Shown here one piece after another: positions 1 through 64,000 of a stretch of 64,000 nucleotides of DNA (positions are counted from its first letter, which is position 1; every line of letters begins with the position of its first letter). Origin of the DNA: Neelides folsomi (Eukaryota; Arthropoda; Collembola; Neelipleona; Neelidae); assembly GCA_034687125.1 (NCBI GenBank), contig JAQGBZ010000147.1:1-64000 (forward strand), in the 5' to 3' direction. Both the position numbers and the translations under genes were made by a program. The notes beneath the pieces were generated by a model, which saw only the letters and a list, made by a program, of their open reading frames with translations, ran no database searches and was not told the origin of the DNA.

Positions 1-205
1 ATAGCAACCTGAACTTCTGCAAACGCTTCGACTATTCCAGCCTGATTTCATCAAGTGTTGATGGAATCTTGGCGTAATCCTTGCTTTTGACAAAACCCCA
101 AAAAAGAAGCCCAAGAGAGTGAGATCCGAAGAGCGTGGAGGACATGGAAAAGCGCCTCGTCGGGCCCCGTCTTATCCATCGCGTTCCAAAGTTTGCGCTT
201 TCTCA
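1..205 (-). pseudogene. Decayed mariner/Tc1-like transposase fragment, cut by the left edge
   Basis: Read on the minus strand, this stretch encodes a run beginning RWIRRGPTRR and continuing to FWGFVKSKDYAKIPSTLDEI, followed by a stop codon at 34-32. The pattern of a WPPRSPDL-like block, then DFFLWG-like, then a KSKVY-like block is typical of the C-terminal part of mariner/Tc1 (IS630 superfamily) transposases that act on terminal inverted repeats. The WPPRSPDL block is not intact. Just before the stop the similarity moves to another frame, which reads AGIVEAFAEVQVA to the window edge. This suggests a frameshift in a dead copy. The rest of the element would lie to the left. Identification rests on recalled family sequence, so the exact family is uncertain. 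Confidence 0.5.
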
Positions 206-874
206 AAGAAAAGTAGCTGTCGTTTATTTATGCTTTGACCAAATCAGTTTTTAGCTTGCTTCATTGTAGATGATATATTTAACACAAATCGCCAATGTTT
301 AAAGATTATTATCTTTAATCACATTAAAATGGTTGCCCATTAAAAAAGAAAGATACTTATGGCCCTCCCTGTACTATTTCGAATAGAATGATTGCAATAA
401 ATCGTATAATTGATAGTCAATATAAAGTAATCTAAAACCTAAAGACAATTTTAATTTATAGCTAAAATAGACACCTTTTACATATTATAGCAATGTATCA
501 TTGATGAAAGCGTTGACGTATCAATATGGTTTGACAGTTTTGCACAATGTTTAAGAGAATACTTTTGATTATATTGGTTGGTTAAATATTATTGCTGACT
601 TAGCTGTCTAATAACAATAAAACTGTTTATAACATATCAGTGATATAATAATAAATTAACCAAACCAGACATTGAAATAACTGCAACTTTAAAGTTAAAA
701 TGCAACTCAATAGATCTAAGAAATAGATCACAAATCATGAAAACACCAAAAATTTGTTAGTAAAAAAATTCCCCTCCACCTCCATTATAACTCTCTAGTA
801 ATTTAAACATACCAACAGAGATAGATTGTTATTTGGTTAACAAAAATCATCCATAGCTAACTCTGGTAAAACAA
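206..874. other. AT-rich spacer, 3' flank of SLC35B2
   Basis: No open reading frame or RNA gene is supported here. It should hold the 3' UTR and poly(A) site of the SLC35B2 gene on the minus strand. I see no canonical AATAAA on that strand close to the stop codon. Confidence 0.5.
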
Positions 875-2611
875 TTAAGCAATCTGACTTGATGACACAT
901 TGGGCTGAAGCTTCTTGCTCTTTAGCTTGCTGATTCTGTAGGAACAATATATCCTTATGAAGATGCTCAGGAAAACGAAGATAACACCGATTACGCCAAT
1001 CCCATTTATAGGATGATTATAAAATATGCAGGAGAGAAGAACAGCAAGAGCCTTAAATTCAAAATAATTATTAAAAAATATTACACATTTATTAAAGCAT
1101 ATTGTTATTTAAACGCTAAATAATCATTAACATTAAATAATATTTATTTTTTATCTGTATCTTGTACCTGGCGTATCGTCATTATAGTTATGAAAATTAC
1201 TGCTCCAAATTTCTCGATTGTAAAATATATAAAAAGTTGACCAATTGCGGAGCAAAAGGATAAAATGAGGCAATCCCAAGCAAATTCATTATTCTGAAAA
1301 ACATACATAAAGGTAATTATTTATAAACTTATGTAGGAGTAAAAGAACTATAGCATAGGTATAGTTAAAAATTGATTCGAATTCGGAATAATTTTAGATT
1401 TAATATAAGAAATTAAAAACTCACATTAAACATGAATTTGGTCGATGCGATAAATTCTCCTTGTTGAAATAGAGAAACAAAAGTTAATAAACATGAAAAG
1501 ATATTAACACCGGCCATCATTTGAACGGAGGACATCTTATATGAGCGAAACAATTCGCTTTGCCAATTTGATGTGAAGGAGTCGAACACCATGTAAAGGG
1601 CAAGTATGAGAAATCCCGAAATCCATGAGCCGGCAACTGTATCACTTTCCCTTCCCACTTGAAGATAATCGCTGCTTCCAGAAAGGAAAAGTACCATTCC
1701 AAATGAAATGAGAATCGCAGTAAAGTACTCATAGAATTCGTAAGTTTGCCTTGAAATTAACTTCCCCATTAGCATCACTGGAATAATTTTGCAAGCTTTT
1801 GCTAATACCTATTGAAAACAAAATTTATATTAACTCCTTATTGAATATATGGTAAACTCGAATGAACATTGTGATTAAATTATTGATTTATATGATTTAC
1901 TTACTTGGGTAGGAAAACTCACAAACTTCAGTGCCTCGTATTGAAACCAGGAACTCATGACATTGGAAAAGGCACAGTAGGAATATTTGTAAAGAGGAGA
2001 ATCTCCTCTTGACTTTGCTCCTCCTTCATTTGATTGCGAACGTAAATAAATCAAAGCTATGACTAGAGCAAGGAGACGATTGATAAAAACGAGAAATTGA
2101 GAATCAGAAAAAAGAATATCCCCAGAATATTTTTGAGTCATAATCTTTTCTTGTAAAAGACCCCAAATTAAGTAACTGCCTTGAAGACCAGCAAAGCAAT
2201 AAATGAGCAAAATTGAGTTTTCGGAAAATGACTGAACCTGAGCCAGTCTTTCCGCTTTTTCTTGATCGCTCGAAGGAAGGAGTTCTCCTTCTTGCCCATA
2301 AACACATTCCTTGATTAAAGGCCATAAAAATCCCTTATCTGTAACATTAAATATTTGAGGATAAAACATTTTTCTAATATAATATTTTAATTTATTATTA
2401 TGAAAATTTTGGAATTAAAATCTTACATGGCTTTTCGTTGTATTTGTCTCTCCTAAGATATTTGATGATAATGTATCCTGGTATAAAGATTCCTCCATAG
2501 CCCAAAAGATTTACAATAAGTCTGTGAACCCAATTTGATTTGAAAGAAGCCCAAGATTGAACTTCTGAAGATATAAGAAATATGATGCCAGCAGTTAGGA
2601 TCAAGAAAAGG
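875..2611 (-). CDS. SLC35B2: SLC35B2 / PAPST1, Golgi PAPS transporter (first short exon not found)
   Basis: This multi-membrane-span transporter brings the sulfate donor PAPS from cytosol into the Golgi lumen for sulfation of glycans and proteins (Drosophila slalom). Exons, in order of translation, are 2611-2427, 2338-1905, 1808-1425, 1293-1168 and 1051-875, all with GT-AG junctions and consistent phases. Matches to human PAPST1 run along the whole length: HRLIVNLLGYGG with GYIIIKYLRR early, then SYLIWGLLQEKIMT, SSWFQYEALKFVSFPTQ, IPVMLMGKLISR, FDSFTSNWQ, YKMSSVQMM, CSAIGQLFIYFTI and TIMTIRQ. The first mapped exon starts with a hydrophobic stretch (LFLILTAGIIFLI) that is likely a signal anchor. 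It has no ATG and opens in phase 2, so a short upstream exon with the start codon is missing. The mapped exons give about 434 residues, close to the human 432. Orthology is clear; only the 5' end is open. Confidence 0.93.
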
Positions 2612-3641
2612 CTGTAAAAACAAGAACAAAATATGTGAGTGTCGTTATTATTTATATTTCTCAATTAGCTTAAAATTAAGTGAAAAAACTAAATTATTGA
2701 TAATAATATATGATTTAGTTAATCAGTGTTTTAATTACCAAATCGAGATATCTTTATGATGATATTTCATTTTTAACAAATAATACCAATCAAAACTTCA
2801 AGTTAGTGAAAAGAAATGCTAGGCTTTGCTGTTTCAATCTTTCAATCTAGATCAAACAATAAAATTCAAAGATTAGATCATACTAGTGATGTCTTATTGT
2901 GAAAACTTTCAAGATGTAAGTGTATAATGTAATTTTTAATTCTGTAATTAAACTCACCTTTAGAGAAAATAGAATTTTAAAAGACTATTTACCAACACCA
3001 GAGTTTGACTCATTGTTACCTTTAAACAATAATGGATAATATATAGAGGTATTTTTGGAAAAGAGAAATCTGAGATTCAACGATATTTGCAATGAATTAT
3101 TTAAGTTATCTATTATACTGCAAAATGAATTGTTTGATTAGCTGAATAAACTAATGTTGAGAACCCAAACAAGCAATCACGAAATATGGTATACTAAACA
3201 AAATCCAATTTAGTATAACTTTAACACGGTTTAAATGTATTCTTCATTTTTATTATATATTTAGAATTCGTCTTTGTCAAATATATGCTTAATTATGTTT
3301 ATTAAGCAGTTAAACTGTTAAACCATTTAAACATTTCCACTTCCACTTTCCTGTCAAAAAATTGTCATATTGAATCAAATGAATTCTTTGAATTTAGCCT
3401 CGGCGCATGACTCACATTGCAATCTTTTAGCATTGCATTTGGTTTATAATACACGAATGTGAAAAGGGGTATTCAATTTTCTCTTTTCTCGCGTCTTGTC
3501 TTATTTATTTAATCAAATTAATGAAATTGGAAACAATTAAAACCGATTAATATTAATTTGAATGTTCGAATAATTATAGGAAATTAAAGAAATCAAATCC
3601 AGCATTACAAAAAATTCTAGCCACAGACAGTGAAATTAAAG
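2612..3641. promoter_or_regulatory. Divergent intergenic region between SLC35B2 and IK/RED
   Basis: The two genes point away from each other, so this AT-rich stretch should hold both promoters, the missing first exon of SLC35B2 and any 5' UTR introns. A minus-strand ATG at 3014-3012 opens a few codons before a GT (2992-2991), but its phase does not fit the mapped second exon. I cannot place the start. An AG (3619-3620) lies 22 bases before the RED ATG and could end a 5' UTR intron or be a trans-splice acceptor. Confidence 0.45.
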
Positions 3642-6600
3642 ATGAGTTTCGAAGAAAGGTAAAATTGAATTTTTTCTGAATTACAAGAATTTCACTTAAT
3701 TTTATAAGTAAGGTATTACATTACATGATCGTATTTCTCATAGAAAATTGACAAATGATGACTTCCGGAAGCTGTTTATGACCCCACGCCATCCGGGCGA
3801 TTCATCATCAAGCAGTTCATTTGCTCAACCTCCTCCACCGACACCGTCATTCGCCACACCGACCGGCAGCAAGGACCCTGGTTCAGTCAGAAAACATCAT
3901 GACAAAGCCAAAGAGGAAAAACGTAGGCAAAAGAAGCATTTTTATGCGAAAATTAAAAAGGAGGAAGATGATCAAATGGCCGAGCTAGCAAGAAAATACA
4001 GAGATCGTGCCAAAGAGAGACGTGATGGTGGAAATCCTGAACAACAATCGGATGACCTTATAACATCACAGGGAGCTTACAGAGCTGTAGCACCTGATTT
4101 TAGAGGGTAAAACTAAAGAACCATTTCCATAATTTTTTAACGTTTTTATATAAATGAAATAATATTTTAGCAATGTTGATGCCGCTGAGAGGAGAAAACA
4201 AATGATTCAGGAATCTAAATTTCTTGGTGGAGACATGGAGCATACTCATTTGGTCAAAGGTCTTGATTACGCACTCCTTCAGAAGGTCGTTATTACATTC
4301 TGTTACTACAATATATATTCCACTTTGCCACAATTGTTAGGTTTTACAAACGTGAAATAAACATTTTCATGAATCAAATAATCATTTAGGTTCGAAGTGA
4401 ACTGGAGGCTATAGGAGAAGATAGAGATATTGACGAAATTCTCGAAAAGGAAGAACAGAAAGAAGTTGCTCCTGAACCCAATGCCGAATTTCGAAGTCGA
4501 CTCTCAAGGAATATCTTTAGAGTTGTTTTTAAAAGTGCAGCTCCTGAGAGAAATGAACTATTTGCTCCCAATCGAATGGCGTATGTAATGGATTTAGAAG
4601 ATGAATATGCTGAAAGTGATATTCCAACAACACTTATAAGATCTAAGGCCGATGTTCCGAACGCTCAGGTAATTAAAATACATTACCTTTAATAAGTTAA
4701 TTATTTCAACCTTTTTCTGTTTATCTGTTTTACAATTTTTCAATAAGATAAAAGTGATTCTTTTTATCAGGGTCAAGCAACTCTCACTACAAATGATATT
4801 GTAATTAACAAGCTTGCTCAAATTCTATCTTATTTGAGGCAAGGATCAAAAGCTTCGAAGAAACAACGGAAAAAGGAAACTAAAACAAAAGTCGAAGTGC
4901 CTGTAAATTCATAATTTTATTTAACTTTTCATTATTCAAGTGAGCATTAAAAATTAAAGTTGAAATAAAATCAATTTAAATAGGAGGTTCCAAGAAAAAA
5001 AGTTATTGAAGAAGACAGCATTTATGGAGAAATTGGCGATTATGTTCCAACTGTCTCAAAATCAAAGTAATTTAACCACCTATTTTATCACGACGGAGGT
5101 TTTACCGAAAGGAGTATGCGTTTGACCTGCATGTATGTATGTATGTATGCGTTTTCTTTGAAAGCTAACTCCTCCCAAACGCCTTAACCGATCAGACAAC
5201 ATAATACATCAATCGACGTGGTTTAATGTCGAGCAGTGCGTAAGGTGGTATTAACTTTAAATTTCATAATGGTTAATTAATAAACCATGATTAACCATAA
5301 AAGAAAAAATTCAAAATCCATTAGAAACATAACCAATAAATATTCTATTTTTTTAAAAAAATTCTTTTTTTGAATATTAAATAATTTTAAATCGATTGGC
5401 AAATGCCTTAAACTTTTTAAAAGGATTTAACTTATGATTTTGAAACTTTAACAACGTGAATTGCAATCACTGTCGAGCTGTGTACAATCTTCTAATTGTT
5501 GTTTAATATCTATTATGCTCCCATTTTAAAAATCACTTGTTGTGTCAAACAATGCATTTACTCGAAGTGGCTCGAATGTCAGATATTTCCATCAGTCCTT
5601 GCGTAAAATTATAAAGTAGAATCTCCGGTTAATAAAGCATCTTAAGAATTTTTAACTTATCCATGATTAAATTTGATTACTATATATAAGTTGTAAAACA
5701 TTGAAGAATTTGCGACGACTTCGGCAATTATTTAATTATTTATTGATTTATTATTATTTCATGCTTTTTATTACCCATGCTTCAGTTGTTTTTCAATTTT
5801 TCAAATTGGTTTTATTATTATTGAAATAAATATAATATAATTATTTAGACGAATTCTAACATTCTTAAATAAATTCAGGAGTCGAGGACATGATTCAAAA
5901 GAGTCACGGAGTAGAGAAAGCTCGAGAAGAGAAAAATCGAAATCAAAATATTTCGAAAAACCAATCGAGGACGACGAGGTTGTTCTTGACAAAAGAAGTG
6001 ACAAGAAACATGGGAATGACCCTTGGAATGAGTCAGATGGAAAGGGAGATCAGACATTTGGATCAATTCTCAAGCGAGACGAAAAATCTCTTTCACGTGC
6101 CCAGAAACTTCTCTCTAAAATCAATGCGCAACCCGAAGGATATGCTGAATGCTATCCAGGATTTGACGAAATGCACGATGCTATTGAGGATTCAGACGAT
6201 GAAATTGATTACTCTAAAATGGACCCTGTAATTGTCTACAAACTTAATATTGTCAAATATTTTTCTATTATTCTTTGTTGACCGATTTATAATTTCAGGG
6301 AAAGAAAAAAGGAACAGTCGGTCGATGGGATTTTGATTCAATGGAAGAATATAGTGATTACATGAGCAATAAGGAAGCTCTACCTAAAGCAGCCTTCCAG
6401 TTTGGGGTTAAAATGAACGACGGGAGAAAGACCAGGAAGGGAGGAAAGAATGAAAAGAACGAAAAGGCCCAGCTTGATAGACAATGGCAACAAATTCAAG
6501 CAATAATGCAGAAACGAAAGGGCGGAGGAGGTGGCGAAGGGTAATAAAATATTAATATAAAAGTATTTAAGAAGTAAAAGTTAATGTTGAGGTTTGATTG

Positions 6601-6655
6601 TAAAGTTTGCTATATTTTTTTCAGGGAACCTGAGTCCAAAACTCCAAAAGTTTAA
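3642..6655 (+). CDS. IK: RED / IK, spliceosomal protein
   Basis: RED (IK) is a nuclear protein of the precatalytic (B) spliceosome, and it is also linked to mitotic checkpoint function. Exons are 3642-3658, 3744-4106, 4171-4285, 4390-4668, 4771-4902, 4984-5066, 5879-6227, 6299-6540 and 6625-6655, with consistent phases and 536 residues in total. The RED_N region begins almost at once (KLTNDDFRKLFMTPR) and continues with KYRDRAKERRDG, SKFLGGDMEHTHLVKGLD, MAYVMDLEDEYAESDIPTT and TLTTNDIV, then LSYLRQG. The RED_C region has AECYPGFDEMHDAIEDSDD, YSKMDP, GRWDFDSMEEYSDYMSN, EALPKAAFQFGVKM and LDRQWQQIQAIMQKRK. The human protein has about 30 extra residues before KLTNEDF and a long RE/RD dipeptide tract in the middle. 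Here the start is shorter and the tract is reduced to a small Ser/Arg/Lys-rich stretch. The ATG at 3642 is chosen because it is in frame with the conserved start and has a good donor after it. Confidence 0.93.
5067..5878. other. Longest RED intron (sixth), with a short tetranucleotide repeat
   Basis: At 812 bases this is about eight times longer than most RED introns. It carries an (ATGT)n run at 5131-5149. Around that run is GC-richer sequence (about 5085-5240) that may be part of an inserted repeat. The rest is AT-rich with no coding signal. Confidence 0.4.
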
Positions 6656-6806
6656 AGTTAGTATTTGTTCAAAAGTGTGTAATTGTAATTGTATAATAAT
6701 TATAATCTTCAATATTAACATTTTGTTAAACTTTAGTATTGATTTAACTTTCTTTTTTAATACATTGTCATCGCCTTCATTTGAATTCATGTTTTCTTTA
6801 TGTTAT

Positions 6807-6812
6807 AATAAA
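6807..6812 (+). terminator. Poly(A) signal AATAAA of IK/RED
   Basis: Canonical hexamer 152 bases after the RED stop codon on the same strand, the first one met in the 3' flank. Likely but not proven to be used. Confidence 0.5.
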
Positions 6813-7532
6813 TACATTTATTAATCTTTTATCTGTGTGAAAGTTTTAAATTGTTAGCTTAATATATCATAATTAGAAATCCGATAAATATGTCTATCAT
6901 TAAATTGGATTAAAATAAATTCAATGATTCAATGGCATCATTTCTGGCCAATTCTGCATACACCTTACCATCAGCTCAGGATGCAAGCCAATGCATGGCA
7001 ATTATTTTGCATGGTTTGGAATAAAATAAACTAGTATATGGCATTGAGCTCGAGCATCTTGATACAAATTCATAGTGTCGACACCTCGCGCGAGATCTCT
7101 ATACTGCTCTCACTCTGAATACGATTTTAGAGTCTTTTATGATAAAATTAAAATCTATCTGATTATTTAACAAATTATTCTTTTGCTATTATTTAGTCAA
7201 AACCAAAATAAATATAAGGGTATTGTTAAAGTTAAATAATACTTTAATTGATCGCTAATTAGCAATCAATTCTTTAACTATTTGTTTCAAAACAATCGGG
7301 CTTTGGGCGATAAACAATAATTTGAAAGGTAATTTTCTTTATTGATTTTTGACTTTTAAAGTTATTTAATCAACTTAAGTCTTTGAATTTATTTTATATT
7401 TATACTTTAAGCACTTCAGCTAATTACAAAAACTTATATCAAGTGATAAAATGATAGGGCTTAAGGAATTATTAAATTAAAGTTTAAAGTCGTTCATCTA
7501 TTATTTTTTAGAAGTTTATTAAAAGAGCCGGA
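6813..7532. promoter_or_regulatory. Spacer between RED and RBM25, 5' region of RBM25
   Basis: AT-rich intergenic DNA that should include the RBM25 promoter. A pyrimidine-rich tract ending in TAG at 7509-7511, 21 bases before the RBM25 ATG, looks like a splice acceptor. A non-coding first exon, or spliced-leader addition, is therefore possible. Confidence 0.4.
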
Positions 7533-10500
7533 ATGTCTTTCCCCCCGCGTCCTCCGATGGGGATGCCTCCAATGTTCATGGGGATGACAGTAGGAATGCC
7601 AAGGCCTCTAATGAGCGCTCCGCCTGGAACAACAACAGCTCTTCCCTTTTTCAATACTCCTGCACCATCATTAAGAGCAGCATCATCGAAGCCGACACGG
7701 CCACAACCATTGATGGCGAAGCCCATCACTCTCACTCCCAAAACTGAAACTCCAGCTCCGGGTTCTGGCCCGCCGGTCACTGTTTTCGTTGGAAATATAA
7801 CTGAAAGATGGCCGGATGCCATGATTCGTCAACTTTTGTCAACATGTGGGCAAGTTCTTAATTGGAAACGCGTCCAAGGAGCTTCAGGGAAACTACAAGG
7901 GTTTGGATTTTGTGAGTTTAATGGTCCCGATAGCGGATTAAGAGCAGTGAGACTTCTTCACGGCTTAGAAGTTGGTGACAAGAAATTAGTTGTGAAAGTC
8001 GACGCAAAAACGAATTCTGTTCTTGAGCTTTTTAAAGGTAATGTAAACAGTTTATTTTCAATGTTACAGTATTACAGTTACAGTACAACACCTATTAATA
8101 AAATACCTACACAAAATGGTACACTGATTATAACAATGTGTTTCTTGATATTTTAGCCGAAAGAAAGAAAAAGGCCGGGGTCGTTGTAGACGATGTTAAA
8201 GTAAAGGAAGAGCCAGAAGATGACGAAGAAGATTATATGGATCAACTTATGAAAGATGCCGACGAGCAGTCCAAAATACGAATTAATATAATTTTTCGTG
8301 AATTTAAAAGTGATCTTGAAGCATACAGTATTCCTTCAGGTATATTTCATACAGGATAATTATTATTTTTAAATCAAATATGGTATTGAATATTTACTAT
8401 ATGTCTTATTAAATATCAAAATAGAAAGAATCTTTTCAGAAAAAGAGCCGACGAATAAGCAACAAATTATTGACAAACTACACCTTCTCAAGCTCAGTAG
8501 TTTAGAAGTGGCTCCAGAAAACGATGTAAGTTGGAATCAATGGCCTTAACATTCCAAACAAACGAAGAATCTCAGTCTTATTTATGCTTTTTAATTCTTA
8601 ATTAATTAATACTTAAATTAATTAATTAATTTTCAGGATATGGACGATGAAGCCATGGAGGAGGGGAAAAGAGAAATCATTACAAGGGAGATCGTGAACT
8701 TTCGAGAAAACATGAAGGTATAATTATAATTTCAAAATGGGATAATGCAAGAAGGTGAACGAAAAATAGTTAATTTAAGGGAGGAATCCTTCTGAGGTTC
8801 CTTGTAATGCTAAGAGTGTAAATGAGCAATAGGGGTTTGCAAGATATAATCTTGGGTCCTCCCCTTCATTAGGCCGCTCGCAAAGGCTGACTTCCATCTC
8901 CAAAAATCTGATTGAGATTAAAGTGTCTTTGGCCGGTTGGTGAGTATTCATTTTGCAAAGTAACTTTTTAATTGGCCGCTCTCTTTGAGACACACTCATA
9001 GTGTCTTATTCTAATCAAGCCAGGTCTTTAATTTCGAGTAGTTTGGTTTCTTGAATGGAGGTGGGTAAGCCATTTGTCTCATTTCCAGCTTACTCCTTTT
9101 TGTACGCTTCGCTCGAAAAGGTTTTAATTTCGACCCTACAGTGAAGCCGATGTCCTGTTGCCGAAGGTCATTGGCGTATTAGTAAGTTTACTTTTTACTC
9201 CTCACGACTGCTTGTTTTGCTTATGATCGAGGCTAATTGTGAAATTTTAGTTTATTTTATAATATTGTTATTTTATAATATTGTTAATTTGGCGTTGAAC
9301 ACTGTCGGGTTTTATCTCGTATAGCGAGAAGACTGTCGGAGGGGAACTGAGCCCCTATTTAGAACTGAAGCATCTCTCTGATCGTCGTTCATCTCTTCGT
9401 TAGGGAGCAACTATCCATTTATCTACCATTGTAAAGATCAACCTAATATTTTCTTCTACATTTAATGTATTCGTACATTCATAATAAATATAATAATGTT
9501 GAATTTTGAATTCTTCTAAAATTACAACATTTAAATTATCAATTATTGACACAATTTTAAAATTTCTATTTTAATATTTTAGTGTGTAGAAGTAGCTTCC
9601 ACTATTGATATATTAATTTTAAAGAGTACTCTGAGATAACTGATGAAAATCATCTGTTTATAAATATAACTTTTACTTAATTACAAATTATATACTATTT
9701 TAAAAGAAAATAACTTGAAATTTTACACATATCTACAGCAAGTAATTAGGAGTTCGTTTCTTAATCATCTAATTGTTTATATTTATTACAGCAAGAAAAG
9801 CAACGTGAAGAAGAAAGAAAGAAAATCGGGAGAGAAAGAAGAGAACGTGAGCGAGAAAGGGAAGAACGGAAAAAAGACACGAGAAATTCCCCATCTCAAT
9901 CAAGAAAAGATCGGGACCGAAGATCTCCAAGAGGTTCAAGATCGCCATCAAATATTTCTAGTCCAAAGAGGACCCGATCAAGGAGTCGGGATAGGCGAGA
10001 TAAAATGGATAGAGATAGAAGCAGAAGCGATCGAGATAGAGACAGGATGAGGGTAAGTTTTCTTCAAACATTATTACATAATTACCAACTCTCGGTAACT
10101 CTCGTTAGAAAGTTAGCTTTTGAGTTCCCGTTTTAAGAACATCATTTAGGTTAACATTAGTTTTAATTGTGATAGATTTAAATTTTGCTTATCTAAATGA
10201 TGTTCTAAAAAGCGGGAACTCAAGAGCTAACTTGTCAACTTTCTAAAGAGAGTACATAAATAATCAGAAATTTGAAAATGATATAATGATTTGAAAATAA
10301 AGTTTTATTTATTTTACCTTCAAAGGAACGTGAAAGGGAAAGGGATCGCGATCGTGATAGGGAAAGAATTTCAAGAACTGGGAGATCATCAAGAGAACGA
10401 GAAAGAGAGAGATCGCCTCCTCCTGCACCCCATAAGCCAAGATATCGTGAGAGAGAGGAAGAAGAAGAAGCAGTCGAACTGAAAAGAATGGAGAGGAAAG

Positions 10501-13031
10501 CAAGGGAGAAAGAAGCCAATTATGAAGAACGTCTCCGAATTTGGGAACAGAGGGAATTGAAGAAGTCGAGAGAATATAAAAAAGAGAAGGAAAAGCTAAA
10601 GAGAGCCGAAGAAGATAACTTCAAGGAAGCCAGACGAATGAAACAATTTCTTGAAGATTACGACGATGAAAAACACGATTCAAAATATTACAAGTACAGA
10701 TTACAAATAACAATAATATACGATTACTTTATCCTTTTTATAAATCTAATTTCTCATGTTTCATAATAGTTACATGTTGATAATATTTGTATTTTATTAC
10801 AAAATCTGATATTATTTAAGTAGGTTATTGATTACATAATATTAATTTATCAATTTTTAGAGGGAAAGAGCTTCAAAAGAGACTCGCTGAACGAGCTAAA
10901 GAATTGGAAGGGGACAACAAAGACCGGCAAAAAGAAAGGGAAGAATTAGAAGAAATGAAATTGAAATTATTAACTACGAATGCATCCAATAAGACAACAA
11001 TCGCGAAGCCTAACAGATCACTACTGGAAAAAGTATAAAAATATAAAAATAAAATTCGTTTATATAACAAAAATGTTTTAATTTTACTGATATCCTTATG
11101 ATAATTTCTTGAATTTTTTCTAGTACAAAAAGCCATTATTAGAAGCAACTTCGAATTTAGAGAACAAATCACCAACTGCTCAAGCTTTAAAAATCCTCAA
11201 GGCTGAACTCGAAGTTAAAAAAGGAACAATTGGGGAAAGACTTTCTGCTTTTGCTTCTGGGAAATCGACCTCTTGTATTTTCGGTCGGTCGAACAGTTCA
11301 TCGCAAGATAAAAACGAGATTTCACCTGTACCAATTGAGGTAGAGGCTCCTGTTCAATTAGAGTCTCCCCATGAACCGTCTCCACTACCGCCGAAGCCAA
11401 TATCAATTCCAAATAGCAATAAAATGGGTTCTTTTAGTACTGTAAACTTCAGCACAAGTACCATCGATGCAAATTCAAAGTCTCCAACTTCAACTACGCA
11501 GGAATCACCAAGGCCAGTGACTCCGACTATAGAATTATCAGGGAGTTTGAAATCTCTCGCTGATACCGGCTTTCAACTTTCCATTTCAAAAGAAAAAAAT
11601 AATACATTTGGGACACCAAACTTTGCTGAAGACAATTCCAGGACAAGTTTCGGATCTCCTCCTTCTCCCGGTATGCCTTCACCACTCAACTATGATTCAA
11701 GAGAACCTGATGCTGACGCATACGGTAAGAACTTACATAATTTGCCTTTAGCATTTAGTATTCATTTTCTATAAAATTATATTAGTATATTGTATTTTGT
11801 ATTACATCGTCATTATGTTTTGTGTTGTGGTCAAACCTGAATATCGAATTTCTAAAAAGATGCATTATGTGACAAAAATTCATTTAACTTATGGAACTTT
11901 TAATAATAATTTAATACTTTAATTTACGTATTATAATCATTATTTTATTACGCTTGTGTATACGAGACCGAAGCTTAATAAGAATAAGCTATTATTTACT
12001 TTACCATTCTGCCATGTCCAGTAATTGGATTTATTTGATTTCTGTTGTGGTTTTAAGATAATACTTTCATTTATTGATTAATATTTGAATCGTAGGTTCG
12101 GATGGCTCTCCAACTGGTTCTCCAAATCAAGACTTAAGCCCAGCTGAAATTGCAGCAAAGAAAAAGAAAATGGACGTAAAAGATGTTTTTAACCAAGAAG
12201 AGGAGGATGATGGAATGGGATTGGCTAGGAAGAGAAAATTAGTTCCTTTAGGTAATTTTACTGTTTTGGCAAACGTTATTTAATGTTACTTATTTATTAC
12301 TTATAAAATATATATAATTTTTATGTTTTAAATATAAATTGATTTTCATTATTTTAGATTATGGTGAGGAATCGAAAAAGCAGAAAAGAGAAGACAAGAC
12401 CCAAGAGGACAAAAAGAAGCACATTAAAACATTAATTGATCAAATTCCGACGGAGAAAGAAGATTTATTTGCTTATGAAATTGATTGGGAGATGGTCGAT
12501 AGTGTAAGACAATATTATTTAACATTTCTATTTTTCCTATGTATTATATCTTCTCCACTATTATTATTATTCCGAATTTGATGAAATAAATTGATTTGTT
12601 AATAACTGCAATTATATTCGTTAAAAAGACTTATGCACAGAGTATACTCAGATTAGGCTAATTTAATATTTATTATTATCCAGGCCCTGATGGAAAAGAG
12701 AATCCGACCCTGGATCAATAAAAAGATTATTGAATACATTGGAGAGCCTGAACCAACCCTTGTGGACTTTATTTGTGCAAAAGTTCTTACTAAAAGTACT
12801 CCGCACGCAATCCTAGAAGACGTCAGTATGGTAAGTTATACCTATGAAACTCATCTTGCCTCTTACTGGACTTTATGAATATCTCTAATATGTTCGAAAA
12901 GAATTTAATTAATTTTTTTCATTAAGGTTTTGGACGAAGAAGCAGAAGTTTTTGTTGTGAAAATGTGGAGACTTTTGGTTTATGAAATTGAAGCAAAGAA
13001 ATATGGAATTTCAGCTGCAAAACCGCAATAG
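7533..13031 (+). CDS. RBM25: RBM25, RNA-binding and splicing regulator with RRM and PWI domains
   Basis: RBM25 is a nuclear speckle protein that joins U1 snRNP-associated complexes and tunes splice-site choice. Exons are 7533-8037, 8157-8339, 8440-8525, 8637-8717, 9792-10052, 10326-10693, 10861-11032, 11124-11724, 12096-12251, 12358-12503, 12684-12830 and 12927-13031, in phase throughout, giving 936 residues (human 843). A Pro/Met/Gly-rich N-terminus is followed by an RRM at about residues 83-158, with RNP2-like VFVGNI and RNP1-like LQGFGFCEF. The middle (exons at 9792 and 10326) is a dense Arg/Glu/Asp/Ser tract. FLEDYDDEKHDSKYY and RKRKLVPLDYGEE match the human protein. The C-terminal PWI domain (about 825-930) shows RPWINKKIIEYIGE, DFICAKVLTK, LDEEAEVFVVKMWRLL and YEIEAKK. 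A Ser/Thr/Pro-rich insertion in the 601-base exon at 11124 accounts for much of the extra length. The identification is secure. Confidence 0.95.
8775..9460. repeat. Probable repeat insertion inside an RBM25 intron
   Basis: The intron 8718-9791 is far longer than its neighbours. Its central part is visibly GC-richer than the AT-rich flanks and has a minus-strand open frame of 74 codons that resembles nothing I know. Short symmetric pieces such as CTTCGCTCG and TCTCGTATAGCGAGA occur in it. This fits an inserted transposon remnant or solo LTR. I could not find clear ends or a target-site duplication. Confidence 0.3.
9252..9283. repeat. Tandem duplication of a 16-base unit
   Basis: TTATTTTATAATATTG occurs twice with no gap (9252-9267 and 9268-9283) inside the RBM25 intron. 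Confidence 0.85.
10099..10252. mobile_element. Foldback / MITE-like inverted repeat in an RBM25 intron
   Basis: Left arm 10099-10149 and right arm 10193-10252 are imperfect reverse complements. Shared blocks include TTAGAAAGTT, GTTAGCT, TGAGTTCCCG and GAACATCATTTA, with about 43 bases of loop between them. The element fills more than half of this 273-base intron. It has no coding capacity, so it is best read as a non-autonomous element or foldback repeat. A clear target-site duplication was not seen. Confidence 0.65.
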
Positions 13032-13862
13032 CATCTCTATTTTGAAACGACTGATGAACAATCGGCTATTGAAAACTTTTAAAATGTTATTTTTCTTTTT
13101 ATAATATATAAAATCGAGTTGGTTTTATGAAACACCAATTATTTATTCAGAGGATCATATGTGTAAAGTCCCTAGTGTAGTCAAAAAAATTTTTTTTAAA
13201 AAGATGAAATTTATTGCAAGATATTAAGGGATTCTCATTATTTACTACCTAATTATGTTTCTTTAAGTTTGTTGAATCAATTTTTATTAACAAGTATATA
13301 ACATTAATACTAATATTTACCATCAAGACATACATTAAATTTTGTTAAAATATTCTTACATTTATAAAGTGTTTTAGCTACTTCTGGTAAAGAAGCATTG
13401 GTCATTAAGAAAATGATTTGTTTTAGCCTTTTTGATCAAATGGAAAACATCAATTTAAAGTAAATAAAAATACAATACTTTAAAAAAATATATGGTATTA
13501 AATTGTTTAATCATAAAAAAATGTTCATAAATCAATCATTCACGGCAAAATATTTTTAATTTATATTCAACATAAATACTGATTTAATTAACATTTTCTA
13601 TTTAATCCATTTTGTTTAAAACCTGGTTTATGATTAAAATTAAATTAACATGATCATGATCATATTCAGCATAAATGGCAACTGCATTAATTGATGATTG
13701 AAGGTATTAAGAAACATTTAGGTGCAGGTGTAATAAAATCTAGGATCTGAGAATGAAAATGTTGAATCAAATCATATCTGTGGATTCCATTGGCTATCTC
13801 CTAACTTGCCTTTTCCGCCTTCCACTTCAAATGACTGAGAATTCTTTTTACTCGTAATATAA
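13032..13862. promoter_or_regulatory. Spacer between RBM25 and GMAP-210
   Basis: AT-rich DNA that should hold the RBM25 3' UTR and the GMAP-210 promoter. No coding frame or RNA gene is supported. No canonical AATAAA lies immediately after the RBM25 stop; an AATATA variant at about 13113 is the nearest candidate. Confidence 0.4.
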
Positions 13863-13910
13863 ATGTCGAATATTGTGTCAAATGGCCTGGTTCGGAGACA
13901 GTATTGGTAA
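13863..13910 (+). other. Short upstream ORF overlapping the GMAP-210 start codon
   Basis: An ATG 19 bases before the GMAP-210 ATG opens a 15-codon frame that runs through the main start in another frame and stops at 13908-13910. If the transcript begins upstream of it, the frame could lower translation of the main protein. Its use depends on the unknown transcription start. Confidence 0.35.
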
Positions 13911-15620
13911 TATTAAAAATCAAATTAGCAGTTTTACAAGAGAGGTTTTAAATGAAACTCAAGAAGAAAATAAAGGTATTTTTTTAAATATTAAATCATT
14001 AAAAATCAATAATATGTTAAGTTGTTAATGTTTGGCAAGAAATACCAATAGCGGTTTCAATATTTTAATTAACGATAAACTTGTAATTTATATATTTTTA
14101 TGAAATTCAATTATGTTTATTATTGTCAAAAATTGTAATGTTATCTTTTTTTAGGTTCTTCGGATGACAAAGAATTGGAAGTTTCGAGAGATTTGATAGC
14201 AGATTTAGAGAAATTATGTTTAGAGCAAAAAGACGAGGTTTGTAATTTTCACTCAATATTTATAATGATTTTATTGAATTTACCAATTCTAAAATACAAC
14301 ATATTTATATAACATTTATTTCGATGTTGAATCTCTTTGTTATATAATACATTAATTCATTAACTTTTAATAATAGATCGACCGTTTAAAACTCGAAATA
14401 CGTCAGAGCCATGAAAAGCCGGAAGATATTAATTTACAAGATCAAGAACCCAAAGACAAATCCGAGGATTTTCAAAAAATAATTGCCAACAAAGAGGTAT
14501 GTAATTTAATTAACCATCATTAATGGATTTTTATTATTTAATTATTAGTTTAATTCTAGCTAAATAAAGATTTCATAATTTTTTATAAATAAGCAAGAGC
14601 TGACATATTGTAACATTGTAATGATGACTTTTTGTGTAGGAGGAGATTTTAAGGCTAAAAGATCTTATTGCTGCTTCGAAAGAATCAAAACAGTTGTTGG
14701 TAAGTATTTAAATTGCAATTTTAAATAATATAACATACGATATTAGCAGAGGGAAAATGTTCTCAAACGTCAAAATTTAATAACATATCGGTTAAATCCG
14801 TACATGCTCTATTATTGAATATACTAATTGTATAGTTAGATACGTTAGATTATTCGAACGTTATTTATAATGAACATACCGAGATAAGAAAACAGTTGAA
14901 TATAAGCACTAGAATTATAACAACGTTTATAATTGTGTATTTTTTAAGTTGTACTTGTTTATGAAGAGCTAGGATTGAATGGAGATACAATATTAATTGT
15001 TAAATGCTTTTTACACGTGTATGTCATCTGCAAATATTATTTTATTACATGAGTTTTTGATTAGCAGGAACATATGGAGGATTAATTGGCTTGTTTGAAT
15101 TATTGATTAAGGATTTATTCGTCAATCTAATAGCTTTTTCATGTCGAGAATTATACTTAAATCATCTCGTACCATATGTATGAACAAGTTTAAGAACAAC
15201 ATGAAAGTTAAAGTTATTCTCAAGTTAATCATCAAATGACTTTGTTTCATTCTATAAACGATGAATTAGATACAATAGTAGGTATTGTAGTTTATCTATT
15301 TCATGTTTTTGAACATTACATTATTATAAAATTCATTCTTTGACAGGGAAATCACATTTACTTGACCAATCCGTCATTCGGTGTTTGTTTTACCTATAAA
15401 ACTCGTTTTACTCAACCTTTGAAGTTATACAATATATACCTATCATATATCATTTACATATGTCGTAATAATTATTTTATTACAAAGCTAGCTTATTGGA
15501 AAATTTCCGCCAACTAATATCTACGTAGGGGGTGGTAAAAACTCAAGATTGCAATATTTTAGTTCATCAAGAATCTGTCTGTGATAAAGGCATTATTAAT
15601 CAATATCACTCTCACTAAAT

Positions 15621-15668
<48 letters not shown>

Positions 15669-18600
15669 GACTATCAGTAAATAGAAAAATACACTTAGCT
15701 ATAGATAAAATTAATGAAAATCATATATACTTAATTGACTTTATTTTATATTATAGAGGTGTATTCTTATTGTTCGAACACTAAAGAAAAAAGCTTATTT
15801 TATAATCTTTACTAAATCATAAAATTATATTGTATCATAATACCATAAATATTATTTTATCGCATATTTTTAATGTATTATTAAGATGAGTTTTACATCC
15901 TACAGCAAAAGAGCAAACATGAATGCCATATGTTGGATTAAGTGGGAAAAAATTCTTGCCGTTTATTTGCTTTTTCGATAATGTATTTACTTTGAGCCTT
16001 AGCTCATTGGGAAATTGGGAATCCAAACCTCATATAGAGTTAGTGGTTCTGATTTTCGGATCATTTTACACGAAAATATAATTTCATTTTCTATCCTTTT
16101 GGTTGGTACTGATCTGAACTGTAAGATGGTTCATTTTTATGATAAATTGTAACTTGTAACAAAATATTTTCTTTCACTTTTGGTCATCCTTTTATAATAT
16201 TTTAAGTGTTCACACGTATTTTACAACTCGTCATTGCGACCAATACGCTTCAATATTAGCTTTATACTAAATACTTTGTAAAGTCGTACTACTTAAATCG
16301 TTCAAAGTAGTATTATTTAGTTAAATTAATTTAGTTGCTATTAATCGTAATATATTACTATACTATATATTACATATATTACACTATAATACATACATAG
16401 TAGGAGAAGAGTAAGAGTACCTACAATACTTATGTGCCATATTGTTAGGAATATGAATTCAATCATTTATGCAAGTCAACTCGAGAGTTATTATAACAAA
16501 CAATCGATGAATAATTGATTGTATTTTATTATAACATTTATATTTTATTTATTTATCTGAAATCTAGTTATGTATATTTTACAATATAATTATTCTTTTA
16601 AATGAATCGTGTTGAGTGGTTGGTTATAGGGATGTGTCAAAGTTGTAGTGGTTTGGGTATGTTTATTTTCCATAATAATATCTCGTAAAAATTATTATTA
16701 TTATTAATGCATCATTGCCATCATTTGAATGGGAAAGTTTGAAATGTACAGTATGGACCTGAGGAGCTTCGCCTTTTAAACATTATGAAGGGAAGCTTGA
16801 ATTAAATGTCTACCTGGAGAATAATGAAGAGAGACTGTGTAAAATGCAGACATTACATGCTTGAGCATATACTTCCGGTTTCCGTCTCTTTACGTTTTTA
16901 TACTTGCATTTTACCAGCTCGTCGCTCACGAATTCTCCAATAAATTATTATGCAGAAGGTGAGCCCTGTGTGCCCTCCTCTTTAGGATATTGTTCTCATT
17001 TTTTCATTTTTTAAACTGAAGAGAGTATTCTTTTGTCATGAGTCTGTAAAATATTTTTATTCACTTTTATTTCATATCCATTTTCCATTTACTCAACACG
17101 AAGTCAATAACACACACAGTTTATATTCCATTGCATTGATTGCATTAACTTAATAGTTTATTAGTCCTGTAACTTCTGTATTTCAAGTAAAAATTATAAG
17201 TATGTATACAAACAGTCAGTAAATATGCAATATGTATACAACTTTATAGTATTTTAGAGCATTTAAACGAAACTGTTTTCTTATTCAAAACATTCACATC
17301 TTGACTAGTTTTCATCATACACGTTGACAAATTGCAAATTATTTATAATATAATATAATATATAGTATAAGTACATGTATTATAATTTTTGTCCTTTTCA
17401 TGGTCTCTTTCTATCATTATTTTATAATTGTCATTTTATTAGTTGACAAATAAAATATAGTATGTATAGCGTATAATTTTTACGCTCTACAGAGAGGCTT
17501 GTGTCAAAGGGTTGTTTTATGACGGAACATTCCACTTGTGGAGAGTAAAGAAATTTGAGCTTATTAACCAAACTTCCCTTGTAGTCGTCACACACTACAA
17601 AGACACCTTTCTATACAATTAATATTTAACTTGTGGAGAGAGAAAAAAGCGGAAATCCTTCTTCCCATATTTATGACAGTGTTTAGGTTAGGTTGTTTCC
17701 GAATATTTGTCTCGAGCATTGACACTGTCGAACCTTGATGGCATTCAGCATCTAATGATGTAATCTGTGTAAAATGGCATTTGACAATTTCTATGTTTTG
17801 CTTATATTTAACAAACAGCAGGTGTATCCTATATCTTACATCTCTAGTAAATCATCATTTAATATAAACCAAAAATATTTTATAGCATTACGGATTGCAT
17901 AGATCTATGGTACGTCTAATATTAAGTATAAGGATTTCTTTCGATTTGTATATTTATTGTGTCCATTAATTAGATTTAACAAATTGCATTATAATAGTCA
18001 TATCCAATGTAAAACATTTTAATGTCTGTTTTAGTCGTATTTCTCTAAATAGGAGATGAATAGAATGAAATTGGTTTGGATTTAGAATTGTCATAATTTG
18101 TAAGCCTCTCACATTTATTTGGAGTTTAGCATTAAAATAGGGTTGATGTGGGTGAGCTGGAGTGGAAAATGGGCATTTAATTATTGTCAACTGGAGAGTT
18201 GTGGAGTATTCGTATTTTTTGTGCCATTCTGGAGAGGATTTGGGGCTCGTTGGCGATTGTCGGGAGGTTATTATTATGGGAATTAGCAGCCCATTTTGAG
18301 ATTGACAAGTGACATCCTGAGTTCTCTCTTCAAGTAGCATATCCTCCTCGTAAATCTTTTTGGTCGATGAGGAGTTAATGGGGGTCTCCTCCCTCCTTCC
18401 AAACACACGAGGACCATTCTCTTCCGCCTAATCGTTTCACTTATAGCTAATCTAATGGAAGAACCCTCAACCATAATGAGTTCTGCATATGAGGTCAAAG
18501 GCAGAGAAGAGAGTTCTGATATTTTTAATTTGGCGTCATATTATTGAGGTGAGAATTGGAGGTTGTGCACGAGAGGGGCAAAAGCACGTCGTCGTCTTCA

Positions 18601-21600
18601 ACCTCGGTTCATGAGGATGAGGAATTTATATTTATCTCTCTCTGTAATTGCAATGCTCATTTCCTCTCTTCAACCTTTTGTTATTATTGCTCCTTCTCCA
18701 AAGCACGCTGAGAATAGAAATATATAAAGGTATGAAATTATGGCACCTGTGATCTGGGATTCATCTCTGGTTCTTTCCTTATCACAAGCGTATTATTCTC
18801 CTAATACTTCTCCTTCAGAGCTTTTTCATTTTTAATAGCTTTTTAACTGGAGGAACCAGGAGGAGTTGTCATAAATCACGTAATAGACTCAGCGATAAAA
18901 ACTTGAATTTTGATTTCCCTTTTATTAATATTTATTTAATATCACTTTCGTGTCTCGATTCTCTTACATCCAAGAGTGTCTCTATTACTCAGACTTTTAT
19001 ATCAAACCTGCGTTTTTTATTGTTATACTTGATTGTCTTTTTGTGTAACACCTTTCTCTTAAAATTTCTCTTTTTATTAAGCACGGAAAAGTAAGAATGA
19101 TTCAAAGTGATTTAACTTAACATATGGCCATATGGACTATTTTCACTTAAATTTATTTATTGAGGATTCGAGTTTATTTAGCTGGGAGAAGTGTGGAGAT
19201 TGGAGAAATTAAGCATTATTTGATAAAAGAAGGTTCAGTTTATGAGGGCGGCTGTTCTTTTGACATAATAAATATATTGAATGTGACGTCCAAGCAGCGT
19301 TCTATTATCACATTTTAATAATCCCCCACATGGAAAGGTGTGTGTTTTCCTCGTTTGTCCAAGGCGAGAATCCAACAAGTCGAGTGATAAGATAAGCCCT
19401 TTTCTAGTTGAGAAATTAATGTTCATTTTGAGAGATGACAACTTTGTGGGAAGTTTGTAGGTTTTTCTATTTCTACAAATGCGAAAAGAAATGTGAACAA
19501 GGAATCAAACTCATAATCTGAAACAATAGTTTTAATGTATTTTCACAATTCCTATCCGACTGTATGGAGAGGCTTCGATAAATATTTAATGTGCAGCATG
19601 CTATCCTAACAAGTATGAAATATTGCTAGCAATTCATCGTAGGCGGTTTCTGTTTAATAAGTACTTTAGGTACATTTCCATTAAACTTCCTTCCTTAATG
19701 AGCCAATTCAATAAAAGGGCTCATTTCCTCTCGTTTCTAAATTCGAAGCACGAGTGGGGAAGGTGTTTGCACACACTTTTTCAATTCGTTTGTTTTGCCG
19801 AGACCATATGGAATGATACACTCAAACTCACATAAATACATACGTAGATGAGGTTCATTATCAGAGGAAGTTGCAGTTTCTGATTAGGATTCTTTTATTG
19901 CTTTCTCGACCATCGATGTTATGTTTGGTTATTTTATTATAAATTGAGAATATGATTCGTTTTAATTTTATTGTAAGAGTGTGTTTTAAATTAGTCATCC
20001 ATTATCCCACGAATGAGTCATTATTTTACGAGTCGGGTTTCGTCTTTCTTTTTAATTGCGTCTTCTCGCTCTTAGAAAATGAGAAGTATTGGAACGTGAA
20101 GCGTTGAGAACGAGTTAGAACGATAATAAATAATATTATTATTTCAATCCATTGAAAAGTGAGGAATAAAAGGGGATGTTAAAACTACGAGGTTCTTTTA
20201 TATATTTTCGGCTTCGTTCATGGACTTATTTGTTTCTCAAATTCCCATGCCCTATGTTTTGACCACAGGGTCGAAGTCTGAAAAGAAAAAGGATGATGCG
20301 AAGGTAATATTACCAAGTATTTCATTTCACCCTTGCGACGGCTTCCTTTGAACATGGCTCCTTCACTCGCATATACCTCGCACAACCTTTTTATGATGTA
20401 AAAGTCTGGAAGATGTCTGGCGTGAAAACGATCGTTTTACCATTTGATTCTTTCCAAAGGTTCCCTTAAGAGATGAGGGTTCTTCAATAATGCCGAGAGT
20501 GTTGCGAATTTGTTTGTGAATGGAGAGGGAAGTTGATTGTCGTCTTCACATTTGTTGAAATGACGAGGATTCACACACTTGTGCAGGTGGCTTGCTCCCT
20601 ATTGTACTTCACAAATGCATTATTTTGATGTTCCTGACAGATATCTAACTCGTTGTCATTTGTCTTTTCCTCTATCAGAATATACCACTCAATCATAATT
20701 TACTCTACTACTGCAATAATATACTCATTCCGGCATAGTACTCCAAGTAGCTAGGACCATTAAATGCACTGACAACCTTTCAAGCTATGAATAGTATATC
20801 AGTTCTTATTATCTTCGATTCATATTCAACTTTGGTGAGAGTTGAGTGAATTCATAACTTTGAAATTCCTCTTGTGCGAATTGGGAATCTATGGGGGGAA
20901 ATCCTATTGAATGAATGATAGCATGTTTACGAACTTTGAGGATCCTTATGATGATTCAATAAAAGGGTTTTAAGAATCATTCAATCGGCTTTCACGCCGA
21001 TCCAATTGGATTTAGAGCTCTGAACAATCTTCTCTGCATATTTTTGAGTGGTTGTCCGTACAGGCTTCGAGGTGTAGATTATTCTCTATTTAAGTGGAGT
21101 TCTACATTAGAATAAAAGTGAAGTGGAAGGGGTTGTGGGAGTGAACGGTGGATGATGATGAGTTTGAGTTTATGGAAATGAGTTATTCCCTCCGAGAGTG
21201 GGCTGGGGAGCATACCTGCATTTATTTTGGAGTAGAGTAGGGGACTCATGCATCATGCATAGGGTCGTTGGAAGAATAAAATAAGGTGCACAGGTAGAAG
21301 GACTCATGTTTGTATTACAAACACTCTTATTTAGGCAGATGGAACGAGGACGCAAAAAGTATAGGAAAGACGTAAGGTGGAGACCAGACGGGGGAGTCTT
21401 GTGCATACATCCACCAAACATACATCCATGATATTGTTCGATATGAATGAGAGATTGGAAAGAACGCAGAGCTCCCATGAAAGTAACAAAAAAATGGGCA
21501 GTGGCGTAGGGAGTACTTTCTCTCCCAGGTAAGGGCTGACAATCTCTCTTTGCGTGAGCTCCCTCGTCTGCCTCAATCCCACTACAGACTCTGGATGGGG

Positions 21601-24600
21601 TTGTGGCTACTGGATCCCTCATTGTGCGACTCTTATGTCCAATAATAATATATGCGAGTGGGGGCTTGAAAGGTGTGTGGTGGCTTTTGTCCTCACGAAT
21701 GAGCCACCGGAGGCTGGAAGAGCCACAGAAGTGAGGGAGGAAAAGGTGAACGGCGGACTTTTAATACTTTATGATCATCATTACGTGTTATGAGTCGCGG
21801 AGGGGAGGCTCATAGGAGGACAACAAGGCGATGAGGTTGACGACAGAGGAAATGAATGAAGGTTCTCACTTGATTGTCTCTCGGCCCTTGAATTGCCGAC
21901 TCACACAGCGAGGGCTGGAGGAACTCGGGGAAAATATTGTAGTTACATGTTTAGTGGCTCATATTTTGAAATTAGTAAAGAGCCGGAGTGACTTGGAGAA
22001 CATGAGTGCTCACTTCAAGTTACAAGGTCCGGGTCCAACCCCGGAAACCGCTTAAATTCTCCTCACTCCTCCAATTACGTATTCGAAGGGTCGTCTTGAC
22101 AAGCCCCGGTGCCACCACCTTCGACGACTCTTAGGAAACTTATGATTGATAGGGAAGGAGGGAGAGCTGGAGGGCGAGGAAAAGGTGTGGGCTCTCCTCC
22201 TCTAATAATAACGTAATAAGTAAACAGAAGACCGAACAACCTGAGTGATAAAGAAAAGTGAATCATTCATCTCTCTATTCACGGCGAGGGGAGATTATCT
22301 GGTGGATAAGGAGAGAAGAGCGTTACAAATGTTTTAATACTTATTTTCCCCTCCCGAGTAATAGACAACCTGCAATTTGGAGAGATAAGCTCATTCTCCT
22401 TCACCGCAATCAGCCCATACAAGACTGCGTAAGTGACAAGGTGTGAGATCGTGATTTTATACACAAGATAGAGGATTTAACAAACCTCCTGCTACTCATT
22501 CCAACTATTTTTCAATCTTTTTTTATATCTGACGACCAATCATTCTTAGAATTCAAAACCAAGCTTTTCGAATTAAGGAATTCAGTTGAGTTGTTTAATT
22601 AATTAAATGGTTTTATTATCCATTGAAATAAATATAAAAAAGTTTTAATACACAATCGTTAACTTTCACTTGGCGTTTGTGAGATGAGTGATTTTAATTA
22701 ATTGCGAAGACAGGCTTATATTCCAATTCGAATTCATTCTAAGCATGTAATGGTTGATAAGCGATGGTGAGATAAGACATTTTGTGCGTTATGAGCCTCA
22801 ACTTTACAAGGCTCTCACATCGAATCCATTGAGGTTTATGAATAATATATTTCGAGCTGTTTCACTCATGTGTAGTCCTATCCCGTTCTTCCAGGGATTG
22901 GACTAATAATATTATAATCCATTATTACGAGGCTATGGGAGTCTAATGTGGCCATTTGGCAAAAGGTTAGTAATTCTCTTTGGAACAAGTCTGTAGAAAG
23001 GTGGTTTCGTTCGTTGTTGGGTCTGCGTATATTCCAAGTGAATTTACGTAAGGGCTTTCCCATTAACAGAGATGTGTGGAGAGTGAGGTCGAAATACGGG
23101 TGGCGGAGGGAACGAGGGCTCAACTTCCCGTCATCTCTCCATCGTATCGTGGTTGGTGAGAGGGCCAGGTAGTGAGCTCCGGTTGGAGAGATAAGCATAA
23201 GGCAGGTAGATTTTGACGCATTGTGGAGACGTAAGGAAGGAGAGGAAAAGAGGGGGGGTCATCCAATGAGGGTGGCTCTCGCAGGAAAACAATAAAGTTT
23301 TCCCTCAATTTTCCTCTCTCTCAGTCCTCTCGGGGTTTTCTTTCTGTTCGGACTTCGAACCCTGACCCCATGAGGAGGGATAGGAGAGGGAGAAGAGGAT
23401 ATGGATTACATCCTATTAGCAGGTGGACTCCCCAGGGGAGGCTCACTCCTTTTGTCACCTCCTCGAGTACGGAGAGTTTGGAAGGTGCCTTAGTCAGTCT
23501 CGTTCCGGCTCTCGACTTCTTCTCTCGTAGGTTCGTCAAAATTTAATTATTACTCATTTAACCGTCTAGACTCGTATGTTGGAAGTTCATATTAACTCTA
23601 ACTGCTTCATTAAACTACACATTTTCACTCAACGGCCCTTCGTCGCACAACTCATATTTCACTCACTCAGTTAGTTTACATACCCTTAAAAAATTTTCAT
23701 TCTCTCAGTCAGTCAGTTGGCATTCTGTGTTTTTAATATGACACATGCATCATATATGTAATACAATAGGGGGTTCATTTTGGGGAAAAATATAAATGAT
23801 GTTACCATTATAAATACTATGTTGTAATCATTTTTCATGTTAATAATATGATATTCGAGAACAGACAAATAATGTTTTGTATCCTTTTTATGGGTTTTTC
23901 TACTAGGGTTTATAAGAGTTGGAGACTTGATACGGTTTCCTCTCTATATTAATCCCACTTCCGAGGGTAGAATTTTTAACTAGTGCGTGAGCACGCCCTT
24001 GCTTATTAAGAATTAGGAAGGAGGTTCGGACGGAAAGAAAGGCGAACATTTGTTATACATCAAAATCTAGATGTTAGCGCACATTATGAAAAAACATAAG
24101 CTCTACATACTCCATTTGCTTAAGTATTTTAACATGTTTGAGCATCTCAATTTCATTTTAACTTCCATCTTCAACTTTAAATTTGAATATGGCATTGAAT
24201 CTCACCTCTCTTATCAATGCTTTAGGCTATGCACATGCCCCATCCCATTTATTTAACTATGGACCCCAACGTAAAAAGGATTCCAGCCACGTCGACTTCC
24301 CACCACAATTGCCCACTTTTGCTGAGAGGACAAGAGGCATAACGCATAAGGGATCGTTTAAAGACCTATTTTCACGAATACCTCTATGCCTATTTAACTA
24401 CCTGCTGGTATCCATCCATAGATTTGTTATGCATCTTATGGGATTCTCAATTTGTCCACTTACATGAGAATCAAATCACACTCCCTCTCTTCCACCACTG
24501 TGTACAAAACAAGCAAAGTTACATTTGGGGGGAAATAGTTGCATACATAAATCATCATTTTAGATGAGATTACAAATGATTAACATTTTTCAATATTTTT

Positions 24601-27600
24601 CTGTTTATTTCATCAAATGTATGATAGCTTTATCTCATTACAATTTTTCAAAATTACATATTTCAAAGGATGCTGGTTATATAACTAATACTATTTATTA
24701 GTATGTTGTGTACACAAGTTTAAAGTTAACAATTTTATTTGTGGAATGAAATGACTTATGAAATATTATACGTGTGTATTACATAGATTTATATTAGTAG
24801 GCATTCTTGGAAAAGCCTCTGACTAAGCTAATTCTTTGTCATGCAAAATTTTTAATGATTGTTATTTGCATACGTTAAATACAGTATAGACGTATGCAAA
24901 AAATAAACGTCAAACATATTTTTTTAAATGTGGACTCCATTTGTTGATTTTAATTCTTAAATTGATTTTTATTACTTAGTATTATCAATAGCTATTTAAA
25001 TTTCTTTAATCTATTGGTATTGATACGAGGTTACTGCTACCGATGTACTGAAATATTATAGCAAAATGATTACCCCCCAAAAACATTAAAGTTAATATTC
25101 TTCAAATTTACATTTAGGATACTCATCATCCTTAATAAGTTTAGTAATGATCTTCTTTTTGGTTCTTTTTCATTAATAAATGATGAGAGTATGATATTTT
25201 TCAAAGGTCATTATTGTATTTTTATATTGGGGGATGGTGGAGCTTATACAAGAAGACGGTCTGTATAAATTTAATGAATCATTATTGAAAGGAAAAAAGA
25301 CAAGGGGCCAGATCTCGAACTAGGCTTATCAGTGCCTATTATGTAGATAGATACAGCCATTTTTTCCCTTATTAATAGGAAGCTCGAGAGGAGCGTGGGT
25401 AGGTAGGACATTATTATTAGTGAGATAGGAAGTCATGTTTATTTGATATATTAGCGGGAGTGGGCTCGGGCTCTCATGAAAACCATCGGAATTAAAGACG
25501 AAGGGGGGAGAAGAGGAATAATGTCGGAATATGGACATTATGAAGGTGGAATGGTTTGTTGTAGGGATCTCTCCATGGAGAATCCGATAAATGATTGATT
25601 TACAATCGATAGGCGGTGGGCTCGGGGCGGGTAAAGGCCTCAAGTGGCTCTCTGTCTGTCACATTAGTGGTATTTTAGCGTGTGTGCGGTGAGTGTCTTC
25701 TTCTTGTCATGAAAAGACAAAATCAATAATTCTCCCTTCTCTTTTTATATACACCCTTCCTACCTGGTTTAATTCCTCCACCGGTGAGTGAAGTATCGAG
25801 TAAACTTGGACTGCACACACACACTCCAGCCGAACAAACCATATTCATTATTTCCATGTACACCTAGCCATTACTTTACCTGGGCGGAGAGGAGGGGACG
25901 AATTTTTTAAAGTAGGAAGAGGCTAAGAGAAAGGAATCCAATTATCTTATTTTCACTTGGCTTCAACATTTCTCTGTATTCAGGACCTAATAGAGTCCTT
26001 ACAAATGCCGGGTCCTGAATTAATAATGCTTTAAAACTCGTTAGGCTTAGGTATGTTCTAGTTAGTTGTATAATCGTTTAGATGAGCAATTAATAGTTTT
26101 CATGCAAATTTCGTTCATTGGACCTATTAAGTGTTATTAGTTAGCGATGATGAGGAGGGGAGAAGGAGGACTAAAGTACACAAATGCATATTTACTTTCT
26201 ACTTATTTTTAATATATTTTTAGTTTCGGTATATTCACATGCGGAGAAGAGAATGGAACACCTTGTTGGATCCAAGGATGTTGGATCCATGTACACATAC
26301 ACAGGTAGAAAAGAATGTGAGGAGTTGGGATGGAATAGGAGGTGGAATAAAAAGCGACTGAATCAATAGAACCTTTTGTTTACAAAAACCCTATAGTTGT
26401 CCTAAATTAGTTCTTCATCCGTCTAACAAAAGACGTTTGACAAGAAGGGGGTGTATATGAGGAATTAATATTTTCGAGAACACGAACGGAGTGAGGATGT
26501 GGACTAGAATGTAAGCCGAGCGTCGTCTCGAATCTTTTAAACTCGCTCAAGCCTGTTGTCGAGGAGTCCTCATGAATATTCTCCACCACCTCAATTTTGA
26601 AATAAAGGGAGATTGTGAGTCGGGCAAGGAAGCTCATGACATGACTGTAGTCAGTTATCCTCATTTTCCACACCCTCCGTCTTTCGTGGATGATGAGGGT
26701 GAATATAATCTCTCTAGATTTTACTCAATGGAACTCTGGAGGCTCTTGAGTGAGTTTGTATGCCAGAGGCATATGAGGTGGGATATGGCTCTCGCAACTC
26801 TTCGAGAGAGTGAAAAGTCTTACCTAGGTATGATTTCCACTGCTCTCTCACATCAGACCTCTGTGTTTACCCTCCATAAAATCTCCATTTTCTGATGCGA
26901 TTCTCTCATGTGTCTACGACTGACCCTCCTGCAACCACGGCACCTCCGTCTCAGATCCCTAATCCCCCTTCAAGCTCCATTTTTTATGTTTTCCATTCCT
27001 GTCTCATCGACATTCCCTCACATATCCTCCTTAATTAAAGGAGCCAACAAGGCAGGGAAACATTATGATAATCCTATCCCTCTCTCAATCATTCTACATT
27101 CTCTTTGGGACACAAATTAACACATGAGATAACAATGAAAACTAGTTCATCAAATGCTCCTATTTATCATAAAAGAATCCTACTTGTAATAAGTACAACT
27201 TTGCGTTTCCGCCATTTACACGCTGAATGATTAGGAGAAATATTTAAAAATTGAAACTCAACTAGACATAAGAGTCCTTTGGGGAGAAATGGAAATTTCA
27301 ATCTTCCTAATAGCAGCAATTTAATTAATAGGTGCATTGGTAATGGTGAAATCGGGGAAAGAGAAAGTTGGTCATACCCGGGCCTTTTCGTTTTATTGGG
27401 CATAAGTGGATTGGTGTTCGGGGCATTCTTCTTATTGATTAGCGCATTGGTTGAGAGGCATGAAAAATTGAGAAAAGGGATTACTATATGGGTTGGGATC
27501 AAATTGAGGTATCTATACGCTTTTACTCCAATGGTTTGAATATATAAATTCATGCATTTAACCTTCCCCCACCCTGCTCCTTTTCCATCATTCGAGGGAA

Positions 27601-30600
27601 AGGAATGAGTTGGGTTTTGAAACAAGAAAGTGAGATCCCTGCTTTCGGAATTTTCTCAAGGCTCTGTACATAAATGTTATCTTGCTCTTTCGTCGAAGGC
27701 AATAAAGAAATCTGTGAGTAGGAACTATGGCATGCTCCAGGCCCGATTTGTATAGATAAAATAAATTATAAAATGGCAAGGAAAAACTTGGGCAATAGTT
27801 CTTACGAATCTACACGAGAGGTAAAGAGTTACGGAAAGTTTCCATATTTCACAATGTGTTATTATTGGTTTCCAGCTCTAATGTATATCTAAAGGGAAAA
27901 GGTACGGAGTCAGCAGCAATGTGTTCACATTTGAGCCCAACAGTATTAGGATACTCAAAGATGCTTGAACTCAGATTGAGTGCTCCGAGTTTGAGTAAAG
28001 GGGTCAGAGGCAGTCATCAAATTTCTCTCCTTGCGTCTCAAGTTTTATTTTCTGCTTTCAGCTTTCTCACGGTGTCGAATCATTTACATTCAACTTATTC
28101 TGATACATTAATATTAAACTCAAGTAATGTTAAGTTTTGTACAAGTTATGTACGAGGTACGACTTACGTATTTGCGTTCCCACAAGTTCAAAGTTAAAAA
28201 TTTAAATTGAATGAAGTTATAAAATAATGATAATTCTCATCGATGTTTTCATAAATCATCTTTAACCTATTGACTTTCTTATTATTAAACAATATACATT
28301 AGCTATAAACAACTTAAGCCAGGGACGGACATTTTTATGATAAATAATAGATAAGAGAAATTCTCATTTGGTACATGATACGCATAAATAAATTTTATAA
28401 TAAGATAAAATTGATAATAAATGTTTATGATTGATAATTGAATTTGCAAAATGAAACATAAAGTCCGCACATACATAAACATGTAACTGCCCAATGAAAC
28501 GTTCTTGATAATTTTTGACTAGAAAAGGAACTTGACACTTGTTATTTATAAATATACTTCAAACGTCAGCTTTTTTTCATTTGGTGTCAAAAAGGTTGCT
28601 CAATTGGGGAGGGAGACTTTGCGAAATGAGTTTTCGAGCTGTTTTAATGACTGGAGTTTTACTGTGTGCAATTTTTATGGCTTTTACTTTATTTTCATAT
28701 TGATTGCCGACGGATTCTGGTTTCAAGAAAAACAAAGATAATGGGTAATTTAGTGCGCAAAAGAGAAGTTTATTATTTTACTGAATGTGAGTGAGAGGGC
28801 TAGGGGGTTGAGAAGGTGAACTTGAACGTTTTCTCAGGAAATTATCCATTTAGTTTTATTCCATTCAATCGATAATAAATTTAATGTATTCATTCACTTG
28901 TTAATTTATAGGAACATGAAGTTACAATCGAAGATAATAAATTGGCCGCTATCGTCTCGGAAGAAAATCAGGTTCCAATTACAAAAAATGTCTCGACGGA
29001 AGCCACCGTCTTAACTTTTAATGCCCAGACAGCTACTGATGACTCAGACATTGAACTTCAAGAGTCCTATTCAAAGGTATTTACTTAAATACACAAATTA
29101 TATTCCTACATTTACATTTTATTAGCCCATTTATATATTCCAATACATTTCGAATGCAAGATGAAATTGGATCATTTGGTAATCTGGATAAATTGATAAA
29201 AATGCTTTTTTGTGTATTTCAGGAGCTTGAAGAACGGTGCAATTCATACCAAAACGATCTTTATGTTTTACGAGGGGAGCTGATGGCGCTTCAATCTGAA
29301 TATGATCATCATATTGAGTCGACGGAGAAATTGAACGAAGAAATTCTTGACCGCATGCATTCCGATTTTATCATTGACGGCCAACCCTCTCTAAGGTTTC
29401 ATAAGAAACAATCGGACGAGTCAGGAAAGCTCCTTTTTTCAGTCATTGGTCAATTGTCCACTTTGTGGCGAGATCTTGTTGAGAAAAAGGGGACTCTTGA
29501 GAGGACGGTGGCGAAGCTGAGTGCCGGAAACCGGCAAGAGTTTGACAATGATGTTGAATTGAGCCCTGAATCAACACCTATCAAGGCTATTCAACAACAA
29601 CAGCAGCAGCAACAGCAAATGACGGACTTCTTACCTCCCAAAATTGACTCGTTTGGGTTAGAAACAATTTTGGAGGAAGAAAGGGGCGAGGAAGAAAGCT
29701 TCACTGAGTCCTTTCAACACGACGAACAGGCAGCTTCAATTTCCATTCATAAGTCAACTGTCGAGACTCTTCCTCCAATTAACTCTTCTGTTACAAGCTG
29801 GACGCAGACCAATGAGGATAAAAATGAGGACGAAGAGCAGAAGCTACCCTGCAATTATCTTGGCAATCTCCTTGAACAAGAGAAAGAATGGATGGCTAAG
29901 GTGGGGCACTTTCATTTTTTATACCGCCAGGATGCGGCCTATCAATTCATTCATTTGTACTACTACTACTACTACTACCTATTAAAGTTCCTTGTTATTC
30001 TACATATAGCATATTTCATAATATTATCATTAATAATTTGTTTAACTTTATTGTAGGTGAGCGAGCGAGATGAGAAGATTCGAAAATTGGAATCGGATCT
30101 TGATCGGTTAAAGTCTCACCTTGTTGAATTGGAGGAACAATACACGAGCGAGGCCGTGGTGAGCGAAGAGAAAGAAAAAGGGCTAAAGTTCCAAATGGCG
30201 GAACTACAAAAGGAAATCGTTCAGACAATACAACAAAAGTGAGCCTTCTTATTGATTTTGTTCATTCGTGATGTGCTCTTTATCCTTTTTACCTCATATA
30301 GCTCTTGATGATGAGTTGATGCTCATATTATAGTTAGAATATCAGAAGGGAGATTCCCCCGTTTCTTAACATCGGCGGCGTGCCCTGGAATTTATGATTT
30401 GCTTGACATGAAGGCCAGGCAGATCCCTCCATGCATATTCTTATTTTGTAACGTCATTAAGCTCAAAATCTTGTAGAGCTAAAGTGTTTATGGGGGTCGA
30501 ACAAATTTTATGCAAAGTATTCCTCATTGCATGCCTCGACTAAAAAGAGTGTACCTTATAAACATCACTCCCTGCTGACTCGTTCATTTTTACTTATTCG

Positions 30601-33600
30601 AAGAAGGGTGGTCGGCTGAGTGCTTGCTCAATATGTGTAAACCCCCTTAACATGACCATCCATATTGATTGATTTTTGGAGGGATATCTCGTCGGTCCAA
30701 GCCTTTTGAATAGATAATTTAAACTAGATATCCAGGGTTGTCAGTTTCCCGTGCCACTCTATTTACCTTTTTCATCTTACATAAGAATATTATGTAAACT
30801 CGATTTATGGAGAAGTTCATAGTTTTGTATATGTTTTTAAAGTATACCAATATTTATTTTATAATTGATTTTTACCTGTGATGATTTATTTAGTGAGCGA
30901 AACGGGAGCATACGAGAAGAGGTCGTTAGACTCAATGCGGAAAAAGAACTTCTCAAATCAGAGAATGTCTCTTTGGAAGACCAAATAGCAAAGATGAACA
31001 CTCAACTACAGAATTTACACTTTGTGTTAGAGCAATTTCAGAAAGGTAATACAACCAAGAATGAATGAAAATTAAAGAATGTAAAATGATTTAATCTTGC
31101 ATATTTATTAATGTGGTTATTTTTTATTAAGCTGTAATCTGTTATCTCATATCTCATATCTTATTTTATGGTGGATTTTTAAATTATATGTAATTTGTAT
31201 TTTAAAACTCTGATGGACTTTCCATTCCTTAAGGTTAATAAGCTTATAAGGCATGAAATTTGATGAGTAATGGCATTTAATAAGTGAAGCATTAAACGAA
31301 TTTCCACCATAAAAATTTGAGCATATTAGGACAGTGGAATATAAGAGCTTTGTACTTAATGTCCTTTAAGTAATTTGATTGATTTTGTAAGTATATAAGA
31401 GTGGAAACGTTACTGGTTACAGAAAAAGCATCGGAGATTAAAGGCCTCGAGAAGTCATTCCGAGCTGAGAAAGCAGAGCTTGAAGCGGAGAAGGATCGGA
31501 TTGAGAAAGATTTGCTCCTTGAATCGTCTCTGCTCGCTAAGGCCCGGGCAGGCCTCGATGCCGCTCAAGAGCTGAGCACTCAAATTGAAGAGAAAAGCCG
31601 CATTATCGGAGACCTGAAAGTACAAGGTATTACGCTTTTCTTTCACACTTTCACCTGCATGAAATGGGAGTCTCTTGAGAACAAGATGTGTGTTGTGCGG
31701 TTCCTTCCTTTCATTTGACTTGATTGAGTTGGATTCCATTGAAACATATTGCATTTCGTCCCCGCGGTCTCAAGAGGTGGAAGATGATTGTCTTTTTTGT
31801 CATCTATGTTCGCTTTGCATGTGATCGAGTGTCAAATATCAGTTGGTAATTTGGGTTGAAAAGGCCTAGCCACGACTCCCAAGTTACCAGCTGATACTGG
31901 CCAGACGATCCACAAAAGCATCGAGCCTCTCCCGAATCATTTAATTTCAAAACATCATCAACACATCGGAATCAACTGGGGGTTTTAATTTGCTTTGTTT
32001 GGTTATTATTTTACATAGTAGATGAATGCAAACTTTGTTTTCGTGCCAATTTAGCTTCATGTACAGACCTTACTTTAAGTTAGATTAATTATATTTAATT
32101 AGGAATTTTATGATTAATTTGAGTCTTTAATTGTTAATTGCATCGACAGTCCGATTAAATTGTTAAGGATGATAATTAGAGTTAAGTAAGCACTCAACCC
32201 TTCCACTTTGACCACTAAACTTCTTTTCATGACTTTTGTTTTTTATTCTCTGCACTCAAACCATGCTACTCACATATTTACAGCCTTCATTCACTTTGTT
32301 GTCTTAAATTAAGTTTAAATACTAGTGTTTAATTGGGTTTAATTTAATTACCCTTTACCTTTGCCATACATTTTGTTTGTACATTTTAGTAGCAAGTATT
32401 GATAGGTATATTACCTGTGTATGTATAAATAGTAGAAGGGAGACAACGCACGTTGGCGTTATCTTTTGTTTAGTGCAATCAGAATGGGCACGGACGAGCC
32501 ATTATATTTTTTGGCTATCGAGTAATGTCAAGTTATTTGAATTATTAAAGAAGCGATTTCCCCCACAATCATGATATCGAGTTATAGGGGAATAAATGGG
32601 TCCGATTGAGTCCAACACACTCGAGTGTGTGTATGGAGGGTTTCGTGGTTAGGGAAATATTTTCCTTTATCAAGCACGGGAGCTCATAAGAGCCCTTAAT
32701 AATAACTCTGAGCTATCAAAAAGGAGAAGACAGTTAGCGACTGCATAAGTTATGAGAAGAGTCTTGAGATGGAATGTTTTAGCTTTGCATATTTGAGATG
32801 ACCATTTCATTTCATTTCTCGACCCGAATAATTCATGACTGAATTTGGAATTGGGATAGATGAGTACCTCTTACCATATTCACATATATGAGATATATGT
32901 ATGTGTGTACACCTCCTCCAGAACCGTTCCTATCCAATTCGACGTTCGAGTGGCTGGACAAAGCTCGTGGATTTATTCATGAGTCGCTCCTGCTCTGGTA
33001 GTTGGGCTTTACTAACGATAAGTTCTCCATTTGCGGTGGTCTCCCCCTTTTTATTCTCCGGAGGTGAAGTGAGGAGTTTGGTCGTGAGGGAGAAATCATC
33101 AACGAAGGTGAGGGAGTTCTTCGAATAATCCACTAACCATTTTAATACAACGGCCACTGACAAGCTGATGACTAAAAACTCTAAAACCCACACTAATCAT
33201 TATTAGTTGCTTGGACTAATCTCATTTGGTAACTCAGAGACGGTCGTTTGATCCTGCACTCGACCCCTTATGGGGAAGGGTGTGGGGAAGAGCTCTCGGG
33301 TTGCTCAGTGAGATTTGGCCCACGGCTAATGCAATTCTTCTCTTGGGGCTCCTTCTATCATCCGCTTCTCATCCATGTAGAGAAAATTCTTCGACCTACT
33401 AATCATCTCCGCTACATCATTTCTCTCTTCAGCTCTATAGACTTAAGTTGAACTGTTTAGTATTTGAATACTACCATACAATGACGCTCGGACTTTATCA
33501 ATGTTTAAGTAGTTAAAAATATTATGGTTAATTAATCAATGTGTAAGTAGTTTTATATTGAAATAATAATATTTTTATAATTTCTATTTTAGTGTGTCCA

Positions 33601-36231
33601 ATCATTGTGATTTCTTTCTTCCATTTAATCTGTTCATTCAATCTTTTTTGACTAAATGAATGCATGGTCGATAAAATTGTTTCTTCATATATGAGATTGC
33701 GTGCATGCAAGGATCTGTGAAATTTTACGTGATGATAAGTGATCTCCTTTTATGACTTGCTTTCCCCATTTGGCCTAAGAACAAATAGCATTGGTTACGA
33801 AAGGTGTGAAAAGTCCTTATAATACTTTTGTAACAATTCTTAAATATTTATTATATTCCTCGATAGGATGTAAATCGGAAGTCTTAAATGCATAAAGTCT
33901 ACAACTAAAATATTTATATAATTTATTGTATTAATTAGCAGAAAAAAATAATTATGAAGATGTTTTCTTTGGACTTTTCTTTCCTTTGTATGAATTATTG
34001 CTTCACGGTGAGGTAGTACCAGTAGGCGTCTTTTTTCAAAATTATACCTAAACCACATAAGAAACTTAGGGTAAATATCAAAAGAGAATGCTAACTAACC
34101 TCTCATGCTCCATTACTTTTGGCAAAGGAGAAAATTACCTTTATCGAATTAAAATTGAAATATTTATTACACAGAGAAAATAAGGCAGTTTGGGCTGACT
34201 TAATCGCAAAAGAGTGCTATAGCTAATGACATGCTTCAACTCTAATCTCTCTTAATGTTACTCAATACATCATCATTTTTCTATATCTCACTACAGTCAT
34301 AAAGTTTCATTTAAATATTTAGCTAATTCTTGATATACTATTACATTTACGTTTAAATGCTATATACGTATTTAGTTATGCCTGTATTCTTTAGACTTAT
34401 TGCTCAAGGAATGAATTGTAAGCAGTTCTCAGATGGCCACCTACTTATATTCTACTAGTTATATTATATTGAAGGTTTATCATTTTGTGGAGTGATGAGA
34501 TAAAAGCAATAAAACATTAATTAAACTTCCCATGCGTAATGTAATTTTCAAAAACGTGAATATCTCATGCCGAATATGTATAAATTGATGACATAAAAAA
34601 GGGTGAAATTCTCATATTATTAAGATGGTGGTCTACCCTTATTTTCAAAATTGTATAAAAAATCCTTAATAAACAATTGTTGTCGTATGTCATTAAGTAT
34701 AATTCTGTTATTTACCTAATTGGATGAAATGTAGTGTCTTTAGTTAAATATTTAATAACATGAATGTGAAATATTTTTATATTATAATTAATTTATATAA
34801 AAAATTAGAATAATAAGTTTTGTGGATGGATTTTGTTTGTATTTACTATACCTTGTATTAATAAGCCCTTGCTATTACCTTAATGAATTCGCAAGTCTCA
34901 TACCGGAAATGAAGCATTTGGAGAGGAATGGTTAATCCGAAATATTGGATTTGACGTTTGGCCCTTGGCTGTGGCATGGCTCTCCTCGTCGCAATAATCC
35001 TCTGGTTTGGGTTATGAGTATTATGTCAGGTACTGGTTTGATCTCAGAGACCAGTGTCTGTCTAATACTTGTATCCCGGCTGGAACTTAAGCATGGCGGC
35101 CCCTCAATCGCTTCGCTCGACGTCCCACCAACATTTCTAATCAAACAAGACGCCGTCATTGAATTGAATCCCTGGAATTCTCGAATGAGCAACTCCTTTC
35201 TAATTATCCTCTCCGAGAAAATTAAATCCCTCCGACATATTTCTCACTTCTATTTACAAGTAGACTCATAGACATGTGAATAGACAGAAATTAGACTCAA
35301 TTTCTTATTTATTTAATATTAAATTACACTTTTTATGTTTAATCTTCAAATTACACTCATAAGAAGTCATTTGACCCATTTCTACTTTTTTTTGTTTTAG
35401 TCGCTGAAAGAGAAGCTGAAGTTGGGAAGTTCAAATCGCAAATGGACGAAGTTTCCAAAAATCTTGATGGAAAAATTGATCGGTAAATTAAAAACACATG
35501 AATAATAAATAATTAAATATGTTATTATAATATTTTATTTTTATTTTATTAGTAATCCTAGATTTGAATGCATTAAAGTTTTAAATCAATATTTAATTTA
35601 AATTTTAGGTATTTGATAAAGAATTTGATCGTTGGGTATTTCTCAACTCCCGGAGACAAAAGGAAGGAGGTTCTTCGTGTAATTGCGACCGTCCTCGATT
35701 TCAATAGGGAAGATCGACAAAAGACGGGACTTGAATCCTCAAGTTCTCTCTGGCCCTTCGGCAAAGCGAGCTCTCCAGGAGAGAAACAAGTAAAAGCTTT
35801 CCCCTATTTAAAGAACATGAGAGACATCCTTTCGTTCATTCCATTAATTAACAATGCCCCTTTTCTCTCTCTCTAGTCACTATCCGAGGCGTTCATTCGA
35901 TTCTTAGAGAGTGAGTCGCAGCCAATACTCCAAATGAAAATGGGTCCAGATGAAATCGGCCGAAGGAGTTCGAGGGTTAGTTGAATGAAAAACAAATTTC
36001 CACTTCTCTATATTACACTCTTTCCTTTTATCTCACCCTTCATTAATTCATTATCAATTGAATTCACTTTAATTCCCATTTTAGTCGAGCAGCAGCTCTT
36101 CAGCGTCACCCGAAACCTCTGGGATTCAAACTGAACATCCAGTCTCGGAAATGTCTGTGACCCTTCCTATTCTCAACCAAGCAGAGAAGAGCAATTCGAT
36201 ATTAAAAGATGTCCTTAATCCAAAACCTTAA
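13882..36231 (+). CDS. Trip11: GMAP-210 / TRIP11 golgin, short form with ALPS helix and GRAB domain
   Basis: GMAP-210 is a long coiled-coil tether of the cis-Golgi: its N-terminal ALPS helix binds curved vesicles and its C-terminal GRAB domain binds Arf1 on Golgi membranes. Exons are 13882-13975, 14155-14237, 14377-14496, 14640-14699, 28912-29076, 29223-29900, 30057-30238, 30894-31045, 31423-31626, 35401-35482, 35609-35789, 35877-35975 and 36085-36231, all in phase, giving 748 residues. The start MAWFGDSIGNIKNQISSFTR parallels the human ALPS region (GQISNFTKDML). The middle is heptad-rich coiled coil, with NLHFVLEQFQ like human NLQMVLEHFQ. GRAB at about 608-655 shows LIKNLIVGYFSTPGDKRKEV. Later FIRFLESESQP and the terminal SILKDVL match the human C-terminus. 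The protein is far shorter than human (1979 residues), so much coiled coil is missing. Extra exons in the 14 kb intron cannot be excluded. Confidence 0.92.
14700..28911 (+). other. Very large GMAP-210 intron (about 14.2 kb), no gene recognised
   Basis: It lies between the fourth and fifth mapped coding exons, with donor GTAAGT at its start and TTTATAG at its end. The first 3 kb are AT-rich. From about 18 to 28 kb there are GC-richer stretches, notably 21.1-23.5 and 26.4-27.1 kb, with many short overlapping open frames on both strands. None has a recognisable domain or a convincing chain of splice sites. The longest plus-strand frame (26572-26895) reads like chance. Regulatory elements, old repeats or missed exons remain possible. 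Confidence 0.6.
15626..15665. repeat. (AT)n microsatellite, about 20 units
   Basis: Uninterrupted alternating A and T for 40 bases in the large GMAP-210 intron. Confidence 0.95.
29592..29618 (+). repeat. CAA/CAG run encoding nine glutamines in GMAP-210
   Basis: In-frame mixed CAA and CAG codons code for residues 298-306 of the predicted golgin, in a less helical linker between coiled-coil parts. Length polymorphism is likely for such a tract. Confidence 0.9.
29958..29978. repeat. (TAC)7 microsatellite in a GMAP-210 intron
   Basis: Seven uninterrupted TAC units in the short intron 29901-30056. Confidence 0.9.
31823..31910 (+). ncRNA. mir-283: mir-283-like microRNA precursor
   Basis: The 5' arm carries a mature-like sequence at about 31833-31855 starting CAAATATCAGTTGGTAAT. 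From memory Drosophila miR-283 reads UAAAUAUCAGCUGGUAAU at its start, so the seed AAATATC is intact. The 3' arm 31878-31900 (CCCAAGTTACCAGCTGATAC) pairs with it for 19 consecutive positions, counting G-U pairs. The base of the stem closes with GATCG (31823-31827) against CGATC (31906-31910), leaving a loop of roughly 20 bases. It lies in the GMAP-210 intron 31627-35400 on the sense strand, so it is probably processed from the host intron. Expression is not shown by sequence alone. Confidence 0.85.
33212..33320 (+). ncRNA. mir-304 / mir-216-family microRNA precursor
   Basis: The 5' arm has TAATCTCATTTGGTAACTCA at 33217-33236. The seed AATCTCA is that of the miR-216/miR-304 family (Drosophila miR-304 begins UAAUCUCAAUUUGUAAA from memory). 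The 3' arm 33291-33318 (ending TTGCTCAGTGAGATTTG) folds back on it with about two dozen pairs, a few mismatches and one or two bulges. The terminal loop is long, about 50 bases, and may form its own small stem. It sits between the mir-283-like and mir-12-like hairpins on the same strand. The family call is good; which paralogue it is (216 or 304) is open. Confidence 0.72.
35001..35083 (+). ncRNA. mir-12: mir-12-like microRNA precursor
   Basis: The 5' arm mature-like sequence starts at 35015 with TGAGTATTATGTCAGGTACT. From memory arthropod miR-12 reads UGAGUAUUACAUCAGGUACU, so only two central bases (positions 10 and 11) differ and the seed is intact. The 3' arm (35050-35076, GACCAGTGTCTGTCTAATAC then TTGTATC) folds back on it: GGGTTATGAGTATTA pairs with TAATACTTGTATCCC and TACTGGT with ACCAGTG, around a short loop. 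The hairpin is about 320 bases upstream of the next GMAP-210 exon, on the sense strand. Confidence 0.88.
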
Positions 36232-39200
36232 ATCGTTTAACATAGTATTTCCAATTTATTATATAAATTATATATCAAATATTATGATTTCAATGATTTA
36301 TTTGTGTACAATACATGTCCAAACTGTTTAATTGTGCAATTAACGGAATGTAATACATTCTTGTATTATGATTTATCTTTTCCAGTTTACTTCTAATCAA
36401 TAATCCCAAAGTTTAAAGATGAATATAGCCATTCAAATCTATATAAATTAAGATAAAAAATTATTGATATTTTAATTAATAATAATAGTATTACTTCCTC
36501 TCTTATTAAATTAGTAATTTACTGACATATTACGATATTTCATCACCTGTAATAATGGTATTTTAAATAAAAAAATATTTTAACATGTAAATTATGATAT
36601 TATGTATTTTAACTTGAAAACTCAAAATTATTATATGAATACAAAACTTCCGTATTTGATAAATTCGCAGCCTTTTTATTTCACATTGGTCATGAATTCA
36701 TGATGCATTTTTAAAGAAATAATAGCTGATGATACAAAATTTATTTATTTATACTCTCATTTCGTTTTTCATTTGGTTGGACATGTTCTGATGGCTGCAT
36801 TATCCACCTTAACAAATTACTAATGTACATTTGACAAGTTAATTTCAATAAATTAGAAATATGATTGAATTTATATATTTTAGAAACCTTAGATTGGCTT
36901 AATTAACAACATGTACAACTCCGTCACTTTTCAAATGTATGTACGTCCAGAGATATTTTAATAAAAGGGAGATTAGTTGAGTTAGAAAAGATTTTAAAGT
37001 TGATCTTGTATCAATAATTGTGGAATTCTTTGTATTTATTATAAGGTATATTCTCATATTAATGATAATTTAATATACAAAGAGTTTATATTATCAATTT
37101 TATATGGGAGTAGTTAGAAATTGACTTGGTAGAATTTCCATAATTAGAGTCAAAAAATTTAACTTTAAAATCTTAACTAGGTACTCGAATAACCATTCTG
37201 TTTTAAAATGTACATAGATCGTTTAACTACACTTATTAAATGGATCTTTTAAACAGTTTTATTTGTAATGTAATAAATAAACAATCTACATGAATTATGC
37301 ATGAACACTATTTAAATCTATTTTAATTTTAAGCGTCAATTTTTGCATTCAATACTTAATTTAAAATGTTTATAATTATCACAACAATAATTATTAATCT
37401 ATAATAATCTTAAACTAAAAACAATTGAATTATCATTATACTATAATTGATAATATTTTCAAAGAAATTGGTAAATATTCAATGTTCTTATAATTGTTAC
37501 AATTTGGAAAAGAATAAATAAGTTAGGCAATATCTAAAAATGTGTTGTGTTTAATACTTATCAAAAAGTTAAAACATCTTTAAAGTAATAATGGTAAAAG
37601 CCTCTGTTTCAAGGGTTAATCTCATTGCTATACATTTCAATTTCATTGAGATATTCATATTCAGGATGTTATGTAAATCAAAGTTGACAATTCAACTAAA
37701 CGTGCATTGAAAATGTCTGATAGCACTGACAGGCATTATTCTTATTAACAACATCCACTTCCAACTTGCAATTAACGAAGGTGGTAAATTTTTAACCCTT
37801 ACAAATAGAATGTACTCTAAAATACGCATATACATAAGTAACGTTTATTAATGTATGGTACTTTATTTTCAAATTGTTAAACATATTTTTATTAATATTG
37901 CTCATTTCATTGATTTATGAAGTGCATATTTTATATTTATGCTATGTATATTTAATACATACATACCTAGCTTAAATCAATATATCATATTCAAATAAAA
38001 TAATTAAATGATTAGCTATAATTAATTTAATGTATTGTAATAATAAAAAGAAAAATCTTTCCAGTTGTATTTTATGTAATTGTACTTTCTCTTAAAGTTA
38101 GTATTCTTCCTGAATTTACCTAATAAACACTTTTACCAATATACGCAACTAACAAATATTACGTACTACAATATATATGTGCAATTTCCTTTTTAACAAA
38201 TGTGTGCAAACTAAAACACTTAAAAGTGATTATATAGGAAATAAATAATATTAATTGAAAGAAAAGAAGGAAAAAAGGAAATGACCCATTGTTTTTCAAC
38301 CTGTTTTTGGATTTTGAACATGATTAAACATTAATTTAAATCTTATAAAATTAAATAAATATTAGTAATAAGAAAAATGTGAAGTTAGGTAAATATTAGT
38401 AATGCAAGGTTACACATTAGAATGTTTTCTATCCACAGTATGTATGTACCGTGCATGTATTGCATGGTATTTTTTAAATATCATGCTACAAAAGGTAAAG
38501 GTCAATAAGAACAAGTTAATATTTAGTTATATTGGTATTATGCCCACATTATATTTATAATGTACATAGTACATTCATATATGTTAGTTAGACACGTACA
38601 TCGAATAAATGTTACATAATAGCTAATTTTCAATATTTTATGTTCAAGTGTTATTGTATTACCCAAAAAAGAAAATTTAATGATATAATCTCAATTTATA
38701 TTTATTACACATAATACATCTATGTTAGGTATGTATCTGTAGATTTGGTATCCTATACATAAATAAATTTTACAAAAGACAATTTGAATAGAGTAATTGA
38801 TTGATTATATTGAATTATGTATTTTCAATGTTTAATTACCTAAATAATTTATAAGAAAATTTAGGTTGTACAATCAAAACGCTAAAGAAATTAACAAGAC
38901 GATGTGATATAATTTATAGTTTAAATACTCACTTTGAATGACTACCAAGCAAAAGCTGAAGCTGATAAACTTTTAACTAGCATTTAAATGTAATGAGGGA
39001 AATAATGTAATCCTAATTATATTACAACATTTAAGGGAATGTGAGTGTTGGAATAAAAGCGTTCGGGGTCAATAAATTGGGAGAGAAATCAATCGAAAGA
39101 ATTTGCCCTTTCTTTGAAGGCTCGAAATCGTTTCTGGTTTTCAGCCTTTTGACTCTTTTGTCCGGAAATGATAGGGTACAGCCGCGGCGATTTCTCTATT

Positions 39201-40055
39201 CAATCCCGACGAGCCAGATGTATGGTAATAATGATATCTAATATAATAATACATAGCCTTTGCGACTAGGTAAGGTAGTAAAGTTAAACAAGTGAGCAGT
39301 TGGTTGGAATCACTTTTATAAATGTTATAAATATGAGTGAAAGTAGCAATGTAGATAGACGGGGAAAAATGCTGAGCTACACATAATTATTAAATATGTT
39401 ACGTATTAACTCAAAGGAATCTCTCCGTCTCATTGCTCATTTTCCAGCATGGAGATGAAGAAAAGAATGAAATCATCACATTGACCGACTTGGAGAGGAA
39501 GAACCCGAGGTATAGCTATATACAATATAGTTAAACAGTTAAACTACATAATTATATTTAATATTGACTTAAATTTTAATACGTTGGAGCACACAAAATA
39601 TTTTCATATTCATCGCGAATCTTTATTTACATAATGAGATAGCAAATAAATGTTCCAGAACTTTAGCATTCATTTATAAATACAAAAACAACACACAAGT
39701 AATTATTTTTTGAGTTGTACATTAATTATATTTATACATTATTATTTTCAATATGATTACAAGAATTTAACAAATATTCTCATCAGACGAGCACCATAAA
39801 ACGCAAATGAAAGCTTGACCTACTTTTCACTACCCACAATCACTCAGAAGAGGAAATAATTAATTACTATTTGTTTGTAAAAGATTGGAAAATAACTTAC
39901 TTTACATTAACTTGCACAACTTAAAGAGATTGGTGGATTTGGAAGAAGAAGCTTTGACTATTTAATACCAAATGATTCTCGACTAAATATTCCCAACACA
40001 GAGACACATTCCTCTTATAGAGAAAGATCACACTCGTGAAGAAAGTTCTTGTCAC
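36232..40055. other. AT-rich spacer between the convergent GMAP-210 and globin genes
   Basis: GMAP-210 (plus) and globin (minus) end towards each other here. The stretch is extremely AT-rich, lacks long open frames and contains only 3' UTRs and spacer as far as I can see. An AATAAA-containing run near 36567 could end the GMAP-210 transcript. Confidence 0.5.
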
Positions 40056-40061
40056 TTTATT
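40056..40061 (-). terminator. Candidate poly(A) signal of the globin gene
   Basis: TTTATT on the plus strand is AATAAA on the minus strand, about 200 bases after the globin stop codon and the first canonical hexamer there. Confidence 0.45.
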
Positions 40062-40257
40062 TTACACAAGTTTGTTTAGAAGCTTCTTCCGTTTTCTCTC
40101 TCTTTCTTCTTTAAGAGAATTACCTCGTAGTTGAAAACTTGTATGTATTTAGCATTGTAGTTTCTTCATCCTAATCAAAACTTTCAAGAGGCGATGAACG
40201 TGACACGATTTGGACAGCTTTTATCATTATAATTTGATGCAAGTTTGGACGACATTT

Positions 40258-43200
40258 TCAACCGTCCGCCTTCTCATATCCACTTATAAGAGTTTGGATA
40301 ATGAGTCGAATAGCAATCTTGTAAATGTTCTCGATGTTGTCTGTAAACCGATCGCCGAGAGTTTCCTTCACCGCCTCAAGAAACGGCTTCTCGATTTTCT
40401 GAACACAAAACAAAAGATATTTATATTAATGATCACATTAACAAGTCCGATATATGTTAGTATACTGATATGTTATTTGAAAACTTTCATAAGTTGAGAA
40501 ACCCCAATTATCTTAAAAACTTTATTGAAGAAACTTTAGTGTTCTTTAAAGAGAAACATTTGCTAAATTAATTATATTCGAACTTCAACCTTTTGAGTTT
40601 TCAAAATAAAATTTAAGCGTATATTCCGTGTATTAATATTTATGAATGTGCTTTATCCGCCTAATTGAGTATCATCGAATTTGTAAAAGATCCAACATTT
40701 TGTAAAATTTAATCAGTGTTATTTTATTCAATTTGTGAATGATACATGAATACTTAGCTTATTAATTTGAACATCTGTTCATTTTTATGAGAATAAATTG
40801 TAAAAGTTTTCCCATTTCTTTGTTACGATAAATAGGTAATTAAAATATGACTAATGCGAAAGCTAACTGGACAGTTTGGATTCATAAAATAATCGTTTCT
40901 CTTTCATGCATTGTGTGTACAAGTCCACAAACAAACGTGGATGAAATGACTAAATATCTGCTTTCATTTAATTGCGTGGCATTTGACCTTTCATTAGAGT
41001 GTTGGGGGCCTTCTGGCTTTTGTCCAGACAAGCCCCTAGCCCATTAATCCCATTCGCTAATCAAAAAGAGAGTTAAAAGTATAATATACGATTTCAGGAA
41101 AATAGAGATCGCCAAAACACAGAATGGTGGACTAAAAGGCCAAACCATTTTAAGATAATTGGCATGTTTTAAAACCACATTCGAAATTTGTTGATGTGCA
41201 CTGAAATTCTTGGAATGAATGAACTAAAATGTTCGTTATTTTATAATGCTAACTACCAATATACCAAAGTAATTTATAGTTTTTCATCCAACTACTTTAT
41301 TTATCTCTTCGCATTCAGGTTAAACTCATATAATTAATGGTACATTCAATTTCATGCTTATAATAATGTACATACCTCCATAAGAATTTACAAATATTTG
41401 GAGTACAGACACTTATAAAAGAATACAAACTAGTAGGGTATAACTGTAGTTTAGAAAATACCTCCACGTAGAATAAATGAAGAAAAAATAAAATGTTCAA
41501 AATAAATAGTTCGTGAGAATCTATAAAATTAATTTTCTTTGTAAGTAGTGTGTAGGAAATAATATTGTATTTATTTTAATTTGAAGGCGAATGGCCGAAT
41601 GCCCAAGAACCGATCGTTGTTTTGATGATCAAAGTGGGAATCGTGGGAAATTGAGTGAATAATTTACAAGTCACACATGCACGGGGAGTCATAAAAAGGA
41701 AGTCTTTCCCAACAAACCTCTTTCATTCAAACTGATGGAAAATAAGAGACAATGGAAGAAAGTGAGGGGAAAAGTGAGTCATTCTACTCGGAAGAGTCCG
41801 GGATATCCAACGAGACCCAGGTCGATAGATTTTTATCGAGCGGTGAGATTCGGGATTTTACTTCATTCATCCACCTGCTTATTTACTACATTAATCTTAT
41901 TTCAAACGACTAACCTATTAAAACATCATTTCCTCACAGCTTCCCCTTATTCACCATTGGAATGCAATTAAAAGTATATTAATTAGGTATACTATTTATT
42001 TAAGTAGTATAGTATAGTAGCTTTTTTGCATAGTAGCTTATACAGACTGACGATAAAACTTTAGTAAAAATACTTTAGTTTATATCTAATTAAGATATAT
42101 TTCTCAATGTCAGTTTAATTCAAGTTTTTTATGAATCTTATTGGAAAATGTAATGAAAATTGTCCAATAAAATTGTTGAATTTTATTAAACAATTTTATT
42201 TTATTAAACGGAGTTTTCAAGTGTAATAAAACGAGGAGCGCAATGGAGAATTGAATAATATTCTTTTTATGCTCAATATTTGATAATATCATTGATACTA
42301 TGAGGTTTGGTCCCTTTTGGTAGTTGATTTTAGTCGTTTTATACGACTATTGACAATTATAGTATCTACAGTTAATCTCGAAATTGCATTCGCAGATATA
42401 ATATTTCAAAATATCATTTAGATTCATAGACCAATGAGCAAAGCAATATAAATCTAATATTGCTTTGATCTATGCCTTGACATTTTCTATATTTAACTTT
42501 GAAAATGTAGTTAGTTCTGAATCTCATGTATTTAGTAGGGAAGTTGGGAAGTTCGACGAGACCAATAAATGGAGACAACTAATATAGGAATATCCTTTAT
42601 TGCTCCATGTCTCATTGGATTCTCTCCTGAGGGGAAGTTCTTCAAATGTTCAGTTTTCCAAAATCCAAGAATTCGAGTCGAAGAAATTGAGAATTTTGCT
42701 CACAAAGCTCCGAGGTCCATAAAACATTTCCTTGGGATGCCAGAAAGTCCCGAGGACCATCAACCACAATGTATTATATGTATGGCCATTTGAGATCTTA
42801 ATGGTCTTCAACTCTGTTCAAGTCTATAGTCAAATGTTCTCCGCAAGAGAAGGTCTCCACAAAGGCAAGTTCCATTGTCATTCTCCTGTCAACAACTAGC
42901 CCGAAGAGGGATGTTGGAAGAGACGACGTGGGCATTTTAAATTCCGTCTCGTCCTCCACCACACTTTCCAACCCTGAGTTGTGTTTCCACATAGGGAATA
43001 AGACCCAAGGGACGGTCTTGCCACACTCATCTCACTCACTCCACTATTGTTGGTCATTATCGAATTGAAGTGGTCGAGAAAGTGGGAGTCATTCCATTGG
43101 GGCCGAGTTCTCCTCGTTAAACCCATCTTTCGCACCAATTCCTATTGAATTAAATCCGCAGAAATGGTGGAATGAATCTATTCAATTCCTATGCGCCCTC

Positions 43201-46200
43201 CTTTTGCTCGACATCACTCATTTTGAGAGCAATTGAATCTGCTTCGCTTCTTACTCTCCCAGTCAATTCAATTACTTTGATATTCCAATCCTAAGGAGTC
43301 TTAAAAATTGAACACCTAGGATCAAATCAATAAAGGTCTACTTTGAATTTTTCAATTCTACTCCTACTAAAGGCTTTTTCCTAATACATCTGTAATATGA
43401 AATTGAACCGATATGAATTTAATGATAAAATTTATTACATCTATGATTTTTAAATATTATTTATTTTATGCCTTTTGTATTTTAAAGCACAATATTTGTG
43501 CCACAAATGAAAGATAACGATGCTACTTTAAAACATTTGAATAGCATTTAAGTTCATGATAAAAGTCCCTTGTTCTCATTTCTTATCTCGGGAGCTTCAA
43601 TTCATTTTTAGAGTATTTTCATATTGAACCTTTCAATGTGAAAGGTTCTTTCCTGAATTGCATTAAGCTCGTTTAAGTTTTCCAATACTTATAACTTTTT
43701 GTCCTTTGCATTATCAAAATAAATTTTAAGTACGAGTAACGAACCATTATGTATTGCATACATAAATTTTTGTACTTGGCTCAACACAAGTAAAGTGAGA
43801 AGGTTTTAAACCCATAGATGTTGCATTTCGCCCCATTGGCGGTTTTTTTGGCGGTTTGAGGATGTTCATAACAGTTATTTAATTATTTATTTATATTTGT
43901 AATATATCCATTTGCAATATTATTACATATTTCCATTTTTATTCACATTATATAACTCATTTAAAATATTTACAAGAGGAATTCTGTGCCCTAATTGACA
44001 ATTAAATTCATAATAGAAAATACGCACTAGTTGGAATCCAAATTTTTTATGAGTTGTATTATGGTTATTAATCATATTAAACTCTAAATTGGGTTCCAAC
44101 TAGCGTGCATTTTGAGATATGAGAAAATCCCATGTATTTTAAACGGGAGTTAAAAATAGAACTCAATGTCTCATTTCTCACTTTACTTGTGTTGAGCCAC
44201 TTACTAATTTAGGAATAATTATAATAACTATACAATATAATAAAAATATATGATTAAAGTGATCATATGAATTAAATTAGAAAGCTCTAACATGTATAAG
44301 TATAAGTATAACGTGTTCTTGGTCTCGCGAAATTTTATTGATTAAATGATTAATCATCTGGTTCATCATGGAAAGCTTAGGAGTGGAGGCGGACGAATGA
44401 CACATCGTTTTGATGTCTTTGACTTCCAAAGAATAGAATTTATCTCTTACTAGTAAGTATTATTATTATTTGCCGCAAAATTAATTTACTTCGTTGATTC
44501 CTTTATTTACTTTACACCTACAATTTGATATTAACTATTAAGAGGTCTTCTAACATATTACAAGTCATACTCTTTTCAAAATACTTTAAAAAGTATTATT
44601 TTGATCTGGTGATTTTGATCATATTTTAATTTTATATACCTACGCACATTTTTAAAGATTAAAAGACAGAGCAGAGATTGAATATTCTTTAGATCATCAA
44701 AAATATTTGAGATTAAAAAGAAAAATTTTGAAAAGGAAAATGCGGATTGCACGATCAAAGTTGTCAATTCTTCAGGGAGACCTCCTGCTGTGAAGTGATT
44801 TAATATCTAGAAAGGGCCAGCAACGTCAAAGATACTAGAGATATAATGTCTAGTTTTTTTATATTTTTGAATGATGTATTTTGTATGAAACCAATACATG
44901 AGAAGTGAGAAGAATCAAAGATTCTCTTGATCATTTACTACATTTTGAGCTCGAAAGGTTGTTGGAATATGAGGAGGTATATATTGTACTCGTCTACTCG
45001 TAAATCTAAGTATTTGGCAATAGTCGACAGACACTCTCACTTCAAGTGTAGGAGTGCGAGCTAAAAAAGCAATTTAATAAAAAAAATCTCAAAAAAGTTT
45101 TTTACCCAAAAGAAATCTTTACTGAAACCGGGAATGCGACGATGAGAGGCACCCGTCTGCTCGACGAATTGGACGAAAGCATCTGGATTGTCAAGGGACC
45201 GAATGGCGTTGTCTAATGTGGACATGACCATGGAGGCGTGCTCAGCCAGCTCCAAGCTCTCTTCTTGCTGCTCTTTCGTTCTCAAACTCGCAAACTTCTC
45301 AAAGAGATCCAGTAGCTCGGAATATTCCTCAAAGAGTCTGAAATTGAAAGGGAAATTAATGAAACTCAATATGTTGCGGCGGGTTAATCCCTTTCCACTC
45401 CTTTCATTTTTCATTTCAACGTTTACCTCAATTCAGTTCCTCCATTTCCTCCACTTTTTTGGCTTCTTACTTTTATATTCATTTTACATATTTATGTCCT
45501 TGTTGGAGACCCTTTATGGCTTTTATGCTTTATGGGAAAGCCCAGGGAGATTTTAAATCCATTGTCAAATTCATCGATACAGTATGTGCATATTTATACG
45601 AATACAGAGTGAGTATGACATATTGTGTATGACATATTGTATAAAAATTTTCTTGGAATTTCTAAAAAATGATATCCAAGACGGTTCTGAAGCAAGGGAT
45701 TTGTTGGTCAAGCGAACAACAAGTAGAGCTAATGAACTTCCTTCTCCGCTTTCCCTTCGACCATTCGCTCATGACCTCAAAATATTTCTCTCGCCATGGT
45801 CGATTCCTTACATAATTCATAAACCAACCATGGATTGGATTTTGGGATGAAGGCGCACAAGAAGAGACTTGCGTGTAAATAATACAGAAGAGGGATATGA
45901 CGATGGGACGTTTGATATCCTGGTCAGCTCCATTACGGTCTGATGAATTTTCCTCATTGAGGGTAAAGTGAAATAAGTTAATTTTGCATTGAATCATTGA
46001 ATGCCAACGTAGAGACCATTAGCAAATTTGATCAACAGATTCCTTCTGCTCCCATGCTTTACAATTTCAACTAAAGAACAAGAGAAGGCTATTGATTAAA
46101 ATTGCAAATTATGGAGCTCGAATCTGTTCTGTGACGAATGCGAGGAATTTCCCTAGTGTTGGGAAGTTCCTTAATAGATAATAGGGAGTAATAATGGTAA

Positions 46201-49200
46201 ATTATTTAGCCTTATGGGAAATCAGATCGGACATCCTTACTCACACATCAATTACGACCTCTTAGGGTGAGGGGAATATGAAAAAGGTATATCTATATAT
46301 TTATGTAATATATGATGTAGACAATCAAAGGGTTAGAGAAATCAATATTCTGTTTCCCCTCCTTTCCTCTCTTTCTCACAACAAGTCTACCAGTTGGAGC
46401 CTCAGGATTAGATACTTCCGTTTTGCTCAAGACCAAGAACTTTCGACCAGAAGATCCGCTATATGCTCCACATGTTCCCTTCACATTCAGGAAATTATCT
46501 TTGGTTGAGCATAAAACAATTTTATTGCTTACTTATTTTCGGAATAAACATCAAACTCCCATTGTAGTCTTTTGGCTAAAATAAATATAATAAGAAACTC
46601 AAAACTGTTTTGCAGTTATTATTTAAGTTCTTTCCTTCTTCACGCTTTTCTAAACATACGATGTCAAATAGTACATATAATTTTTCATTATTATGGAGCT
46701 TTACTTTAAATAATACTTTGAACCTGGGCTGTATTATTTTACAGGGTGTTTTAACATTTAGCTATTATGTGTATTCGTTAGGGTCTGTCGTTCTGATTAG
46801 CCGAGAGTTGAGAAATGACTTTCCTGACAAGGATGGATAATTATACGAATGCATAATATGGCTACATTTACATAGTCAATTATATCCAACAGATCAACTT
46901 TTTATGGAAATGCGAATAAGATATGTCAGTCAAAATAATCTTGGAAGTAAATAAGAAGTAACATGAACCATTCACATGTTATACAAAAATACTTGTGTGT
47001 TACAAATAAATTAAAGATTGAGTTATATAAGCAATTTTTGACAGTGTATAATAATTTTCCATTGTCCTCATTCTTAGAATTCGCAAATGTATGTTACAAT
47101 ATGTAATATTAATATTCAAAATATCCCAATTTGCACTTACGCATTATTGGCCAAACAATGACATGATGGATATATAGTCCAAGTAATGGTTCTTCGTTGA
47201 CCTTTTTTTAAAATTGCCTTCTTTTCTTGCAGATAAGTTATAAATATCTTATAAAAGCATGATTACAAGAAATCTATTGAATTAAATATGGTGAAATAAT
47301 GTTTATTTAATTTGAGAAAACAGAAAAGAGGGTAACGAAGGCAAATAACATGTAATTTTTTTACATTGAATTGCTATGTAATCTTATAGGAGTAATTACT
47401 TGAAACCATTTTAGAGAAAAAAGGAACCACTACTTGGACTATTAGAGTATAAGCAAGGATAATAGAAAAATAAACATATAAGGAGAAAATAAGAATTCTT
47501 TTCAAATCTCGCTGTACAATAAGTTTAACACATTAACAAACATAATAATACATGATTAAATGCACAATTTCCAAGATATTCCTCAATTCGATTATAATAA
47601 ACGATTTATTAAATAATAAATAAATAAAATTGCCCATCTAAATATTTTTATGCATTTGATTGTGTACTTTGGTGGTGAGATGCGGTCCATAAAACCGTTT
47701 ATAACTTGATGTGAATGTGATTGTGATTACAACGCTGCGTAGAAAGAAGATCTTCCCGAATATAAAATCTTAAAATGGAGTAACGGAAAAGAAAATGAAG
47801 GGAGTTTTCCCATAGCTTTAAAACCCTTTCACATATCCTGGAGAATCAAATATTTATGTCTCCTGGTTTAGGCGTTTAATGGCCTATCTACTCCGGCCAA
47901 ATGAGACTACTTAAGGAATTACCTAAGAAGGAAAAATAATGGATTCTCACTCTAATGACATTTAAGCGAAATCTCCATTTGGGAGAGTCGTTCCAATAAA
48001 CACTTGAAGGAATCCCCTCCACTATTTCGACATCTTTATCTTCGTTAAAAAGGGCAAAGTTGGGAGTGAGGTAAAGGGAGCATAGGATAACTATCAGTAC
48101 ATAGGCGATGATCATTGGGATATGTTAGTAGGCATAATAAATGCTCCGTCGGTCCTTCCTGTGTCTTGTCACAAGAAACGGTAAACATTCATTTTTATGC
48201 CACTTTGCAAGTTAAATAGTGGGAGAAGAATTGGGAGACTTATTTTCCCTTTTAACTTCTTTCGTAGTTTGGACGTAGGGAGTTTACTAAAGGAGTGGGA
48301 CGACCCTCGTCCTCTTGAGAGAACCCTTTCACATTAAAGTGAATGAGACCCTGAGGCTCAAAGCTTGATGCAATAATAATAATAATGTTCTTGGCGGACT
48401 TCGATCTTTCTCCCAACCTTCTCCTTTGGAGAGTTGGGAAAGGAGATTAAACTTACCTACCTCTCAAACTCCGTCAAAACTTTACTCTTACATTTCTCAG
48501 TTCTATTGAGAGGTTGAAGTTTGAAGGGAAACCTTGTCAAGAAACCTTTACTTTACCTTCTTTTTTACATCATTTTAATGAATATTGAGATTGGATTAAA
48601 TAATTTTACTCAAATTAATTCACCTAATTAAACGTCAATTAATTTTTCTTTATTAATTGATGAATGTATCCTACATATCCTAGATATGAGATTAAGTATA
48701 TTAATTATATATGAAAACGATACATATGAAAATTAATTGGTTTGACGTTCGACCGGTTCGACTAATTTTATTATGCATCAACTTGATTTATAAACGTTTA
48801 AAAATTGTTTAAAATGCATGGAGTTTTATGTTAAGTTTTATATTCATATTCTCAGTAATGGTTAAAGGGAAAATAGTTTTTGAACAGTTGGAATAAATAA
48901 GTCATCGTGGAATAGGTAAAATTCGAAGACATTTAGCTTCCATTTTAAGCCTTCAAAGTTAAAACGTCTGGTGGGGAACATTTTGAATTTATTTGCATTA
49001 TCGAAATTGAGAATCTCTTAAGAAGTCGTGGTAGTGAAAGAGTAATATCCTGTCTCAGCTCCCATGTGTCAGAATGGTAAGAGTAATTGTAAGAAAGTAG
49101 AAAATAGGTCTGTGGGGACAAATGGGAAAGTGATCAAATTAGTGGGACGTAAATCATCCCTTTTCATACCCAAAGCTTCATTTCCTCTTGATTTGTGAGT

Positions 49201-51269
49201 GTGTGATTAACTTGATTTACCTCCGGATTGAAAGAAGTGAGAAAGAAACAAAGTGGAGTGGAGTGAAACCGGATGACAGTAAATATTTATTTTATTGATT
49301 TCTCCAACCTTTCGCTCGATATTAAATCTTGGTAGGATGAAATGGAGAGAGAATAAGCATATCCATACGGGCAATTCTCGTTTTATTTAATTACCGGAGT
49401 AGTTGGGCGGGGCAGGAGCTCTACTCCTGGCAAAAAATCTCCCAAGGCGAGGAAAGGTAGGAAAGGTGGAGAGAGAGGCTATTAAGAAGGAGGAAAATGG
49501 TTTGCCAAAAAGCGTTAAGTCCGCCATTTTCAGATGCGCCACTCTCCTTCCTTTTCCTTGTCATATGAGCCTTCTCGCGAGCCCAATAAATTGGAGATTA
49601 CAAAATGCTTTCACTACTCTTTTCTTTTTCCATAATGGGCTCAGATGGCTTAAGAAAAAAATCTTCATCCCAATTTCCAATTTTCCACTTACTTGTATTA
49701 AATAAAGGATACTCTTTTAGACTTATTCACATTATAGGCTTTTACTTAACTTATTGCATGGGTACAAATTACACACAGGTGAGGATGTAGTTAATACAAT
49801 ATAAATATCAGTACATACGTCGTGTATGTAATATTGAAGACATACAATAATCCTTCAGTTGCGTGTAATTTGTTTAGATTTCAACCATAAATTTATCATG
49901 GTGAGTCAAATCATTATTGCTCCTGTCCAAATAGGAATTGAAATGGCTTCATTATTAATTTCGGGGAAGCCCAGCGGGATGATGAAACCTCAGCAGCAAA
50001 TTCATAACTTCACCTTAGGGTGCTAAAAATGAGTTGAATTGAGAAGGATTCCATTTGAGTTATCATAATCCCCTCCATTTCCCCTCTGAAAAATTTGAGG
50101 ATATTTATTTACATTTTCATACTAAACAGTGGGATTGGAAATGTTCTGAGGACGATGAGGATCTCATTCCATATGAAAATTAATGAGCCAACTGGCCAAT
50201 TTAATATCAGTATAATGATGGCAAATATTGCTTCATCCGTCTGCCCATGCAGTGTTTTGAGGTTCGAACCAGAAGTTCTGGTGAGCCTCGACATGTGCGA
50301 GGTGGAATACTTTCATTTTTATTGTATTTGCGGCTGTTTGAAAACGACCAAGGCCTTGGCTATTACAACTATCCCCAATAAAACTTGAGTATAAAACTTT
50401 TAACATTCTTAAAATTTATTTAAAACAATTATACTTACTTTCAATTTCCACCACGGAATTGGACACATTTAATATCAAGGCTGGGAGTTTAAGCTTGAAC
50501 TCCTTCCAGATACTTTGATTAGAAGGGATGTATGAAACTTTGATTCTTCCTCCAAACTTTCTCATCTCTCAATGTTCTCTCTCCTTCTTTCCGTGTCATT
50601 CGGGATCGGGAATCATTAAATAGAACCCAAGAATCTTTCATGCCCTGAGAGCACAAAAGGAGGCTGGGGAAATAAGTGAGAAGATGTGAATTATAGGTGT
50701 GAGAGAGCAAGAAAAGATTGGAAGGCCAACGGTGCATAAAGTGGCACAAATTGTTATTGTGCATCCCTGAATTTAGAATGAAAATTTTATAATGCATACG
50801 TTTACATACTCCGTTTATGCTATAAGTTCCATATCTCCCAATTTATATGCATCCCAAGATCCACCAAGATCTCTTTGTATATTTGTCTAAAATGGAGGAT
50901 ATCCTCCTAAGATAAAAGAGGAATTTTACATAAGAGGCCGAGTACTCAAGGATGAGTTCACAATGATGCAATATTAATAAAAACATTGAACTGATCGACC
51001 CATGTAAGAGAAACAAATAGGTGGGGAATTTTCATTAAAAGATCAATTTGGACTTACTTGATAAACATGGCAATTCCTGTTGGTTCCAGGGCTCTGTGAA
51101 TTCCTTTCCACGAGGCCACAATGCTGTACTTCTGCTTAGCAGTCATGGGAACCCTTGAGTCGGCCACAGTGGCATTTCCAGTATTCGACGACCCTCCGGA
51201 ACCTCCTGCATTTTTATCACCTTTTCCGGACCCTTCCTCTGACTCTTCTTTGCTTCCTCGGCAGCCCAT
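40258..51269 (-). CDS. Membrane-anchored globin, globin X type (three exons)
   Basis: A heme-binding globin of 194 predicted residues from exons 51269-51058, 45337-45106 and 40398-40258. The start MGCRGSKEE has Gly2, Cys3 and Ser6, as for N-myristoylation plus palmitoylation. A Gly/Ser-rich spacer follows, and the globin fold starts near residue 43 (TAKQKYSIVASWKGI). The CD1 Phe is F83 in LLDLFEKFASL, the distal His is H104 in ELAEHASMVM, and the proximal His is H136 in QTGASHRRIPGF; all key heme residues are present. The last exon gives KPFLEAVKETLGDRFTDNI and ends GYEKADG. Intron 1 is phase 2 after the B helix and intron 2 is phase 0 after W148, fitting the ancestral B12.2 and G7.0 positions. 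An in-frame ATG at 51308 would add 13 residues and remove the acylation signal, so the second ATG is preferred. Globin X-like proteins are thought to act in redox protection or signalling at membranes, not bulk oxygen carriage. The introns of 5.7 and 4.7 kb are long. Confidence 0.92.
43777..44199. mobile_element. MITE-like element with 24-base perfect terminal inverted repeats
   Basis: Positions 43777-43800 (TGGCTCAACACAAGTAAAGT then GAGA) and 44176-44199 are exact reverse complements. A second inverted repeat lies inside: about 44020-44045 (GCACTAGTTGGAATCCAAAT) against 44086-44109 (GGGTTCCAACTAGCGTGC). The total is 423 bases with no coding capacity, in the second globin intron. Size, ends and lack of coding fit a miniature inverted-repeat transposable element. 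No clear target-site duplication was found. Confidence 0.7.
47888..48115 (-). CDS. Unassigned small open frame with signal-peptide-like start
   Basis: Minus strand, nested in the first globin intron. The frame starts MIIAYVLIVILCSLYLTPNF, a good hydrophobic signal sequence, followed by an acidic then basic, aromatic stretch (SSVYWNDSPKWRFRLNVIR). A strong donor (AGA|GTGAGA, exon end 47951) falls inside it, so it could be the first exon of a small secreted-protein gene. It has phase 0 at that donor and so cannot be spliced in frame to the second globin exon, which needs phase 2. I recognise no family. It may be a chance ORF. Confidence 0.25.
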   Translation of the reverse strand: MIIAYVLIVILCSLYLTPNFALFNEDKDVEIVEGIPSSVYWNDSPKWRFRLNVIRVRIHYFSFLGNSLSSLIWPE

Positions 51270-54200
51270 TCTTGAAGTAACTGACTCCAAAAGTTTAAAT
51301 TTCCCCATAAAACAAGTTACACATTTTCTTGAGACTCAAATGCGGAAAAGTTGACAAAGTCGCTACGGAGTTCATCCACATCATCCTCTTAAAAAAGTTG
51401 TACAGGAGAGACACTCGGATTCGAATCCCCCAATTGATCGAGTGACAAACTTTTCAACTTACTCTGGATTTATACAAACTTCACTCTATGTCGCATTTAA
51501 CTTTTGAGCTCACATTTCCCTCAGTGGTCTTGGCTCTATACTTATGGCACTATGCAAAAGACCCCCTTCATTTCCCAACAACTTTTTGTATAATTCTGTG
51601 AGAATCACCGGGCAATCCTAATTAATTAGTTCTCCCATGAAACGTATTAAGTTGGGAGGGAGAGATTCGGAACTTGAGTTTGAGGTCTTTGGGAAGAGAC
51701 AGTCAAAGACCCCGCCGTCGCAATCCCCTCAATGGCACTCACTTGGATGATGCGGGAGGAAGGAAGGGAGAACCATTCCACGCTCTCATCCTCTTCTATT
51801 AGTATATTCAAATATAATTCCAATATGTCTTCATATACCTGAGCGGACTTTTTATTTGGGTAATAGCACGAGAGGGATTTGTAAATCTCACCGCCTTCTC
51901 TGCCCCTTCAGTTGGTATAATACCAAATTGGCGTCTACACGAGAGAATGTTGTTTAAAAGCTCCTACGCATTCACCTCACATTCTACCCGGAGTATCCAG
52001 CCACTTTTGCCATTCTCTCGAGCGCATTTATTGATTCCGAAGTCTCTTCTACTCGACAAGAATGAAAAATGAGGAGAAGATACCCAAATGTATTTAGATG
52101 ACTAGTTTGGGGAAATAGAAAAGAGGACGATTTCGGCCCGCCTCGGAGTCAAAGGACCAACCGAGGAACAAGTGGATGAGCCATGTCTCTTTATTTAAAC
52201 TCCTTTTTCACCGCACAAAAGTCCGGTGGACTCTTTTCTTCTCCCGCCGTTCAACACCCACCGATTCCGAATTCCATCCTTATCACTCCCTCAAATATTT
52301 AGAATAGTAGAACGGGAGATATTTTCTGAGACGAAACGTATTGTATATTTAACCTACTTCGCTCCTCGATTCCAAAGATTAATGTCGGCTGCCGTGAAGA
52401 TGAATGAGGAAACAAAGTCCGTAAACTCTTCCCTTTCCTCTCCTTTAATATACAAAGTTGGGGCAAAGTCCAGGCTTTTCCGTGGTGGATCGCGAACCAC
52501 TGTGAGTGTAGGAGTGGGTTGAAGGTAGCTGGTCGTCCTGAGCTTGTCGAACACTGCCTGACTTCTCGTTTGGAAAGACGGAGTTGGGAGAATCCTTTCT
52601 CTGGAGAAAGAGTGAGGTTCTCTGGTGGTGGATGGGCTGGTGAGGGGAATGGATTCAGATTCGGAACCTGCGAGCCTCTTGTTCTCACAGCAGAAAACCC
52701 GGGCATGTCTCCTTCCACGCAGCACCTCTCCCCATCCCTCCCTCATTCCAGAGGTCTCCTTTCTCCTCTCTACAACGTACAGACGGATAACCTCTTTTAC
52801 ATCCTTATAAAGACCTCCGCCACATTGGAGTCCTTAGGCATATAGCGCCCATGGACCCATCATCATGTCTCCCATCAGGATCTCCGTGACTACGTCAATT
52901 GAGTAAACCCTCCACATTTCAACTCCTTCTCTCATACACATTTCATACTACAAATGATGGGGAGAGTCATGGTGGCTGTATAGGACATAAAATAAGTAAA
53001 GGTAAGTAAACCTATACTGTTGATGCTTATAATAAGGATACTTAAGAGACAAAGTAAAGACGGGAAAGTGTAAATAGGATTTCCTAACAAGAATTAGATG
53101 GCTCGCATTATCCAAAGTCAAGTGGTCCCGAGATGTCTGGAAGTCTTCTTCTTTATCATCAGGAGATTCCATAAGGTGAATTGCCATTTTTCCCAGTTTC
53201 GAATCTCGGCTGCATTTCTTTATGTGCTCTTAGAATAGAGTATTTATATATACTTATGAGATATGGGATGATGTGAAGAGGTGCGGACCACTTTCTCTCA
53301 ATTTCTTTTATTTGGAGAAGAGGAAAATGTTCGTTTTTGAGGAAGTTCTGACTTCCTTCCTCCATTCCCTTTATACTCACTTCATCGCTCCACTCCTCCC
53401 CTCAAGTGTTTTATATTTATATTATGGATATCAATTGGCCTTACCTAAACACATCTTCAACTTTCTGAGACTACATTTAACTTTTCTCAGGAGAAACTTT
53501 TACACCTTTTCACTCCGGAATAAAAGTTTTTTTTGAGTTTTGGAGCCCTTAAGTAAAAGTTCTTAGCCCGGGGATTCCCCAGAGGGCCAGACACAATTTC
53601 ATGTATCGTTACTACTGGGACTCAGTATTTAATCATCTTTATATCATTCTGAAGAAATAAAAATACTTAAAATTGAAACTCTTTGAAAAATAAATTGACT
53701 CGGCTCTTTTCACCGTCATCACTCCTAACATCCCTTGCCCATGTTTGAAGGAGAATATATGGATTTTTAAATTTCATTTTTACACTCACATTACTATAAT
53801 GGAGACTCGAGGCATAAAATTACATCCGTGTGCATGCATGCGTAATTTAGTGAAGGCAAACACTCACAGAGGTTTCCCGACGACGTCTGTTCAAAAAGGA
53901 ATGGAATATTTAAGGCCCCACAATATGGTATGCATAGAGGCAATAAAAAATGAGGAGGATTCGAAATGAAGCGACTCACCTTGACAGTGTTTCCTCAAAG
54001 CCGCATTGTAATGAGGAGACCTGCTGGAATGGGATTCAAATGGGCTCAAAGGCAGGCCAAAAATTGATGGAAATAGCTCCTAGGGTTTTGAGATGGAATA
54101 TTACTCATATTCTATTGTCTACGAAGGGAATTGCGAAATCTCCTTCGTTTGTTGAGCAGAGATGGAATAACGAGACCTAATAAAATTCCTTTTCAATTCC

Positions 54201-57200
54201 CAATTCTTCAATTCCCATCCCAGCCATTCCCATTTAGCTTGACAGACCTTTGACTGCTCCATAGGATGATCCTATTATAATCCCTATTGATCACTTTCAT
54301 GGATTCCCCATTTTATACAATATTCACAACAAGCGGAAGGGGAGCCCTAAGCTCTCGCTTCTTATTAGCTCAAATCAAATTCTTTCTTTTGATTTGCTAG
54401 AAAAATTGGAGTTGGTTAGCAAAGCCATGCACAAGATAAAAAGAACTCCAAGTTTGCAAATGAGGCTTCTTGGGGAAATGAGAAAGCGATGGAGAAGCCG
54501 TTCTTGGAAAACATTATGAAGATGGAGAAATGAGAGGATGGGGAAGAGGATAAAGAAGAAACCACTCGAAATGCCATCTAATCTCAATCTTTTGGCTTTG
54601 ATCCACAAGCCTTTCAAGTCTCCCTATCTCATGTAAATATGCCATACCGGCTTATGAACCTTCTTCCCATTATCGCCATGCATCTATTTTAATGAGCTGT
54701 CAGAGGGTCAAATCAGTTCACAAATACTCTGCCTACGTCGAATAACTCAAATAAATTAACCCATAATCACAACTCACGCATTTTTCACCTAAGATAATAT
54801 GAAAAAACGTAAAATCTAAGCATTCTTTGGCAATTATATTTATATTTTGATTAGTTCATGCAAAAAAAGACGTAAAAATAAAATCACACAATCTTCCAGA
54901 GTTAGTAAATACTTGCTTACTTTTAATTATATCGAACAAAGTTAAAATTAATAATTTCAAACTATTTTAATAAATGATCTAAAATTAGGCATGATGAAAT
55001 TATGATCCGAATGATGAAATTATTGTAAATCAAAAAGCCTAGCCTGATTGAATTGGTTCAGTTCAAACCTTATTATTCCAATTCGCTATTGAATAGCTGG
55101 TGAATTAGTTATAAACCCAGGATTTAAGCATTGTTTTTCACGACTCCTATTACTTTCCCATTGTTTCTCATTTTCTCTTGACTGGGTTCCAATTACTCTG
55201 TTTGCTTCCCCACTCACACCAATTCCTCTCTGGGATCTCAAGCTTAAATAATCCTCTTAAATTCTCCCTCATGCCACTCTCGCATAACTTCTAATTCGCA
55301 ATCAAACTTTTATTTTTTCGATCTCGAAAAAACAATTTTTTGATGTTTACTTTAAAATACTTTTAAAACTATCTTCCCAATTTAATCCAGTTTACTATGT
55401 ACATAATTTATTTCTTATAAGCCATTTGGTATAAAGTTTGTTTTAAGTTTATATTCTTTATTAGTACAGAGCACTCTTTATGAATAATGATATGGGTAGG
55501 AATTTACTGTATTTACAAGAGTGTTTCTCCTAATGAGAGATCCCTAATGAATGGAGCGGATATAAATTGGTATATTCCTTAAACTGATTCCAACTTGATT
55601 CTGAGAGATAGTGAGTGATGCAGAAGCGCATTGGACAGGTTCAAAGGGCGGATGGAGGCACTTAATGATAATGGTCGTCGAAAGCTCTGCTGGTCACTTA
55701 AGCCAGTCAAAGAGAGGAGTCATTAAAAAGGGAAGATAATCAATCACGTCGAGAGGGGCAAAACCGCCGGCCATGTTCAAGCACATCGAGGTTGACTTGA
55801 GAAAATAGGCCAGTTCTCACGGCTCATTTCTCCCGATGCATTTTCCTAGAAAGAAAGTGGAGAGAGATTTGGAGAGACAAGTTGATCTTCATTTCCCAAA
55901 TGTTTCAATAAGGAGGCGAGCGGGATTTTCCAGCACAGAGGGGAACAATGGGTGAAGGAAGGAAATTCGGAATAATGGTGGGGGTCCTCGTCGTTGCGGT
56001 GAGAGAGCGGCTGAGAAGGCTGAGATCCTCGAGTGACTAAAATTGAGTCATTCAGGACGAGGAAGAGATTTGCATTTTAACTCCCAGACTTTTGAGATGA
56101 GGTAAAATGAAGCAAGGAACAGACAGCCTTCGACTCACTCCGGACTCCCCAAATAAATTGAAGAAAGGAAAGAGATGAGGAGTGCCGCCCTGAGAGTTCT
56201 CAGCCCAGAGCCTATTGATTTTTCCCAAATACGACCTTCGGTTGCCCAAATTCAACTGGGAGTTGAAGAGCCGCCTGAGAATGAAATGAGTGAAAGGGTA
56301 TATGGAGGTCCTTCCCGCTGCCCTCAACTCAATCACTTTTAACTCTCGGATGAGCAAGAAATTCCATTCAGACCCATAATGCCTCGCCCTAATTCAAATT
56401 CAATATCCCCCAAAGAACTTCCCAAATTCAAGAATCACACCTTCCACTCACCTCCTATCACCTTCTCCACTCGATGGAACCATTATGGAGGAAAGTGAAA
56501 TTTATGGGACCAAGGGCTTTCCATTCAACTCCAAAGCTGCTTTCCTATTTAATGGCCAGATATCTGGAATCTGTAGACTGTTCACCCACGTCATCGTCAC
56601 TTATATGTATTGTTTTTCTCTTATATCGATACTACACATTCTCAGAGTCAGCTGAACCACATTGACTCAAATGAATTATCTGATCCTTCAAATAACGAAT
56701 ATCCCAATTCTCACTCAAATCCAACAAAACATTTACCTAATATACTGTTTATTACATATTTTTTTAGTTTCACTAAAAACAAAAATAAATTGTAAACTTG
56801 TTCAAAATTACTTACAACCTATGCCTATTACATAAAGTAGAGTTTTGATTGGTTTTTGGGTTAAACAGTGAATTTACATCAATTAAATAAATGATGTTGT
56901 CATTCAAAGTCATCTCATAGTCATAGTTGAAGACATAAATAATTTAAATGTGAACTTGGCATGTAGGAAAGTAATGAATATTCTCTTGGGGTATTTATAA
57001 TTTTCACCATTTGTGTTTCTTTAATGAAGAAAAGTAATAAATAGTTGGTTTTAAGACACTTTTCACCTTACCTTGTGCCAAGAGAATGAGAGAAGTAACC
57101 AAGTTTTGACACCTCATGAATTTACTTATTGGAGAAAAGATAGGAATGGAAGTAATAAAAAAAGTTCTTTCTCTTTCTTTCCTTTCTTATATAGTTCACA

Positions 57201-60200
57201 ACAAGATAGATTGCATTGGCCTCTTGCCATTCCAAACAAATTCTCTGTTCTTTACAGGTTCATTTCTTGTTGAATTCAATAGGCATGCTAGTCCCATTCT
57301 TCTTCTTACACCCACAATGAGATCACCGTTAAAATGCCAAATTCTTCCACCATCTTATCTGACTCTTGACTTCACTTCTATTGGAATTCTTTCTGTCACG
57401 ATTCATAAAAAATCTTTTTTAAACTCGATCTGATCCCGAATACAAAATCACAATCACAACATTGCTATTATTATGTCATCATTTATCATTATGCGAATGT
57501 AAGCAAATAAACCCAATAATATTACGTAATATGGATTTACTTACATTTGAAGGTGACGGTATCTTTAAATAATTAATAAAGTATCTTTTCAATTATATAA
57601 AAACTCTTCATTCGATAAATATTCATATGTCAAATTGGGATTCCATTCATCTTAATTTAATCAAGAAGGGAAAACGTATTTTAATCAAACCATCTATATT
57701 TCTTACTTACATCATATTACATAGATGGAATAGAATAATTTGAAGTTAAATGGAAATGCAAAATATTGAATTCTGGTGACGCACAAAAAAGTTTTCGAGT
57801 TATTGAGTCCAATATGGTGTAAAAAGGGTGAGGGACCTAAGTCGAAACGGAGTTGGACTTCGCCTCAAAATTATACCTCATGATGAAAGAAAGTAGGAAA
57901 AGAAAAGAATTGATCAAAAGTTGATGAGAGAAACTTGAAACTTTCTGTAATGCTTCACTGAATAAAAAACGAATTCATGAGAGCGTGAAGTCATGCGAAA
58001 AATAAGAGGAAAGATGAGAGACGAACGACTCATTTATTCCTTCTCAAATGAATTTTTAAAATGAGGAGCAAACTTAAACTTGCCCAGTTAACTAAATGTA
58101 AGAGAATCTCTAAGGAAGGATTTTAATACGTTTTTATACGACTATGTACTAATACATAGTATATTTAGTATAGGAGTGCTTAATTATCTCCTCATATCGA
58201 CCAGGTGGATAAAGGCACGTATAAATAAAAACACCTCTCCGACTAATGCCGTCCAAAGAGTAGGGAAATAAGGCGGCAGTGTCAGAGCAATACGTGTTTT
58301 CCCAAATAATAAGATTTACTGCATCGTTAAATCTTCTCAGCAATGACCTCTCTTTGTCACCCTGCGGTTCAGAATGGGGAATTTGTTCTCTGAACACCAA
58401 TATATTAAAGGGCAATAAAGGGAGTTTAAGGGAGAGATGAGGATTTGTGCATTTGTTGTATATGTGGAGTGTTTATATGGATGGGAAGATAAAGCGAACT
58501 ATCAATAACTTTTACCTCACGTCCCTTTTCCAACGATCCATCCTCGAGGCAATAAAATAGAATCTAATCGCTTCTCATAGAATTAACCTCCCTGACTCTC
58601 CCCTTGTAATGAGTCGTCCAAAGTGAAAGAGAATGCGAAAACTCCCTCCGTCCTTCCACTTTAACAAAGTCGAAACGAATGAGAGAAACTCTTCAGAGAC
58701 ACAAACTTTGTCCTCTCAATGGACTTTCTGGTAAACTCTCATACTTTCGCTTTCAATCTTGGACGATCTCAAAGGGCGTCTCTAGTTTGCTTATTTTATC
58801 TCCTGGATAATTCACTAGACCCATTCAAACAACTTTTGATCTGACAGCGCTCGTTTGTATTAAGTAGTTTTCCATTATTAACAACACTCCAAATTAATAC
58901 CTTGAATTAATGTAACTTAATTTAAAACAATAAATCTCGTTTAGAATTCTATTTTATCTTTTAGTTTAACAATCTAGCAATATTTGTTGTGGTTATTATT
59001 CAGTTTTTCCATTAGCTGTGTGACTGTGTGGGTTATTTTTATAAAATAAATATCAACATCCACAGCCGCATAATTGGTTTTAATATGGATGGCACTGAAG
59101 GTCTAACGACTTGAAAACGGGGAGATGAATCTCAACATGCGTTGGATGATGAATGTAGTTGAAATTCTGAGGGAAATCTGACTGCTTCCGTTATGATGGT
59201 TCTGAGGATGAAATATGCAATCAAAAGCGGTCTGAAGGGACCCCCGGCTCCTTGGAGAGGGAAAGAATTTAGTATAAAGACAGAGCATTTCCCTTCAAGA
59301 TGAATTGCCTGAGCCTAAAATCTCATTAAAAACTTGCATATATTACTTGTAGGGAAGATAAGGAATCTTGTACTAAGAAAAGACAATAGAGAAGACTTGA
59401 GAGAGTGAGGACTGACTGAGTTGATAAAGAACCTACTCACAATTTTTATTCCTTCTTTTAAGGAGACACTCAATCCTTTCCCAAATCAAAATCACTACGG
59501 CTCTCATTTAAATGAATCTTTTACAATCTCTTCTCTTCTCAAAAATGTAATTAAATGTATTTGTTAAGTTTCAATCCCTATTTATCTTTAGGATTTAAAA
59601 TAGTACTCGTATAATCAAACTATAGTTCATATATTTATACTATTATTCAAATACATAATTATATAATATCAGTATATCTTATACACTTAAAAATAAGTTA
59701 ATTAATGGTGAATTCAATTCATAAAATATTTGATATTAAATACGTACAAATATTCTTAAGCATTGTGATTTAATTTATTTTAAGTAGTAATTAATAGAAG
59801 TTAATTAAAGTTAGAAAGTCTGAAAATAAGGGTCGGAATGAATGAAAATGTAAAGCTTTGCTGGATTTGGGAAGAATGAGGACAAGTTTAAGCTTAGCAT
59901 GAGAATCTGTCGTTGTTCATCTGAGGAGTTTTGCGGATGCCCGGTGGCAGGAGACGTGTGGGTACAAGCAACGTGATGTTCTACAATTCCTCCGGGGGAA
60001 AAGTTCCACTTTCTGCTCAAGGAATCTTATAGAATCTCAATTCCTCTTCCTTAGCCCCTTATTATTTTGGAAGCAATATCGACGGTCCTTAATCTTTTTG
60101 ACTTTCAACATTTCCCAAAATCTCTCATTCCTTAACATCTTATTTTATTGCTTCACTTCCTTTGAGCTTTCCCTTCCCGACAAAGATCGTCCCACGTAAA

Positions 60201-62969
60201 TCTCCCGCTTCCTTCACCAAATTTCCACTTTCTTCCTTCATTCCTCGTAAGAAAGGAATGAAGAATCGATTCAGCAAAATCCCTCCTCCCCTTCATGTTT
60301 TAATTGACTTAAAAATGGAATTGAAAGAGAGTGTAAATGATTTTTTTCACCATTCCTTTCATCTTTCCCCCCTGTTTGCTACCACTCAAAAAGGCAAATC
60401 TAAAAGTTGAACATTATTGCATAGGCGTACAATTTAGATGCCTACAATTTGTATTTACCTATGTATATACTCTTTTATAAAAGTTTCAATTGGCTTACGA
60501 TGTTCTTTTTATTCCAAAGTTAAATTTTTGGGCCCACTTTCATCTCCTGTTTATGCAATAGTACTCCCTTGCTAATTAACTTTTTCAGTATGGTTTCTTT
60601 CATACAAGAGTTAAAATGAATTTTGAATTTCAAATTGGACAAAAATTAATGAAATATGTATGGATGCATTGAAATATTTAAAAGCTTCAAATTGGGCAAA
60701 ATAATATGCTAGATTTAATTTCTAATTAGGATATTTTATATAAAACTCTGATTGTTAAAAGTTAAAACATCTTCAAATGTTATATTTTATGACTCATTTG
60801 TATGCCGAATAAAAAACGGATTATAAGGCGTAGGCAGAGAATTTTTAATAGAATTGGGAATACATAATAGCTCAACAAACATGTTGTAAGGCCGTACAGA
60901 GTTGTATTGATCAACTAATAATAAATGTCTAAAAGTAGAGAGATGAAAATCATACAAATTAATACAGATGGTGAACAGTAAATTCACTGAATCTTGAATC
61001 TCAACAAGAGAATCAACAGACTAATATAAAATAGGGATTCAATTTTATTGAATACTTACATTTTTCTAAAAGATACGCTAAATTACAGTGTTTCATATTA
61101 TCATATAAGTATTCATCAAATGTCCTTACATTCTCCGCTAGTAATATTAATAATAGTGTTTAGTTATATCTGCACTAAAACCTTATCCTTTTCACCACAA
61201 AGTCTAAATTTATTAAAATGAATGATAATATATTTCTAAATACGTAAATATTTAGATTTACATTCCAACCGACTACTTTACGTGCACTTCCCCTTTACTT
61301 ATATATTAGGTTTAACAGCATACATTATTTTTTTAAAGGTAAGAAACCAGTTAGCAGCTTAGCTTCAAGCTCACACATCATAACAGTGCATTTAGCTGTC
61401 CAAATGAGCCCTCACCCTATCACCTAAATCTTATTTTAATCCTCAACCCTACGAAGTGACTTCATTTAATTTCCAAACGACACGACCTCACTAAATTTTT
61501 ATATGTAGTACAAAGTTGTTGGGTCAAACAGGTAAGATGTAGAATTTACTCTCGAGAAAATTCAACCAGTAATAAAATTCCTAAACTTTAATTAAAATTC
61601 ACCGTTCATTGAAAATGGTTGCGAATACTTGGGGTAACAATTTCCGATCCTCAGTACAAAGGAACAATTCCAATTCATCACTTTGACTCAATAGGTCCAA
61701 GAGCAGCAGACTTGTCTCTTACCACACACGTATAATATAGATAGTTTAACAAAAAGATCGTTCACTGATGAAAGTTTTTTGTATAAACATTTCATTTTTC
61801 TTAAGCCAAGGCTAACACGAGTTAACTAGGATTTTAAAGGAATTCCATTTTGGTAACAGTTAATTTTTTTAAAAAAAAAGCTGCTGTTCACTTCACTCAT
61901 ACATTTTGCCTCAAGCTGCATTCGTTCTCAATTAGCTAACTCGTCAAAACTCACAATTAAGACTAATCATATAAGTTAATAAATAAGAATCATTATTGGT
62001 GTATATTACAAGTATTTTCAACTCTAGAAAGAGCTTTACACGTAAGGAATATATTTATTATAAGAATGAATTATAATCCTCCTTTTTTCTTCTCATCATA
62101 TTTGCTACCAGACCAGTAAAGTGACAATTTAGCTACAAATTTAAGTGAATAATGCTCAAATATTTGAGAGAAGTCTAAATATTTAATTATTACAGTTAGT
62201 GGCAGCATTTTTGTGAGTTATATGAGAAAACTCATTTAAATTGTTCTTTTGTATAATTTTCATGATTTTATATTTAGTTTTTCATTTTCAATTCAAGGTA
62301 ATTTAAAAGGGGGCATCTTGGTTTACTTGCATCATTAATAAAAAAGAGGGCAGGTTGGCGAAAACAAAATACAATAAATATTGTAAATATAACAGTTTCA
62401 AATACTATGCATTGTATAAGTATAGAGTTTAAATGGCAGTGGGAAGATAAATGCTTGGGTCAATGATGAAAAGATAAAAAAAACATTTCTCTAATGATGA
62501 AAAATTATAAATTACCCATCACTTGCTTTTATAAATCATTTGTTATAATTGCAGTAGTAGGAAAGTCAGAACACATTTGATAGATCTAATTAATGAAACG
62601 ATTTATTATGTAGTATTTAGTATTTTAGTACAATTAATGAATACTAACAAGAGAGCAAAATGACCAAGACACCCCCCAATTACTTACAAATCGTTCTATT
62701 TGAAAATCGATGTTTTATCAACTTTTTTAATTTCCTGTATGCCTTCCGAGTCAGTAAAATACCACCAAGGTAAAATTACCTTCTCACAATCTACGAGTAG
62801 TCGTAATACACAATAAATAATGGTTTAAGGAACATTACAAGCGAGAAGTATTATACTTTACATTATAATTTCATTGGACACAGCATCAAAACCTTTAATT
62901 TACTATACATGCGAAGGCTTTTTTATAGAAGTAATAATAATAGAGTATGAAATTCCTATAATTCCTATA
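51270..62969. other. Long region between globin and beta-spectrin, no gene recognised
   Basis: The globin promoter and the beta-spectrin 3' flank should be at its ends. Alternating AT-rich and GC-richer blocks (notably 51.6-52.9, 55.6-56.4 and 58.1-58.8 kb) carry many short open frames on both strands. Apart from the frame at 52354-52833, none stands out. One at 58149-58415 (minus) has an acceptor-like TTGGTGTTCAG at its start but no recognisable domain. Confidence 0.5.
52354..52833 (-). CDS. Unassigned long open frame, possible terminal exon
   Basis: Open for 159 codons on the minus strand and ending in TAG at 52356-52354, this is unusually long for such AT-rich DNA. The last two thirds are Ser/Thr/Pro-rich and then mixed (LTVVRDPPRKSLDF, EEREEFTDFVSSFIF), which reads like a disordered protein tail. 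Possible acceptors precede it (for example CTCGCAG before GTTCCGAATC). However, this block is GC-rich and other frames on both strands are open too, so chance is a fair explanation. No family was recognised. Confidence 0.22.
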   Translation of the reverse strand, partial: GLQCGGGLYKDVKEVIRLYVVERRKETSGMREGWGEVLRGRRHARVFCCENKRLAGSESESIPLTSPSTTREPHSFSRERILPTPSFQTRSQAVFDKLRTTSYLQPTPTLTVVRDPPRKSLDFAPTLYIKGEEREEFTDFVSSFIFTAADINLWNRGAK

Positions 62970-63173
62970 TTATTCAATAGTTGGGACATTTAGAATTTCC
63001 CATTTTGAAAAGCAGCCATATCCGTATGTTTCTAAAATGATCTTTCCACGTTTAGCCGAATAACTCTGCCAAGAGACGAATGAGCGAATAGTTTTAAAAC
63101 CTATTCTGTCGCATTTGTAATCATAATTTTCATAACTAATGAAATCATCTCTTATTAAACAGAGGAAGAGCAC
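62970..63173 (-). CDS. Unassigned short open frame downstream of beta-spectrin
   Basis: Minus strand, about 120 bases after the beta-spectrin stop codon, so it may simply be its 3' UTR. A pyrimidine-rich tract (CTCTTCCTCTGTTTAATAAG) precedes a frame that contains CDRIGFKTIRSFVSWQSY and ETYGYGCFSKWEIL. The spread of Cys, Trp and Tyr looks protein-like, but I cannot assign a family. Confidence 0.2.
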   Translation of the reverse strand: MLFLCLIRDDFISYENYDYKCDRIGFKTIRSFVSWQSYSAKRGKIILETYGYGCFSKWEILNVPTIE

Positions 63174-63294
63174 AGAAGGGCTCTTGAAGAGAGTGGTGAT
63201 AAGATTGTAGTAGTATTATATACCATAGAGGTAAGATAGACGAAACTAATAATGTAAAATTAAATGTGGTATTTAAATATTCACGGTGAAGAAA

Positions 63295-63919
63295 CTACTT
63301 CTTTTTTAAAGTGAAAAATCCTCGCTTCTTCGGCTCATCCTTCTTCTCACCCGTAGTGGCAGGGAGAGTTTGAGCCCGAGATGGTCCCGCAGTCCCGATC
63401 TCACTCACGCTCACATCTTGGATCCCACGCACCCACATCGTCATTTCCTCGTCGTCCTTCCCTTGGAATAGATACTCGCCTCCGCCTTGTAGCCTATTGG
63501 TCAAATATAAAAATCAATGAGCATTGGGTCCTTATTAAGCTTAATAGTGTTATGGGAAAGTGAAATTACTTGAGGCGGAAAACATGTTTCTTCTTCGTAT
63601 AGTCGGAAGCGACTTCCGCCGTTGCCGACGAGAGATCCACGGGGTTCTCGCCACGGAAATAAGCCTCAGGCTGCATCTTAAAGTTCTTCTGATCTTTGTA
63701 GAAGAGGAGCGAAGAGGCACGGAGAACCATGTAAACTTTGTCCCATGATCTGTGCAAACAGAGTAAAGATCAGAATATGCCTCCATCCATTCTAAATTAA
63801 ATTTCCATCTCATTTCAGTCTTTCCAACCTGTTTGAGGCTTTCTTCGTTGTCGATTCCCATTCGTGTTTCCTCGTCAAGATTCCCTCTAGGACATCTTCA
63901 TCATTTGGCCCTGGTCGTT
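63295..63919 (-). CDS. beta-Spec: Beta-spectrin, C-terminal PH-domain exons (gene continues past the right edge)
   Basis: Beta-spectrin links actin to the plasma membrane as a tetramer with alpha-spectrin. Only the last three coding exons are here: 63919-63829, 63749-63570 and 63493-63295, in phase and giving the final 155 or so residues. They encode the PH domain: GILTRKHEWESTTKKASNR, SWDKVYMVLRASSLLFYKDQ, ASDYTKKKHVFRLK and GEYLFQGKDDEEMTMWV. After the PH domain comes SRAQTLPATTGEKKDEPKKR and the terminal FFTLKKK, almost the same tail as Drosophila beta-spectrin. PH domains of this class bind phosphoinositides. The calponin-homology and spectrin repeats would lie beyond the window. The intron upstream of 63919 runs to the edge. 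Confidence 0.95.
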
Positions 63920-64000
63920 CTACAATGAAACAATTTTAAAATCCCCCGTATCTTATCATTAATAAATAAAAAGCAGAATTACTCATTAAATTTCAATTTA

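Follow-up and report, generated by a model that had tools for sequence, protein, structure and literature searches.

A predicted mir-283/mir-3477/mir-12 cluster within an intron of the GMAP-210 gene of Neelides folsomi

Results

Host gene and miRNA-bearing intron

The window, i.e., the whole stretch of 64,000 nucleotides of N. folsomi DNA analysed here, contains nine exons on its + strand, which extend from 28912 to 36231 and splice into a single open reading frame of 629 codons followed by a TAA stop codon. AG precedes each of the nine exons, and GT follows each of the first eight. Five of them (28912-29076, 29223-29900, 30057-30238, 30894-31045, and 31423-31626) are located upstream of an intron of 3774 nt at 31627-35400, which begins with GT, ends with AG, and interrupts the frame in phase 1; the remaining four follow at 35401-35482, 35609-35789, 35877-35975, and 36085-36231, the last one containing the stop codon. 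The initial annotation had placed a microRNA cluster in the interval 31627-35400, which indeed coincides exactly with this intron and harbors three hairpins. The first modelled exon (28912-29076) lacks a start codon, so that the model does not reach the 5' end of the gene.

The spliced protein contains a GRAB domain (PF10375), which is encoded by the exon at 35609-35789 and recognized by Pfam with 33.7 bits against a cut-off of 26. The overlapping GRIP model (PF01465) passes as well, with a lower score of 30.5 against a cut-off of 24.4. The miRNA-bearing intron falls after about residue 460 of the 629 modelled residues, roughly 22 residues ahead of the GRAB match. In the entire 75-Mb genome, this exon represents the sole GRAB match at E <= 0.001. 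We take GRAB to be the Arf-binding domain of GMAP-210/Rud3, and the gene TRIP11 (thyroid receptor-interacting protein gene) presumably corresponds to GMAP-210. The domain score and the consistent splice frame thus bear out the identification of the host as GMAP-210, as proposed before.

Another coding exon on the + strand, at 13882-13975 (MAWFGDSIGNIKNQISSFTREVLNETQEENK; its end was read by eye), codes for an ALPS-like sequence, which we assume to resemble the N-terminus of GMAP-210, and is probably the exon with which the coding region of the host begins. It precedes the modelled exons by about 15 kb on the same strand and probably belongs to the same gene as the exons bearing the GRAB domain. 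The intron following it is in phase 1, whereas the next modelled exon at 28912 requires phase 0, which indicates that connecting exons are absent from the model; exons joining 13882-13975 in frame to 28912 were not found. The placement of the ALPS-like exon implies a long 5' region of the host gene with further exons.

As judged by eye, other coding stretches on the + strand of the window resemble splicing factors, namely IK/RED at 3.7-6.5 kb and RBM25 at 7.5-12.9 kb; the - strand carries a gene for a membrane protein (0.9-2.7 kb) with similarity to a nucleotide-sugar transporter.

Three hairpins related to known miRNA families

An Rfam scan of the window at the curated cut-offs gave no matches, because all three hairpins of the intron score below the respective gathering values (50 for mir-283, 53.5 for mir-216, and 55 for mir-12), which serve as annotation cut-offs and are not biological criteria. 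With the cut-offs lifted, a scan of positions 31000-36000 lists nine matches at E <= 10. These include a mir-283 hairpin of the MIR-216 family at 31822-31909 (RF00747, 26.9 bits, E = 0.053), a second hairpin of the MIR-216 family with a long forked loop at 33209-33324, which occupies the position of mir-3477/mir-304 and is matched by the mir-216 model (RF00654, 24.3 bits, E = 0.24), and a mir-12 hairpin at 35009-35077 (RF00751, 52.4 bits, E = 1.7e-9), which aligns to the full length of its model (1-74). All three are found in the expected order and on the + strand, i.e., the strand of the host, as the initial annotation had stated. Their seeds (nt 2-8) are identical to the respective Rfam consensus, namely AAUAUCA for mir-283, AAUCUCA for the middle hairpin, and GAGUAUU for mir-12. 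At E <= 10, 12 matches are listed across the window, and none of them places the mir-12, mir-283, or mir-216 family outside these hairpins.

Genome-wide scoring with the Rfam models covered the best candidates of a first look at the 75-Mb genome (58 for mir-12, 54 for mir-283, and 61 for mir-216). Among these, a single match to mir-12 passed E <= 0.001, with E = 6.2e-9. At E <= 10, the mir-283 model recognized both strands of the hairpin at 31822-31909 and nothing else (E = 0.18 and 1.02), and the mir-216 model recognized the middle hairpin alone (E = 0.87); no mir-216 match at E <= 0.001 was obtained in the whole genome. Chance matches at E <= 10 also appeared in bacterial and archaeal control genomes, in 4 of 14 with the mir-283 model and in 7 of 14 with the mir-216 model, so that the E-values of these two families are weak on their own. 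The weight of both matches lies in their being the expected partners of mir-12 within one intron, and since the mir-216 model is weak if taken alone, the assignment of the middle hairpin is based on its match to miR-3477, its folding, and its place.

Further sub-threshold Rfam calls in the intron, namely snR13, SNORD102, and a mir-303 call over the mir-12 hairpin, were put down to chance or hairpin symmetry, as were weaker, likewise sub-threshold matches on the antisense strand of the mir-12 and mir-283 hairpins. A hairpin candidate at 32745-32835, which overlaps an Rfam MIR1886 match at 32765-32816 (18.3 bits), was rejected, as its z-score is only -1.5 and its folding is equalled by 20 of 200 shuffles.

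Predicted mature sequences

Published mature sequences were searched on both strands of the window with up to three mismatches, dvi-miR-283 being represented by its first 22 nt. Each of the three has a single match in the window, located at the 5p arm where it was expected; 100 shuffles yielded 0.01 chance matches per window for miR-3477 and 0.00 each for miR-12 and miR-283. The predicted miR-283-5p (AAATATCAGTTGGTAATTTGGG, 31834-31855, + strand; star at 31880-31900) differs from dvi-miR-283 of PMC9170749 at 3 of 22 nt. The predicted miR-3477-5p (TAATCTCATTTGGTAACTCAGAG, 33217-33239, + strand; star at 33297-33319) corresponds to dvi-miR-3477 of the same paper, which aligns to 33217-33238 with 20 of 22 nt identical, including the first 18, the changes being located at nt 19-20. 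The predicted miR-12-5p (TGAGTATTATGTCAGGTACTGGT, 35015-35037, + strand; star at 35052-35073) shows two mismatches, at positions 10 and 11, to the D. magna miR-12-5p given in PMC6828783. All star arms were placed on the predicted folds by assuming a 2-nt 3' overhang. As judged from its predicted mature arm, the middle hairpin is best named miR-3477. The original designation of the trio as mir-283, mir-304, and mir-12 therefore stands for the two outer members and for the position of the middle one, which is, however, closest in sequence to beetle miR-3477.

Taken together, these matches leave a virtually negligible probability that intronic inverted repeats merely resemble the three miRNAs by chance. 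Such a chance likeness would agree with Rfam scores below the cut-offs for all three hairpins, and an unrelated palindromic repeat at 10100-10240 shows that strong hairpins of non-miRNA nature occur in this DNA and can draw a false call. However, three independent matches to the expected miRNAs, located in the expected order on one strand of the expected host, argue against it, as do the very low numbers of mature matches in shuffled windows, and for mir-12 it is refuted by the genome-wide E-value.

Folding and processing features

In comparison with shuffled sequences, the hairpins reach z-scores of -6.7 (88 nt) and -7.9 (111 nt) for mir-283, -5.1 (126 nt) and -5.4 (149 nt) for the middle hairpin, and -5.4 (81 nt) and -5.0 (106 nt) for mir-12. 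Poor folding relative to shuffled sequence had been named beforehand as a possible refutation of the cluster, and none of the 200 shuffles folds as well as any of the three hairpins.

A coarse scan of the + strand of the window (1598 segments of 110 nt in 40-nt steps, 20 shuffles each) yielded z <= -5 in five segments, two of which overlap the middle and the mir-12 hairpins; the segment covering mir-283 reached just -3.9. The strongest segment of the scan starts at 10121, within the near-perfect inverted repeat at 10100-10240 (z = -13.3). This region also drew a weak Rfam call for plant MIR395 (37.5 bits against a cut-off of 56), which was dismissed as a genomic repeat: with both strands counted, 69 matching stretches are spread across many contigs, which indicates a MITE-like palindromic repeat, so that the MIR395 call is false. 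The second-strongest fold of the scan, at 44001-44110 (z = -6.2 with 20 shuffles), has no counterpart among the Rfam matches listed at E <= 10.

In the modelled duplexes, 20 of 22 nt of the 5p arm are paired in mir-283, 21 of 23 in the middle hairpin, and 21 of 23 in mir-12, and the modelled pre-miRNAs comprise 67, 103, and 59 nt, respectively. The loop of the middle hairpin amounts to 57 nt and contains an inner stem. CNNC motifs start 19 nt (mir-283), 18 nt (middle hairpin), and 4, 24, and 27 nt (mir-12) after the modelled 3' cut, which is near the usual distance in mir-283 and the middle hairpin only; of the three, mir-283 alone shows a basal UG at -14.

These features also bear on the question whether only mir-283 and mir-12 are genuine and the middle hairpin represents a decaying or non-functional relic of mir-304/3477, which we regard as unlikely. 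A relic would be in accordance with the weak Rfam score of this hairpin, the two substitutions by which it departs from beetle miR-3477 at nt 19-20, and the 57-nt loop with its own inner stem, but it is difficult to reconcile with the identity of the first 18 nt, including the seed, to the dvi-miR-3477 sequence as recorded in PMC9170749, with the extensive pairing of the 5p arm (21 of 23 nt), and with a z-score of about -5 that is matched by 0 of 200 shuffles.

Mitochondrial gene order

A contig of 15,157 bp appears to cover the whole mitochondrial genome, or nearly so. Its genes are arranged, allowing for the customary exceptions in strand, in the order I-Q-M-nad2-W-C-Y-cox1-L(UUR)-cox2-K-D, followed by atp8, atp6, cox3, and nad3; the tRNAs were called by ARAGORN in mitochondrial mode (L with anticodon taa) and cox1 by Pfam, and the other genes were named by eye. 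ARAGORN in ordinary mode returned no tRNA on this contig. One of the ARAGORN modes also placed two tRNAs on the opposite strand of Lys and Asp, which were disregarded. A tRNA-Leu(UUR) between cox1 and cox2 is a classic pancrustacean marker, and a crustacean or a hexapod is therefore the most likely source. The gene order fits the "probable crustacean" of the initial annotation, but also allows a hexapod.

Discussion

The features of the intron are very probably explained by a conserved mir-283/mir-3477/mir-12 cluster residing in a pancrustacean GMAP-210 (Gmap, TRIP11) gene, with mir-3477 taking the position of mir-304 in flies and of mir-1889 in mosquitoes. The sequence itself demonstrates the hairpins with their kinship, seeds, order, strand, and host intron, whereas transcription and processing of the hairpins, the usage of their arms, their targets, and a common descent of the intron itself are inferred. 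Drosha would most likely excise the three hairpins from intronic sequence of the GMAP-210 pre-mRNA or else from a shorter same-strand transcript, and dicing may then yield the miRNAs, with the 5p arms (miR-283-5p, miR-3477-5p, and miR-12-5p) as predicted main products. The order and the place of the cluster would have been inherited from a pancrustacean ancestor.

Whether the expression of the cluster is coupled to that of its host, a Golgi tether, appears uncertain, and the available records on flies may be read as speaking partly against it. The expression of miR-304 and miR-12 is correlated in flies (r = 0.69), while miR-283 is uncorrelated with either miR-304 (r = 0.04) or miR-12 (r = 0.02), according to PMC3150300, and depletion of Gmap does not mimic the effect of a miR-283 knockout in the fly testis, as reported in the relevant part of PMC12714197. 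It is rather doubtful that the cluster is held in its intron by selection for joint expression with the Golgi tether instead of by plain inheritance. Such selection would be consistent with the recurrence of the same host in flies, an orthologous host in mosquitoes, an inferred one in Daphnia, and again the same one here, as recorded in the sources discussed below, and with the location of all three hairpins on the host strand. However, both the missing correlation of miR-283 with the other two members and the Gmap depletion result argue against such selection, and the inertia of a tandem intronic cluster accounts for its retention equally well. The simplest account is that a tandem intronic cluster was retained through inheritance. 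A more far-reaching view, according to which the cluster has resided in GMAP-210 since before the Pancrustacea, possibly since a bilaterian MIR-216/MIR-12 cluster, with a functional tie to the host intron and the enlarged forked loop of the middle hairpin acting as an element of regulated processing, is very unlikely.

The arrangement as such is already in print for Drosophila, mosquitoes, and Daphnia magna, in the last case by inference, as evident from the sections on the cluster in the respective papers. Because the same cluster and host have been published, the present locus adds a species to a known arrangement, namely another pancrustacean that retains the cluster inside one intron of the same host, with its order and strand unchanged. 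The precursors have diverged too far for the default cut-offs of Rfam, and default annotation therefore misses the cluster. The locus also contributes another hairpin to the question of how miR-304, miR-3477, and miR-1889 are related. Its miR-3477/304-like arm in the sense 5p position suggests that this is the ancestral orientation, although the sense-5p orientation observed here does not by itself separate arm switching from inversion in the mosquitoes.

In Drosophila, the cluster from mir-283 to mir-12 overlaps Gmap according to Table 2 of PMC4043116, and miR-283 is described as nested in Gmap in the relevant part of PMC12714197, which agrees with the parallel drawn in the initial annotation. 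For Anopheles and Drosophila, the passages on the cluster in PMC2430712 report miR-12/304/283 in an intron of orthologous genes, with conserved order and host strand, and state that the exons flanking this intron are conserved in Aedes, too. Aedes miR-1889 was added to the cluster later, as described in the corresponding part of PMC2797818. Since the passages concerned leave the host unnamed in both of these papers, the mosquito host is recognized as the ortholog of Gmap through the data on Drosophila. In Daphnia pulex, miR-283, miR-nov-13 (which carries the miR-3477 seed), and miR-12 form a cluster, while the members in D. magna are distributed over two scaffolds, which the authors connect on the grounds that the gene for the thyroid receptor-interacting protein spans both (section on the cluster in PMC6828783). 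Open-access papers that mention TRIP11 or the thyroid receptor-interacting protein together with mir-216 and mir-12 comprised this D. magna paper and three on human disease. The published insect and Daphnia data already imply that the arrangement predates the split between insects and branchiopods, in line with the earlier proposal that it is older than the split of the lineages. A miR-283-12 cluster "as observed in most arthropods" is mentioned for millipedes in the relevant passage of PMC7523956, and the crustacean Parhyale yielded no mir-283 according to that of PMC5111886, which indicates that the cluster is not universal.

A comparison with these systems shows the following relations, as far as the parts of the papers dealing with the cluster describe them. 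The locus of N. folsomi has the host gene, the three members, the host strand, and the place of the middle member in common with the Drosophila Gmap cluster, but differs from it in that the middle member is near beetle miR-3477, the mature sequences deviate from the Rfam consensus, and the scores remain below the cut-off. With the mosquito cluster of miR-283, miR-1889, and miR-12, it shares the location in an intron of the ortholog of the fly host, the order (as compared between Anopheles and Drosophila), and the host strand. Mosquito miR-1889 resembles the reverse complement of miR-304, and the relevant passages of PMC2430712 and PMC2797818 leave open whether it represents an inversion or the other arm, whereas the sense 5p arm is miR-3477/304-like here; when compared by eye, miR-1889 is about equally similar to either arm of the middle hairpin. 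The comparison with Diabrotica (PMC9170749) refers to the mature arms only, of which dvi-miR-3477 and dvi-miR-283 are identical at 20 and 19 of 22 nt, respectively. A miR-3477 is also recorded for Apis (ame-miR-3477, PMC8466209); the middle hairpin of the present locus has a 57-nt loop. Daphnia finally shares the three-member cluster tied to the thyroid receptor-interacting protein gene (PMC6828783); the location in D. magna was inferred across scaffolds in a section that does not use the word "intron", whereas the trio of N. folsomi is complete within one intron.
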